Shown here: positions 1 through 64,000 of the stretch, in pieces
Position numbering within the stretch: position 1 is the stretch's first letter
Layout of the letters: every line of letters starts with the position of its first letter
Origin: Nitrospira sp.
GTDB taxonomy: Bacteria > Nitrospirota > Nitrospiria > Nitrospirales > Nitrospiraceae
Assembly (NCBI GenBank): GCA_020853775.1
Contig: JADYYH010000105.1
Location: 1-64,000 of the forward strand
Reading direction: 5' to 3'
Length of the DNA: 64,000 bases
The notes under the pieces: generated by a model
What the model saw: only the letters and a program-made list of their open reading frames with translations
Databases searched by the model: none
What the model was told of the DNA's origin: nothing
Position numbers and translations under genes: made by a program

Positions 1-2
1 AT

Positions 3-563
3 GAAACATTTCGAGATATGGGGATCGCCTTTGCGGTGGCGCTGCTGTTGATCTATTTGCTGATCGTGGCGCAGTTCCAATCGTTTCTCACGCCGGTGGT
101 GATCATGGCGCCCATTCCGCTCACGCTCATCGGCATTCTTCCCGGTCACTGGCTCACCGGGTCTTATTTCACGGCCACGTCGATGATCGGATTTATCGCC
201 CTCGCCGGTATCATTGTGCGCAATTCGATTCTGTTGGTCGATTTCATCCAACATCAGGAGGCGGAGGGAGTCTCGCTGTTGGAGGCGGTGATTCGCGCGG
301 GCGCGATCCGGACCCGTCCCATTCTGTTGACGGCCGCGGCATTGATGGTCGGGGCGTTCGTGATTATTCTCGACCCGATTTTTCAAGGATTGGCCGTCTC
401 GCTGTTGTTCGGCGTCGGCGCCTCGACGGTGCTGACGCTGGTGGTCATTCCCGTGCTCTACTACCTGTGGATCGGCGGCCCTCGAAATTCACCTGCCGGC
501 CTGATACCGAAACCCGGGCACACCGAGCTGCCACAGCCGGTCGCGGGCAGCCAACCGGGATGA
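3..563 (+). CDS. RND efflux transporter permease, C-terminal part (runs off left edge)
   Basis: Frame open to window start; [12 protein letters not shown] motif and terminal TM helices typical of AcrB/CusA-type RND pumps. Confidence 0.9.
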
Positions 564-809
564 GCCGGAGCTGATTCCGTCCCGCCGCTCTGCCGCCATC
601 TGCCACAACCCCGCGCGAAAGCCTGTCGCGGACCTCCACGATTCGGCGTTACGCTGCTCCCCGATCGATGCCGATCCGCCCGTTCCATCGGCCATGGGGC
701 GGGCTTCAACGTCGAAGCGATGGACGGTGTCATCTTTGCACATGGATACGCTATGGATAGGAATATCGAAATGGTCTGTCTGCCTGTTCAATGTTGAAAG
801 GAGGGTACT

Positions 810-2168
810 GTGAGGCGGTTATGGAGACTTGGCTTGTTGGTGCAGGCGTGCTCTCTCTTCATCGTCATGCCATGGCTGCCCGGCTGGGCTGCTGAGCCGC
901 CGGCCGGGCCGCCCGAGCTGCGATTGAGTTTGCACGAGGCGATTCAGGCCGCCATCGACAATAATGCGAATGTGCGGTTGTTGAAAGAGCGGATCGTGGC
1001 GGCCCAATCGGCGGCCAGCACCAGCCTGGGGGCGCTATTGCCCAACGTATCCGGGTTCATGAGCGGGAGCAATCAAACCGTCAATCTCGCGGCCTTTGGA
1101 TTTCCACCGGACAGACTTTCCGGTTTGGGGCTGCAGCGACCCGTGACCGAACCGTTCGATGTCTACAACGCGCGGGCCAGTCTCGTGCAGAACATATTCA
1201 GCCTGAGCCTGATTCAACGCTGGCGGGCCGCGAAAACCGGCGTCGATGTGGCTGGATTTGAGGCCGAAGTCACCAAACGCGACGTGATGGCTACGGCAGG
1301 GCTTCTGTATATGGAAGCCTCCAGGGCTGAAGCGGCGGTGAAGGCCAGGCTGGCGGATCTCGAACTCAGTCGGCAGCTGTTGAAGCTGGCGCAGGATCGA
1401 AAGCAGGCGGGTGTCGCCACGGGGCTGGATGTGACACGTGAAGAAGTGCAGCTTGAGAATACACGCCAGCGACTCCTTGTGGCACAGAACGATCACGAGA
1501 GCGCGAAGCTGAACCTCATCCGTGCGTTGGGTATCGATTTCAACGTTACGGTGACGTTGACCGATGAGCTCACCCTCGCCACCGTCGAATCTCAAACTCC
1601 AGAAACGGCCCTGTCGGTAGCGCGTGAGAATCGCGCCGAATTGAAGGCGCAACTGACGCGGCAAAAGCTGGCGTCCCTCAGTCTCAGTTCCGTGACCAGT
1701 GAGCGGATTCCGTCGCTCTCCTTGAACGGCGACTACGGGTGGATCGGACTCAAACCGGACGAAGCCTTGGCGACACGATCCGTCGGGCTGATGCTCTCGG
1801 TGCCCATCTTCGACGGCGGGCAGCGGGAGGGGCGGATTTCAGAAAGCCGGAGCCGTGTGCGGCAGGAATTGATCCGCATGAAGGACGTATCCGATCAGGT
1901 GACACTCGAAGTCCGAAATGCGCTGCTCACGCTCGACTCCTCCACGCAGCAAGTGGCGGTGGCCGAGAAAGGATTATCCCTGGCGATGAAGGAACTGACT
2001 TTTGCGCGGGACCGTTTCGCTGCCGGACTCGCGACCAATATTGAAATTACGAACGCCCAGACCTCGGTGGCGCGCGCCCGTGACAACCTGATCGAAGCGC
2101 TCTTCCGTTTCAATGCGTCCCGTATCAATCTGGCCAGGGCGAAGGGGGAAATCGAGCAACTGTTCTGA
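810..2168 (+). CDS. TolC family outer-membrane efflux protein
   Basis: Signal peptide, duplicated TolC coiled-coil pattern, adjacent to RND permease. Confidence 0.9.
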   Translation: MRRLWRLGLLVQACSLFIVMPWLPGWAAEPPAGPPELRLSLHEAIQAAIDNNANVRLLKERIVAAQSAASTSLGALLPNVSGFMSGSNQTVNLAAFGFPPDRLSGLGLQRPVTEPFDVYNARASLVQNIFSLSLIQRWRAAKTGVDVAGFEAEVTKRDVMATAGLLYMEASRAEAAVKARLADLELSRQLLKLAQDRKQAGVATGLDVTREEVQLENTRQRLLVAQNDHESAKLNLIRALGIDFNVTVTLTDELTLATVESQTPETALSVARENRAELKAQLTRQKLASLSLSSVTSERIPSLSLNGDYGWIGLKPDEALATRSVGLMLSVPIFDGGQREGRISESRSRVRQELIRMKDVSDQVTLEVRNALLTLDSSTQQVAVAEKGLSLAMKELTFARDRFAAGLATNIEITNAQTSVARARDNLIEALFRFNASRINLARAKGEIEQLF

Positions 2169-2254
2169 CTCCGCGCATGCCATCGTGCTCAACCATGCCG
2201 GACAGGTCGCCGGTTGGTTGAGTGTGCACCTTGTAGAGCCAAAGGAGGCGAACC

Positions 2255-2593
2255 ATGGAAGTGGTCAATGCACGAGAGGCCGATCCCACTGAGAATCCCC
2301 ATCAGGTCAAGGCGAGCCGGTTGTACGACACGGAGCATGCCCAGGTTGTTCATATCACGTTGGAACCGGGCGAATCGCTCAAGAAGCATGTCACGCCTGT
2401 CGATGTTTTCTTTTATGTCCTGGAAGGGAGAGGGATCATCGAGATTGGTGACGACACAAAAGAAGTCGGGCCGGACGTGCTCATCCCAAGCCCCGCTCGA
2501 ATTCCGCACAGGTGGTCCAACCGGAGCGACAAACCGTTTCGCGTGTTGGTCGTCAAGGTTCCGCGCCCGACCGAAGCCACGAAGTTGCTGTGA
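2255..2593 (+). CDS. cupin domain-containing protein
   Basis: HVTPVDVFFYVLEGRGIIEIGD cupin motif; SD AAAGGAGG upstream. Confidence 0.85.
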   Translation: MEVVNAREADPTENPHQVKASRLYDTEHAQVVHITLEPGESLKKHVTPVDVFFYVLEGRGIIEIGDDTKEVGPDVLIPSPARIPHRWSNRSDKPFRVLVVKVPRPTEATKLL

Positions 2594-2853
2594 GAGACGA
2601 ATTGCGTCAGTCGTGACAGGGGCGTGATGAATTGTGTGTCAGAGCGACGCCGGCGCTCTGGCAATTTGCCCGGCGGTCTGGCATGCTTTTGCGCCGGATC
2701 GAAGCGCCGGGTTCCATGCCCGGGGCATCATTCTGCACAGGCGAAGAAACTCGCCCGAGACGTCGTTCGATAGAATCGTCTTCTTCGGGAGGCGCTTGCG
2801 ATGGAACAGTCCTGACGTGCGTGGGCATATCCAAAAACGAGGGGAGTGCGAAG

Positions 2854-4563
2854 GTGTTGGTCGAACAGGTGATGAGCCAGGAACGCGCGGATGAACGTCC
2901 GCAGTCGAATGCGGTCTTTCGCCGGTACGTTGAAATTGCACTGCTGGCATTGGTCGGCGGCTGGGCTTACTTTGTCAATCTCCACCTGTCGTTATTGGAG
3001 GGGAGCGAAGGACTGTATGCCGGCATTGCGGGAGAAATGGGGCGCCGGCGTGAATTTTTCGACCTCACCTATCATGATGTGCCGTACTTCAATAAGCCGC
3101 CGCTGTTCTTTTGGCTGCTCAATCTCTCGACATCGATATGGGGCGACCACGAAATTGCCCTGCGCCTGCCCGGCTCGCTGGCTGCCGTGGGCACCATCAT
3201 CCTGACCTATGTGCTTGGAGTCAGGCTGGTGTCTCCGGCGGCCGGATTCTGGGCGGCACTGGTGGTCGCCACCAGCCATGTGTTCCTCTGGTACGGGCGC
3301 CGTGTGCTGTTCGATTCGACCCTCACGTTTCTGGTCACACTCGCCCTCTTCGCGTGGATTCATGTGCAATTGTTGGGGCGAAGCTCACGCTGGTATCTGC
3401 TCGCCTTCATCAGCATGGCTCTCGGTGCGATGTTAAAGGAGATGCACGGGTTCTTTCTGCCGTTGCTGGTGATGGCGCTGTATGCCGCCATCCAGCGCGA
3501 TACTCGGATGTTGAAGGACGGCTATTTCTGGGCCGGCCTGGCCTTGGCTGTCGCGCTGATGGCGGGATATGCGCAGATGCTGGGACCCGGGTATCAGCAC
3601 CATTTTCGAATCGGCAAAGCCATCGAGTCGACCTGGAATACGGGCTTCATCGGCAGACCCGGGCCGGCTACCGACGGGCATCCCCTCTATTGGTATCTGG
3701 GGATGATGTGGGCCGACTTTTTCCCCTGGTGCGCGGTGCTTCCGTCGGCGCTCCTGTTGCTCTGGGCTCAGCGACCGCTTCGTTCTCATCCCACGGAGCT
3801 GCTGCTGCTCGTCTGGGTGTTGGGTCTCTTCACCGCCTTCAGCCTGGCCACCCTCAAACGTGAGCCCTATCTGACGACGGTCGTGCCCGGTATCGGTTTG
3901 ATGATCGGATACTACTACCACCGGGTGTTCGCGTCCTCCGAAGACTCTGCTTCGATGACGCCCCTGCTCCGCATGTTGCTGGCTGTGTTGGCCGTGACGT
4001 TCGCCGCCGGGATGTTCTTCGGCGCAGCACCCCTTCGTCGCCGCTGGTTGGTGTCCACTGCCGTAGTGTCGCCGATGTTCATCGTGACGATCGTCTCATT
4101 GGCCGGTGCGCTGCTCTATGCCGTGGTCAGATCGCGCGTACGGTTTGCGCTCAACATGGTCGGCGTCCTTGCGATCGCGTACATGGTACTGGTGGTGAAC
4201 TACGTGTTTCCCGCGATCGATCAGGCCGCATCGCCCCGGAAGGCCGTGGAGGAAATCAAAGCCCTGGCTCTGGGCACTCAGCCCGCCCTGTTTATGTACA
4301 TCCCGGGGTGGCCGAAGAATGAAGATGCCCTGTATTATCTGAAGCGGGACAATGTGGTGCCGGATCTACCGAGTCAGGATGCGGTGCGTGAAGCGGTGCG
4401 CAAACATGGGGCTATCCGGGTGGTGACGGAGGAGCAACATGCTGCTGCGCTGCAGGCGCAAGCAGGGTTGGTCGTTGGAACGCTGCAGGAGTTTCGGCAA
4501 CCCGGTCGCAAACATCTATTCCTGCTTTCTGTGCAGGAACGGACCTCAGCTCCGGTGCTATGA
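2854..4563 (+). CDS. glycosyltransferase family 39-like membrane protein (ArnT/PMT type)
   Basis: YFNKPPLFFWLLNLS motif and multiple TM helices; GTG start with SD chosen, ORF itself opens at 2632. Confidence 0.8.
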   Translation: MLVEQVMSQERADERPQSNAVFRRYVEIALLALVGGWAYFVNLHLSLLEGSEGLYAGIAGEMGRRREFFDLTYHDVPYFNKPPLFFWLLNLSTSIWGDHEIALRLPGSLAAVGTIILTYVLGVRLVSPAAGFWAALVVATSHVFLWYGRRVLFDSTLTFLVTLALFAWIHVQLLGRSSRWYLLAFISMALGAMLKEMHGFFLPLLVMALYAAIQRDTRMLKDGYFWAGLALAVALMAGYAQMLGPGYQHHFRIGKAIESTWNTGFIGRPGPATDGHPLYWYLGMMWADFFPWCAVLPSALLLLWAQRPLRSHPTELLLLVWVLGLFTAFSLATLKREPYLTTVVPGIGLMIGYYYHRVFASSEDSASMTPLLRMLLAVLAVTFAAGMFFGAAPLRRRWLVSTAVVSPMFIVTIVSLAGALLYAVVRSRVRFALNMVGVLAIAYMVLVVNYVFPAIDQAASPRKAVEEIKALALGTQPALFMYIPGWPKNEDALYYLKRDNVVPDLPSQDAVREAVRKHGAIRVVTEEQHAAALQAQAGLVVGTLQEFRQPGRKHLFLLSVQERTSAPVL

Positions 4564-4870
4564 GCGGGGCGAGCGAGGCTGTTCCATACGAAGAGTCGCA
4601 CTGTCCCATTCTGATTCACCGCGCCTGTTGCATTCTGCCCCAGGGGCGAGGAGCCTCGCTGTAGCAGTCCTCCCCGATTCTGCCCCGCCCGGTCAGGTTC
4701 TCGTCTCTCCTTTTCCGGTCTTGCTGTAAACTTTCGGCTGCCTCTACGCCGGCGTGGAGTAGGGCTCCATCCTTGCACCTCTAATTCGGAGGGTACCGGT
4801 TTGGCGCGGTTGTCTGCGCCTGATTCCGGATGAGGCTGCACTGAGCCACTCTGTCGAACGAAGGAGAAAC

Positions 4871-5296
4871 ATGCATCCGATTCATCCGATGGTCGTCCAT
4901 TTTCCTATTGCATTGTTGTTGGCGAGCACACTGTTTGATGCGCTGGCGTTTCGATGGCGGAGCCAACAGTTTCGGGACACCAGCTTCTCTTTGCTGGTGC
5001 TCGGGATCCTGGCGGCCGGAGTGGCGATACTCACCGGGCACTTGGCCGAAGAAGCGGTTGAACGCAGCGGCATCCCGAAACAGGCCATTGAAATGCATGA
5101 GGAGCTCGGGGGCTCGGTCTTCTGGGTGTTTCTCGGCCTGCTCGGCCTGCGTGTGGCGTCTTCATGGGGTTGGATGCGGGAGCAGCCGACGCTGGTGCTG
5201 GTCATCGGATTGAGCGGCGGGCTGCTGTTGTTGATTGCGAGTTATTTCGGCGGGGAGCTGGTCTATCGATTCGGCGCCGGCGTCCTGCCGCGATGA
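4871..5296 (+). CDS. DUF2231-like membrane protein
   Basis: MHPIHPMVVHFPIALL N-terminus typical of DUF2231; SD GAAGGAG. Confidence 0.8.
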   Translation: MHPIHPMVVHFPIALLLASTLFDALAFRWRSQQFRDTSFSLLVLGILAAGVAILTGHLAEEAVERSGIPKQAIEMHEELGGSVFWVFLGLLGLRVASSWGWMREQPTLVLVIGLSGGLLLLIASYFGGELVYRFGAGVLPR

Positions 5297-5346
5297 ATGC
5301 GGTTCCCGGGCGAGGTTCACTCTGTGACATTCAGGAGGGCATTCAC

Positions 5347-6501
5347 ATGACGACACGTATGGTGATGTTGTTGATCCTGTGCATGCTGCCTGCCGTTGTC
5401 CAGGCCGATGAACCGTTGTCTCGCGCGCCGTGGAAGGAACGAGCTGTGTTACGTGCGGGGCAGATTGTGCAGGGGGACTATTTCGCCTTCGGCCCGCATG
5501 TGGAAATTTCCGGTATCGTGAACGGCGATCTCTATGCCGCCGGTGGTGAGGTGTTGATCGATGGAGTGGTCAACGGCGATGTGATCGTGGCGGGAGCCAA
5601 AGTGATCCTGTCCGGTACGGTGGCGCAGGATGCCAGAATTGCCGGGGCGCAAGTGACGGTGAGTGGAACCATCGGGAGGAACGCCACCCTCGGTGGCGCG
5701 GATGTGCATCTGACCGAAACGGCAAAGGTGCGGGACAACCTCATCGTCGGTGGAGGCCATGTGCAACTTGCCGGGTCTGTCGGTCGGGATGCGAGGGTCG
5801 GTGCCTGGAACGCGACGCTGTCAAACCAGATTGAGCGAGATCTGATCGTGGCGGCTGGGTCGGTGCGTCTCACCTCGAAGGCCGCCGTCGGTGGCAGGCT
5901 GAGGTACTGGGGTGAAGCGGCTCCCTCAATCGATGAAGAGGCGACCGTTCGGGGTGCGATTATACAGCGGCCGTTGCCCGAAGGTTGGAGCATTGAACGG
6001 GCGCGCCAGGGGCTCGTCGGCATCCGGCTCACGGCTGCATTCATCGGATTTGTCTCGACGCTGATCCTGGGGTTGGTGCTTCTGCGGGTCTACCCGGCGT
6101 TTGCCAGGCGGGTCACCGCGACCATCCGTGAACGCCCGACAGCCGCTCTCGGTTGGGGCACGGTCGCTCTGGTCGCTACGCCGGTGGTGGCGCTGAGTTT
6201 CGTTGTCACCTTGTTCGCGCTTCCGCTCGGCCTGTTTCTACTCGCCCTGTATGGCGCAACGGTCTACCTGGCGAGAGTCTATGCCATTACCTATGTGGGA
6301 CAAATCCTGATTCGCTGGCAGGAGGATTCGTCGTCGCTTGCCTGGCCCTTTACGGCGGGGCTGGTCCTGTATTCGGCGCTGTCGCTCATTCCGGTGGTCG
6401 GAGGGCTGTTGACGTTGGTGACGGTGCTATTCGGGCTGGGCTCGCTGTTGATGACGAAGAAGGAACTCATCGTGACGTTGCGGGAGCAGGGGCAAGTCTA
6501 A
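5347..6501 (+). CDS. polymer-forming (bactofilin-like) beta-helix protein with C-terminal TM domain
   Basis: Repeated G.V.GD..V.GG turns followed by TM segments; start ATG 5347 after signal peptide logic. Confidence 0.75.
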   Translation: MTTRMVMLLILCMLPAVVQADEPLSRAPWKERAVLRAGQIVQGDYFAFGPHVEISGIVNGDLYAAGGEVLIDGVVNGDVIVAGAKVILSGTVAQDARIAGAQVTVSGTIGRNATLGGADVHLTETAKVRDNLIVGGGHVQLAGSVGRDARVGAWNATLSNQIERDLIVAAGSVRLTSKAAVGGRLRYWGEAAPSIDEEATVRGAIIQRPLPEGWSIERARQGLVGIRLTAAFIGFVSTLILGLVLLRVYPAFARRVTATIRERPTAALGWGTVALVATPVVALSFVVTLFALPLGLFLLALYGATVYLARVYAITYVGQILIRWQEDSSSLAWPFTAGLVLYSALSLIPVVGGLLTLVTVLFGLGSLLMTKKELIVTLREQGQV

Positions 6502-6502
6502 G

Positions 6503-7498
6503 GTGGTGCCTGTAGGTCATAGACTGTCTCCATGGCGTGAGTGCCTCATTCCGGGATGTCTTGTTGTCGGCCTAATGCTCCTGATTTTCACCGGTTTGCC
6601 ACTTTCCATCGCCGGGGAAGAGACGATGGAGCGGGAAGCGGTGGACTGCCGATATTCCTCGGGTGCTGAAAGGTCGGAGCAGGCGGCCCCATGGCGGAGC
6701 CATCCGTTGCCGAACGACGATGTGTTCAGCCCGCTTCTCGCCGATCCGAAACAGCCGCGGTTCTTCGCCAGTTATCAGGCGACTCGCGCGCGGGACGTCG
6801 GGCGGTCCGTCGCAATCGCCTCGGTGGGATTCGGTGAGAATTTCGGACTGTGGGGGCGTCGCGAGGAGGGCAGCTGCAATGGGTTTCAAGTGGGCATCCT
6901 GGCCGGTGTGTTCTCTCAGTTCAATCTCGATGCGCCGTCCTTCGATTTACTCAACAGCGACTTCACGATCGGGCTCCCGTTCAGCTGGCGCCAGGGGCCG
7001 TTTTCAACGCGCGTGCGACTCTACCATCAGAGTAGTCACCTGGGCGATGAGTTGCTGCTCGGCAACCCGGGCATCAATCGGCTCAATCTGAGCTTCGAGG
7101 AACTGGAAGCGTTGCTGTCGCTCGACTCACCGAGCGGCTGGGGGCGGGTATATGCCGGGGGCGGATATCTGCTGCATCGGGATCCGGCCGGCCTCGATCG
7201 CGCGAAAGTGCAATGGGGGGTCGAGCTACGAGGGCCGACTTGGCACTGGGCCAGGCTGGAACAGGCCGTCAAGGGCTCCCTTGCGATGACGCCGATTTTC
7301 GGTGCGGACTTCAAATCCTTCGAGGAACAAGGGTGGACCGTCAATACCAGTGTGATGGGCGGGCTCGAGTGGTGGGGGACGCAGGCCACACGCCGATTTC
7401 GGATGTTGTTGAACTATTATCGTGGATTCAATCCATACGGGCAGTTCTTCTCCCAGAAGGTCGAGACTTTCGGGCTCGGACTGTACCTGGCCTTCTAA
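6503..7498 (+). CDS. DUF1207-like outer-membrane protein
   Basis: Signal peptide, FSPLLADPKQPRFFASYQ pattern, beta-rich with aromatic C-terminus. Confidence 0.75.
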   Translation: MVPVGHRLSPWRECLIPGCLVVGLMLLIFTGLPLSIAGEETMEREAVDCRYSSGAERSEQAAPWRSHPLPNDDVFSPLLADPKQPRFFASYQATRARDVGRSVAIASVGFGENFGLWGRREEGSCNGFQVGILAGVFSQFNLDAPSFDLLNSDFTIGLPFSWRQGPFSTRVRLYHQSSHLGDELLLGNPGINRLNLSFEELEALLSLDSPSGWGRVYAGGGYLLHRDPAGLDRAKVQWGVELRGPTWHWARLEQAVKGSLAMTPIFGADFKSFEEQGWTVNTSVMGGLEWWGTQATRRFRMLLNYYRGFNPYGQFFSQKVETFGLGLYLAF

Positions 7499-7536
7499 GC
7501 GGCATGGGGTGGAGTCCAAGAACCACCGGATGAACC

Positions 7537-8658
7537 ATGGATGACCGATTGCAGCAGGCTGCTGTGAGCTTGGTAGAGGGCCGGACCCTCCGTTGTCGGG
7601 GAGCCTGGACCATGCCCGATGTAGCGCCGGTCGAACGGGCGCTCAGAGGAATGGCGTGGCCTGCTCGAAACCCGCTGGTCTTTGAGACGAGCGGCATTGA
7701 GGCCTTCGACACCGGTGGTGCGGTCGTGTTGTATCGCGCCTTGATGGAAGCCAGGCGGCAGGGCTGCGAGGTCTCGATCCAAGGCCTGCGGCCGGATTAT
7801 GCGCAACTGATGAGCCTGGTGTCGTCCCATTGGGCTGCGATGGTGGCTGAAGTCGCTCCGCGGCAGAACGGGAGTGAGCGGTTTCGGGCGTCGATCCGGA
7901 ATCGTGTCGCCCAGGGTGCCCGGACGCTGGAGTTTCTCGGGGAGAGTGCAACGGCACTGGTGCGCTTGGTGGCGGCGCCCCGTCGGATGCGCTGGCGCAG
8001 TTGCCTGAATAGCCTTCGGCTGGACGGGGTCCATGCGTTGCCGATTACCGGTCTCCTGACGTTTCTCATCGGCGTCGTGATTGCGTACCAGGGCGCCGAG
8101 CAGCTCCGGAAGTTCGGGACGAACATTTTTATCGTGGACCTGGTGGGCATCTCGCTGCTGCGGGAAATCGCCCCGCTGATTGCCGCGATTCTGATCGCCG
8201 GGCGGTCCGGGTCGGCCTATGCGGCGCAGATCGGCACGATGAAGGTGACCGAGGAGCTGGATGCGTTGCAAACCTTCGGCTTGTCGCCGATCGAGCTGTT
8301 GGTGTTGCCACGGGTCCTGGCATTGGTCGTGGCGCTGCCGCTCCTGACCGCTTATGCCGATGTGCTGGGCGTCTTCGGCGGCATGTTGATCGCGTCGAAT
8401 CAGCTCAACGTGAGTTTCACCGCCTTTCTCTCGCGCTTCGAGGAGGCCGTGGCGCTACGGCATATGCTCATCGGTCTGGGCAAGGCGCCCTTCTTCGCCG
8501 TCATCATTGCGCTGGTCGGCTGTTATCAGGGGTTCCAGATTCGCGGCGGGGTAGATGATGTGGGACGACATACGACGATTAGTGTGGTGCAAAGTATTTT
8601 TCTCGTCATTATCTTCGACGCGATTTGCAGCATCTTGCTCAACTGGTGGAATCTGTAG
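7537..8658 (+). CDS. MlaE-type ABC transporter permease with N-terminal STAS-like domain
   Basis: LLREIAPLIAAILIAGRSGSAYAAQIGTMKVTEELDAL MlaE signature. Confidence 0.92.
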   Translation: MDDRLQQAAVSLVEGRTLRCRGAWTMPDVAPVERALRGMAWPARNPLVFETSGIEAFDTGGAVVLYRALMEARRQGCEVSIQGLRPDYAQLMSLVSSHWAAMVAEVAPRQNGSERFRASIRNRVAQGARTLEFLGESATALVRLVAAPRRMRWRSCLNSLRLDGVHALPITGLLTFLIGVVIAYQGAEQLRKFGTNIFIVDLVGISLLREIAPLIAAILIAGRSGSAYAAQIGTMKVTEELDALQTFGLSPIELLVLPRVLALVVALPLLTAYADVLGVFGGMLIASNQLNVSFTAFLSRFEEAVALRHMLIGLGKAPFFAVIIALVGCYQGFQIRGGVDDVGRHTTISVVQSIFLVIIFDAICSILLNWWNL

Positions 8659-8835
8659 CCAGGACTACTCATGAACACCTACTGCGGCGTCCGATACTCT
8701 CATCCGGCGGGGCTTTTCTCGTTCGGCCTCCTCAACGGACTGCGAGTACGCCTGCGTCGGCCTCACTTGCGAGAAGCCCCGGCGGACTTCGGTCTCGTAC
8801 GCCTCGCGACGGTATTCATGAGTAATCCTGGCTAC
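8656..8835. repeat. Imperfect palindromic intergenic element (~180 bp) between permease and ATPase genes
   Basis: Terminal inverted repeat TAGCCAGGACTACTCATGAACACC / TAGCCAGGATTACTCATGAATACC (22/24) plus inner stem TCCGGCGGGGCTTTTCTCG / CGAGAAGCCCCGGCGGA. Confidence 0.8.
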
Positions 8836-8896
8836 CGGAATGCTCGAAATGATGCTCGCTGGTCCCAGTCTAACCTTGGAGAGGAGAACGGGGGCC

Positions 8897-9703
8897 ATGG
8901 CTCTGGTGGCGTCAACTGAGGCACCGATCATCGAAGTCAGCCATGTCTCGACGCGGTTCGGCACGGCGGTCGTGCATCGGGATGTGAGTCTGACGGTCGT
9001 GCGTGGAGAGGTGTTCGCCATTGCGGGCGGCAACGGTTGCGGAAAATCGACCTTGTTGCGTGAAATCATCGGCTTGCTGACTCCGACGACGGGGACGATT
9101 CGCCTGTTGGGCACAGACAGCCGTCAATTGACGCAGTCGAACGGACGCCCGCTGCATCGTCGGTTCGGCGTGATGTTCCAGCATGGTGCCCTGTTCAGTT
9201 CCATGACTCTGGCGGAAAATGTGGCGGTGCCGCTTCGTGAGCACACGCCGTTGAGCGCCGAAGCGATTCGGGATATCGGGGCACTCAAGATCGCCCTGGT
9301 CGGATTGCCGCCGGACAGCGCGATCAAATTTCCGAGTGAGCTCAGCGGCGGGATGAGGAGACGCGCGGCGCTGGCCCGTGCGATCGTCATGGATCCGGAA
9401 CTGCTGTTTCTCGATGAACCGACGGCTGGACTCGACCCGATGATTGCCGCCGGATTCGACGATCTGGTCCTGGAGTTAAAACGGTTGCTAGGGCTGACCG
9501 TCGTGATGGTCACGCACGATCTGGATTCATTGTGGCGCATTGCGGACCGGGTGGCGGTGCTGGGTGAAGGACAGGTGCTCGGGTTGGGAACGATGGACGC
9601 GCTGGCCCGTTCGGACGATCCGGTGATCCGGAACTATTTTCACGGTCCCCGCGGGCGTGCGGCCCATCTGAATCATTCCGGAACGGGGTTGCACCGGGAT
9701 TGA
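8897..9703 (+). CDS. MlaF-type ABC transporter ATP-binding protein
   Basis: Walker A GGNGCGKST, signature LSGGMRRR, Walker B LLFLDEPTAGLDP. Confidence 0.95.
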   Translation: MALVASTEAPIIEVSHVSTRFGTAVVHRDVSLTVVRGEVFAIAGGNGCGKSTLLREIIGLLTPTTGTIRLLGTDSRQLTQSNGRPLHRRFGVMFQHGALFSSMTLAENVAVPLREHTPLSAEAIRDIGALKIALVGLPPDSAIKFPSELSGGMRRRAALARAIVMDPELLFLDEPTAGLDPMIAAGFDDLVLELKRLLGLTVVMVTHDLDSLWRIADRVAVLGEGQVLGLGTMDALARSDDPVIRNYFHGPRGRAAHLNHSGTGLHRD

Positions 9704-9713
9704 GAGGTGGCGG

Positions 9714-10676
9714 ATGGAACCGAAGGTGAACTACATCCTGGTCGGCGCGTTCGTCGTCCTGCTGGGCGCCACGATTCTCGGTGCGATTTTCTGGCTGGGG
9801 AAAACCGACTATCGTGGGGTCTACGATCGGTATTACGTGTATACCCGTGAGTCCGTTGCCGGCCTCAGCGTCGATTCGACCGTAAAGTATCGCGGGGTGG
9901 ATGTCGGGCGAGTGAAGGAAGTGATCCTCAATCCGGAGAATGCGGAAGAGGTCCGGGTGACATTGGACATTGTCGGCGGGACACCCATTAAGACCGATAC
10001 ACAGGCCGTGCTGGTGACGCAGGGGCTCACGGGATTGGTGACGCTGAATTTGACCGGTGGAACCCGGGAGGCGCCTCCCTTGATGCCGGTCGCCGGGCAA
10101 GCCTATCCGGTCATTCAGAGTGTGCCCTCGTTATTCGGACGTCTGGACGGGACGCTCGCGAAACTCTTGTCGGACCAGGGGCTGTCGAACCTCGTGGCCA
10201 ATCTGAACGGACTGGCCCAGAATGCGTCTTCTGCGCTGGATGAAAACAATCGTACGGTCTTGAAGCAGATCCTGAAAGATCTGTCGGTGGTCACAAAGGT
10301 GCTGGCGGAACGCAGCGGCCAGATAGACCGCGGAGTTCAGCAGGCGGCGCAGGCGGCCGATCAGTCGGCGCGTGTGACGGAGCAGCTCGTCAAGCAGCTT
10401 CCGGCATTGGTGGATCGTCTGAGCAGAAGTGCGGCCGGATTGCAGCAGATGACGGAGGAGTTGTCGCGGACCAGCCGCTCGGTCGGAGAGATGGTCGGCG
10501 CCAGTCGGCCCGGTATCGAACAGTTTTCGCGGCAGACGCTGGCCGATACGGGGTTACTCGTCACGGAGCTCCGGCAACTGACCGCCACCCTGAATCGTGT
10601 GGCGCAACAAGTCGAACGACAACCGAATGTCCTGGTCCTGGGCCGATCCGGCCAGCCGAAAGGCCCGGGGGAATGA
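9714..10676 (+). CDS. MlaD/MCE family protein
   Basis: N-terminal TM and MCE domain YRGVDVGRVKEV. Confidence 0.92.
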   Translation: MEPKVNYILVGAFVVLLGATILGAIFWLGKTDYRGVYDRYYVYTRESVAGLSVDSTVKYRGVDVGRVKEVILNPENAEEVRVTLDIVGGTPIKTDTQAVLVTQGLTGLVTLNLTGGTREAPPLMPVAGQAYPVIQSVPSLFGRLDGTLAKLLSDQGLSNLVANLNGLAQNASSALDENNRTVLKQILKDLSVVTKVLAERSGQIDRGVQQAAQAADQSARVTEQLVKQLPALVDRLSRSAAGLQQMTEELSRTSRSVGEMVGASRPGIEQFSRQTLADTGLLVTELRQLTATLNRVAQQVERQPNVLVLGRSGQPKGPGE

Positions 10677-10686
10677 GAGGCGCCTG

Positions 10687-11334
10687 GTGGTAAGCCGACG
10701 CGCAATACCATGGGTCGGAGCGGTCATGATGGCATGCGCACTCGCCGCTTGTGTGTTGCCTCGATCCGCAGAAAATCCGGTCCATACGTTTCTGCTGACC
10801 ATCGATGAGTCCGCCTGGAGGGCGGGCGCTCGCGCTGGGCAGCCGGAAGTCCACGGTGTGCTGGTTGTCGGGTTGCCGCAAGCGGAGGCCGGATTTGAGC
10901 AGCCGCGGATGGCGTACCTGCAACGTCCCTATGAAGTGAGCTATTACGCAACCCATGTATGGGTCGATGCCCCGGCCCGTATGTTGGCGCCCTTGCTGGT
11001 TCGGTCGCTGGAGGCCACGGGGCTCTGGCGTGTGGTGGTGTCCATGCCTACGGTGGTCCGGGGCGATTACCGGCTGGACACCTCGGGGCTGGTGTTGCAG
11101 CAAGAGTTTCTTCAGCAACCGAGCCAAACCCGATTACAGTTGCGCGCGCAATTGATGGAGATGAAAGATCAACGCGTGCTGGGAGTCCGGAGTTTTGAGG
11201 CCCTCGAACCGGCTTCGAGCGACGATGCGTATGGAGGCGTCCAGGCGGCCAATCGTGCAGTGACCCGGGTGCTTGAGGCGCTGAACGACTGGATTGCGTC
11301 TTGTCTGCGAGCAGCGGGGAAGGAAGCTTGTTGA
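10687..11334 (+). CDS. ABC-type transport auxiliary lipoprotein
   Basis: Signal peptide with lipobox-like ALAAC; operon position after MCE gene. Confidence 0.75.
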   Translation: MVSRRAIPWVGAVMMACALAACVLPRSAENPVHTFLLTIDESAWRAGARAGQPEVHGVLVVGLPQAEAGFEQPRMAYLQRPYEVSYYATHVWVDAPARMLAPLLVRSLEATGLWRVVVSMPTVVRGDYRLDTSGLVLQQEFLQQPSQTRLQLRAQLMEMKDQRVLGVRSFEALEPASSDDAYGGVQAANRAVTRVLEALNDWIASCLRAAGKEAC

Positions 11335-11395
11335 TACTCGCCTCCGACGTCTCACTCTGTTTGAGACAGCCTGCCGCGATGACAAGGTATGGGGT

Positions 11396-11872
11396 ATGCG
11401 CACCGCGTTGAAGATCGGGTTCAGCTTCGGACTCACCTCCGGCGTGATTACCACGTTGGGGTTGATGGTGGGACTGCATGCTGGCACCCATTCGAAGTCC
11501 GTGGTTCTGGGCGGGCTGCTCACCATTGCGGTCGCCGACGCCATGTCCGATGCGTTGGGCATCCACATCGCGGAGGAATCCAAGAACCATGGGAATACGA
11601 ATGAGATTTGGGAATCGACGCTGGCGACCTTCGCGGCGAAATTCGTGATCGCCGCAACCTTTGCCGTTCCGGTGTTGTTCATGCCGTTGGATCTGGCGGT
11701 GGCGGCCAGCCTCGTCTGGGGATTGTCGCTGTTGGCGGTGCTCAGTTATGCGCTGGCGCGCGCACAACGGGTTCCGCCTTGGAAGGTGATCGGGGAGCAT
11801 GTCGTCATCGGACTCTGTGTGGTCGCGATCACGCACTATCTTGGAGATTGGGTTCGTGTGACGTTCGGGTAG
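11396..11872 (+). CDS. VIT-family-like membrane protein
   Basis: GLTSGVITTLGLMVGLHAGTHSKSVVLGGLLTIAVADAMSDALGIHIAEE resembles VIT/CCC1 first helices. Confidence 0.6.
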   Translation: MRTALKIGFSFGLTSGVITTLGLMVGLHAGTHSKSVVLGGLLTIAVADAMSDALGIHIAEESKNHGNTNEIWESTLATFAAKFVIAATFAVPVLFMPLDLAVAASLVWGLSLLAVLSYALARAQRVPPWKVIGEHVVIGLCVVAITHYLGDWVRVTFG

Positions 11873-11924
11873 AAAAGCAGCGATAGAAGTTCGGATACGG
11901 ACTCATGAGGGAGATTCAGACGCG

Positions 11925-13196
11925 ATGGAATTGAAGACGCAGTTGCCGAAAGTCGGCATCGGACGACGATGCGGATCGATACAAGCTAATCTGGATGGGT
12001 ACCGAAAACTGATGAGCGAGGAGGCCTATGAGGAGCTGAGAACGCTCGCGAAAGAGCTTGAGGGCGTCAAAGTCTGTCATGTGAACTCGACGGCGGCCGG
12101 CGGGGGCGTGGCGGAACTGTTGGCAAGGTATGTGCCGATGCTGCAGGCGCTCGGTGTGCAGGCGGACTGGCGTTTGATCCATGGCGAACCTGATTTTTTT
12201 GCCATCACCAAGGCGTTCCATAACGCCCTGCAAGGCGGGCACTACGGCTTGGGGAAAGCGGCGCAGGACCTGTACCTCACGGTCAATGAACGCAGTGCCA
12301 AGGCGCTCGGCAATGACTACGATGTGTATATCGTGCACGACCCGCAGCCCGCGGCTATTCGACATTTTGCCGGGCCCCGTGATGCCAAATGGATCTGGCG
12401 GTGTCATATCGATAGCTCGGCGCCTGATAAAGAGGTCAGTCAGTTTTTGCGCCCGTTGCTCGAAGAGTATGAGGCGGTCGTCTTCACCATGAGCCAGTTC
12501 GTGCTGCCCCAATTGGCGGCGAAGCGGGTGGCCTTCATCGCTCCGGCCATCGATCCCCTTGCCACGAAGAATATGGAATTGCCTGAAGACTTGTGTCGGC
12601 GCGCGATCGCGGACTCCGGGGTTGATCCGACAAGGCCGTTGCTGTTGCAGGTGTCGCGGTTCGACCCCTGGAAGGATCCGCTCGGCGTGGTGCGCGCGTA
12701 TCGATTGGTCAAAGAAGAGATCCCGGAGGTGCAGCTCGTGCTCATCGGCGCGATGGCGGGCGACGATCCGGAGGGGTGGGAGATTCTGGATCGAGTCGAA
12801 GAAGAAGCTGCGAAGGATCCGGACCTGTTCGTGTTTACGAATCTCGCCGGGGTGGGGAGTATGGAGGTCAATGCGTTCCAGCGTGGCTGCGATGTGGTGA
12901 TCCAGAAGTCCTTGCGGGAGGGATTCGGGTTGGTCGTGTCCGAAGCGTTATGGAAGGAGAAGCCGGTGGTTGCCGGGAACACCGGAGGCATTCCCATGCA
13001 ATTTCCCGAGCCCTTTCAGAAGAATCTGGTCGACAGTGTGGAAGCCTGCGCGGAGCGGCTGCTCCATCTGCTGCAGCGACCGGGCGAACGTGGAGAGTTC
13101 GGCCGGGCGGGACGTGAACATGTGCGCCGCCATTTTCTGATGCCGCGGCTGGTACGCGATGAATTGCGGTTGATCAAACAGGTGTTGAGCGCCTGA
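11925..13196 (+). CDS. GT4 glycosyltransferase, trehalose synthase (TreT)-like
   Basis: HVNSTAAGGGVAELL, LLQVSRFDPWKDP, SLREGFGLVVSEALWKEKPVV motifs. Confidence 0.85.
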   Translation: MELKTQLPKVGIGRRCGSIQANLDGYRKLMSEEAYEELRTLAKELEGVKVCHVNSTAAGGGVAELLARYVPMLQALGVQADWRLIHGEPDFFAITKAFHNALQGGHYGLGKAAQDLYLTVNERSAKALGNDYDVYIVHDPQPAAIRHFAGPRDAKWIWRCHIDSSAPDKEVSQFLRPLLEEYEAVVFTMSQFVLPQLAAKRVAFIAPAIDPLATKNMELPEDLCRRAIADSGVDPTRPLLLQVSRFDPWKDPLGVVRAYRLVKEEIPEVQLVLIGAMAGDDPEGWEILDRVEEEAAKDPDLFVFTNLAGVGSMEVNAFQRGCDVVIQKSLREGFGLVVSEALWKEKPVVAGNTGGIPMQFPEPFQKNLVDSVEACAERLLHLLQRPGERGEFGRAGREHVRRHFLMPRLVRDELRLIKQVLSA

Positions 13197-14917
13197 TGAA
13201 CCACCCGAACAGCAAGGCCCAGGTCGCCTATTTTTCAATGGAGATCGGGCTCAATCCCTTGATGCCCACCTATGCCGGGGGATTGGGCGTACTGGCAGGC
13301 GACACGATCCACAGCGCCGCCGACCTCGGCGTGCCGATGGTCGGCGTGACGCTCCTGCATCGGCGCGGCTATTTCTACCAACGTCTCGATCGAGCGGGCT
13401 GGCAGTCAGAAGAGCCGGTGGCCTGGGCGATCCCTGATTATGCCGAGCCGTTGGAACCGCGCGTGTCCGTCGAGATCGAGGGGCGGGCGGTGCAGGTCCG
13501 TGCCTGGCGGCATCTCGTGACCGGCATGTCGGGCCATACCGTTCCCGTCTACTTGCTCGATACGGATCTTCCGGACAACAGTCCCTGGGACCGGACCATC
13601 ACGGATTCGCTCTACGGCGGCGATGCGCACTATCGATTGTGCCAGGAAATGGTGCTCGGGTTCGGCGGGTTTGCGCTGTTGCAAGCCCTGGGGCATGACC
13701 ACATCTATCGCTACCACCTCAACGAAGGGCATGCGGCCTTGTTGGTGCTGGCGTTGATCGAGGCTGAAATCCGCGGGGAGCCCGGAAACGGGGAAGTGCC
13801 TCCGGAGGTCATCGAGAAGGTGCGGGAGCACTGTGTGTTTACGACCCACACGCCGGTGCCGGCAGGCCACGATCAATTCCCCGCCGATCTTGCGCACCGC
13901 GTATTGGGGACACGTCGCTGCGACCTGGTCCAGGCCTGTCAACATCAAGGCGCCTTGAACATGACGCTGCTGGCGCTGCGCGGCTCCCGGTTTATCAACG
14001 GCGTGGCGATGCGGCACGGCGAGGTCTCCCATTCCCTCTATCCCGGCTACCCGATCCATTCGATTACGAATGGAGTGCACGCGGTGGCTTGGGCGTCTCC
14101 GGCCTTTCAACATCTCTACGACCGTCATCTGCCTGACTGGCGATACGATCACTTGTCGCTTCGTTACGCCATCAGTATTCCCGGTACAGAAATTTGGGCT
14201 GCCCATCGGGAGGCGAAGCTGGCGTTGGTCGATGTAGTGAATCGCGAGACCAACGCCGGGTTCGATCGAGATGTGTTCACGATCGGCTTCGCTCGCCGTG
14301 CCACCGCGTATAAACGAGGGATGTTGGTGTTTCGCGATGCTGAACGGTTGCAGCGATTGGGCAAACAGGTGGGCCCGATTCAGTTCGTCTTCGCGGGAAA
14401 GGCGCATCCCCAGGATCAGGTGGGCAAGGACGTGATTCGGCGCATTCACGCCATGCGCGGACAGCTATCCGTCGCCTATCTGGCTAATTACGATATGACG
14501 TTGGCCCGGCTGTTGTGCGCGGGCGTCGACGTATGGCTGAACACGCCGCTTCCGCCGATGGAAGCGTCCGGCACCAGCGGAATGAAGGCGGCGATGAACG
14601 GGGTTCCAAGCCTGAGTGTCCTGGACGGGTGGTGGGTCGAGGGGCATATCGAAGGGGTGACCGGCTGGTCGATCGGCGAGAAGCTCGACGCCTGCGCATC
14701 CCCCTCGGAGGATCTGGAGGCCTGCCATGCCGCCGCGCTTTATGACAAACTTGAACAGCATGTCCTGCCCTGCTTCTACAACGATCGAGACAGATTCATC
14801 GACATCATGAAGCACACCATTGCGATTAACGGGGCGTTTTTCAACACGCAGCGCATGGTCGGGCAATATCTGCGCAATGCCTATCGGTTGGTGGATCAGG
14901 CCGTCGGTGGAGCATAG
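13196..14917 (+). CDS. glgP: alpha-glucan (glycogen/maltodextrin) phosphorylase
   Basis: [36 protein letters not shown] phosphorylase motif; ATG overlaps preceding stop. Confidence 0.9.
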
Positions 14918-14921
14918 CCGT

Positions 14922-15452
14922 ATGGCTCAGAATCACGACATCATGCAGTCCGACTACAATCATCTGTTGACGCTTTGGACCTCCGGCGTTCGCGATTACC
15001 ACACCATGTTGTCGGATTACCTGACGGCCAACTCCATCTTTGTCGCGGTCATCGGCCTGCTCGTGTCCCGCGAATCCCTGGCCCTGCCGTTTACGCTGGT
15101 CATTGTGTTGCTGAGCACGATCGGGATTCTTATGAGCGCGCAGATGGCGATCGTGTTGGGCCGGTTTTCCGGACAGAACGCGTTGTGGGAATGGCAGCTG
15201 CGGGGAATTGAATCCCTGCCGGATTGGCAGGACCGAAAGCCGGTCAGTATGCTCTATCGGTTGCGCGAGCATCGGGAAACGATTGTGGATGAGACGAATG
15301 AGCCGCGCTCCTTCGCGCCCTCCTGGGCCTTCCGGCAACACCGCCAATGGTGGGCGCACCGGGCGGTCAGCTTTCCCTGGTTTTTCGGCACGGTCTACGG
15401 TCTCTTTCTGTTGTGGGGCGTGACACAGATTGCGAGGTCGCTGCCGGGATAG
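14922..15452 (+). CDS. hypothetical membrane protein
   Basis: Two TM segments each in N- and C-terminal regions; ORF follows glgP. Confidence 0.6.
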   Translation: MAQNHDIMQSDYNHLLTLWTSGVRDYHTMLSDYLTANSIFVAVIGLLVSRESLALPFTLVIVLLSTIGILMSAQMAIVLGRFSGQNALWEWQLRGIESLPDWQDRKPVSMLYRLREHRETIVDETNEPRSFAPSWAFRQHRQWWAHRAVSFPWFFGTVYGLFLLWGVTQIARSLPG

Positions 15453-15553
15453 CAGCCCTCTCCGGACGATGGCCATATGGTTGCGAGGGGCGAGCAAGTC
15501 GGCGGCCCCTCCTAACCTGCCTGAGCAGCCGTCGGTTTTCCGTGAGACGATCG

Positions 15554-15661
15554 TCAGTCGGAAAAAGCGTCGGCAGTCAGTATCATGATTGCAAAGCCGG
15601 TAACGACTAGCAGGAGCGCGAACACCAGCAGTGCGGGGTGGAGAAACGGCATCAAGAACAT
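15554..15661 (-). CDS. single-TM microprotein, 35 aa (MFLMPFLHPALLVFALLLVVTGFAIMILTADAFSD)
   Basis: Below the ORF-track size cutoff; SD GGAGG 6 nt before ATG; hydrophobic helix; regulatory repeats upstream. Confidence 0.7.
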   Translation of the reverse strand: MFLMPFLHPALLVFALLLVVTGFAIMILTADAFSD

Positions 15662-15711
15662 GGATGTCACCTCCTTGGCCGGTTGTTTCCGAGGGCACCT
15701 CCTTCATCACC

Positions 15712-15754
15712 AAGATAACACACGAAGATGAAGTCACGGTGAAGTCTTCATGAA
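15712..15754 (-). promoter_or_regulatory. Triple 11-bp direct repeat (TTCAT/TTCAC/TTCAT on minus strand) plus -10-like TATCTT
   Basis: ATGAA/GTGAA/ATGAA at 15728, 15739, 15750 on +; last repeat is 10 nt from TATCTT on minus strand. Confidence 0.7.
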
Positions 15755-15883
15755 GAAGCGTTCATACTGAGGGAAAGACCGATGAGTCTTGTTATGATCG
15801 CTCCGTCTGAGTGATTGAACGGCGGCGAACCGCGCTCATTTTGCGACAAGCATTGTGTCGGCGCGCGCGAAGCGAGGAGCACC

Positions 15884-16558
15884 ATGCGAATTCTGGTCAT
15901 CGAAGACGATGTCGATCTGGCTCAATTTCTCCGCAAAGGATTGGAAGAAGAGCGGCATACGGTGGAGGTGGCCGCCGACGGCGAAACCGGACTCATGCTG
16001 GCCGTGGATGAGAGTTATGACCTGCTGATTGTGGACGTGATGCTGCCCAAGGTGGACGGGCTGACGCTGTGCCGCCGCCTTCGTGAACGGGGAAACCGGT
16101 CTCCCATCCTGCTGCTCACCGCGCGGGATTCGGTGGAGGACAAGGTCGCCGGTCTCGATGCGGGAGCAGATGATTATCTGACGAAACCCTTCGCGTTCAC
16201 CGAACTCGTCGCGCGCATCAGAGCCCTCCTGCGGCGAGGCGGGCCGCACACCGGCAGCCGCCTGAAGGCCAAGGATCTGGAAATGGACCCGGCCTCCCGG
16301 CGCGTGTGGCGGGCGGGGAAGGAAATTACGCTCACGAGCAAAGAATTTTCCCTGTTGGAATTTCTGCTCAGGAACCGCGATATCGTTCTCACCCGCACGG
16401 CGATCCTTGAGCGCGTGTGGGGGTTGAACTATGATCCGATGACGAACGTGGTGGATGTCTACATCCGTTCCTTGCGCGTGAAGATCGACCGGGATTTCGC
16501 CTTCCCCTTGATCGGGACCGTGCGCGGCGTGGGCTACAAGCTGGAGGCGAGTGAGTGA
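15884..16558 (+). CDS. OmpR/PhoB-type response regulator
   Basis: MRILVIEDDVDLAQFLRKGLEE receiver, winged-helix LTSKEFSLLEFLLRN. Confidence 0.95.
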   Translation: MRILVIEDDVDLAQFLRKGLEEERHTVEVAADGETGLMLAVDESYDLLIVDVMLPKVDGLTLCRRLRERGNRSPILLLTARDSVEDKVAGLDAGADDYLTKPFAFTELVARIRALLRRGGPHTGSRLKAKDLEMDPASRRVWRAGKEITLTSKEFSLLEFLLRNRDIVLTRTAILERVWGLNYDPMTNVVDVYIRSLRVKIDRDFAFPLIGTVRGVGYKLEASE

Positions 16559-17979
16559 GCAGCTTTCGCGCCCAGTTCCGGCTGTATACGGTCGCCATGA
16601 TCGCGGCCTTGCTGGGTGGATTCAACGTGGTCGTCTACACGGGCTTTCATAGTCTGTTGCAGCAATATGTGGATGGTCGTCTGTTCGGTTTTGCGGATAC
16701 CCTGGCCGAGTTGATCGAGCAACGACCGGAACTGCTGAAACGATCGGACCATGAGATCGTGGTGCCGCGTGGCGCACAGGTGGCCGACGACCGGATGAAG
16801 GAACTCCGGGAACTGTCGCATTCCGTCCATATTCTGGCCCTCGATGGGACGGTCGTCTGGCAGGGGAGCGGCGTGGTGCCCAGGCCATCGGTCGATGAGG
16901 CGGTGCTGACGCGAGGCAAGCGGGGCGAAGTGGTGTATGAGACGCTCGAGATGGATTCAGGGGCGTCGGTGCGCCAGGTATTTGTTCCGATCCGGCAGCA
17001 GGATGAAGTGCGCTACCTGCTGCAAGCGGAAGAGTCCCTGGCGTTTTTTCGACGAACCCATCGAAGTCTCATGGGCCTGCTCATGCTTGGATCGGTTGCC
17101 GTCCTAGCCACATCCTGGTTCGGCAGCGGATGGTTGGCTCGGAAGGTGCTCGATCCGGTGGAAGCCTTGAGTCGCACGGCCGAGGGTATTTCGGAGTCAG
17201 CCTTGCGCTCGCGCGCCAACCTGAATGCGCCGTTTGAAGAATTCGAACGGTTGGCCCAAGCGTTTAATGCGATGCTGGACCGGTTGCAGCGGGCGTCCGA
17301 AAGCCAGCGACGGTTTACCGACTATGCCGCGCATGAGATGAAAACCCCGCTGACCGTGATGCAGGGCAATTTGGAAGTCGCCTTGCAGCGCTCGCGGTCG
17401 GCCGACGATTATCGCGACGTACTCGTCTCGAATCTCGAACAAGTGCAGCGCCTCATCGTGTTGACTCGGTCGCTCCTCACGCTCGCCCGCTTTGCCGGCG
17501 AGCGGCCGCCGGTAGAGCTGTCGGTGCTGGCGCTCCAGCCGCTGCTTAAAGAATTGATCGATGACCTGACGCCGGTCGCAGAGGACCGGCACCTGACATT
17601 GGTATTGGAAGAGGCGCCGGTACAGCCGGTGTTGGGAGATGCCGAGCGGCTCAAGCAAGTGTTCATCAATTTGCTGGATAACGCCATGCGCTATACGGAT
17701 CCGGGAGGAACCGTGGCGTTATGTCTGAGCAGCGCGCAGAATCAGGTGCGTGTGGCTGTTCGCGATACCGGGCAGGGGATTGCCCGCGAACATCTGCCGC
17801 ATCTCTTCGAACCCTTTTACCGGACCGATCCGGCTCGCGCCAGGGATTCAGGCGGACATGGCCTCGGCCTTCCGATCGTGAAAGAAATTGTGGAGGCGCA
17901 TCATGGCGCGATTGCCGTGGAAAGTGAAGTGGGAAAAGGGTCGATCTTCACGCTGACATTGCCCGCCGTCCACACGTAA
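16555..17979 (+). CDS. HAMP sensor histidine kinase
   Basis: H-box DYAAHEMKTPLTVMQGNLE, N-box LLDNAMRYTDPGG, G-boxes; overlaps regulator gene by 4 nt. Confidence 0.95.
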   Translation: MSSFRAQFRLYTVAMIAALLGGFNVVVYTGFHSLLQQYVDGRLFGFADTLAELIEQRPELLKRSDHEIVVPRGAQVADDRMKELRELSHSVHILALDGTVVWQGSGVVPRPSVDEAVLTRGKRGEVVYETLEMDSGASVRQVFVPIRQQDEVRYLLQAEESLAFFRRTHRSLMGLLMLGSVAVLATSWFGSGWLARKVLDPVEALSRTAEGISESALRSRANLNAPFEEFERLAQAFNAMLDRLQRASESQRRFTDYAAHEMKTPLTVMQGNLEVALQRSRSADDYRDVLVSNLEQVQRLIVLTRSLLTLARFAGERPPVELSVLALQPLLKELIDDLTPVAEDRHLTLVLEEAPVQPVLGDAERLKQVFINLLDNAMRYTDPGGTVALCLSSAQNQVRVAVRDTGQGIAREHLPHLFEPFYRTDPARARDSGGHGLGLPIVKEIVEAHHGAIAVESEVGKGSIFTLTLPAVHT

Positions 17980-18061
17980 CAGCCCATGGGCTCATTCCCT
18001 TCTTCGTGCTCGTATCTGTCTCATCGTCGGTGTGCCCCATCGCTCTCCCATGCGCTGCAGC

Positions 18062-18115
18062 ATGAAGAATTCTTCATGTGTCGTTCATCGGCACTTCATC
18101 TAGCCCGGCTAGAGT
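18062..18115 (+). promoter_or_regulatory. Triple TTCAT direct repeat at 11-bp period plus -10-like TAGAGT; overlaps perfect palindrome CATGAAGAATTCTTCATG
   Basis: TTCAT at 18073, 18084, 18095; TAGAGT 18110-18115, 10 nt after last repeat. Confidence 0.7.
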
Positions 18116-18175
18116 GTGGTGACGGAACGCAATCGGGACGGTTCCCTACACACCAGATGAAGAAAGGGCGACGCG

Positions 18176-18286
18176 ATGAAACAGGTCACCACCTTGGCGC
18201 CGGTGATGTTGCTCATGGTCTTGGTCATGGCCGCGATGGGGATCATGATCTTCTGGGGCCTGTCCCTGCTCGACTTATCCCAGTGA
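18176..18286 (+). CDS. single-TM microprotein, 36 aa (MKQVTTLAPVMLLMVLVMAAMGIMIFWGLSLLDLSQ)
   Basis: Below ORF-track cutoff; SD GAAAGGG; ungapped similarity to 15554..15661 product (M1, L7, P9, L12, L16, G22, I25). Confidence 0.7.
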   Translation: MKQVTTLAPVMLLMVLVMAAMGIMIFWGLSLLDLSQ

Positions 18287-18306
18287 AGCAACGAGAGGAG
18301 GGCACC

Positions 18307-19317
18307 ATGGGAGACGCAGGGGATCATCTCGGCCGGCGATGGTCGATCATCCTCGCGGGAGGAGACGGAGTCCGGATGCAGCCGGTTGTGACGCGGTGGT
18401 TGGGCCGGACGATGGCGAATCACTATTGTCGATATCTCGGAACCAGGTCTCTGTTCCAGCACACGCTTGACCGCATGCTCTGCGTGACGAGTCCGGCTCG
18501 TTCGCTCGTGGTGGTCGGGCGTGGTCATCATGAAGCCTGGGCCCAGATTGGCCGGCGGAATCCCGGCATGGTCTTGGTGCAACCGCGTAATGCCGGCACG
18601 GCCGCCGGATTATTTCTTCCCTTGACCTATATTCGTGCGCGGGATCCGAGGGCGACGGTGGTGATTACTCCCGCCAATCAATTTGTCTATCCCGAAGATC
18701 GCCTGCTCGGGGAGATACTGTACGCGGTCCGGGCGGTGGAAATGTTGCCGGCGAAGGTGGTGGGGCTCGCCGCGCGCCCGGATGGACCGGACAGTGACTA
18801 TGGCTGGATCAAAGCCGATCATGAACTCATCAGGCTCGGCCTCAGGTCGATCCGGGCGGTCAAGACCGTCCTGCACAGGCCGGAGCCTCAGTTGGCGCGG
18901 TTGGCCTCTGCTTCGGGAGCGTTGTGGCAGACGGGCATCATGGCAGCCCGAGTTGAGACGTGGTGGAATCTGGGCCGGAGCATTCTGCCGGAGATGATGA
19001 GGCTCTTCGAACGGCTGGGCCAGGCGATCAATACTCCGAAGGAACCGCAGGTCCTCCGCGAGATTTACGAGCGTATGCCGGTCCGTAGTCTCTCGCGCGA
19101 TCTCCTGGCTGCTGTCCCCGGCGCAACAGCCGTGATGGAAATGCAGGGCGTCTGGTGGAGCGATTGGAGTCATCCGGAACGCATCATGCGCACGCTGATG
19201 CGGCTGGGCCGGGAGACGGCCTCGGTCATGCCGTATCTGAGAGCCGCGGTGGCTGCCGTCCCATCCGCGCAGGCGCTCGATACCGCCATGGCGCATCGTA
19301 CGATGGACGACTGGTAG
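18307..19317 (+). CDS. mannose-1-phosphate guanylyltransferase-like nucleotidyltransferase
   Basis: IILAGGDGVRMQPV N-terminus and PANQFVYPED; SD GAGAGGAGGG before ATG. Confidence 0.7.
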   Translation: MGDAGDHLGRRWSIILAGGDGVRMQPVVTRWLGRTMANHYCRYLGTRSLFQHTLDRMLCVTSPARSLVVVGRGHHEAWAQIGRRNPGMVLVQPRNAGTAAGLFLPLTYIRARDPRATVVITPANQFVYPEDRLLGEILYAVRAVEMLPAKVVGLAARPDGPDSDYGWIKADHELIRLGLRSIRAVKTVLHRPEPQLARLASASGALWQTGIMAARVETWWNLGRSILPEMMRLFERLGQAINTPKEPQVLREIYERMPVRSLSRDLLAAVPGATAVMEMQGVWWSDWSHPERIMRTLMRLGRETASVMPYLRAAVAAVPSAQALDTAMAHRTMDDW

Positions 19318-19517
19318 CGAGAGGGCGCGACGCGACGGCGGCGATGGAATGCCTGGCCGGCCGAATGTCCGCTGTCCCCGGCACAGCGGGGAGTATCGCC
19401 TCACCAGTCGAGGAGGCGCTGCCGCAAATGGCAACAATGGGTCAGAGTCGCGGTCTGGTCATCCGGCAGAATGCGGCTTCGATTGCGGACTTGCGTGTGC
19501 GAATCACTGACGATTCG

Positions 19518-19534
19518 TGGCAGTTGTCTTGCAT
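19518..19534 (+). promoter_or_regulatory. putative sigma54 (-24/-12) promoter upstream of USP gene
   Basis: TGGCAGTTGTCTTGCAT, GG-N10-GC spacing. Confidence 0.5.
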
Positions 19535-19668
19535 GAACGACCACTGCAGTGGCTCACGCCCATCCCTCGTTTTGTCATGAGTCCCGCGCTCCGTTCAGTC
19601 TTCGACCGGCGTTCTCCGATGGACCTCCGGTGGTCCAACAATCGTCCAATTATTGTGAAGGAGCAGCC

Positions 19669-20649
19669 ATGACGACACCACCAATCGTGAAGCACATCTT
19701 ATTCGCCACGGACTTTTCAGAGGATGCCAGCCGCGCTCAAGAGTATGCGGTTCATCTCGCCGGCGCTTACGATGCCAAGCTGGATGTCTTGCATGTGATC
19801 GAGGCCCCCCGTGAGATCGTTCCGGATACGGACTCGTTGGGCACGGCCGGGCGATCGCGGGCGGCCGCCGCACGACAATTGGAAGCGGTGCGGGACGACC
19901 TGGCGCGCCGGGGCACGCCGGCCAGAGTCAGGCTGCTCTTGGGAAATCCCAGCGAGCATATTCATCACGCCGCCAGAGAGCAGGGCGTCGATCTGCTTGT
20001 GCTGGGCGCGCAGGGGCGCACCAATATGCTCTATGGACAGATCGGGAAGACGGCGGAGCGATTGATCCAGGAGGGGCCCTGTCCGATTCTGGCGGTGCCC
20101 GGGTCCCGGAAGGACGCCGTCGAGGTGTTGCCTGTCGATAGACCGGCGCTGATTCGGCGTATTCTGGCGCCACTGGACTTTTCGACGCCCTCGTTGGATG
20201 CGGTCGAATATGCCGTGCACCTGGCTCACGGTGTCGGTGCGGCAGTGACGCTGATGCATGTGCTGGAGCCGGCCTCGTACGATCTGGATTGTGGCCTCGG
20301 AGTCATCGAAGAGGAACCGTCGAAGCGAGACTACTGGAATCGGCAGCTGATGGACCTTCGAGAAATCGTGACGGCGTTCGGGCTTCCGGTTGACGTGGAA
20401 ATTTGCGCCGGCGTCCCTTCCGATTCCATTCTGGCCTGCGCATTGCGGCAACAGACCGACCTCATTGTGATGGGGACGCATGGGCGGCGAGGAATCTCGC
20501 CCGAGCGATGCGGCAGTGTCGCGGAGGCGGTGTTGCGCCGGGCGACGTGCCCGGTGTTGACCGTGAAAACAGGGAAGTTCGAGTCAGGCCATCGCCGGGT
20601 GGTGCCCAGCGTGCTGGACCGGCACGTCATCAAAGGAGAGAAAGCATGA
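19669..20649 (+). CDS. universal stress protein, tandem UspA domains
   Basis: ILFATDFSEDA and ILAPLDFSTPS; two GxxGRxxxxxxxxGS-type nucleotide motifs. Confidence 0.93.
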   Translation: MTTPPIVKHILFATDFSEDASRAQEYAVHLAGAYDAKLDVLHVIEAPREIVPDTDSLGTAGRSRAAAARQLEAVRDDLARRGTPARVRLLLGNPSEHIHHAAREQGVDLLVLGAQGRTNMLYGQIGKTAERLIQEGPCPILAVPGSRKDAVEVLPVDRPALIRRILAPLDFSTPSLDAVEYAVHLAHGVGAAVTLMHVLEPASYDLDCGLGVIEEEPSKRDYWNRQLMDLREIVTAFGLPVDVEICAGVPSDSILACALRQQTDLIVMGTHGRRGISPERCGSVAEAVLRRATCPVLTVKTGKFESGHRRVVPSVLDRHVIKGEKA

Positions 20650-21059
20650 ATGCTCAGAAAGTGTGCATGACCGCCGTGGACCTGTCTCGCCTCAGAGATG
20701 TGCTGAAGGCCCGCACGAGCGTCGGGCGGGATCGAGACCATCTGGATAGCTTGGAACAGGAGCTGGATCGCGCTGACGTCGTGGAGCCCTCTGCCATTCC
20801 TCCCAATGTGGTCACCATGAATTCCCAAGTCCGGATCGAAGATGTGGAGACCGGCCTGGAGAGCGTCTATACGTTGGTATTTCCTTCGGATGCCAGCATT
20901 TCGGAGAGCAAAATCTCCATCCTTGCGCCCATCGGAACGGCGTTGCTGGGTTCCCGGGTGGGCTCGACGGTCAATTGGCCTGTGCCGGCGGGCAGGCGTA
21001 CCGTGCGCATCAAAGAGGTGCTGTACCAACCTGAGGCTGCAGGCGATTACCATCTCTAA
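20646..21059 (+). CDS. GreA/GreB C-terminal domain protein (Rnk-like nucleoside diphosphate kinase regulator)
   Basis: VEDVETGLESVYTLVFP and TALLGSRVGSTVNW. Confidence 0.8.
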   Translation: MNAQKVCMTAVDLSRLRDVLKARTSVGRDRDHLDSLEQELDRADVVEPSAIPPNVVTMNSQVRIEDVETGLESVYTLVFPSDASISESKISILAPIGTALLGSRVGSTVNWPVPAGRRTVRIKEVLYQPEAAGDYHL

Positions 21060-21084
21060 GCGGCCGGTGCCGAAGGCATCAGAG

Positions 21085-21101
21085 TGGCGCATTGATTGCG
21101 C
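21085..21101 (+). promoter_or_regulatory. putative sigma54 promoter upstream of OsmC gene
   Basis: TGGCGCATTGATTGCGC, GG-N10-GC. Confidence 0.4.
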
Positions 21102-21170
21102 GCACTGAAGGAGGCCGCAGGCCTGTCGTGTCCTGGTTTAATCTACGCACAGCACAGTTCGGAGGGAGCA

Positions 21171-21605
21171 ATGGACGTACGCAGTAAGGTGTATACATAT
21201 CGAACAGCGGTTCAGTGGACGGAACAGAAAAAAGGGACGATCTCGAGTGAAGGCAAGCCGGAGATTCAGGTGGCGACACCGCCTGAGTTCAAGGGGCATG
21301 AAGGCATCTGGTCGCCGGAGGATTTGTACGTGGCGGCGGCGAACATCTGCCTTATGACCACATTCCTGGCCGTTGCGGAGCGGGGCGGACTGGCGTTCAC
21401 CGCGTATCGTTGCGAAGCGGAAGGTCGTCTGGAACTTGTGGAGGGAAAGTTTCAGGTGACGGTGATAACTCTGCGTCCCCACATCACGCTTCCATCCGGA
21501 GGTGATGCCACGAAAGCCAGAGAACTGATCGAAAAGGCGGAAGCGAACTGCCTGATCTCCAATTCGATGAAAACGCGCATCATCCTGGAGCCCACGATCA
21601 CCTGA
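21171..21605 (+). CDS. OsmC family protein
   Basis: WSPEDLYVAAANICLMTTFLAVAERGGL OsmC motif. Confidence 0.85.
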   Translation: MDVRSKVYTYRTAVQWTEQKKGTISSEGKPEIQVATPPEFKGHEGIWSPEDLYVAAANICLMTTFLAVAERGGLAFTAYRCEAEGRLELVEGKFQVTVITLRPHITLPSGGDATKARELIEKAEANCLISNSMKTRIILEPTIT

Positions 21606-21746
21606 TCGTTCCGGCTGTGGCATCTTGCGCCAGGACCATGTGTGGGATGGGGTGATTGTCTCCAGTCCCTCGTGCTGTTTCCCGTCTCTCCGCTATGAAC
21701 GATCTATATCCAGAGTATTGACCGAAGATCCTCGTGCCGGTTTGAT

Positions 21747-21763
21747 TGGCACGGGGATCGCAT
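21747..21763 (+). promoter_or_regulatory. putative sigma54 promoter upstream of cytochrome c gene
   Basis: TGGCACGGGGATCGCAT, GG-N10-GC. Confidence 0.5.
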
Positions 21764-21819
21764 CTCCCCTGTATGACGCTTGGATCTTTCCGACGGGAGC
21801 GTTCAGAAAGGGGCGCATC

Positions 21820-22185
21820 ATGAACCTCCGAGTCGGAGTGAGTGGTCTCGCGCAGGTGATCCTCTTCTCGGCGCTTGTAGCTGGCGTATCTGCCGGCACC
21901 GGGAACGCAGGCAAGGGGAAGATGCTCTATGCCAATCTGTGCATCCGCTGCCATGGGGTGGAAGGCAAGGGGAACGGCCCGATGACTTTTACGCCGCCGG
22001 TCGCCGACCTCACCGCTCCCGCCGTGCAGGCCAAGCTGGATGCGACCGTGTTACGAACGATTCATGATGGTCGCCAAGATACGGCGATGGGCGCCTGGAA
22101 ATTTGTTCTGTCCGAAGAAGACATGCGCGACGTGACGGCCTATCTGCGGCAACTGGGTAGTGAGGCCGGCCGGGGACGTCCTTAA
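21820..22185 (+). CDS. monoheme cytochrome c
   Basis: Signal peptide; CIRCHG heme motif. Confidence 0.88.
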   Translation: MNLRVGVSGLAQVILFSALVAGVSAGTGNAGKGKMLYANLCIRCHGVEGKGNGPMTFTPPVADLTAPAVQAKLDATVLRTIHDGRQDTAMGAWKFVLSEEDMRDVTAYLRQLGSEAGRGRP

Positions 22186-22208
22186 AAAGAAATGGAACCT
22201 GTCATCGT

Positions 22209-22676
22209 ATGAATTGGCGGATCTTCGCGTGGGGCATAGCGGCGCTGTGGGTGATCACGATCGGCATCATGTCCACGTTTCTCGTGCAAGGCCACACGAG
22301 ACCGGGAAATGACGGCCGCACAGAGATCGTCCTTGCGCCATCGGAACGGGATCTGGTGCTGGCGGAGATGCGGGACTTGCTGAAAGCGGTCCATGGTGTG
22401 GTCACCGTGTTGGGGGCTCCCGACCAACCAATGAAGGCGGCCGAAGGGGCAGCCCGAGCGGCGGGGATGGCGATGGCGGCCGACGTGAACCCGGCCATCA
22501 TGCTGAAACTTCCCCTGGCGTTTAAGCAAATGGGGATGTCCATCCATAAAGATATGGATCATCTGGCGGACGGCATTGCGCAAGGTGAATCCCCGGTTCA
22601 AATCCTCAATCGACTGTCGAGCATGACGGCCCGGTGCACCACTTGCCACGATATGTATCGATTCGCGACGAAATAG
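22209..22676 (+). CDS. heme-binding protein with C-terminal CTTCH (cytochrome c'-like)
   Basis: N-terminal TM; CTTCHDMYRF. Confidence 0.7.
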   Translation: MNWRIFAWGIAALWVITIGIMSTFLVQGHTRPGNDGRTEIVLAPSERDLVLAEMRDLLKAVHGVVTVLGAPDQPMKAAEGAARAAGMAMAADVNPAIMLKLPLAFKQMGMSIHKDMDHLADGIAQGESPVQILNRLSSMTARCTTCHDMYRFATK

Positions 22677-22867
22677 CCACAGGCCGTTAGTCTTCAGCTG
22701 TCGGCATCGGGAATCGAAGTGAGGAGTTGACTGAACAATTGAATCCATTTCCGTGGCGATGACTCATACCCACCGAGAGCGCGAGTCGGCGACAGGCGTG
22801 TTCCGGATGCTGACGGATAAAGGTGGCGGCTGATAGCGTGATTGATTGATCCGAAGGAGGTGCTGGG

Positions 22868-23086
22868 ATGGCATGTAATGTGGGTGGAATCGAACGACCG
22901 GTTCGAATTGTCCTTGGGATTCTGCTGATCGGCATCGGGGTGTTCGCGGCGCTTCCTCCCGTGGGGGTGGGGATCGCCTTGGCGATGGGAACGATTGCCC
23001 TCGTGACTGGAGCCTTGGGGTTCTGTCCGCTCTGGAGCTTGTTCGGCATCAATACCTGTTCGGTCGGAGCGGGGAAAAAAGCCTGA
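22868..23086 (+). CDS. DUF2892 (YgaP-like) membrane protein
   Basis: CNVGGIERPVRIVLGILLIGIGV signature. Confidence 0.85.
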   Translation: MACNVGGIERPVRIVLGILLIGIGVFAALPPVGVGIALAMGTIALVTGALGFCPLWSLFGINTCSVGAGKKA

Positions 23087-23119
23087 CTGCGGTGAATCCG
23101 GGGCGAGCGAGAGCAATCT

Positions 23120-23674
23120 ATGGCGGGCCATCCAGAACAGCCTGATCAGCAGCCGGGCGGCGGGTTCTCCACGCCGGTCGGATCGCGGCGGACGTTTTTT
23201 CATTGGGTCACGCTGGCCGCAGCCGGGCTCGTCGGTGTCGGGTTGTCTATTCCGTTGCTCAGCACGCTGATGTCGCCGGCCTTCCAGCGGCGGCAGCGCG
23301 CCTGGGTCGACGTCGGAGCCGTCGATGACTTGCCTGCCGGCCACCCCAAGCAATTGGACCATGTGACCACGGTTCGTGACGGCTGGTTGGAGACTACCTC
23401 GCATAAGGCCGTATGGGCGGTCAAGCAGCCGCAGGGCGACATCAGGGTGTTCTCGCCGATCTGCACGCACTTGGGCTGCGGCTATCGTTGGGACGACTCG
23501 GAGAACAAATTTCTCTGTCCCTGTCATGGAAGTTCGTATGATGTGAACGGACAGGTGCTAGGAGGCCCCGCTCCGCGCCCGCTCGATACCCTTCCTTCCA
23601 AAGTCGAAGGCGGGCGGTTGCTTGTCATGTACAAGGACTTTAAGTCGGGTCTTCCGACGAGCGTCGAGTTGTAA
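23120..23674 (+). CDS. Rieske iron-sulfur protein of bc-type complex
   Basis: CTHLGCGYRW and CPCHGSSYD. Confidence 0.93.
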   Translation: MAGHPEQPDQQPGGGFSTPVGSRRTFFHWVTLAAAGLVGVGLSIPLLSTLMSPAFQRRQRAWVDVGAVDDLPAGHPKQLDHVTTVRDGWLETTSHKAVWAVKQPQGDIRVFSPICTHLGCGYRWDDSENKFLCPCHGSSYDVNGQVLGGPAPRPLDTLPSKVEGGRLLVMYKDFKSGLPTSVEL

Positions 23675-23733
23675 GCTGCGACGGGATGGTGGTCCTCATG
23701 ACTCACAACTGAGAACTCATACCTGGGAGTGGA

Positions 23734-25059
23734 ATGTCGTCCCGCTTGTACAATTGGCTTGATGCTCGCCTGAACCTGAAACCGGTCCAGCGCACCTTGC
23801 TCGATGAGCCGATTCCCGGCGGGGCCAGCTGGATCTATGTTTTCGGGTCAGTGACGCTGTTCCTGTTCGTCCTCCAGGCTGCCACGGGCATGTTCCTCGC
23901 GCTGTATTATGCGCCCACCCCGGACCATGCCTACGACAGTGTTCGCTTTATCGAAACCGACATCTTCCTCGGATGGGTGGTGCGAGGCCTTCACCATTGG
24001 GGCGCATCGGCCATGGTCGTGGCGATCGGGCTCCACATGCTCCAAACGTTTCTCTACGGCGCGTACAAGGCGCCGCGCGAAGTGATGTGGATGGTCGGGG
24101 TATGCCTGTTCCTGATTGTGATGACCTTCGCCTTCACCGGCTACCTCTTGCCCTGGGATCAAACGGCCTACTGGGCGACCCAGATCGGGATCAACATGGT
24201 GGGCACCGTTCCGCTGATCGGCGATATCGCCTCCCGGGTCCTGCGCGGCGGCGAAATCCTGGGGGCACTGACGCTCTCACGATTTTTTGCGATTCATGTG
24301 CTGTTTCTCCCTGCGATTCTTCTCACGGGGATTGCCGTGCACCTCTTCGTCCTGCGGCGAGTCGGGCCGGCCGGACCCTGGACCGACGATCGAGCGTCAT
24401 TAGGCGCTGAAACCTTTGCTCCCCGGCAGGTCTACATGGACGCCGTCGTAATTGCCGGCGTCTTCCTTGTCGTCGCGGCATTGGCGTTGAGTATTCCGTT
24501 GCCGCTCACCGATAAGGCGAACCCTTCGGATACGAGTTTTGTGCCCGTGCCCGAATGGTATTTTCTGTTCTATTACGAATTGCTCAAGTACGTGCATGGA
24601 CCGCTGGAACCCTTGGCGACCTGGGTGTTGCCGCTCTGTGTCATCCTGGTCATGTTGTTCTGGCCGTTCATCGATCGAAACCCGGTGCGCAATCCGATCC
24701 GGCGGCCTGTGGCGCTCGGGAGCGGCCTGCTCTTCCTTCTCGTCGTGTTCGGCCTGTTGGGCATTTCAATCAGAAATCTGTATGCGGTACCAAGGGCAGA
24801 TCCGGCTGTAGCACGGGGGAAGGCCGTCTACGCGCAACTCGGCTGCGTTGGGTGCCACCGGATCCATGGAGAAGGAGGAGCGGTGGCGCCTGACCTGTCC
24901 ACGGTCGGGGACACGCGGCCTGATCGAGAATGGCACCTGAAGCATTTCCGGGACCCGCAGTCGGTGTCGCCGGGGTCGTTTATGCCGAAGTTTCCGCTCA
25001 CCGATCAGCAGCTCAATGACCTGACGAGTTATATGCTGAGTTTGAAACGCGCAACCTGA
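23734..25059 (+). CDS. cytochrome b with fused C-terminal c-type heme domain
   Basis: Cytochrome b helices, PEWYFLFYYELLK motif, C-terminal CVGCHRIHG. Confidence 0.92.
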   Translation: MSSRLYNWLDARLNLKPVQRTLLDEPIPGGASWIYVFGSVTLFLFVLQAATGMFLALYYAPTPDHAYDSVRFIETDIFLGWVVRGLHHWGASAMVVAIGLHMLQTFLYGAYKAPREVMWMVGVCLFLIVMTFAFTGYLLPWDQTAYWATQIGINMVGTVPLIGDIASRVLRGGEILGALTLSRFFAIHVLFLPAILLTGIAVHLFVLRRVGPAGPWTDDRASLGAETFAPRQVYMDAVVIAGVFLVVAALALSIPLPLTDKANPSDTSFVPVPEWYFLFYYELLKYVHGPLEPLATWVLPLCVILVMLFWPFIDRNPVRNPIRRPVALGSGLLFLLVVFGLLGISIRNLYAVPRADPAVARGKAVYAQLGCVGCHRIHGEGGAVAPDLSTVGDTRPDREWHLKHFRDPQSVSPGSFMPKFPLTDQQLNDLTSYMLSLKRAT

Positions 25060-25093
25060 GAAAGAGATTTCCATACCTGAATGTGGGGAACGA

Positions 25094-25450
25094 TTGTATG
25101 CGAGCACAGGTGTCACTCTCGTGTTTGTCGTGAGCGTGCTGCTGGGAGCGATGCCGATCAGTCAGGCTGCGTCCGGCAAAGGAAACCCAGCGATCGGGCA
25201 CAAGTTGTATCGAGAGAGTTGCCTGAATTGCCATGGACCGGCAGGAAAAGGCGATAGCGAGATGGCCGCCTACCTTACGCCGGCACCGGCCAACCTCACA
25301 TCCAACGCCACTCAAGAGAAACCGGACGCGCAATTGCGCAAGGTGATTCAGGAGGGGCGGCCGGGCACCGCCATGACCGGCTATGCCGCGGTCTTCGATG
25401 AGGGGAAGTTGGACGACATCATCGCGTACATCCGTTCGCTGAAGCCGTGA
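25094..25450 (+). CDS. monoheme cytochrome c
   Basis: CLNCHGPAGKGD; start codon uncertain (TTG). Confidence 0.8.
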   Translation: MYASTGVTLVFVVSVLLGAMPISQAASGKGNPAIGHKLYRESCLNCHGPAGKGDSEMAAYLTPAPANLTSNATQEKPDAQLRKVIQEGRPGTAMTGYAAVFDEGKLDDIIAYIRSLKP

Positions 25451-25691
25451 TCGAACTCAAATGACGGCGATGAATTATTTTTCGAATCCTTTTCCTCCCA
25501 TCTGTCCCTAATCAGTACATTCACAGGGCCGGGGCACGCATGCTGTCGCACGATGCCGCAGGCAGGAAAGGATGACTGTGGCGTTTATCGCCAAGGTGAG
25601 AGACGCACGTTTCCCCGGCGGCCTGCCGAGAGCCCGTTTCTTTAGACGCATTGCAGCCGACGTGGTATGTAGTTTGCGAGAAGCTCTACGT

Positions 25692-26534
25692 ATGCGACAC
25701 CTGTTGTTCAGCATCATGGTGCTCCTCGGGGTGACGGCAGGCTGTGTCGAGTCGAAAGATACACGAGGCGGCGTTCCATCGGCTGCGAGCCAGCCAGAAC
25801 CCAGGCTGGATGCGCTGTTCAGCCATCCCGCTCCCGATTCGATTCCCGGCGGACAGCGCGGTGAGCAGATCCGCCTGGGCTATGAAATCGTCGTCCACAC
25901 ACAGCAGTTCGCTGCCCCCTACGTCGGCAACCGGCTGACCTGCGCCAATTGTCATTTGGATGCGGGACTCGACCCCAATTCGTCTTCCTTTGTCGGCCTC
26001 TCGCGGGCCTATCCCGAATATCATGCGCGGACCGGGCGCGTCGTGACGCTGGCCGACCGTATCAACGAATGTTTCGAGCGCAATTTAAACGGGAAGGCCA
26101 TTCCGCAAGACAGTCATAAGCTCCAGGCGGTCGTCGCCTACATCGAATGGCTGTCGAAGGATGTGCCGTCGGGCAGCCGCATGGCCTGGCGCGGCATCCC
26201 ACGGATTCAAGCGCCCAAGCCGCCGGATGCCACAAACGGCGCTAAGGTGTTCACGTCCCGTTGCGCGTTTTGCCATGGAGCGGACGGGCAGGGCACGATG
26301 GCGGCTCCCGCTGTGTGGGGGCCTCAGTCTTACAACATCGGCGCGGAGATGGCGCGCATTCCGGTAGCCGCTTCCTTCATCAAATCGAATATGCCTCGCA
26401 CCAGAGGATGGGCCCTGTCGGATCAGGATGCCTATGACGTCGCGACGTATCTCAACTCCCAGCCACGCCCGGATTTCCCCGACAAAGGCAATGACTGGCC
26501 GAAGGGAGGGAAACCGGTGGATGCACCCTATTGA
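25692..26534 (+). CDS. diheme cytochrome c lipoprotein
   Basis: Lipobox VTAGC; CANCH and CAFCH. Confidence 0.85.
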   Translation: MRHLLFSIMVLLGVTAGCVESKDTRGGVPSAASQPEPRLDALFSHPAPDSIPGGQRGEQIRLGYEIVVHTQQFAAPYVGNRLTCANCHLDAGLDPNSSSFVGLSRAYPEYHARTGRVVTLADRINECFERNLNGKAIPQDSHKLQAVVAYIEWLSKDVPSGSRMAWRGIPRIQAPKPPDATNGAKVFTSRCAFCHGADGQGTMAAPAVWGPQSYNIGAEMARIPVAASFIKSNMPRTRGWALSDQDAYDVATYLNSQPRPDFPDKGNDWPKGGKPVDAPY

Positions 26535-26633
26535 ACGCGTGAAACGCTCTGCGTGACACGTATCTCATGACTCTTCCCTCTTGGGAAGCAACAACGAGAC
26601 ACGACGTACGAGAGGTGAGCGGAGGAGGACGAA

Positions 26634-27056
26634 ATGAAGCTCAGCGTGGCCTATCAGGGAGGGGCGCGGTACGACATCCTGAGCGACCGGCACCGGATTG
26701 TGACGGATCAGCCGGTTGAAGACGGAGGGGCCGACGCCGGTATGAGTCCTGTGGAACTGTTCGTCGGATCGGTCGCGAGCTGCGTGGGGTATTTTGTCGG
26801 CCAATTCTGCGCACGACACGACATCTCTCGTGAAGGATTGAAAGTCGATGCCGAGTGGACAATTGCCGAAAGCCCCCATCGCGTCGGACAGATTCAACTG
26901 GCGATTCGTCTTCCGCACCGTGTGACGCCTGAGCAGAAAGAGCGGCTGCTGAGAGTGGCCCACGGGTGCACCGTGCACCAATCGATCGTCATGCCGGCGG
27001 GAATTGTAATCGATCTGAATCCACACGGTCATCCCGGTCCAGGCGGAGGAGCGTAG
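26634..27056 (+). CDS. OsmC family protein
   Basis: MSPVELFVGSVASCVGYFVGQF; C-terminal GCTVHQSI. Confidence 0.85.
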   Translation: MKLSVAYQGGARYDILSDRHRIVTDQPVEDGGADAGMSPVELFVGSVASCVGYFVGQFCARHDISREGLKVDAEWTIAESPHRVGQIQLAIRLPHRVTPEQKERLLRVAHGCTVHQSIVMPAGIVIDLNPHGHPGPGGGA

Positions 27057-27057
27057 G

Positions 27058-28242
27058 ATGGTAACGGTTTCCCGTCGCGGCTGGTTCACGACATTGCTGA
27101 AGGGAATCGGGGCCGGCATGGTGCTGGGCGGTGGAGGATCGATGCGCGAATCGGCTCCTCAGGCCGAGGCCGCGGAAGCGACGGGACCCTTGACCGTGCG
27201 GGTCACGCGGCCGTTTGACGCAGAAACGCCGGTGCGCGAGTTTACATCCTGGCTGACCTCCAACGAACGGTTCTTCGTCCGGAGTCATTTCGGCCCACCC
27301 CCTGCCGAGGCGATTCAGCCTGAGGCCTGGCGGTTGAGTGTGAAAGGCCTCGTCAAAGAATCGCTCAGTTTCACGCTGAAGGACCTGCAACAATTCGAAC
27401 CGGTTTCGCTGACAGCCGTCCTGCAATGCAGTGGAAACGGACGTGCGCACCATCGTCCCAAAGTGCCCGGGGTGCAGTGGGAGCGCGGGGCGGTCGGCAA
27501 TGCGCAATGGACCGGCGTGAGGCTTCGCGATGTGCTGCAGCAAGCCGGCGTGAAACCGCAGGGTGTCCACGTACAGTTTCAAGGGGCGGACCGGCCGGCG
27601 TTGGCGACCGTGCCGCTGTTCACGCGAAGTATCCCCCTCGCAAAGGCCCTCCATCCCGATACTCTCCTGGCCTATGAAATGAATGGCCGTCCCCTGCCCC
27701 TCCTGCATGGCGCGCCGCTGCGGGTGATTACTCCCGGCTGGATGGCGGAGTCCTGCATGAAGTGGCTGACCGAGATTACAGTGCGAGTGGATGAAACGCC
27801 CGGCTATTACATGCAGCAGGCCTATCGCATTCCGGAAACGGCCGTTCGCCTGTCATCCGGGTTGCCGGGAAGCGCGATGGTCCCGGTCGAGCAAATGCCG
27901 GTCAAGTCGCTCATCGCCGCTCCAGCTGAGGGCGACACGGTGCGGATCGGGCCGGTCACGATTCAAGGTGTCGCCTGGGCCGGCGAGGCGCCGGTTGTGA
28001 AGGTCGAAGTGTCATGCGACGACGGAAAGACCTGGGAGCAGGCCCGGTTATTGGGAGAGGGGCAACCCTATGCCTGGCGACAATGGCAGTTCGTATGGAA
28101 CGCCCGCACGCCAGGGCCCACTGCGATTCTCTGCCGCGCCACCGATGCGCAGGGGCAAGAACAACCGGCGACGAGCCCTTGGAATCCCGGTGGATTTTTA
28201 TGGAACGGATGGGATCGTCTGACTGTGACGGTGGAGGCATGA
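27058..28242 (+). CDS. sulfite oxidase-family molybdopterin protein (SorA/SoxC-like), Tat substrate
   Basis: SRRGWF Tat motif; LQCSGNGR cofactor-site motif; C-terminal dimerisation domain. Confidence 0.88.
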   Translation: MVTVSRRGWFTTLLKGIGAGMVLGGGGSMRESAPQAEAAEATGPLTVRVTRPFDAETPVREFTSWLTSNERFFVRSHFGPPPAEAIQPEAWRLSVKGLVKESLSFTLKDLQQFEPVSLTAVLQCSGNGRAHHRPKVPGVQWERGAVGNAQWTGVRLRDVLQQAGVKPQGVHVQFQGADRPALATVPLFTRSIPLAKALHPDTLLAYEMNGRPLPLLHGAPLRVITPGWMAESCMKWLTEITVRVDETPGYYMQQAYRIPETAVRLSSGLPGSAMVPVEQMPVKSLIAAPAEGDTVRIGPVTIQGVAWAGEAPVVKVEVSCDDGKTWEQARLLGEGQPYAWRQWQFVWNARTPGPTAILCRATDAQGQEQPATSPWNPGGFLWNGWDRLTVTVEA

Positions 28243-28874
28243 GCATGAGATGGCTGCAGAGGGGTTCCGGTGTCGTGCTTGCCTTATTGCTCGTTGCCCT
28301 CGTCGGATGGACGGTCATCACAGCGGCTCAGGAAGAAGATCGTGCGGCGATCGAGCCGGCGACAGCTCGCAAAGCGGCCACGTTGGTTCTGGCCCGTTGC
28401 GCCGTGTGCCATACCACCGACCTCATTGCTCAGCAACGATTGCCGCAGGACCGCTGGACGGTCACTGTGGAGAAGATGGTGCATTGGGGCGCCGAGCTTT
28501 CTCCCGAGGAGGCCGCAGTCGTCATCCAATATCTGACCGCACGGAATCATCCCGGAGCTCCGGATCAGTTGCCGAGCATCGAGGCCGAGTTGGCGACGAT
28601 GGAACCGGCCCGCGCCCAAAGTGCCGCATCCGACGGTCCGCTGACGGGGATAGCAGCCAGAGGGGCGGCCTTGTTCGCGCACAATTGCCAGGCTTGCCAT
28701 GGAGAGGGGGCCGTCGGCGGCGCGGGGCCGAAGCTGGCGCGCAATGCGGTCCTCAAGAATGAAGGAGCGTTCTGGGAAACGGTGCTCCATGGTCGTGGCC
28801 CCATGCCGGCCTGGGGGGCGGTGCTGAATCGTCAGGAGATCGCGGACATTCATGCCTGGCTGACGACGCGATAA
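28239..28874 (+). CDS. diheme cytochrome c (likely redox partner)
   Basis: CAVCH and CQACHG; ATG overlaps preceding stop. Confidence 0.85.
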   Translation: MSMRWLQRGSGVVLALLLVALVGWTVITAAQEEDRAAIEPATARKAATLVLARCAVCHTTDLIAQQRLPQDRWTVTVEKMVHWGAELSPEEAAVVIQYLTARNHPGAPDQLPSIEAELATMEPARAQSAASDGPLTGIAARGAALFAHNCQACHGEGAVGGAGPKLARNAVLKNEGAFWETVLHGRGPMPAWGAVLNRQEIADIHAWLTTR

Positions 28875-28918
28875 GCTTGTCGCACGGTGTGAATTGAATT
28901 ATAGAAAGGGGTCCCTAC

Positions 28919-30331
28919 ATGGGTGGAAGACGGACGGTGCTGATCGGGTGTGCGTTGGTAGTCGTGGTGGGGTTGCTGTCGTTTCCCCGCCTCCTGCTGG
29001 GCAGTGATCAAAGTCGAGCGAAGGAGATAGTGCAGAATACGTGTGCTGGATGCCATCGATTGGAAGGGGCTCCATTATCGCGTCTGGAGAAGAAAGCGCC
29101 CGATTTGATCGGAGCGGGGAGCAAATTCAAGCATGAGTGGCTGGTGAGCTGGTTAGCGGGAAAAGAGCAACCGCTCTATGCGAAAAGTTATCGGTGGGAC
29201 CAGTCGCAGACGCCTCAACCCCATATGTCCGTGCCTCAGCCCGATGCGGAAGAAATCGCGAAATATCTCGAAACCAACTTTGCCGACCCCAAGGTGAAGG
29301 CTGGTGCGATCGATATGACGACGTTCAGTAAGCAAGAGGCGGCGTTCGGCGAGAAGATTTTTAAGGAGCATGCCTGCATCGGCTGCCATCAAGTTCGTGA
29401 AGGGGACAAAACCGTCGGTGGCCCGCAAAGCACCTCGCTGGTGGAAGCAGGAAGACGTCTCAAAGCCGATTGGATTCACCGCTTCAATTCAAATCCGCCG
29501 GACTATGTGCCGCACAGCGGAGAGTTTGTGGGCGATGTGAGCGAATTGGGACTACGGTACGTCACGGGATACATCGCGACCAGAGGGTGGGAAGATTTTC
29601 CGTATTATGAGCCTTGGAAAAGCGAACCGTTCGGGCATACGAGCCTGGATCGTGGGCAAGTGATTTATAAGGAATATTGTGCCCAATGTCATGGTGCCGC
29701 GGGCAAAGGCGATGGCCCGGCCGCATCGGGCTTGGACCCGAAGCCGGCGATTCACGCCAACATTCCTTTCGAGAAAGTGCCGACGGACTATCTCTATAAC
29801 GTGATCTATTACGGGGGACGAGCAGTCGGCAAATCAGCGACCATGCCCTATTGGGGACTGACGATCGGCCAACAGGGCGTGGCCGATGTGATGGCCTATT
29901 TGAACGCGACCTTCAAAGGCGGGGCCGACGTGGCGCAGGCCGCGATCAGCAGTGACGGTCCGAGCGGTGTCTGCCCGCAGCCAAGGAAAACGGCGAAAGC
30001 ACCGGCGGACTTCCTGTCCAAAACGAGCCCGTTGCCGCATTCGGATGCCACGGTTCAGGCAGGCAAAACCCTGTTCCTGCAAACCGCTCAGCCGGTGGCC
30101 TGTGCGATGTGTCATGGAGATAAGGGCAACGGACAGGGCTTCATGGGCGCGGCGCTGATTCCACCGCCTCGAAACTTTACTTGCGGCTCGATGATGAAAG
30201 ATGTTCCGGACGGGCAACTGTTCTGGATTATCAAAAACGGGTCGCCGGGCACCGGCATGATGTCGTTCGCCGGGTTGCCGGATGAACAGGTCTGGCAATT
30301 GATTGCCTATGTAAGAAGTTTGGCGAAATGA
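28919..30331 (+). CDS. tetraheme cytochrome c
   Basis: CAGCH, CIGCH, CAQCH, CAMCH. Confidence 0.88.
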   Translation: MGGRRTVLIGCALVVVVGLLSFPRLLLGSDQSRAKEIVQNTCAGCHRLEGAPLSRLEKKAPDLIGAGSKFKHEWLVSWLAGKEQPLYAKSYRWDQSQTPQPHMSVPQPDAEEIAKYLETNFADPKVKAGAIDMTTFSKQEAAFGEKIFKEHACIGCHQVREGDKTVGGPQSTSLVEAGRRLKADWIHRFNSNPPDYVPHSGEFVGDVSELGLRYVTGYIATRGWEDFPYYEPWKSEPFGHTSLDRGQVIYKEYCAQCHGAAGKGDGPAASGLDPKPAIHANIPFEKVPTDYLYNVIYYGGRAVGKSATMPYWGLTIGQQGVADVMAYLNATFKGGADVAQAAISSDGPSGVCPQPRKTAKAPADFLSKTSPLPHSDATVQAGKTLFLQTAQPVACAMCHGDKGNGQGFMGAALIPPPRNFTCGSMMKDVPDGQLFWIIKNGSPGTGMMSFAGLPDEQVWQLIAYVRSLAK

Positions 30332-30484
30332 AGTGAATGAGAAAGAGCAGATGGCCGACGCGTATGGCACGAGCAAGAGATCTACCGCGGTGTCTTTGCC
30401 CTCGGCCATACGCTATCTGCCATCAGCTCCTTTTGTCACGGACGAGAGACGTTTCACGAACGACGATTCACGGGAGACTGATCA

Positions 30485-30844
30485 ATGGCGACGTTCATCA
30501 TTTCCGGCAGTCGGGGGACAGACGATCCGACCATGGCGACCCTTCCCTTCATGGCGGCCAAGACCGCCAAAGAGCAGGGCCACGACGTGGTGTTGTGGTT
30601 GTGGAACGAGGCGGTAACGTCAGCGCGAAAGGGCTCGGCGGATCACGTCGTCGGCGTGAATTTGACCCCGCTGAAAGACCTGTTGGCGGCCGTCCAGGCC
30701 GCCAACATTCCCATCTGGGTCTGCGGGGCCTGTGCCGTAGCGAGACAGATCGGCCAGGGCGATCTGGTGGCAGGGGCGATCATCAAGGGCATGCCGGACT
30801 ACATTAAGGCAGTGGCCGAGCGTGATCGGAACGTGGCGTTTTAG
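30485..30844 (+). CDS. DsrE-family protein
   Basis: ATLPFMAAKTAKEQGHDVVLWLWNEAV; IWVCGACAVARQI. Confidence 0.8.
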   Translation: MATFIISGSRGTDDPTMATLPFMAAKTAKEQGHDVVLWLWNEAVTSARKGSADHVVGVNLTPLKDLLAAVQAANIPIWVCGACAVARQIGQGDLVAGAIIKGMPDYIKAVAERDRNVAF

Positions 30845-30871
30845 TTCGCCGGGAAGGAAACGGGTACTCGC

Positions 30872-31933
30872 ATGGCAGCCGACGGACAACCGGGTGGGAA
30901 AGCCAAAGGCCGGCGCGCTCGCATCGGCGCAGCTGGGATGGGCTCGGTCGCGCAGAGCAACGGGCGACTTGAGACTGATGAACTGGAGATCATTCCGACG
31001 GCTGTGCCGAGGGAAGGAGACGGGTATCACGCTTCTGCTCAAGCCGCCGGGGACGTGACGGCCGGATTGATCGGTGAGGTCGGTCGAACCCTGACCGAAG
31101 AAGATCTCCGTCGCATCAACACGCCGAGGGGCCTGATTCAACTGATCAAGAGCAAGAATATCGATCTGGAAGAGGTACGCAAGACGCTGCTGTACGAACA
31201 GGAGTTGCGGCAGCTGCAGGTCGAGCTGGTCCGGCTTCAACGCTGGGTGCAGGCCGATGGGCAGCGTATCGCGATTCTGGTCGAAGGACGGGATGCGGCC
31301 GGGAAGGGCGGCACGATCCGCCGGTTTACCGAGCATCTGAATCCGCGCGCCATGCGTGTGGTGGCTCTGCCGAAGCCGACCGACGATGAGCGGGGACAGT
31401 GGTATTTCCAACGGTATATCCGGCAACTGCCCAACAAGGGCGAGATCGTATTCTTCGACCGAAGCTGGTACAACCGCGCGGTCGTCGAGCCGGTGATGGG
31501 GTTTTGCAGCAAGAAAGAACACCAGCGGTTCCTGCAGCAGGTGACAGAATTCGAGCATATGCTTTACGAAGACGGCGTGACGATCATCAAGTTCTGGTTC
31601 TCGATTTCCAAAGAAGAACAGGCCAGTCGATTCGAAGCGCGCCGGCAGAATCCCCTCAAGCAGTGGAAGCTGAGCCCCGTCGATGAAAAGGCGCAGGAGC
31701 TGTGGGATTCGTACACGCGATACAAAGAAGAAATGTTCAGCAAGACCCATACGACCTTCAGCCCCTGGATCATCGTCAAGGCGAACGACAAGCAGGCTGC
31801 GCGACTGGAAAGTTTGCGCCACGTGCTTAATCTCCTGGCGTACAAGGGGAAGGACGAGGCGCAGATCCGACTGACGCCGGACCCCAACGTCATCACGCGG
31901 TTCCATCGCAAGATGGTGGAATTGGATTTCTGA
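30872..31933 (+). CDS. ppk2: polyphosphate kinase 2
   Basis: LVEGRDAAGKGGTIRRFTEHLNPR and FFDRSWYNRAVVEPVMGF motifs. Confidence 0.95.
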   Translation: MAADGQPGGKAKGRRARIGAAGMGSVAQSNGRLETDELEIIPTAVPREGDGYHASAQAAGDVTAGLIGEVGRTLTEEDLRRINTPRGLIQLIKSKNIDLEEVRKTLLYEQELRQLQVELVRLQRWVQADGQRIAILVEGRDAAGKGGTIRRFTEHLNPRAMRVVALPKPTDDERGQWYFQRYIRQLPNKGEIVFFDRSWYNRAVVEPVMGFCSKKEHQRFLQQVTEFEHMLYEDGVTIIKFWFSISKEEQASRFEARRQNPLKQWKLSPVDEKAQELWDSYTRYKEEMFSKTHTTFSPWIIVKANDKQAARLESLRHVLNLLAYKGKDEAQIRLTPDPNVITRFHRKMVELDF

Positions 31934-32460
31934 TGGAGAAGCTGCTGAGTGTCACATTGGCGGTCATGGCGGCGGCCGTGGTGACGGTTGTCCCTTCGAT
32001 CGCCCAACATATGCAGCCGTCTCGCGTCTCGATCGAGCACCTTGAGGAAGCGCGTGCGCTCAAGAGCCCATTGCCTGATTCGCCTGATGTGGTCGAAAAG
32101 GGCAAGGCCATCTATCACGGGAAAGGGACGTGCGCCAACTGTCATGGACCGGAGGGAGCGGGCGATGGCCTTGTGGCGTCGCAGCTGAATCCATCCCCCC
32201 GAAACTTTCAACACCACGGATTTTGGCGCCATCGCACGGAAGGAGAAATCTTCTGGGTGATCAAGCACGGGTCGCCGGGCACCAGTATGGTCGGATTTGC
32301 AGACCAATTGACGGACGAAGATATCTGGGCGCTGATCCAGTATGAACGGACCTTCGCGAAGGGACATGGTCACGGTCGTGGAATGGGGCCGGACGGCATG
32401 GGCCATCGAGGGATGGGAGGCGGAGGCGGGCGCTGTGACAGGGAACCCTGTGATCGGTAA
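31933..32460 (+). CDS. monoheme cytochrome c with Gly/His-rich tail
   Basis: CANCHGPEGAGDG; overlaps ppk2 stop. Confidence 0.85.
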   Translation: MEKLLSVTLAVMAAAVVTVVPSIAQHMQPSRVSIEHLEEARALKSPLPDSPDVVEKGKAIYHGKGTCANCHGPEGAGDGLVASQLNPSPRNFQHHGFWRHRTEGEIFWVIKHGSPGTSMVGFADQLTDEDIWALIQYERTFAKGHGHGRGMGPDGMGHRGMGGGGGRCDREPCDR

Positions 32461-32493
32461 TGGAACGACCTGCTGCAGCAAGCAGGTGTCGCG

Positions 32494-32928
32494 ATGACGG
32501 AGTCGATTCACCTGGTCTGCCCCCATTGCCGAAGTGTCAATCGTGTGCCGTCGGCTCGTCTGGCGCAGCAGCCTCATTGCGGCCAATGCCATGCGTCTTT
32601 GTTTACAGGTCAGCCGATCGCCTTGACGGCGCGGGATTTTGATCTTCACGCGCAGCGGGCGGAAATTCCCCTGTTGGTCGATTTCTGGGCTTCCTGGTGC
32701 GGTCCCTGCCGAATGATGGCTCCGGCCTATGAGCAGGCCGCGCAGCTGCTGGAACCTCACGTTCGGCTGGCAAAAGTGAATACGGAAGAGGAGCAGACGC
32801 TGGCTGCCAGGTTCGGCATCTCCAGCATCCCGACACTGGTATTGATGCGTGGAGGGCGTGAACTCGCCCGTCAACCAGGGGCGTTGGGTCTGCAGGATAT
32901 TGTGCGGTGGGTTCGCAGCAAGATCTGA
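32494..32928 (+). CDS. trxC: thioredoxin 2 (TrxC-like) with N-terminal zinc ribbon
   Basis: CPHCRSVNRVP zinc site; WASWCGPCRMMAP active site. Confidence 0.9.
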   Translation: MTESIHLVCPHCRSVNRVPSARLAQQPHCGQCHASLFTGQPIALTARDFDLHAQRAEIPLLVDFWASWCGPCRMMAPAYEQAAQLLEPHVRLAKVNTEEEQTLAARFGISSIPTLVLMRGGRELARQPGALGLQDIVRWVRSKI

Positions 32929-33113
32929 CCAATCGGGGTGCTCGGTCCTTTTCAATGTGATGCGTTTCGCAGCTGGCGCGTTTTGCACCAGTCTTGATTC
33001 TCGCCCGGTTCTGTAATTCCCCAACTAACTTCGTTGCACAGTCCTGCAGCTCCTTGCCGCGTTAAAAACCCTTGTCAAAATTGTGACTTCGTGGCTCGTT
33101 CGCCATAGGGGCC

Positions 33114-33130
33114 TGGCACGTCCTCTGCTT
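33114..33130 (+). promoter_or_regulatory. putative sigma54 promoter upstream of YtxH–PFOR genes
   Basis: TGGCACGTCCTCTGCTT, GG-N10-GC. Confidence 0.6.
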
Positions 33131-33201
33131 TCTAGCAAGGCAGAGCATTGCTGAGGACGTCCAGGGTTCTACACAACATAGATCGGGAAGGAGAGATCAT
33201 C

Positions 33202-33510
33202 ATGGCGGATCATCATGATAATTGTTCTGGGCTGGGTGTCTCGATCGCGTTTGTGAGCGGGGCCATGCTCGGTGCGATGGCGGCGATCCTGTATGCGCCC
33301 CATTCCGGTGAGGAAACCCGTCGAGCGATCAAGGGGTACGCGCGACGGGCGGAAGAGGATGTGTTGGAGAAGGCCAAAGAAATTCGCACGGACCTTTCTC
33401 GCACGATGGAGGAGGCCAAACGGTATCTCAAAGAAACGGAGGCCACGATTGCCGCTGCGCTGGCGGCCGGAAAAGAAGCGTTCAAGAAAGAAAAGACGGA
33501 ACGGGCCTGA
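33202..33510 (+). CDS. YtxH domain-containing protein
   Basis: FVSGAMLGAMAAILYAPHSGEETR motif; SD GGAGAGA. Confidence 0.85.
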   Translation: MADHHDNCSGLGVSIAFVSGAMLGAMAAILYAPHSGEETRRAIKGYARRAEEDVLEKAKEIRTDLSRTMEEAKRYLKETEATIAAALAAGKEAFKKEKTERA

Positions 33511-33511
33511 C

Positions 33512-34429
33512 ATGTATGCTGTGCGATTTCACGGGCGCGGAGGACAGGGCGCGAAGACGGCCAGCCGCATTCTCGGGACGGCGGCCTTTCTGAGCGGGTA
33601 TGTCGCGCAGGATTCCCCGATCTATGGGGCGGAACGGAGAGGCGCGCCGGTGGCGGCCTTCACGCGGTTCGGCCGGGAGCCGATCCGCGAGCGAGGGGTC
33701 ATTGCCTATCCCGATCTGGTGGTGGTGGCCGATGCATCGCTGCTGGAGGATCCTGCGGCCCGCGTTTCGGACGGCATCACCGACCAGACCATCCTGTTTG
33801 TCAATTCACCGCTGCACGCGGAGCAGATTCGCACGCAAAGCAAGTTGCCCGGTCGCATCATGACGTTGGGGGTGACGGAGATTGCCCTGCAGCATTTCGG
33901 CCAGCGGGAGGCGATCAGCGCGTTGCTCGGCGCCGTCGCTGCCCGGTTGGCTGGGTTGCAACAGGAGCCGCTCCGGCAGGCCATTGCGCGGGAGTTGGGA
34001 GATCTCGGAGTAGCCCCGCCGATCATTGAGCGGAATCAAACCGTGGCACTCATGTGTTATGAGTCGGTACAAGTGATGGCGCGTGAGTCTGCGGCAGAGC
34101 CGGCGACTCGCGCGACGATTTTCCACACACCGGTCTATGAATCACCATGCAGGGGCACGGCCAGGATCAGCGCGAGCGGAAATTCCGTGCTGCGGGAAAC
34201 CGGCGGGTGGCGGACGTTTCGGCCGGTGTTGGTCGCAGACAAGTGTAACGGCTGCTGGCTCTGCTTCGTCTACTGTCCGGATGGCGTGATCGCCATGAAC
34301 CAGGACGATCGACCCGTCGTGGACTATGCCCATTGCAAAGGATGCCAGATTTGCGTGCATGAGTGTCCGACCCACGCATTGGTCGCAGAGCGAGAGCAGG
34401 AAGGTGGGGTAGCATGGACAGCCAAATGA
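33512..34429 (+). CDS. 2-oxoacid:ferredoxin oxidoreductase, fused gamma–delta subunit
   Basis: RFHGRGGQGAKTASRIL; two 4Fe-4S motifs CNGCWLCFVYCP / CKGCQICVHECP. Confidence 0.92.
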   Translation: MYAVRFHGRGGQGAKTASRILGTAAFLSGYVAQDSPIYGAERRGAPVAAFTRFGREPIRERGVIAYPDLVVVADASLLEDPAARVSDGITDQTILFVNSPLHAEQIRTQSKLPGRIMTLGVTEIALQHFGQREAISALLGAVAARLAGLQQEPLRQAIARELGDLGVAPPIIERNQTVALMCYESVQVMARESAAEPATRATIFHTPVYESPCRGTARISASGNSVLRETGGWRTFRPVLVADKCNGCWLCFVYCPDGVIAMNQDDRPVVDYAHCKGCQICVHECPTHALVAEREQEGGVAWTAK

Positions 34430-35640
34430 TGACCGGTAACCTGGCGGCCGCCTGGGGAGCCCGATTGGCCGACGTGGATTATATCCCGGCGTTTCCCATT
34501 ACCCCGCAGACGGAGATCGTGGAAGCCTTGGCCAAGTGGTGCGAGCGTGGTGATCTGGCCGCAAGATTTGTGAGCATGGATTCCGAGCACTCGATGATGA
34601 CGGCGGCCGGCGCGGCGGAAGTCGCCGGTGCGCGCGTCTTTACGGCCACCTCCAGCCAAGGGTTGCTCCATGCGTTCGAGGTGCTCTATTCCATCTCGGG
34701 GTGGCGGGCCCCGCTCGTGCTGGTCAATGTGTCGCGGGCCTTGGCCGCACCGATTACGCTGGAGTCGGATCACAATGACGTGTTGGCCGCGCGCGATGCC
34801 GGGTTTCTGCAGATTCATGCCGAGACTTGCCAGGAGGTGTTGGATTCGATTCTGATGGCCTATCGGATCGCGGAAGACGAGCGCGTCATGTTGCCGGTGA
34901 TCGTGAACCTGGATGGGTTTACGCTGTCGTTTACCCGAGAGCCGGTCAGCCTTCCCGATCCCGACATGGTGCGACGGTTTCTCCCGCCCTTCCGCCCGTC
35001 CCATCTCGGGTTCACGGCGTCGTCGCCGCAGGCGTTGGGTGTGGCGGTGATCGGCGGCACCTCCTACGCCTATTTCCGGCATCAGGTGCATCTGGCCGCC
35101 CGGAATGCGCTCGAAGTGCATCGGGAGGCGGCGGAATCGTTTCATGCCCTGTTCGGCCGGCGGTATGATCTGGTCGAAGGCTACCGGCTGGAGGATGCGG
35201 ACGATGTGCTCGTGATGACCAACGCTGGCGCCAGCAAAGGCAAGGCGGCGGTCGACGCAGCCAGGGCGCAAGGGCAGCGGGTCGGTCTCCTTCGACTGCG
35301 GGTGGTTCGCCCCTGGCCGGCCGAGGCCATTCGACAAGCCTTGCGAGGACGACGGGGCGTGGCCGTACTGGATCAGAATCTGGCGCCCGGGCAGGGCGGG
35401 ATTCTGTATCAGGAAGTCGCGGCCTGTCTGTATCATGAGGTCTTGAGACCACAGGCGCTGTGTTCGTTTATTGGCGGGCTCGGAGGTCAGAATATTTCAG
35501 CCGGCGAGTTCCAGGCGATCTTTGAACAAACGGCGGAGGCCGGAGTCGCGGGAACAGGCCTCGGCCCGGTATTGCTCTACAGTGCCGAGGAGCATCGAGA
35601 GATGACGCAGTTGCAGATGCTGGCGGGGGGAAATGCGTGA
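34414..35640 (+). CDS. porA: pyruvate:ferredoxin oxidoreductase alpha subunit
   Basis: GNLAAAWGARLADVDYIPAFPITPQTEIVE. Confidence 0.92.
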   Translation: MDSQMMTGNLAAAWGARLADVDYIPAFPITPQTEIVEALAKWCERGDLAARFVSMDSEHSMMTAAGAAEVAGARVFTATSSQGLLHAFEVLYSISGWRAPLVLVNVSRALAAPITLESDHNDVLAARDAGFLQIHAETCQEVLDSILMAYRIAEDERVMLPVIVNLDGFTLSFTREPVSLPDPDMVRRFLPPFRPSHLGFTASSPQALGVAVIGGTSYAYFRHQVHLAARNALEVHREAAESFHALFGRRYDLVEGYRLEDADDVLVMTNAGASKGKAAVDAARAQGQRVGLLRLRVVRPWPAEAIRQALRGRRGVAVLDQNLAPGQGGILYQEVAACLYHEVLRPQALCSFIGGLGGQNISAGEFQAIFEQTAEAGVAGTGLGPVLLYSAEEHREMTQLQMLAGGNA

Positions 35641-35695
35641 CACGTAAAACGGGGCAGAGATAGGCCGACGGGGAAGGCAGGAAGCGAGAGACGTC

Positions 35696-36634
35696 ATGTG
35701 GCAACGTGAGACGTTCAAGAAGATTAAGCAGATTCCACGGGAAGAGCACGTCTTGCCGGGCACGGCCTTATGCGCTGGCTGCGGAGGGCTCGAAGCGTTG
35801 CGCCTCGCGGCGAAGGTCTTGGGAGATCATGTCGTCTACGTAAATGCCGCCGGCTGCTTCACCATGTTGGCTGCCTACCCCTACACCTCCTTCAAGGGGT
35901 CTTGGTTGTACACGACCATGGGTTCGGCGCCTGCCGGCGCGCAGGGAGTTCGCGATGCCTTGGATGTCCTCATCGCCAAGGGGAGATTGCCGAAGAGTGA
36001 GGATGTGAAGGTTGTCGTGCTGGGAGGCGATGGATCCACGTACGATATGGCGCTGTCGTCGACCTCGGGAGCCCTGCATCGGAAGCTCGACTTTTATTAC
36101 ATCTGTTATGACAACGAAGCGTACGGTAATACCGGCATGCAGTTGTCCCCCGCCACCCCCTACGCCGCGCGAACGGCGACGTCGCCCTGCAGTGTGCAAC
36201 ATCCTGCCGCGACCACGCAGGAGAAAAAAGACATCTTTGAGATCTGGCGGGCCCATCGGCCGCCATACATCGCGACGGTTGCTCCACGTTATCCGCTAGA
36301 TCTGGAGGAAAAATTTGTGCGCGCCGCCGCCTTCACCGGACCGAAGATGTTTCTTGCTCTCTCCGCCTGCCCGACCGGCTGGGTGTACGATCCTGGAGAA
36401 ACACCGGAGGTCGCCAAGTTGGCCGTGGAGACCGGCCTCTGGCCGTTGAAGGAGGCTATCAACGGGGTGGTCACTCACACGTATATTCCGAAACGCAAAC
36501 CGGTCGAGGCGTACCTAAAACTGCAGGGACGTTTTCGACATCTGTTTGAGCCGACCGTGCAGACGGACGCCATTCGTCACATTCAGGAACGGGTGGACGC
36601 CTATTGGCAGCCGGTGACCAAGGAGCAGGCATGA
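35696..36634 (+). CDS. porB: pyruvate:ferredoxin oxidoreductase beta subunit
   Basis: CAGCGG.EALR; GGDGSTYDMAL TPP-binding; DNEAYGNTGMQ. Confidence 0.93.
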   Translation: MWQRETFKKIKQIPREEHVLPGTALCAGCGGLEALRLAAKVLGDHVVYVNAAGCFTMLAAYPYTSFKGSWLYTTMGSAPAGAQGVRDALDVLIAKGRLPKSEDVKVVVLGGDGSTYDMALSSTSGALHRKLDFYYICYDNEAYGNTGMQLSPATPYAARTATSPCSVQHPAATTQEKKDIFEIWRAHRPPYIATVAPRYPLDLEEKFVRAAAFTGPKMFLALSACPTGWVYDPGETPEVAKLAVETGLWPLKEAINGVVTHTYIPKRKPVEAYLKLQGRFRHLFEPTVQTDAIRHIQERVDAYWQPVTKEQA

Positions 36635-37122
36635 GTCGGGGATACATGGTTTTGCGGGTCGGTGTGTTCTGCCTGTCGGCGCTGGTCTCCATCGCAACCG
36701 GGTGCGTGGAACAGAAGGCGAGATCTTCCGCTGACGGAGTGACGCCGGTGCATCTGCCGGATGTGCGCACGCCGATTCCGTTGGGGGCCGATGCGCAGCA
36801 GGAACATCGCGCCGTCATGCTCCAGCATCTGGAAACGGTTCAGGCGATTGTCGCGGCGTTGGCAGACGAAGACTATCGATTAGCGCAGGGGCTCACGGAG
36901 TCACATCTGGGATTCTTCATGCACCGGTACGCCATGGCCCGACAGGAGCCAGCCGACTTTCCTCCTGCTTATCACGATCTCGCGATGGCGCATCATGCCG
37001 CCGCCGAGAAACTGGCTGATGTGATGCCGACGAAAGATCTGAAGCAGATCCTGCCCGAGTTCAACCATGTGCTCAAGGCCTGTGTGGCCTGTCATTTGGA
37101 ATACAGACTCCGTCATTCTTAA
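36631..37122 (+). CDS. heme-binding lipoprotein (C-terminal CVACH)
   Basis: Lipobox SIATGC; CVACHLEYRLRHS. Confidence 0.75.
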   Translation: MSRGYMVLRVGVFCLSALVSIATGCVEQKARSSADGVTPVHLPDVRTPIPLGADAQQEHRAVMLQHLETVQAIVAALADEDYRLAQGLTESHLGFFMHRYAMARQEPADFPPAYHDLAMAHHAAAEKLADVMPTKDLKQILPEFNHVLKACVACHLEYRLRHS

Positions 37123-37137
37123 CCGAGGAGAAATCGC

Positions 37138-37620
37138 ATGTCGGATGCAAAAATCAGTGTCACGTTTGAACAGGATCATGATCGGTTGGATGCGCTCTTC
37201 CACTCGTTCCAGGAGCAGAAACGAAAAGATTTTGCGAAGGCCAAGGAGGCGTTCGTCGAGTTCAAGATCGGTCTGCAGCGGCATATCGTGTGGGAAGAAG
37301 ATGTGTTGTTTCCGAAGTGGGAAGAGAATTCCGGCATGGCGGAAGGCGGCCCGACCCAGGTCATGCGCACCGAGCATCAAATGATCGGTCAATGCCTGGA
37401 GGCCATTCATGAGAAGGTGCAGGCACAGAATCCCGACAGCGATCGCGAGGAGCAACGTTTGGTGGAGATCTTGAAGTCGCACAACATGAAAGAGGAACGG
37501 ATTCTCTACCCGTCGATCGATCAGGTGATCAGTGAGGCGGAACGGGCAGAGTTGTATCAGGCCATGAAAGAGATTCCGGAAGAGCGGTATCGCACCTGTT
37601 GCGGGAGTGGCCACGCATGA
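37138..37620 (+). CDS. hemerythrin domain-containing protein
   Basis: EQDHDRLD, HIVWEEDVLFP, EHQMIGQCL, HNMKEERILYP iron-ligand pattern. Confidence 0.9.
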   Translation: MSDAKISVTFEQDHDRLDALFHSFQEQKRKDFAKAKEAFVEFKIGLQRHIVWEEDVLFPKWEENSGMAEGGPTQVMRTEHQMIGQCLEAIHEKVQAQNPDSDREEQRLVEILKSHNMKEERILYPSIDQVISEAERAELYQAMKEIPEERYRTCCGSGHA

Positions 37621-38003
37621 GTCGGAGCAGCCTGGGCACTGGCTGGTGCCTCGTGGGGTTGGTGCTGATGCTGTCGATGCCTCGATGGACTGAGGCGGTG
37701 CCGTACGGCGGCATGACTGCGTCGGGTGTAGAGTTGGCGGCTGTTGCGTGGGCGACGGGTGATGGTGGAGGGATGGTCGCTAATCCTCACAGCGATTTGA
37801 TTTTTCGCGCGACTGGCGCGACGACGTGTCTGGATTGCCATCGGGCCGGCAAAGAAGGGGTGATCAGCCCGCAAGTACAGGACAACCAATTGGTGCAGGA
37901 ACTCAGAGCGAAGGCAAAGGGCATTCACGGCCCTGGGCGTTTCGCGGACTGTTTGCGCTGTCATGCCGGAGGGAACAAGGGGGTTGAGAAGTACCGGAAG
38001 TAA
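37617..38003 (+). CDS. diheme c-type cytochrome-like protein
   Basis: CLDCHRAG and CLRCHAGG; overlaps preceding stop. Confidence 0.75.
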   Translation: MSRSSLGTGWCLVGLVLMLSMPRWTEAVPYGGMTASGVELAAVAWATGDGGGMVANPHSDLIFRATGATTCLDCHRAGKEGVISPQVQDNQLVQELRAKAKGIHGPGRFADCLRCHAGGNKGVEKYRK

Positions 38004-38006
38004 TCA

Positions 38007-38621
38007 ATGGGTTATGAAGTACGGGTTGCACGGATGACGGGTGTGCGGTCGCGGCTCATTGCGGTCGTTGCGGCAACTGTCGGTGTGGTGGCGACGGGGC
38101 TCGCCTTCGAGGCGCTGCTGAGCCTCGAGCAGGTCACGCCTTTCGGCCATACGCGGTACGGGCATGGCGTCGGCTGGGCAGGTCTGGTCGTAACCCTGCT
38201 GGTGTTTGTCTATCCGATTCGAAAGCGGACCAGCCCCTCGCGCCGATGGCCACGCAGGTGGTTTCACGTTCATATGGTGGCAGGGGTGCTGGGGCCGTTG
38301 CTGATTGTCATTCACTCGGGCGCCCACTATCACGCGGTCGTTCCGATTCTCGCCATGGGTTCGATGGTGATGGTGGTGGTCAGCGGCATCGTCGGCCAGT
38401 TGGTGCACGCCTTCAGCCTACGTGCGCTCAACGAGGCACGTCATCACCTCCAGCATCAAGGGTTGTCCGAGGCGGACATCGACACGCAGTTGCACGGGAT
38501 GGCGTCTCAGGAAGAGGCGTTTCGCCTGTGGCAGGCCATTCATGCCCCGATGACGCTGATGTTCCTGGTGTTCACCGTCCTGCATGTGGTCGGGGCGTTG
38601 TTTTTCGCAGGAATCTCCTGA
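38007..38621 (+). CDS. cytochrome b-like integral membrane protein
   Basis: Multiple TM helices with intramembrane His (FHVHMVAGVLGP, IHSGAHYH). Confidence 0.55.
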   Translation: MGYEVRVARMTGVRSRLIAVVAATVGVVATGLAFEALLSLEQVTPFGHTRYGHGVGWAGLVVTLLVFVYPIRKRTSPSRRWPRRWFHVHMVAGVLGPLLIVIHSGAHYHAVVPILAMGSMVMVVVSGIVGQLVHAFSLRALNEARHHLQHQGLSEADIDTQLHGMASQEEAFRLWQAIHAPMTLMFLVFTVLHVVGALFFAGIS

Positions 38622-38624
38622 GTC

Positions 38625-39173
38625 ATGCGATACCTCCCGCTTCCGAGAACGGCGATCCCGGTGGTGGCAGTGGCCACCCTGGTGTTGGTGATCTGGATTG
38701 GATGGGGGACGGTGCGGAGCCCCGCTGCCTTTTGGGCTCCGGGCGACCTCAGCCGCTATCATGTGGATCACGGTGGGTGCACACAGTGCCATGAGCCGTT
38801 TCGGGGACCGAGTCCTGCACGGTGCATCGGTTGCCACACCGAAGGCTCTTTCGACACTCGTGCGACGCCGACCCTGGCGGCATGGCACCGCCCGCTCGTC
38901 GTTCAACGGCAGGCCTGCACCGGGTGCCATACGGAGCATCGCGGCATGCTGGCGCAGATTACCGAGCAGACACGCAGCAATCCCCATGGAGCATTCGTCT
39001 TTCATACGACCGGCGCCAACTCCTGCACGGCCTGTCATGAGTTCGGCGAGAGAATTGCGACAAAGCCAACGCTGAGAGACGAACCGATCGTGCGGCGGTT
39101 ATATGAAAAGGGGCGCGGTGTGCATCAGCCTGGTCGCATAGTCCGGTGCCTGGCCTGTCACGGCGGTGGGTAG
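38625..39173 (+). CDS. pentaheme cytochrome c with N-terminal anchor
   Basis: CTQCH, CIGCH, CTGCH, CTACH, CLACH. Confidence 0.88.
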   Translation: MRYLPLPRTAIPVVAVATLVLVIWIGWGTVRSPAAFWAPGDLSRYHVDHGGCTQCHEPFRGPSPARCIGCHTEGSFDTRATPTLAAWHRPLVVQRQACTGCHTEHRGMLAQITEQTRSNPHGAFVFHTTGANSCTACHEFGERIATKPTLRDEPIVRRLYEKGRGVHQPGRIVRCLACHGGG

Positions 39174-39196
39174 ATAGATCGAGGAGTATCAAGACG

Positions 39197-39730
39197 GTGA
39201 AGCTACATCTCGAACAAGCCTTTCCCACCGAACAAGCCCTGCGCGACATGATCGTGACGCGCAAAGTCTGTTTTGATCATGATCCGTTCTACGTGAAAAC
39301 CGGCTCGGGCGATGTGGTCCAGATCGGGTTCCAGTTGAACCTCTATGCGGCGTTTCACGACCCCACCCAGTTGCCGCTCAATGACGATGCCGAGCATCGT
39401 GAAATTCTTGGTGACCTGCAACGGCTCTGTCGGGTCTTCTTCCAGACGCTGGATCTTCTGAAGCCCTGCGAGCATCCACAGCCGCCCGCGCATCGTATCG
39501 TCTTCTCCCCGGAACGAAAGAATCGCGCCGAAGTCTGCCTTCAGATCCCGATCTTCGACCTGGCGCATTATGCCGACCGCTCGGCTGGACAGGTGCGGGA
39601 CCTGCTGGCGACGGCGGAATGTTTACTGACGCATGTCGGCGCAAGACGGCGGGTGTGGGACGAAGAGGGGCGCAAACCGGAGTCTTCCACCGCTGGCTGT
39701 GAAGGCCGTGCGAGTGCGGATAGAGGCTAG
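39197..39730 (+). CDS. hypothetical protein
   Basis: GTG start with SD GAGGAG; no recognised domain. Confidence 0.5.
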   Translation: MKLHLEQAFPTEQALRDMIVTRKVCFDHDPFYVKTGSGDVVQIGFQLNLYAAFHDPTQLPLNDDAEHREILGDLQRLCRVFFQTLDLLKPCEHPQPPAHRIVFSPERKNRAEVCLQIPIFDLAHYADRSAGQVRDLLATAECLLTHVGARRRVWDEEGRKPESSTAGCEGRASADRG

Positions 39731-39934
39731 GTCCGCCGACACGACCGAAGTCGGATTGAGGTGGAATGTTTTCATAGCAAGTCGGAGGGCCGCGTCTACT
39801 GCTTCGGGGAAGTCGAGGATGGCATTCTGATCGTCCGGTTTACCTATCGAGGTTCGGTTATTCGACTCCTCGGCGCCGGCTATTGGCGAAAAGGAAACGC
39901 CCTCTATGAGCATGAAAATAAGATATCAAGATGA
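39731..39934 (+). pseudogene. remnant of a small toxin-like protein (BrnT-like C-terminus: GRVYCFGEVEDGILIVRFTYRGSVIRLLGAGYWRKGNALYEHEN)
   Basis: Open frame without convincing start; overlaps antitoxin-like ORF as in TA operons. Confidence 0.5.
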
Positions 39935-40202
39935 ACCACTGGGCGAGATTCGTGTCGTCCCGGATTTCCTCCCTTCTCCCGCCGAACTGGCATTTCGCGA
40001 TGAGGGGGTTACAGTGACGTTGGCCCTGAGCAAGAAGATCGTGGAGTTCTTCAAAGCCGAAGCATCCCGGCACCACACGCAATAGCAGCGCATGATTCGC
40101 CGTTTGCTCGATGCCTATGTCGAGAGGCAACCGCAGGGCCTTGCCTCTCGTTCACCGCGAACCGCCCGCCCGCGTGGGGCTCGCAAGCGCAGCGCTGCAT
40201 AG
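39906..40202 (+). pseudogene. CopG/BrnA-like antitoxin with in-frame TAG (…RHHTQ*QRMIRRLLDAYVE…)
   Basis: Reading frame continues coherently after TAG at 40083-40085 to TAG at 40200-40202. Confidence 0.6.
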
Positions 40203-40394
40203 GTCGCGCGTGCAGACTATGAGATCAATTGAGACTATCCGAATGATGTGACGTGTAATTGTCTCAAGGACCGACATCCTGTGAATTCGAAGTTGAGTGG
40301 ATCAACCTCTTCGATGTCAGTCGTCGTCAGTTGTTGTCACGACTGTTCTTGCTTCTCGGCTTGCGCTATACTTCAAAACATAGGAGTGTCATGC

Positions 40395-40634
40395 ATGACC
40401 AAGATAATCCCTCCTCCTCCCCCTGGATTCGACGACCTCTCAGTTGATGAACGAATCGACTTCGTGCAATCGCTCTGGGACCGGATCGCCGCGACTCCTG
40501 AGCAAGTTCCCGTGCCTGAGTGGCATCGGCGGATCATTCGTGAACGCCTCGAGGCGTATCGGGAGAATTCCGTTGCCGGTCGATCCTGGACGGAGGTTCG
40601 AGCGGATATTGAACGCAAGTTGCGGGAGCGCTGA
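40395..40634 (+). CDS. addiction-module antitoxin-like protein
   Basis: LSVDERIDFVQSLWDRIA..P.PEWHRRIIRERLEAY pattern; adjacent to RelE/ParE toxin. Confidence 0.8.
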   Translation: MTKIIPPPPPGFDDLSVDERIDFVQSLWDRIAATPEQVPVPEWHRRIIRERLEAYRENSVAGRSWTEVRADIERKLRER

Positions 40635-40642
40635 TCCGCCGG

Positions 40643-40939
40643 ATGGCACGGCGGCTGGTCGTCCAACCTCAGTCCGATCTCGACATCCAAGCTGCGGCTG
40701 TATGGTATGAAGACCAACGATCCGGCTTGGGTGTGAGATTCCTGGACGAACTCGATCTCTTGTTTCAGCGGATCGATTCTAATCCTCGGCAATTTCCGCG
40801 AATGGAAGGCGAGGTCCGCCGTGCCCTCCTCCGACACTTCCCGTATGGTGTGTATTTCATCGAAGCGGTAGATGCCATCCCAGTGCTGGCGGTTCTTCAC
40901 CTGCATCGAGAACCGGATATGTGGAAGAGTCGAAGTTGA
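40643..40939 (+). CDS. RelE/ParE family toxin
   Basis: DLDIQAAAVWYEDQRSGLGVRFLDELD; FPYGVYFIEAVDAIPVLAVLHLHREP. Confidence 0.85.
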   Translation: MARRLVVQPQSDLDIQAAAVWYEDQRSGLGVRFLDELDLLFQRIDSNPRQFPRMEGEVRRALLRHFPYGVYFIEAVDAIPVLAVLHLHREPDMWKSRS

Positions 40940-41084
40940 TTCATCTGAGATCAAACGCCTCCAAGGCAAGAATCAAGTCGAGCATTGGGTGGGCAGTCGC
41001 GTGTTTAGGCTGAAGCTGCCGAGTCGGCTGTAGGGGCAGGTCGCAGCAGATCTCATAATTAATGAGGCAGACAATTGAAGGAAT

Positions 41085-41838
41085 GATGCCTAACCAAGCT
41101 CTTGCCAAATTCCTGGCGGCACTCAAAAAAGCGACCCGTGAGGTGCCTCAGGGCTACTTCCAGTTACCGGTGGCCGGACAAACACTGCCGATCTACCGCG
41201 AGCGAGTCTACTGTTATGAGCTGTATTACCAGCTTCGAGTGGCGCTGCCGGATGATTTTCAATTCTCCTTGGCGGGAGAAGTGGACAAGAGCGGGCATCC
41301 CATCTTCGCACTCCTCCACTAAAGCGCTGGAAGCCGGATTTTCTTGTGCATTCCGCTGGAAATATGGAAAAAAATCTTCTGGCCGTCGAAGTGAAGCCTG
41401 GTATCGCCCGGAGTTGCGACATGAAGAAAGACATCGAGACGCTCATCTCCTGTCTCAATAAAGCCAACTACGAATATGGGATGCTCCTGATCTACGGCGG
41501 GCGTCGTCCACAATGGCTTGGTAAGTTGGAGCGGTTTGCGGACTCACATACAAAGTTCCCCGATTTTCGTAATAGGCTTCTAGGAGCCTGTCCGACATTG
41601 ACCTTTCTACTGCGGCGAGCGAGGTGCGGCCATCTGCGTCGTTCTCGGCCCGAAAAAATCCTCAATGTATTCCAGTGAATACACTTCCGGTTTTTCCGAG
41701 CCTGCGGCCTTGCATCTGACCGCACCTCCCTCGTCTCGTCACGAACGGCAATGTCAGACAGGCTCCTAGTGTACTGGCACGAGGTGGCGGGTAGTTCCGC
41801 ATCCGAAGTGACTTGGGAGGAGATCATGAAAGTATAGA
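41085..41838 (+). pseudogene. hypothetical protein gene, frameshifted near 41310-41330 and interrupted by palindromic element
   Basis: Frames …GHPIFALLH / …KPDFLVHSAGNMEKNLLAVEVKPGIA… / after element …VYWHEVAGSSASEVTWEEIMKV* join into one protein. Confidence 0.65.
41580..41769. mobile_element. MITE-like palindromic insertion, ~186 bp plus CTAG repeat
   Basis: Termini CTAGGAGCCTGTCCGACATTG / CAATGTCAGACAGGCTCCTAG (20/21 as inverted repeat), stem continues to central AATGTATTC-CAGT-GAATACACT. Confidence 0.75.
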
Positions 41839-41927
41839 ACAGTCAGATGCGTTAGCTGTTCATGTGGCATGTGCTAAGTGTGCGCGCTTCGTGTATTGGC
41901 CAATCTATGACCAATTGAAACAGTTCC

Positions 41928-44678
41928 CTACCCTCTGACTCTCGCCGCCGTCCCTGCCACCCTGATCCTCGCATCCACGATCTGACAGCCTTGTCCCGGC
42001 GGCAGGGCGAAGATCGGGTTCAGATCGAGCTCGACAATCTCAGACACCTCTTCGACTAAGCGCGAGAGCCTCAGCAGCAGGTTTTGAATGGCATCGACGT
42101 CGCCGGGAGGATGTCCGCGATACCCCTGCAGCAGGCGATATCCCTTGATGCTGCGAATCAAGTCAGCGGCGTCCAGCTCCGTCAGCGGCGTGATTCGGAA
42201 ACGCACGTCTCCTAAAATTTCGACATGAATCCCGCCAAGACCGAACCCGATCAAAGGGCCGAAAGAGGGATCCTGCACCATCCCAGCCATGACCTCGACG
42301 CCGTCCTTCACCATCGGCTGGATGAGTACCCCTTCCATCGCCTCAAGCGTGTGGTCTTGGGCGAGCCGCGTGGCAATGTCTTCGTACGCGCGACGAACCT
42401 CGGTTTTACTGGCGAGGTTGAGATGCACGCCGCCGACTTCCGTCTTGTGGACCAGCGTATGCGAGGCCAGTTTGACGGCAACGGGAAATCCGATCTGTGC
42501 GGCGAGCGTAGCCGCCTCTTCGGCCGTGGTGGCGAGGCCGCCGGGCGGCAAAGAAATCCCCATGCCGTTGAGAACCGCCCGTGTTTCGGTGACCGTCAAC
42601 CAACCGGGTCCGCGTGTGGCGAGGGCGTTGCGACAGACGGCATCGACGGACGGAATATCAAGATCATCGAAGTCCGGCACCATGCCGAGAGGGCGATCGC
42701 GCCACTGCACGTAGCCGGCGATTTTGCCCAGGACGCGCGCGGGGAGTTCGGGCAGGCCATAGGTGGGGATGGTTTCGTGCGGCAGCGAAAATGTGCGGTC
42801 ACGATCCGTTTCGACCATCCAACTGATAGAGACCGGTTTGTTGACCGATTGCTGCGCCCGTGCCGCCTCAATCCCTCGCGCAATGCCTTCAGCCATGGGG
42901 TTCACGTCGGTCGCCGTCACGGCGATGTATAAAATGATCAGGGCATCGATATCGTCGGAGTCCAGCAGCGCGCGGATCGCTTGCTCGTACTGCTCCGGCG
43001 TGGCGGAGGCGATCAAGTCCACCGGATTGTGCAGCGAGGCAGAGGCGGGAAGAAACGGCGAGAGTCGAGAAATGGTGGCCTGCGACAATTCAGGGACCTC
43101 GAGGCCGGCCGCCTCGCAGGCGTCCGCGCAGAGGATGGCCGGTCCCCCGGCGTTGGTTAGAATCCCGACGCGTCGTCCCTTCGGCAACGGTTGTTCGGAC
43201 AGGCCGGTGGCCAGGGCAAACATTTCCTCCAGCGTGTCGGCGCGCAGAATCCCGGTCTGCTGAAAGAGAGCGTCCACCGCGACATCATTGGCAGCCAGCG
43301 CAGCCGTGTGGGACCCTGCGGCTCGTTTGCCCGATGAGGTCCGCCCCGCCTTGAGGACGACGATCGGCTTATTCCGGCTGACACGACGGGCGATCTGCGC
43401 AAATCGCCTGGGGTTGCCGAAGGACTCGACATACAGCAGGATCACGTTGGTGGCGGAGTCCTGTTCCCAGTACTGCAGAAGATCGTTGACGGAGACATCG
43501 GCCTTGTTGCCGACGCTGACGAAGGTGGAAAGGCCGAGGTGCAATCGTTCGGAGGCGGCAACCAGAGCGAGCCCCAGGGCGCCGCTTTGCGAGGACATGG
43601 CGATGGACCCGGCGGGCGGAAAGGTGGGGGTAAACGTGGCGTTCAAGCGCACGGCGGGATCGGTGTTCAGGATGCCGAAGCAGTTGGGTCCCACCATGCG
43701 CATCCCGTGCAGCCGCACTTTCTCCAGCAACTGATCCTGCAACCGCCGCCCTTCCGCTCCGACTTCTGCAAACCCGGCCGTGATGATGACCAGGGCACGG
43801 ACTCCGATGGCGGCACATTCGTCCACCACAGACAAGACCGCATCTTTGGGCACGGCGATGACGGCGAGATCGATCGGTCCCGGTAGGTGGCGCACGCTGG
43901 GAAATGCCTGGACCCCGGCAATGTCGGACGCATGGGGATTGACGGCATAACAGCGGCCTTCAAACCGGTTGTGGCGGAGAGCTTCCAGTAACCGGTATCC
44001 GATACTCTTGGGCGCGCGGGACGCGCCGATCACCGCGACGGCGCGCGGATGAAACAGAGGATGAAGCGAGGCGATGGTCGCGACGCGTTCGCGCCATTCG
44101 GATCGTCGCACGCTCCGGTCTGTCGGGGCCAGGGACAGCTCCACTTCCATGTCCCCACCTTCAAGATGTTCTTCCATGGTGAAGCCCGACGTGGCAAACA
44201 CTTCACGCATCGCCAGATTATCGGCATGGGTGATGGCCCAGAGTTTGGTGAAGCCCTGCCGGATGGCCAGCAGCGCCAGGCGTTCGAGAAGAATGGTGCC
44301 GAGACCATGTCTATGGAGCTCGTCGTCCACGGCCATCGCCACTTCCGCTTCATGCGGGGCCCGCGTATGGTAGGAGCCAGATGCGATGATGCGCAGCGTA
44401 TCGTCGTGCCGGCGCAGGACGATCACCGTCAGACTGCGTTCCGGGCGCGAAGAATCGCAGAGCGACCGGATCACCTCGGCGGGTGGGGCGGATTCCGAAA
44501 AGAAGCGGTGGCGCGTTGCCGACGGGGAGAGGCGTTTGACGAAGCGCTGCAATTCGTCGGCGTCGCCTGGTTGTGCGATCCGTAACAGGGCCGTCGTTCC
44601 ATCGCTCAGAATGGTATGAGCCGAATCGGGGCCTTCATTCCGTAGGGGCGGAATCTGGCGGGGGCGAATACGTTGCAT
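41928..44678 (-). CDS. ADP-forming acetyl-CoA synthetase (acd alpha–beta) fused to GNAT acetyltransferase
   Basis: CoA-binding SIGYRLLEALRHNRFEGRCYAVNPHASDIAG, ATP-grasp GFPVAVKLAS..HKTEVGGV, N-terminal GNAT. Confidence 0.92.
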   Translation of the reverse strand: MQRIRPRQIPPLRNEGPDSAHTILSDGTTALLRIAQPGDADELQRFVKRLSPSATRHRFFSESAPPAEVIRSLCDSSRPERSLTVIVLRRHDDTLRIIASGSYHTRAPHEAEVAMAVDDELHRHGLGTILLERLALLAIRQGFTKLWAITHADNLAMREVFATSGFTMEEHLEGGDMEVELSLAPTDRSVRRSEWRERVATIASLHPLFHPRAVAVIGASRAPKSIGYRLLEALRHNRFEGRCYAVNPHASDIAGVQAFPSVRHLPGPIDLAVIAVPKDAVLSVVDECAAIGVRALVIITAGFAEVGAEGRRLQDQLLEKVRLHGMRMVGPNCFGILNTDPAVRLNATFTPTFPPAGSIAMSSQSGALGLALVAASERLHLGLSTFVSVGNKADVSVNDLLQYWEQDSATNVILLYVESFGNPRRFAQIARRVSRNKPIVVLKAGRTSSGKRAAGSHTAALAANDVAVDALFQQTGILRADTLEEMFALATGLSEQPLPKGRRVGILTNAGGPAILCADACEAAGLEVPELSQATISRLSPFLPASASLHNPVDLIASATPEQYEQAIRALLDSDDIDALIILYIAVTATDVNPMAEGIARGIEAARAQQSVNKPVSISWMVETDRDRTFSLPHETIPTYGLPELPARVLGKIAGYVQWRDRPLGMVPDFDDLDIPSVDAVCRNALATRGPGWLTVTETRAVLNGMGISLPPGGLATTAEEAATLAAQIGFPVAVKLASHTLVHKTEVGGVHLNLASKTEVRRAYEDIATRLAQDHTLEAMEGVLIQPMVKDGVEVMAGMVQDPSFGPLIGFGLGGIHVEILGDVRFRITPLTELDAADLIRSIKGYRLLQGYRGHPPGDVDAIQNLLLRLSRLVEEVSEIVELDLNPIFALPPGQGCQIVDARIRVAGTAARVRG

Positions 44679-44682
44679 CGAA

Positions 44683-45882
44683 TCACCTCGTCAGTAGGCT
44701 CGGTTTGAGGATCAGCAGCAACCCCAGTGCGATCATGACCGCACCGCTGATGAGTTTCAACCACCGGCCTTCGCGTTCTTCCAACTTGCGACGTCCCAAG
44801 GTGACGACCGCCAACGTGACCATCAAGACATCGTCGGCGATGTAGGCGAGGTTGTAGAGACCGAGGTACGCGTAATAGTGCCAGGCGGGTAGATGATAGG
44901 TGCTCAACACCTGGGTATACAGCGTGGGGAATCCGGCCGTGCACAGTAACTCGACCATGTTGACCAGGCCCGCCAGCAGGATGACCCCGGCCAAGGCGCC
45001 GGTTCGATGTTCAGCCTGGACGATGCGGCGGATCCTCGCATAGATTCCAGGCTTGGCGGAGTCCGGAATGCTCAAGGAGAATCCCCGGCGGAACGCGAAA
45101 AAGTCCTTCACGTTCACCAGGCCGATGCCTATCGCCAGTGCTCCCAATATAAACTGGACGGCATGGGACAGGCCGATCAGCAGAAACAGGTTCAGCCAGG
45201 CCGCCATAAACGCAAAATAGATGAGCCCGCTCACCAGCACGAAGGTGCCGGAGATGAGCACCATGGCGAAGCGGTCGCGCAACGTCGCCAGCAGCGACAA
45301 GAGAAACAAGAGGACCCACATCGCACAGGGATTGAAGCCGTCGAGCAGGCCGATGGCCAGCGTGAAGAGTGGAAGCCCCAATTCGTCGGCGCTGACGCGG
45401 CCTACCCACGGCAGCACGATGCTGTCAGTCTCAGTTATCTGCGGACTTGTGCCGGTGCAGTCCGGCTGGGCGGGGCGGCAGGCGGCAAACGGTTCGGTTG
45501 CGGGCGTGGTCGGGGACTGATCCAGCATGGCGAGGAGACGCGCGCCCGTGGACCGTTCATCCTGGTACCCGACGATCAATTCTCCGTTCAGGTAGAACAT
45601 CGGCACGCCGACCACCGGCAGCGCATGGAGATGCGCCAGCCTTTCGAATCGCGCCAGTGCTTGCGGATCGCGGTCGATGTCCACGATTAGGATGCGCAGA
45701 GCGGGACGTGTCCGGCGAAGCTCTTCGAGAAACACCTTGGCCGCTTCGCAATGCGAGCAGCCGGTGCGCACGAACACTTCGAGGTCGGGGGCCGGCTCCG
45801 ACGTGAGGCCGACTCCCGGTCTCATGAAGAGACACAACAGTATCAGGCAGAGACCGAGGCTCAAGCGTTCGCGCCGAAGCAT
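44683..45882 (-). CDS. thioredoxin/glutaredoxin-like domain fused to CcdA/DsbD-like membrane domain
   Basis: VFVRTGCSHCEAAKVFL; TM region GLLDGFNPCAMWVLLFLLSLL. Confidence 0.8.
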   Translation of the reverse strand: MLRRERLSLGLCLILLCLFMRPGVGLTSEPAPDLEVFVRTGCSHCEAAKVFLEELRRTRPALRILIVDIDRDPQALARFERLAHLHALPVVGVPMFYLNGELIVGYQDERSTGARLLAMLDQSPTTPATEPFAACRPAQPDCTGTSPQITETDSIVLPWVGRVSADELGLPLFTLAIGLLDGFNPCAMWVLLFLLSLLATLRDRFAMVLISGTFVLVSGLIYFAFMAAWLNLFLLIGLSHAVQFILGALAIGIGLVNVKDFFAFRRGFSLSIPDSAKPGIYARIRRIVQAEHRTGALAGVILLAGLVNMVELLCTAGFPTLYTQVLSTYHLPAWHYYAYLGLYNLAYIADDVLMVTLAVVTLGRRKLEEREGRWLKLISGAVMIALGLLLILKPSLLTR

Positions 45883-45901
45883 GCGGCCTCCGGCCCGTCC
45901 A

Positions 45902-46264
45902 CTAACTCACGAAATCGGGTGTGGCGACGGAGCGTATGTAGGACAAGACGTCCAGCATTTGCTGGTCCGTCAGTTTTCCGCGATACCCGTGCATGGGACT
46001 GAACAGCGCGCCGTTTGCGATGGTGATCAACAATTCCCAATCGGTCTTGGCGCGCGAGTTCACCGATTGAAAATTCGCCGGACGGACGATGAGATATTGG
46101 CCGTCCGGCCCGTTGCCGTCTAACTTATCGCCATGGCATCGCAGGCAGTTTTTCTCATAGATGGCTTGCCCGTCTCGCGGATTGCCCCGGTTCGTTTGTC
46201 CGGCGGCCCAGGAACTTCCGAGGATCACAAGACAGAGGGCACAGAGAATGCTGAACGTTTTCAT
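45902..46264 (-). CDS. monoheme cytochrome c
   Basis: Signal peptide; CLRCHGDKLDGNG. Confidence 0.88.
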   Translation of the reverse strand: MKTFSILCALCLVILGSSWAAGQTNRGNPRDGQAIYEKNCLRCHGDKLDGNGPDGQYLIVRPANFQSVNSRAKTDWELLITIANGALFSPMHGYRGKLTDQQMLDVLSYIRSVATPDFVS

Positions 46265-46313
46265 GCGCTGGCTCCTTTACGGTTCAATGTGTCGCCACCG
46301 GACGGCCGTTAGG

Positions 46314-47171
46314 TTATCGTACCAATAACACCGGGCAAGGAACTTGATGCAAGAGTGCATGGGAAATGCTGCCCAGCAGGAAACGCTCAAGGCCTTTCCG
46401 TCCGTGCGATCCAATAATCAACAAGTCTGCCGAACGGGCGCGCTCTGTCAGGATATCAATCGGATCGCCGACCGCCACGTGTGTGCCGACCGAATAGCGA
46501 TGATTCATGACGGCGGCAGCAAGATTCTTCACCAAGTCCTCAGCCGATCGCACGGCGATACCGGTCCAGTCTTGCAGCGGGAACAGGCTGAACGGGTCGG
46601 TGGCCGGGATCGGCCGCACGACACTCACGATTGTGAGATCGACCGGATTTTTGAAGGGATGCGCGAGCAGCCAGGCTTTGATGCGCTCGGCGTCTTCATG
46701 GCCTTCGATCGCCACCGTGACTCGCTTGACCGGTCCCTCCCGTTCTTTCACGATCAAGGTCGTACAATCTGCGTGCAGCGCGACACGGTGCGACACGCTG
46801 CCCAGGACGAACTCGCCGACGCGGCCTCTTCCGCGCGCCCCGATCACGATCAGTTCCGCGCGCAGGTCTCGCGCCTGGTCCAGAATCAGCGCCGCAGGTT
46901 TGGCGAATTCGCAGACACGCGTGATCGACAGACCCTGGGAAGGGAGGAGTGTGGTGGTGTGATCCAGAAGCTGCTCGCCCGCCTTCTGCATGGCCTTGCG
47001 GAACTCGTCGTAGCCTTGCATGTTGCTCACTTCCGCGACGATCGGATATTGAAACATGCCCAGATCAATGCCGTGCACGAGGACGACCTCCTGCAGATCG
47101 TACAGGTACGAGGCTTCTCGAACGGCGGCAAACGCCTGTTCCGACCAATCGAGTGCGATCAGGACGCGCAT
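46314..47171 (-). CDS. universal stress protein, tandem UspA domains
   Basis: VLIALDWSEQAFAAVREA; GARGRGRVGEFVLGSVSHRV; GSHGRKGLERFLLGSISHALL. Confidence 0.92.
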   Translation of the reverse strand: MRVLIALDWSEQAFAAVREASYLYDLQEVVLVHGIDLGMFQYPIVAEVSNMQGYDEFRKAMQKAGEQLLDHTTTLLPSQGLSITRVCEFAKPAALILDQARDLRAELIVIGARGRGRVGEFVLGSVSHRVALHADCTTLIVKEREGPVKRVTVAIEGHEDAERIKAWLLAHPFKNPVDLTIVSVVRPIPATDPFSLFPLQDWTGIAVRSAEDLVKNLAAAVMNHRYSVGTHVAVGDPIDILTERARSADLLIIGSHGRKGLERFLLGSISHALLHQVPCPVLLVR

Positions 47172-47184
47172 AATAGTCCTTCCT

Positions 47185-47736
47185 TTAAAACAACGGATGC
47201 GGCGACGTGCCGAAGGGCATGAACCGCGGTGAATCGCCGACATTGCCGCGAATGCGCCACTGTCCGTCTTCCCATGTCATGTAATGCACTTCCTCATACC
47301 AGCTGTCGATCGGCACGCGGAGGCCGCCGGTTTTAGACAGGCCTGTCAGGCTGCCTGTGCAGGTGACTTCGATGATGGTTTTGGAGCCGCTGCCGACCTT
47401 GGTCAGCCGGGAAAAGTGGTGGGTATCGGTGAGGTCCTGGAATTCATCGAACAGATTGGCCCACACCTTCCGCATGTCGGACTTCTTGAGTCCGTGATAG
47501 TCGTACTGCTCAGAATAGAGGGCCATGACGCCGTCCACATTACGAGCCCGAAGCGCCTCTTCCGCCTGTTGAAAGGTTTTCAGCACCGCGTTTGTCGTCG
47601 CCTGATCGAGATCTGCCGCTGCGCCGGGAAGGAGCCGAACTTCTGCCTGGGCAACCGGTAGCAGAGCGACCATCACCAGGAGTCCACCCGTCAGGCACGC
47701 GCTCCATTGACTCCATCTCCGACGCCGTTCACCCAT
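47185..47736 (-). CDS. SnoaL/NTF2-like domain secreted protein
   Basis: Signal peptide; LRARNVDGVMALYSEQYDYHG. Confidence 0.6.
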   Translation of the reverse strand: MGERRRRWSQWSACLTGGLLVMVALLPVAQAEVRLLPGAAADLDQATTNAVLKTFQQAEEALRARNVDGVMALYSEQYDYHGLKKSDMRKVWANLFDEFQDLTDTHHFSRLTKVGSGSKTIIEVTCTGSLTGLSKTGGLRVPIDSWYEEVHYMTWEDGQWRIRGNVGDSPRFMPFGTSPHPLF

Positions 47737-47787
47737 GCGGTCCTCGTTTCGGTTGCGTCCGATCATTGCTGCGGTCATCAGGCGTCC

Positions 47788-48282
47788 CTATCCGGTCCAC
47801 GTAATCCGGATAAAGTCCTCGTCCTGGTCGTACTGAATATCCAATTGGCCATGGTGCGAATGTTTCAGCGCTTCACCGATGCGTCGGGGCAGGTGCGCAT
47901 CGGTCGTAAGGACGACAAGATCCTCAGCCCGGTCCTCGATTGTCATAATGCGCGCCAGGGGATAAGCCTTTTTTTCTTCTGCTTCCGTATTACGGATGAT
48001 GCCCATCACCTGATCGCGATGCTGCGCCTTGTACGGCCCTTTCAAGGTGACGAACCCCTTGGGATTCTTGTCCTGGATGCGGAGGCAGGCCGGACAGGTG
48101 ATCTGTTCGGCATTCGCCGGCCTGGTGTCCCATGTCCAGCGACCTTTGTGGTACAAGGCCCCGCAGGTCTTGCAGACGGTGGGCTCCTTGAGTTTGCCCG
48201 GCAACTTGTATGAATCGTGCTTATATTCCTCGACGAAACGATCGCGACGCGCGCTATGGCCGCCCTCTGGTTGGTTGTTCAT
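47788..48282 (-). CDS. BCAM0308-family-like protein
   Basis: HDSYKLPGKLKEPTVCKTCGALYHKGRWTW; CPACLRIQDKNPKG. Confidence 0.75.
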   Translation of the reverse strand: MNNQPEGGHSARRDRFVEEYKHDSYKLPGKLKEPTVCKTCGALYHKGRWTWDTRPANAEQITCPACLRIQDKNPKGFVTLKGPYKAQHRDQVMGIIRNTEAEEKKAYPLARIMTIEDRAEDLVVLTTDAHLPRRIGEALKHSHHGQLDIQYDQDEDFIRITWTG

Positions 48283-48329
48283 CACAGACAGTCCCTTCTT
48301 TGCTGGTGTGCCGCTGGTGGCACCTTGGA

Positions 48330-48983
48330 TCATGAGTTCGAGATCAATGCCTCCTCAGCCAGATTGAGATACTGCAACACCTCCCGGTCTTCGACCTGTT
48401 CGAAATCCCGGTAGAAATTTCCGACGGCAAAAAAGGGCTCGGGAACCCGGAGCACCACCAACTGATCGACCAGGGTGCGGGCCTCCTGAATCGTGCTGCG
48501 AGGGCCGACCGGGATCGCGCCGATAATGCGGCGGGGGTGCGCCTGGCGCACGGTCGCGACGGAGGCAAAGAAGGTGGCGCCGGTGGCCAAGCCGTCGTCC
48601 ACAATAATGACGGTCCGGTCTTTGAGCGAGGGAAAGGGGCGACCTTGCCGGTAGAGAGCCACACGCCGGGCGACTTCTTTTTGTTGCACCTGCACGGCGG
48701 CGGCCAGGTCGCGATCCGTCAGGGATAGACCGGACAGGGCTTCCTGATTCCAGTAGACCGCTCCCGTCTCGCTGACCGCGCCCAGTGCATACTCAGGGTT
48801 TCCCGGCGCGCCGATCTTCCGGGTGATGAGCACGTCGAGCGGAAGATGCAAGGCCAGGCTCAACTGATAAGCCACCGCGACACCCCCGCGCGGAAGCGCA
48901 AGCAGGATGCCGTCGGGATCGTTGCGAAACGCGACAAGCTCCTGCGCCAGCAGTTCACCGGCTTCTTCACGGTTCTTAAACAT
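48330..48983 (-). CDS. phosphoribosyltransferase family protein
   Basis: FKNREEAGELLAQEL; VIIVDDGLATGATFFAS PRPP loop. Confidence 0.9.
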   Translation of the reverse strand: MFKNREEAGELLAQELVAFRNDPDGILLALPRGGVAVAYQLSLALHLPLDVLITRKIGAPGNPEYALGAVSETGAVYWNQEALSGLSLTDRDLAAAVQVQQKEVARRVALYRQGRPFPSLKDRTVIIVDDGLATGATFFASVATVRQAHPRRIIGAIPVGPRSTIQEARTLVDQLVVLRVPEPFFAVGNFYRDFEQVEDREVLQYLNLAEEALISNS

Positions 48984-49035
48984 CACTCCCTTCCCCGACA
49001 GGTGTGGTAATCGATGCGTCAAGCTCCCAGTCGAC

Positions 49036-49182
49036 TTACCATAATCCGCTTGTGACCCCGACGCCGATTAGAAACAGCGCGGCCACGATCACGAGTACCA
49101 TCAGCCACCAGTGGTGATGGGTTTCCTCCGGGTGCCAATGCATTTCCCAGGGGATATCCAGATAGCGAGGATGCTTGAACAT
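49036..49182 (-). CDS. 48-aa single-TM protein (MFKHPRYLDIPWEMHWHPEETHHHWWLMVLVIVAALFLIGVGVTSGLW)
   Basis: Below ORF-track cutoff; SD AAAGGAG before ATG; 15 nt after hsp20 stop. Confidence 0.7.
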   Translation of the reverse strand: MFKHPRYLDIPWEMHWHPEETHHHWWLMVLVIVAALFLIGVGVTSGLW

Positions 49183-49197
49183 GGGCGCTCCTTTCGT

Positions 49198-49670
49198 TTA
49201 GGAAATCTTCACCTCGATCGATTTCGGTTTGGCCTGAGCCGATTTCGGGAGATGCACGTTCAGGATGCCGTCTTTGAATTCTGCGGCGACCTTACTTCCG
49301 TCGGCATCTTCCGGCAGCGTGAAGCTCCGCAGGAAACTCCCGTACGCGCGCTCCACGCGATGATATTTTTTGTCCTTTTCTTCTTTTTCGTACTTACGCT
49401 CGCCGGAGATGGCCAGCACATTATCGTGCACCGTCAGCTTCACATTTTCTTTCTTGATGTCCGGCAACTCCGCCTTGATCACATACTCCTTCTCGTCTTC
49501 GGTAATGTCCACCGCGGTGACCATTCCGCGACGGCAATGGATTCCTTCTGGCCTCCGGCTTTAACCGGCGCTCCACCCCACATGGCCGAGAGGCGTTTCT
49601 GGATGTCTTCCAACTCTCTCCAAGGATTCAGCTGTGCGCGAAATGGTTCCCAGTGAATCAATCCACTCAT
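49198..49670 (-). pseudogene. Hsp20/alpha-crystallin small heat shock protein with apparent 1-nt frameshift near 49516
   Basis: MSGLIHWEPFRAQLNPWRELEDIQKRL…SIAVAEW | AVDITEDEKEYVIKAELPDIKKENVKL in two frames. Confidence 0.8.
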
Positions 49671-49744
49671 GGCCGTCTCTCCTTTGTCTGTTCTGGTGAT
49701 GCCTTGTTCGCAAATGATTCATCAATAGCTCTGTCTCATAGGTA

Positions 49745-49761
49745 TTGCAGACTCGATGCCA
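49745..49761 (-). promoter_or_regulatory. putative sigma54 promoter upstream of hsp20
   Basis: Minus strand TGGCATCGAGTCTGCAA, GG-N10-GC. Confidence 0.45.
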
Positions 49762-50249
49762 GAAGACATGGTGGAAAGCCCCAGCCTTCTGGAGCCGCGA
49801 AGAGAGAAAAAGCCAGCGGCATCGTCCTGCCAGTGGGGCGATACGGGACAACGGCGGGGTGCGGCAATGGTGCCAATTACCTCATTGATTTCCGGCTGAC
49901 CATGCTTACATAGATAGGTGAAAGGAGGTGGAGCCAGGATAAAGGTCGACATCCCCGCTTCCGTGCAGCGAAGAGTTGGTTCGGGGGTTGCGCCTGTGCC
50001 GGTTTCGGGATCAGTTCCGAAGGGACGCGCTTCCATCTCGGTGCCAGTATGAGGCACGGCTCCCATGGAGCCCGATGAACGGGAGGCGCGGGGTATCCGG
50101 TGTGAGAGTTGTGCCGGGGTGCCCGGATGGATCTCGCTCGGTCGGCAGGCCTGATCTCCTCACGGAAGCGGGTTCTTTTTTTGGATCGGCAGATGGCCAC
50201 TTCGTCCCGCGGGCTTTTCAGTCCGAAGAAGTCCGCGAGGAGGTGTCGT

Positions 50250-50930
50250 TTACCTCAGAAACGCCTTGCGAACCCTCAAGAGAAACGCGTCGGCTATTTC
50301 AGGATGGGCCTGTTGGGCACAGGCGCGTAACCGGCGGGCGGCTTCTTCTCTCCAATGCTCGCCCATATCGATGACTTCCCCCGGGCGATAGTGCCCGGCC
50401 TTGATTTTAAGCACCGCTTCACCGACCGGAGTCTCAGAAATCCTGATGCTGAACGTGCCCCGTTCCAACAACTCACACAGATTGAAGAGTACGCGCACAT
50501 AGGCTGCGGCGTACTTTTCCGGGCGGCCGTCTTTTTTCTCCAGCATCTTTTTGCGTTGATTGTCGCAGTAGTTCAGGAAGGCATCATAAGCCGCCTGCGC
50601 AGACCAGAGCCGTGGAAACAGTTGCCGCAGCTCCGCCCCCCAGTCGTCCATCGTGACGACCGGCGCGACCAGCGTTTCCAGCACCAACGGATGACCCTGT
50701 AACGCAAGTTGGAGAAAGTGCCCGATTTCCCAGGCCGTCTCGTCCTCGTCCTCCTTCATCATCCTCGTCCCTTGGTATTTGAAGCCGACACGGAACAAGT
50801 CGGCGGTAGGCAGCACGAAGACGCTGCGAAAATCCTTGTCGCTATCAGGTCGGGCGAGGCCATGGGCATGCGAGCCGACGACGACTTTCAGGATCGAGGT
50901 GTCGGTCGTGGGCGAGTCGGGGCTGGTCAT
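50250..50930 (-). CDS. nucleotidyltransferase domain protein
   Basis: VVGSHAHGLARPDSDKDFRSVFVLP matches GSxAxGxxxxxSDxDxR. Confidence 0.85.
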   Translation of the reverse strand: MTSPDSPTTDTSILKVVVGSHAHGLARPDSDKDFRSVFVLPTADLFRVGFKYQGTRMMKEDEDETAWEIGHFLQLALQGHPLVLETLVAPVVTMDDWGAELRQLFPRLWSAQAAYDAFLNYCDNQRKKMLEKKDGRPEKYAAAYVRVLFNLCELLERGTFSIRISETPVGEAVLKIKAGHYRPGEVIDMGEHWREEAARRLRACAQQAHPEIADAFLLRVRKAFLR

Positions 50931-51184
50931 GTTCGTAATGCGGCAACCTGAGCGAGACAGCCGTTCAGGGTCGTGTACTTTGGATAGTCGGATTCAGGAA
51001 TCTCAATGTGGAATGCCTTGTGGAGGGAGATCACGAAGTTGAGGAAGTCCATCGAGTCGAGGTCGAGCTGGTCTCGAAAACTGACATCGGGACTGAGCGC
51101 GGCCAGATCGGCTTCTGGGGCAATCTCGCCCAGGAGGCGAAGGATGTGCGCACGGTTGTCAGCGTCGGATGGTATGGTCGTCAT
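50927..51184 (-). CDS. acyl carrier protein
   Basis: [19 protein letters not shown] phosphopantetheine site DSMDF. Confidence 0.9.
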
Positions 51185-52356
51185 AACGTTTGGGGCTCTT
51201 GTAAAAGGCGATCGAGTTCGGCCAGAAACAATCCTCCGCGATGGCCGTCGCTGACACGATGATCTGCGGACAAGGACGCGGTTACGACCGGTCGTGCGAT
51301 CACCAGCCCAGTGGCCACCCAGGGCCGTTCAACCACCTTGCCGAATCCCACTAAGGCGACCTGCGGAGGATAAATGACTCCGAAGACGGTTTCCACCCCC
51401 TGCTCGCCCAGACTGGTGACGGTGATGGTGGAATCCGACAGTTCCGAGCTCCGTAACGACCCGGCGCGAGCTCGTTTGACCAGGTCTTGGAAGTGTTGCA
51501 TCAAGTCGCCGAGGCCGGCACGGTCGGCATCGTGCAGGGCCGGCGCCACGAGGCCTCCCTGGCGCAGGGAAATGGCCGTGCCGATGTGAATCCGTTCGCT
51601 CCTGACCGCTTCGCCGTCTTTCCATAGGGCATTGAGTTCGGGTACTTGTTTCAGTGCGAGGGCAACCGCCTTGATGAACAGGACACTCACTAACAGCCGT
51701 TCCGTCACCGGGCGGCGCGCATTCTCCGCGGTGAGCCAGGCCAGCGCGCGGCTCAGGTCGATGGTGGTGCTCAGATAATAGTGTGGGATCTCGCGTTTCG
51801 AGCGAGCCATGGCGGCGGCGATAGTTTGCCGCATGCGCGCCTGGCGCTCAGCCGTGCCGGCCGGTGTGGCGATATCCACGGGGCTCGTGCTCGCACGGGC
51901 AATGTCTTCCAGGGTGATGGCCCCTTCCGGCCCTGTTCCCGTGAGGCCCGTTGGGTCAAGCCCTCGTTCGGCGGCGAGCTTCCTGGCGGCGGGGGAGATG
52001 CGCAGGCGGCCACTGGGCGGCGGTAAGGGCACGGTTTTCGCAGCGGGCGTGGGGATGGGTTGACGCAACACTGGCTGCGGCGCGACGTGCTGCGGTTGGA
52101 GCGGGGCGGTCGCCGGTGGTCCTTCTTCGCGAATTACGGCCATGACTGTACCGACCGGCACCTTCTCCCCGGGCTTGGTCAGCAACTGATCGATGATCCC
52201 GTTGGCATGGCATTCGACGTCGATCGCCGCCTTTTCCGTATCGACTTCAGCAATGATCTCACCCTTGGTGATCCGGTCGCCGACCTGTTTTTTCCATTGC
52301 ACCAAGGTCCCCTCGGTCATGTCGGCGCCGAGGGTGGGCATGACGAATTCAGCCAT
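51181..52356 (-). CDS. 2-oxoacid dehydrogenase E2 (dihydrolipoamide acyltransferase)
   Basis: Lipoyl domain [12 protein letters not shown]-terminal [18 protein letters not shown]. Confidence 0.93.
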
Positions 52357-52438
52357 GAGAGCGACTCCGTGAAGCGCGAAGGGGGACACGTAACAATTGA
52401 ACGGCCGATGAGTGACAGGGACACAGCCGAGCCATCGA

Positions 52439-53410
52439 TTATCCCAGCAACCTGCGAACGGCTTGCACGATTTTTCCCACTGACGGCAGCGCCGCCTCCT
52501 CCAGATGTTTCGGGTACGGAATCGGCACTTCCTCGCTACACACGCGTGCGACCGGCGCGTCTAAGTCGTAAAAAACCTGCTCCATGATCACGGCGGAGAC
52601 TTCCGCGGCGAAACTCCCGGTGCGCCACGCTTCGTCGATCACGATGGCGCGGTGCGTCTTCCGGACCGAGGTCAGCATCGTGTCGCGATCGAGCGGACGC
52701 AACACCCGTAGATCCACCAGTTCGGCATCGATGCCCTCCTGCGCCAATTGCTCTGCTGCGACCAATGCTTTCCATACGCTCCCGCCGAAGGTCAGGAGGC
52801 TGACGTCCTTGCCGGTTCGGCGGACGGCTGCTTTCGAGATATCCACCGCCATCGAGCCCTCCTCCACAGGGCCCTCCATCGGATACAGATAGGCATGTTC
52901 GAAGATGAAGACCGGGTCTGGTTGTTCGAGGGCCGTGAGCAGCATGCCTCTCGCATCCGTGATGGTCGCGGGTGTCAGGACGGTGATGCCGGGAATGTGT
53001 GCGTACCAGCCCTCCAGACTGTGCGAATGTTGCGCGGCGACCTGACGACCGGCCCCGGTAGCCATGCGGACCACCAGCGGCACGCTGAATTGGCCGCCCG
53101 ACATGTGCCGGAGCGTCGCGGCATTGTTCATGATTTGATCCAGCGCCAGCAGGCTGAAGTTGACGGTCATGACCTCCACGATCGGACGCATCCCGCCGAG
53201 CGCCGCGCCGATGCCCGCGCCGACAAAGGTGCTTTCGGACAGCGGCGTGTCCCGAATGCGTTCGGGACCGAACTCAGCGAGAAGCCCCTTGCTGCAGGCG
53301 TAGGTGCCGCCGTACTCGCCGACGTCTTCTCCCATGAGGAACACGCGAGCATCGCGCTGCAAGGCCTCTCGCATGCCGCTTCGAACCGCTTCCCGATAGG
53401 TGATAGTCAT
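52439..53410 (-). CDS. pyruvate dehydrogenase E1 beta-like subunit
   Basis: [32 protein letters not shown]. Confidence 0.93.
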
Positions 53411-53436
53411 GACATCCAACTATACGCACACCGCCT

Positions 53437-54452
53437 TCAGCGATCGGTTGTCAGCTTCTGGGTGATGGCTGACTGTTGATCGCCGACAGGTTGGCTGTAC
53501 ACATCCTTGGTGAGATCTTCAACCGGTTCCCAAGGGCTGGCGTCCGCGAAGGCCACGGCATCCTCCACTTCGGTGGCAATCGACGCGTCCAGGTTCTTCC
53601 AATCGTCCTCGTGCAAGAGCCCGGCGGCGCGCAGTGTCTGTTCAAAGGTGGCGATCGGATCTCGCTGCTTCCACTCGTTGACTTCCTCCTTCGTGCGATA
53701 GAGTTCGGCGTCATACATGGAGTGGGCACGAAAGCGGTAGGTTCGGCATTCCAGAAAGCAGGGCCCGTCGCCCTGTCGCACGAACTCGACCGCGCGTCGA
53801 GTGGCGCGGTCGACCGCCAGGACATCCATGCCGTCGACCGTGTGGGCGGTCAACGCATAGGCCTTCGCTTTGGCCGCGATGTCCGGTTGTGATTGGTGGC
53901 GGGCCAGCGCCGTGCCCATGGCGTACAGATTGTTCTCGCAGAGAAACAGCACCGGTAGTTTCCACAGGGCGGCGAGGTTCAAGGATTCGTGAAATTCGCC
54001 TTCAGCCACGGCGCCGTCCCCGAAATAGCAGGCCGTGACTCGGGCACGACCTTGTAGCTTGTCGGCGAGTGCCAATCCCACCGCCACCGGCAAGCCGCCG
54101 CCGACGATCGCCAGCCCGCCGTAGAAGCGGCGTGAGGCATCGAAAAAGTGCATGGAGCCCCCGCGTCCGCCCGCGCAGCCGGTGGCCTTGCCGAATAATT
54201 CGGCCATCAACGATCGCATGGAGGTGCCCCGGACGAGTGCGTGGCCGTGTTCACGATAGGTGGCGACAATGGCCTCGTCGTTCGTCAGAGCAGGCACGGA
54301 GCCGACGGCCACGGCCTCTTCCCCGATGTAGAGGTGGAGAAACCCGTGGATTTTGCCGAGCTGGTAGAGTTCCGCCGCGCGTTCTTCGAACCGGCGGATC
54401 CGCAACATCTGCCGCAGCAGTTCCACGCCTTGTTCGCGCGTCATGGAGACCG

Positions 54453-54456
<4 letters not shown>
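53437..54456 (-). CDS. pyruvate dehydrogenase E1 alpha-like subunit
   Basis: [46 protein letters not shown] motif. Confidence 0.93.
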
Positions 54457-56219
<1,763 letters not shown>

Positions 56220-56247
56220 GGGGTGCTGATGCTCCGAGCATGGGTTC

Positions 56248-56264
56248 TGCAAGGCGTAGACCAT
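56248..56264 (-). promoter_or_regulatory. weak putative sigma54 promoter upstream of acsA
   Basis: Minus strand around 56264..56248: ATGGTCTACGCCTTGCA, GG-N10-GC. Confidence 0.3.
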
Positions 56265-56380
56265 CAGGGCTTGTCCGAAGCGGGCGGCCAAACGCGGGAA
56301 TTCGCGCCAGTTGTGTTGAGGCTGCCGCCATGGTGGGCGGAAGCGGCTGTAGCATTATTCACCAGAGGTGGAGATACGCC

Positions 56381-56886
56381 GTGGACAATCGCGCCAAGCA
56401 TGACGGGACCCGGGTGCTGATCATGGGAGCCGCCGGGCGGGACTTCCATAACTTCGCGATGGTGTGATGAGTCCGGCGCAATTACGGGCAAGCGCGTGCT
56501 GGTGATCGAGGACGGGCCGTCGCTGACTCACGGCGGCATGCCATTTGGCGCCGGGTATCTGATGGTCCAGCAACATCAGGCCCGCGCCATCGTCGATCCC
56601 AGACCCTCTGCTATCGGGAGTCTCCACGCGGCGTTTCAACAATACCCGCATATCGGACCGGTTCTGCCGGCGATGGGATACGGACCGCAGCAGATTCGAG
56701 ACCTGGAGGACAACCATTCGATCGGTGGACTTCGACCTCGTGGTGATTGCCACGCCGACGGACTTGCGGCGGTTGATCCGGATTGACCAGCCGACGGTCC
56801 GGGTACAGTATGACGTGGCAGACCATGGGGCGCCGACGCTGGCGGACATCCTGCAGGGCGTCATCAGGAAGGCGAGACCATCGTGA
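56381..56886 (+). pseudogene. internally deleted cyclic 2,3-diphosphoglycerate synthase-like GTPase
   Basis: N-terminal VLIMGAAGRDFHNFAMV joined to C-terminal GKRVLVIEDGPSLTHGGMPFGAGYLMV…PHIGPVLPAMGYGPQQIRDLE with stop and frameshift. Confidence 0.7.
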
Positions 56887-56959
56887 ATCCTTTTTGTCGG
56901 TCTGTGCTCCAACGAGCAGCAGCAGACACATCACCTTCAACCGAAAGGCGAGACGATAC

Positions 56960-57178
56960 ATGGTTACCCAGTCCACATATATCGCGCGGGATCGATGCCA
57001 TCGTTGCGGCGGATTCATGGTTCCCGAGGAAATTCGCGAAGTCAATCAGATGGGGTGGCGCTGCGTGATGTGCGGTGAGCACATCGACCAGCTCATTCTC
57101 GAACACCGGCGGCAGATGGCGACTCCGGAAGGCGCGAGGCAGCTGTCGGAGAAACGCGAAAAGGCCAGACTGAACTAA
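56960..57178 (+). CDS. small zinc-ribbon-like protein
   Basis: CHRCGGF…CVMCGEHID. Confidence 0.6.
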   Translation: MVTQSTYIARDRCHRCGGFMVPEEIREVNQMGWRCVMCGEHIDQLILEHRRQMATPEGARQLSEKREKARLN

Positions 57179-57191
57179 TCGGATCGCACGA

Positions 57192-58115
57192 TCAAGGCGC
57201 AGACGCCTTTCGCCGCCGATGGCGGTTCGTCGCCGAAACCAGCAGTTGCTTGATGCGAAAGGCGGGTTCCACCAAGCCGAGCCCGAGAAAGTTGGGCGTC
57301 AGGAGCGGTTCTGACGCCTTTTTGCCTTCTACGTAGAGATCCACCTGTTTGCCGCCGGCCAGCAGGGGCAAACTTTGAATCCGGGCTTGGGTGACGATGC
57401 CGAGGAGCGTGATGCCCCCTTCGTCGCCACGGCGGCCGGTCCGATCCATGTTGTCGGGGAGTCGGAAGACCGGCTCCCCGCTGTTCCCGGGGAAGACGTG
57501 GCTGTCGATCAGAAACACGTCGGAGCCGGGGCGGGTCGGTGAGACCCAGGAGACGATGCCCTGCCGTACGATTGCTCGTGGCGAGTCGGGGATATCGAAG
57601 GCTGCGGGATATCCCAGCACCACCACCGGCGCCCCCTCATATAAGTCGGCGGTCGTGGCGATGTCCATCCAGGCGATGGAAGAGGGCTGGCCCGATGTCG
57701 ATTCCCGTGGATGAAGCGGGAGCGGGAGACAGGCAAGATCCACGGCTCGGTTTGGGTGAGGAAACCAGCAGCGCCGCCCTGCGTGAGTGAGTCGAAGCGG
57801 AAGGTCAATGATCTGTGCGGGGCTTCACCGGTGGCTGTCCGGAAAGACCATGTCGAGCGTGGACGGCCTCCAGCCCTTGACTGGATCAGCAAAGACGTGT
57901 TTGGCCGTCACCAGCCAGGACATCGGCCTCCGTGTCCCGTGTATTGAAAACAGCACGCCGGTGCCGACCACGGCAAAAAACGATTTCCGCGAGACTCGGC
58001 CGCTGCGCGCTCGTCTCTCCGCCTCTTGCACACACCCGAGTGCCACGGTTGCTGAACGCCACCGGTCGATCCATCCGGCCATCCTGCCCGCCTCCCGTCG
58101 TATGCCCTTTCGCAC
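57192..58115 (-). pseudogene. trypsin-like serine protease with two apparent frameshifts
   Basis: Frame 1 GTGVLFSIHGTRRPMSWLVTAKHVFADP; frame 2 LTFRFDSLTQGGAAGFLTQTEP; frame 3 VDLACLPLPLHP…DSHVFPGNSGEPVF. Confidence 0.65.
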
Positions 58116-58445
58116 GGTCTTCTCCTACGATCAGCAAGCCCGGTGCCCGGCATGGGCGGCTCCTCTCGCGGTTGAATCTTGACACCGCCGGACCGATTGG
58201 CCTGGCAACGAACTCCGCTCGTGGTCTGCCCGAATGGGGCATCGTTTCGAGGCGTTCTGCGACAGACTGGTTCCCTCGACTGGGGAAGAAGGCAACGGTC
58301 GCCGGTGCCTGGGGCCGCGCATGGCGTTTTCCCGGCCGGTCATGAATACCTACCCCGGTGCGCGAGGGGCCAGCAGTTTGGTTCGCTCGCCGGGCCCCGA
58401 ATATGCCTGTCGGTGGTTCAGAGGGTTGGATGGCCAGGTGGGGGG

Positions 58446-58625
58446 ATGCGGAAGAATCCGTTCAAGAACATGCCCAGGCGTGAGTTGCGCCGATACCGGA
58501 AATTTACGCTGAAGGAGGCGCAGGAGCAGGCCATGGACATGGTTGCCCGGCGGCGGAAGTTCTACGGGCAGGATGGCGTCTGGCAGTGGTGTCAACAGTG
58601 GCGGAGTCATCATGGCGGTGCATAA
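58446..58625 (+). CDS. small basic hypothetical protein
   Basis: 59 aa ORF overlapping polX start; no recognised domain. Confidence 0.35.
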   Translation: MRKNPFKNMPRRELRRYRKFTLKEAQEQAMDMVARRRKFYGQDGVWQWCQQWRSHHGGA

Positions 58626-60342
58626 CACCGACGTTGCGGCACTCTTCGAGGAAATGGCCGACCTGCTCGATATCGAAGGGGCGAATCCCTTTCGGGTTCG
58701 AGCCTATCGGTTTGCTGCCAGAACGATCCGCGATCTTCCGGGCGAGGTCGCGGAGATGGTGGCGCGGGGCGAAGACCTCACCAGCCTCCCCGGTATCGGC
58801 GACGATCTGGCTGGGAAAATCCAAGAAATTGTCCGGACTGGTATCGCTGCCGCCTTGGAGGCGCAACGCAAGAAGATTCCTGTGACGCTCTTGGAGTTGC
58901 TGCGTATTCCCGGGCTTGGTCCGAAGCGTGTGCAGGCGCTGGTCCGTCAGCTGAACATCCGCAACCTGTCCGATGTACAAGTGGCGGCGCAGGCGGGGCG
59001 GGTGAGTACGTTGCCGGGGTTCGGCGCGAAAACTGAACGGCACATCCTCGACGCCTTGGCTGCACGGACTGGCGAGGAATCCCGCGTGCAACGAGCCGTC
59101 GCGATGCCGTATGCCGACGCGCTGGTGGCGTATCTGCAGCAGTCTCCCGGCGTGGGGCGTGTCATGGTGGCCGGGAGCTACCGGCGTGCCCAGGAGACCA
59201 TCGGCGATCTGGATATCCTCGTGACGGCTCGCGCGGGCCTGGCGATCACGGATCGGTTTGTCCGCTACCCCGAAGTCCAGGAGGTCTTAGCCCGGGGCGA
59301 GACGAAGGCCAGTGTTCGCCTTCAGAGTCACCTGCAAGTGGATCTGCGAGTGGTTCCGGAAGAGAGTTACGGCGCGGCGCTGCTGTATTTCACCGGGAGC
59401 AAGACTCACAACGTCGTGCTGCGACACGTTGCTCAGCAACGCGGGTTGAAGGTGAACGAGTACGGCGTGTTTCGCGGCGAAGCCCGCATTGCCGGCGACA
59501 CGGAGGAGTCGGTCTATGCCGCGGTCGGCTTACCCTGGATACCTCCGGAGTTACGAGAGAACCGCGGTGAATTCGAAGCGGCAAAGGAGGGACGGCTTCC
59601 GAAGCTGGTGGAGTTGCACGATCTGGTTGGGGACCTGCACGCCCATACGACTGCGACGGATGGGCGGCATAGTCTGAAGGAGATGGCAGACGCGGCCCGG
59701 CGGCGCGGGCTCCGGTATCTGGCGATTACGGACCATTCCCGGCGATTGGCGATGGCCAGGGGGCTCAATTCGTCCAGGTTGTTGTCGCAGATGGAAGAGA
59801 TCGACCGCTTGAACGCCGATCTCACCGGCATTCACCTGCTGAAGGGGATCGAAGTGGACATTCTTGAAGACGGCTCGCTCGATTTGCCGGACGAGGTGCT
59901 CGGTCGCCTGGATCTGGTGGTGGGCGCCGTTCATAGCCACTTCAGGCTCTCTCAACAACAGCAAACCGACCGCATTCTGAACGCCATGGCCCATCGGTAT
60001 TTTTCCATTCTGGCCCATCCCAGTGGTCGCCTGATCGGCCGCCGTGAGCCTTATGCGGTGGACATGTTGCGCATCATCCGCAAAGCCCGGGAGCGCGGTT
60101 GCTTTCTTGAGGTGAACGCCCATCCGGAACGGTTGGATCTGACGGACCTGCACTGCCGGATGGCGCGGGATGAGGGAGTGCTGCTGGCCGTCAACAGCGA
60201 TGCGCACAGTACCACGGACCTTGAGAACGGACGATACGGCATCGGGCAAGCTCGCCGGGGTTGGCTGCAAAAGTCCGACGTGGTCAACACGAGATCGTAT
60301 GCGGAGGTGAACAAGCTATTGCGACGGACGATGGACACCTGA
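58612..60342 (+). CDS. polX: DNA polymerase/3'-5' exonuclease PolX
   Basis: N-terminal HhH region, nucleotidyltransferase GSYRRAQETIGDLDILV, C-terminal PHP DLHAHTTATDGRHSL. Confidence 0.95.
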   Translation: MAVHNTDVAALFEEMADLLDIEGANPFRVRAYRFAARTIRDLPGEVAEMVARGEDLTSLPGIGDDLAGKIQEIVRTGIAAALEAQRKKIPVTLLELLRIPGLGPKRVQALVRQLNIRNLSDVQVAAQAGRVSTLPGFGAKTERHILDALAARTGEESRVQRAVAMPYADALVAYLQQSPGVGRVMVAGSYRRAQETIGDLDILVTARAGLAITDRFVRYPEVQEVLARGETKASVRLQSHLQVDLRVVPEESYGAALLYFTGSKTHNVVLRHVAQQRGLKVNEYGVFRGEARIAGDTEESVYAAVGLPWIPPELRENRGEFEAAKEGRLPKLVELHDLVGDLHAHTTATDGRHSLKEMADAARRRGLRYLAITDHSRRLAMARGLNSSRLLSQMEEIDRLNADLTGIHLLKGIEVDILEDGSLDLPDEVLGRLDLVVGAVHSHFRLSQQQQTDRILNAMAHRYFSILAHPSGRLIGRREPYAVDMLRIIRKARERGCFLEVNAHPERLDLTDLHCRMARDEGVLLAVNSDAHSTTDLENGRYGIGQARRGWLQKSDVVNTRSYAEVNKLLRRTMDT

Positions 60343-60405
60343 ACAGGCGTGGATGGCGGTCGCAAGGCCAGCGGTGGGAGGGGACGGGATTGGAGGAGGA
60401 ACACG

Positions 60406-61743
60406 ATGACTGAGCGAGCCGATCTGTTGGCGAAGGCGTCGAAACCGGCGGAAGAGGCGTTGCGTCTGCATGCCCACTACAAAGGGAAAATGCAGACGAT
60501 GCCCAAGTGCGCCATCCGAAGCCTGGAGGACTTTGCAATCTGGTACACGCCGGGAGTGGCAGCGCCCTGCAAGGCCATTCAGGCCGAGCCCGACCGGATC
60601 TACGACTATACGAACAAGGGGAACACGATTGCCGTCGTGTCGGACGGTACGCGAGTGCTGGGGTTGGGCGACATCGGGCCAGGAGCCGGGTTGCCGGTCA
60701 TGGAAGGCAAAGCGATGTTGTTCAAATATCTGGGCGGGGTCGACGCCGTCCCGATCTGTCTCGACACGAAAGACCCCGACGAACTGATCCGCACCGTCCG
60801 CCTGCTGACTCCATCCTTCGGGGCGATTAACCTGGAGGATATTGCGATGCCCAAGTGCTTCCGGATTCTGCGCGAACTCCAGGCGATCAGTCCGATTCCT
60901 GTCTGGCACGATGACCAGCAAGGGACAGGAACGGTGCTGCTGGCGGCGTTGATGAATGCGCTGACCGTGGTCGGGAAAGACATCGGCCAGGTCCGGATCG
61001 CCATGATCGGCATGGGGGCGGCCAACGTGCCGACCTATCGATTCTTGACGGCCTGCGGCGCCGATCCATCCCGCATTGTGGCTTGTGATGCGGGTGGTAT
61101 CCTGGGAACGTTTCGGCGTGAATATGAGCAGGATCCGTCATTCGCCGAGCAGTGGAAGGTCTGTGCGCAGACCAATCCGGCGGGTTTGCGTGGCGGGATC
61201 GCAGAGGCTTTGCGGGGAGCCGACGTATGTGTGGCCTTTTCGGCGGGCGGCATCATCAAGCCTGAATGGGTGAGCGGCATGGCGCGGGATGCCATTGTGT
61301 TTGCCTGCGCCAATCCGGTTCCGGAGATCTGGCCCTGGGTGGCCAAGGAGGCGGGCGCGCGCATCGTGGCCACTGGCCGCAGTGATTTCCCCAATCAGGT
61401 GAACAACTCCCTCGTGTTTCCCGGGATCTTTCGAGGCGTGCTCGATGTGCGGGCGCGAGCGATTACCGATGAGATGGCGATCGCGGCTGCGCATGAGCTG
61501 GCTCTCTGCGCCAGGGAGCGCGGCATCCACGAGGAGAGCATTGTGCCGACGATGGCGGAGTGGCAGGTGCCGATGAGACTGGCAGTGGCCACTGCGACCA
61601 AAGCGCAAGAGCAGGGACTCGCGAGCGTGACGCGCACTCGCGATCAAATCCATATCCTGGCGGAGTCGAAGGTGCGTGCGGCGCATGACGCCATGCGCGT
61701 GTTGTTGCGCGAGGGGCTGATCGTCGCGCCGCCGGCTCGCTAG
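60406..61743 (+). CDS. NAD(P)-dependent malic enzyme
   Basis: YTPGVAAPCKAI, VSDGTRVLGLGDIGP, PIPVWHDDQQGTG. Confidence 0.95.
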   Translation: MTERADLLAKASKPAEEALRLHAHYKGKMQTMPKCAIRSLEDFAIWYTPGVAAPCKAIQAEPDRIYDYTNKGNTIAVVSDGTRVLGLGDIGPGAGLPVMEGKAMLFKYLGGVDAVPICLDTKDPDELIRTVRLLTPSFGAINLEDIAMPKCFRILRELQAISPIPVWHDDQQGTGTVLLAALMNALTVVGKDIGQVRIAMIGMGAANVPTYRFLTACGADPSRIVACDAGGILGTFRREYEQDPSFAEQWKVCAQTNPAGLRGGIAEALRGADVCVAFSAGGIIKPEWVSGMARDAIVFACANPVPEIWPWVAKEAGARIVATGRSDFPNQVNNSLVFPGIFRGVLDVRARAITDEMAIAAAHELALCARERGIHEESIVPTMAEWQVPMRLAVATATKAQEQGLASVTRTRDQIHILAESKVRAAHDAMRVLLREGLIVAPPAR

Positions 61744-61843
61744 TCGGCAGTGCCGACGGTGGACAGCTGCCTTGGTCACGCTCACAGGCCGCCTTGCGCA
61801 TTCGATGCGCTGACGCAGGTCATACCAGAGGCCATGTGTGGGG

Positions 61844-64000
61844 CTAGTCCTTCGTGCTCATCCAGAGCAGGCGCAGCTTGTGCGTACCGTCGGGCAGCGT
61901 ATCCATACCGATCAATCCGCCGAGCAGGGCCCACGAGGTGCCGACCCCTTCCACGCTGTCCCGTCTCCATAGCGGAATGATCGGATTGATTTCCACATGG
62001 GTTCTCGTGGGGGACACCGTTCGTATGAACATGGCCATGGGGGGATGGCCGAGCACCCAGTACTCCCATTCATCAGCGTTGGGACTTCGATAATCGAACA
62101 ACCACCAGAGGAAGCTGGCTTCCGTCGTCCTGCCTTCAGCCCGCTTCTGATCGTACAACGGCCAGAGAAACCAGAATTCCGACTCCTTCTTCACCAGGTC
62201 GCTCGTATAACGGAAGAAGGGGAACAGCCGGGTTTCGATTGCGGTCGGACTGCTGGAACCGGAATAGAGCGCGAGAGGATAGACCCCCAACGCGCTGGTG
62301 CGGCTTTCGTGCGTCGCCTCGTCATGTTGATAGCTCCAGAGAGGGAAGAGGCGAGCGGTCATGCCGGTGGGTGTCTGTTTCTGATAATAGAGCGACAATG
62401 GCCCGAGGCCGATGGCCCCGAGCTCGCGTTCCTGGGTGAAATGATGCCGGAGGTCGCTCCAGAATGGGACCAGAATGTCCCGTGATTCATCCGGCAAGTC
62501 CTGGTGCCACCAAAGGGGAAACAGATGACTGGTCATGCCGGTGGCGGTGTGTTCATGGGAAAACAGGGCCGCTTGTCGAATCCCGACGAATGAGAGCCTC
62601 CAATCCTGCCCCTCCTTGCCATAGTCCCAGAGGGGCGAGAATCGGTTGCGCGTGTCGGTCGTGTTGTTGGCAATCTCTATCAGACTGACCGGCTCGATTC
62701 CCAGGGCCGAGACATTCCACTCCTGATCGTTCGTCATTCGCCGGAAGCTCCCCAACGGAAAGTATGTATCCCTGATCTGCGTGGGATTGGCGTGATGCCA
62801 CCAGAGCAGCAGCGCCTGCCAGTCGAGCGTCCCGGCCTGGGGGGCCTCGGCGTACGAGTAAAACGGAAGGAAGCGATGCGCATGAGATGTCGCGGTCTGT
62901 TCCATGGCCACGAGGGAGAGGGCCGGAAACGTGCCGATATGCGGGAGCCCCAGTGCGGAGAAGCGTCGCTCGCCTCTTCCATTCTGGTCGTCTTCGGCAT
63001 AGGCATAGAGCGGGATGACGCGCTGACTGTACGTGGTGGAGGTGCGTTCCATGGCCACGAGCGACAGGGCCGGAAACTGTCCGAAGTGCGGAAGCCCGAT
63101 GGCGGAGAAGCGTCGCTGGGCACCTTCCGCGCTATAGCCGTAGAGCAGGGCCGCGTATTGCCAGGACTCTTCAGGTGTGGAGTGGTACTGAAAGACGGTG
63201 AAGGGCCGCATGCCGAGGACCCCGACTTCGTGGAGATCCTTTTGCCGGTCATGCTCCATATCCATGAACGGATACACGACATCCTGTGCCCAGTATTCTG
63301 TCTCGCGATGCCACCACAAGAGCGCATCCCAATTGAGGGTCTTGGCGTCGTTGTTCCGGTTGTAGCGATAAAGTGGGAAAACGCGATGTGTGGTTTCGGA
63401 GGTCGTCGCGACACGTTCGAACAGAGACAGGGTCGGGAAGGTTCCAACTTTCGGCCACCCGAGCAGTGACAGGCGATGGGTGTTTCCATGGCGGTCATAG
63501 TCATAGAGTGGAAACAACATAGAATTGGCTGCGTCGGGAGCGCTGCTCTGCTTGAAGAGCGTGATCGGCTTGAGTCCAATTAAATTCAATGCCGCAGTGC
63601 CCTTGGCGGAGTCACGCTCATACCCGTGGAGGGGAAGGAACGTGTCCAGAAGATGAGTTTCCGATTCCGTATGCCGGTATAGTAGGAGGGCGGACCAATT
63701 CACGTCCTTCGTCTCATCGTTGCGCTCGTAGCGATAGAGCGGAAAGAGGCGCGTGAGGACATGTCGTGGGGCACGGCGTTGCTCATAGAGCGACCAGCTG
63801 AATCCCGTGTCTGGCGGTGGGAACCCCAGGATGGATAGGCGCGTCTCCTCTGCAGCGGAACGCGCATACCCGTAGAGGGGGAAGAGCCGATCGGCCGTGT
63901 CTGTGGAGGATGCCGCATGGTGGAACAGGGTCAGCGGCTTGATACCGAGGACATCCAGCTCCCATGTCGGTTGCTCCCGTTGCCAGGTACTGTCCCAGAG
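61844..64000 (-). CDS. large repetitive protein (FPL[YW]-x-Y repeats), runs off right edge
   Basis: Frame stays open upstream of the GTG at 63703 (…RLFPLYRYERNDETKDVNW…); multiple degenerate repeats. Confidence 0.75.
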   Translation of the reverse strand, partial: LWDSTWQREQPTWELDVLGIKPLTLFHHAASSTDTADRLFPLYGYARSAAEETRLSILGFPPPDTGFSWSLYEQRRAPRHVLTRLFPLYRYERNDETKDVNWSALLLYRHTESETHLLDTFLPLHGYERDSAKGTAALNLIGLKPITLFKQSSAPDAANSMLFPLYDYDRHGNTHRLSLLGWPKVGTFPTLSLFERVATTSETTHRVFPLYRYNRNNDAKTLNWDALLWWHRETEYWAQDVVYPFMDMEHDRQKDLHEVGVLGMRPFTVFQYHSTPEESWQYAALLYGYSAEGAQRRFSAIGLPHFGQFPALSLVAMERTSTTYSQRVIPLYAYAEDDQNGRGERRFSALGLPHIGTFPALSLVAMEQTATSHAHRFLPFYSYAEAPQAGTLDWQALLLWWHHANPTQIRDTYFPLGSFRRMTNDQEWNVSALGIEPVSLIEIANNTTDTRNRFSPLWDYGKEGQDWRLSFVGIRQAALFSHEHTATGMTSHLFPLWWHQDLPDESRDILVPFWSDLRHHFTQERELGAIGLGPLSLYYQKQTPTGMTARLFPLWSYQHDEATHESRTSALGVYPLALYSGSSSPTAIETRLFPFFRYTSDLVKKESEFWFLWPLYDQKRAEGRTTEASFLWWLFDYRSPNADEWEYWVLGHPPMAMFIRTVSPTRTHVEINPIIPLWRRDSVEGVGTSWALLGGLIGMDTLPDGTHKLRLLWMSTKD

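Follow-up and report, generated by a model that had tools for sequence, protein, structure and literature searches.

The window (the whole stretch of DNA that was analysed; 64,000 nucleotides of Nitrospira sp.) contains, on the plus strand, the gene for an OmpR/PhoB-type response regulator of 224 aa (15884-16558; Response_reg and Trans_reg_C domains), followed by the gene for a sensor histidine kinase of 474 aa (16555-17979; HAMP, HisKA and HATPase domains), and this pair lies between two triple arrays of direct repeats. The left triple operator, TTCAT-N6-TTCAC-N6-TTCAT, is on the minus strand (15754-15728; TTCATGAAGACTTCACCGTGACTTCAT) and is followed by CTTCGTGTGT (10 nt) and the putative -10 TATCTT (15717-15712; extended, TGT-TATCTT), which would form a microprotein promoter. 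The right triple operator, TTCAT-N6-TTCAT-N6-TTCAT, is on the plus strand (18073-18099; TTCATGTGTCGTTCATCGGCACTTCAT) and is followed by CTAGCCCGGC (10 nt) and the putative -10 TAGAGT (18110-18115). Each array leads into a small open reading frame, the left one into mpL (35 aa; 15661-15554, minus strand; MFLMPFLHPALLVFALLLVVTGFAIMILTADAFSD), of which the ribosome site (15676-15668; AAGGAGGTG) was called strong, and the right one into mpR (36 aa; 18176-18286, plus strand; MKQVTTLAPVMLLMVLVMAAMGIMIFWGLSLLDLSQ); one transmembrane (TM) helix was predicted for each. Arrays, spacings, enclosed gene pair and small frames were all as the earlier note had described them. The nucleotidyltransferase gene 3' of mpR (18307-19317, plus strand; NTP_transferase, mannose-1-phosphate-guanylyltransferase-like) is probably the second gene of the right transcript; in other genera, the nucleotidyltransferase has its own array. 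On the left, genes for a glycosyltransferase, a glucan phosphorylase and an 8xMP-like membrane protein (11925-15452) hold their order beside the array, even at loci without the two-component system (L107-L115).

The regulator matched PF00072 (2e-29) and PF00486 (4e-25), both past the cut-off, and thus has the domains of the OmpR/PhoB family; the arrays, direct repeats with a period of about 11 bp close to the -35 position, have the form of the operators that this family uses. The phospho-acceptor was assigned by position to D51. The closest NCBIfam model was TIGR01387 (heavy-metal regulator; 260.9 bits, below the cut-off of 279.2), and the score against the PhoB equivalog TIGR02154 was 199.7 bits (cut-off, 296.2). 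The kinase scored 256.1 bits against TIGR01386 (heavy-metal kinase; cut-off, 292.55), and among kinase cores of solved structure CusS matched its sequence best. It has two TM segments, an extracytoplasmic PAS/Cache-like sensor, HAMP, HisKA (H260) and HATPase. The model of the sensor (pLDDT 82) has a PAS/Cache-type fold resembling the CitA and WalK sensors; no ligand can be named because this similarity is weak (E-values of about 1e-4).

A scan of the window with the 27-mer pattern returned both arrays and one overlapping site at 3 mismatches. In the whole genome, three TTCAY boxes with up to 1 mismatch gave 8 matches (reversed control, 0). The genome-wide search for TTCAT-N6-TTCAT-N6-TTCAT-N10-TANNNT that the earlier note had proposed resolved into six distinct putative promoters, namely, the two of the window, a further one with four boxes at C105:102952-103005, two on contig C14 and one on contig C35; a third, weaker array on C14 lies beyond these six. 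The full architecture including the -10 was matched 71 times in 29 genus genomes (up to 2 mismatches, overlapping registers included; 0 control matches), and it was present in 88 of the 175 family genomes and, for the reversed control, in 0 of 175 (up to 1 mismatch). With zero matches for the reversed pattern in the own genome, the genus and the family, a chance origin of the arrays was ruled out. Note that the promoters were assigned by consensus only and that the 10-nt spacing in the genome scans was fixed by the search pattern itself; at the orthologous loci, the -10 of the right array stayed 10 nt from it in all of the 12 that have sequence. Pho boxes end about 10 nt before the -10. A -35 hexamer was not recognisable at these promoters, and the proximal box occupies its position.

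Exactly 11 bp beyond each window array is a further half-site, ATGAA, in inverted orientation, which was absent from the earlier note (left, 15765-15761 on the minus strand, where the plus strand reads TTCAT; right, 18062-18066 on the plus strand). Over 109 arrays of the genus and other genera of the family, ATGAA within 1 mismatch was at the exact offset in 67, and a direct TTCAT stood there in 22. In many species the inverted half-site forms the palindrome ATGAAGAATTCTTCAT. The inverted box was found in the family, and at sister-family loci beside the regulator, and was rare in distant families. We describe the operator as having four boxes, of which the most distal is usually inverted.

Conservation of the arrays next to orthologous regulators, a check that the earlier note had named, came out in favour of its reading. 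In the genus, 13 genomes have a close orthologue of the pair, with at least 85% identity in the kinase; the 12 loci that have sequence all keep the right array together with its -10, and 12 of the 13 keep the left one. The minus-strand -10 and the microprotein of the left array are gone from five of the 13; the TAT at the -10 spacing was kept where species retain mpL and was lost in the five without it, and in further orthologous genomes mpL is degenerate with the boxes still present. On the plus strand, TATGAT was found 26-28 nt past the inverted half-site in 12 of 13 genomes (in the window 27 nt, 15793-15798), at a distance from the regulator start codon ranging from 40 to 108 nt, and it is the putative -10 of the regulator's own promoter. 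Because the array and this TATGAT are constant while mpL and the minus-strand -10 are lost, the main role of the left array is probably autoregulation. We read it as a bidirectional control region, which would serve autoregulation always and a microprotein in some species only. The reading of this array as a promoter dedicated to the microprotein was weakened, since the array persists in the five genomes without the -10 and microprotein.

Both small frames of the window are under purifying selection, with a pN/pS of 0.41 for mpR (its alternative frames gave 0.67 and 2.9) and of 0.34 for mpL over five species. A profile search with mpR matched 20 genomes, all of this genus, and an array was upstream of 19 of the 19 script-checkable mpR-family genes found by the protein model alone, a count that includes the divergent C14 paralogues; for mpR orthologues the distance from array to gene is near-constant. 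A G.M..WG..LLDL core is conserved. In other genera, the arrays precede unrelated single-TM frames, such as MAVIVLGAIGATLLFGVLYKALSAGSE and MTVALIDALLFGGIFIFCMMGILGMGMEMVLRS. Under strict criteria (a frame of 22-60 aa with a TM helix, within 260 nt of the array and with a ribosome site of 5 nt or more), 20 of 63 other-genus arrays qualified, compared with 28 of 6127 positions chosen at random and 1 of 81 positions upstream of genes, and with a relaxed ribosome-site rule 28 of 63 against 89 of 5091 random positions (1.7%), so that the random rate of single-TM frames was 0.5-1.7%. Outside the family, a single-TM frame followed the array in 1 of 35 cases, which is the chance level, and a phylum-wide link between array and microprotein was rejected. 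Searches of Pfam and NCBIfam gave no above-cut-off match for mpR, mpL, mp2 and one C14 microprotein, and the other-genus microproteins, searched against Pfam only, gave none; KdpF, CydX and other known small-protein families were thereby ruled out. The mp2 gene (MLVLLALGGITCLVWGAILWLSFLDEKQ...), for a 48-aa TM microprotein, lies directly 3' of mpR in part of the genus (L058 4424, L059 6654, L057 6504); the window has none.

Presence of the arrays follows that of the regulator. Of the 175 family genomes, 78 have both, 27 the regulator only (presence threshold, E<1e-80), 10 the array only and 60 neither (p=1.5e-15, ignoring phylogeny), and within genera the p-values were 0.008 (g1), 0.004 (g15) and 3e-4 (g17), again with phylogeny ignored; these values are inflated because the genomes are related. 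Genera without this regulator type had 0 arrays in 27 genomes. Of 57 loci sampled in other genera, 22 have, next to the array, the regulator at about 64-72% identity or its kinase, and one or the other was found beside arrays in the sister family as well. Three arrangements of array and regulator recur (own divergent region, GT-RR-HK, and microprotein-RR-HK). In 10 genomes with a regulator of 66-68% identity, the pair follows immediately on the glycosyltransferase gene, which has an array of its own and which in the other clade lies far from the pair. Array loci of the 66-68% clade (L107-L110, L112-L115) lack the pair but retain the array with its flanking genes and, as a rule, the microprotein. 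Two genomes (G014, G025) have arrays and no regulator above 44% identity, a few g15 and g17 genomes have arrays without a close regulator, and in one genome with the regulator (G011) an array was not found within 2 mismatches. The next paralogue (about 50% identical; contig C61 of the own genome) is widespread in genera having no arrays, which weakened it as a candidate reader. In distant, AT-rich families of Nitrospirota, arrays occur without this regulator, and the inverted box is mostly lacking; arrays are also present in f32, f33 and f37 genomes that lack a close regulator. In G384, G340, G433 and other f33 genomes (L298-L324), AT-rich Nitrospirota with no close regulator homologue, the TTCAT direct repeats form longer runs, most of them devoid of the inverted box. 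Since TTCAT arrays exist in distant Nitrospirota without this regulator, the half-site code by itself lacks specificity. The proposal that the arrays are operators of this regulator was partly supported, by conservation beside orthologues and by co-occurrence across genomes.

As for the outputs, the earlier note had proposed a compact regulon of microproteins; single-TM microproteins are indeed a major output, but other gene classes are also behind arrays, namely, nucleotidyltransferases, a glycosyltransferase, the 348-aa lipoprotein, and putative PepSY-like and other exported proteins. From the positions of the arrays at several loci, we assign to the predicted regulon also the mannose-1-phosphate-guanylyltransferase-like gene, the glycosyltransferase and lipoproteins. 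The lipoprotein gene is preceded by the four direct TTCAT boxes at C105:102952-103005 (L009 6953-7005), which are kept in nine further genomes of the genus (L117-L125), in a neighbourhood of P-type ATPase, CBS and universal-stress genes. A putative second hub of the same regulon lies at C14:9239-12950 (L010). Its three arrays are all within 4 kb and would drive a pair of paralogous microproteins (GIM..GVWLLDLP) as well as a protein of 102 aa; in between are a hemerythrin-like gene and another nucleotidyltransferase gene. Arrays were also seen upstream of genes for 104-125 aa exported putative PepSY-like proteins (L073 3284, L074 8062, L165 1750, L174 2467, L176), where these genes adjoin a related regulator/kinase pair. 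We call the system a putative envelope response because most array-linked genes look like envelope functions.

Taken together, we consider it probable that a membrane-sensing two-component system activates mostly envelope genes via the TTCAT operators. The kinase, with its periplasmic PAS/Cache-like sensor, would phosphorylate the OmpR/PhoB-family regulator, molecules of which would occupy the three half-sites head-to-tail, 11 bp (about one helical turn) apart, aided in binding by the fourth, distal and usually inverted half-site; from the proximal box, over the missing -35, RNA polymerase would be recruited to a -10 lying exactly 10 nt further on, in class II activation of the kind that PhoB exerts at pho boxes. 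The outputs would be mostly of the envelope (single-TM microproteins of about 24-60 aa, the sugar-nucleotide transferase, the glycosyltransferase and lipoproteins), and the left array, being bidirectional, would also control transcription of the regulator. As for the microproteins, our best guess is an action on membrane complexes, which may include feedback on the kinase.

The same geometry might instead mark repressor sites, with the bound regulator blocking RNA polymerase. That the proximal box overlaps the -35 position is compatible, in geometry only, with such occlusion, but the lack of a recognisable -35 hexamer and the fixed 10-nt spacing of the -10 fit PhoB-like activation (PMC2695467, PMC3348028), and we regard repression as quite improbable. 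It is unlikely, though less so, that TTCAT-N6 is a general Nitrospirota code of true OmpR-type operators shared by several regulators, the neighbouring one being one reader among them or a minor one. Such sharing would account for the arrays in those genomes of f32, f33 and f37, in G014 and G025 and in the few g15 and g17 genomes that lack a close regulator; within the family, however, the arrays strongly track and adjoin this regulator type, and both the array-free genera that carry the C61 paralogue and the restriction of the inverted box speak against it.

If, on the other hand, the small frames were spurious, transcription from the arrays would yield small RNAs or leaders that are not translated, and the true outputs would be the larger genes downstream. 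Several arrays do lead directly to larger genes, and the small frames match nothing in annotation libraries; against this, the ribosome sites, the pN/pS of 0.34-0.41, the conserved core and the family-wide enrichment make such an explanation very hard to credit. Under the preferred activation by the two-component system, a narrower possibility, which we think less likely than not, is that the microproteins are MgrB-like feedback regulators dedicated to their cognate kinase. They are single-TM products of the regulator's own putative targets and are encoded beside the kinase, and MgrB is a precedent (PMC2789325), but their sequences are unrelated between genera, several copies are present per genome, and mpR persists at loci without the kinase.

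Whether the system extends so far as to be one family-wide two-component system, of which the commonest output class is unrelated single-TM microproteins, repeatedly recruited behind a four-box operator and forming a fast membrane-remodelling or kinase-tuning layer of the envelope response, seems to us evenly balanced. Regulators of this family and operators of this style are textbook matter, but the code of the operator, the regulon and the microproteins do not seem to have been described before. Our literature search, in which subscription journals were thinly covered, found no paper with this motif and nothing joining Nitrospira with small membrane proteins. Nitrospira are difficult to culture and central to nitrification, and the TTCAT operator offers a sequence address by which their unannotated membrane microproteins may be located. 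The recurrence of address, regulator and kind of output across the family makes a putative unrecognised response network directly testable, and raises the question of whether unrelated microproteins behind one operator converge on a single membrane target.

Among known systems, CusR/CzcR/CopR (TIGR01387) with CusS (TIGR01386) are the best-scoring NCBIfam subfamilies, both below the curated cut-offs. The operators of CusR-type regulators are inverted repeats, whereas the arrays described here are direct repeats. PhoB binds direct repeats (pho boxes) that overlap the -35, and touches sigma (PMC2695467, PMC3348028). The present system resembles it in a winged-helix regulator and in direct repeats of about 11 bp overlapping the -35 of the targets, and differs in the half-site (TTCAT here, TGTCA for PhoB), in having three direct boxes with a distal inverted one, and in a regulator that scores well below the PhoB equivalog cut-off. 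TorR, also of the OmpR family, recognises tor-box direct repeats with a TTCATA core (PMC5767261); the likeness is in the half-site only, and no torCAD-type targets were seen among the array-linked genes. In PhoPQ-MgrB, an OmpR-family regulator controls a small inner-membrane protein (PMC2789325), and a small membrane protein is a putative target of an OmpR-family regulator here too; the difference is that here many microproteins, unrelated to one another and without a family match, stand behind one operator across a bacterial family.
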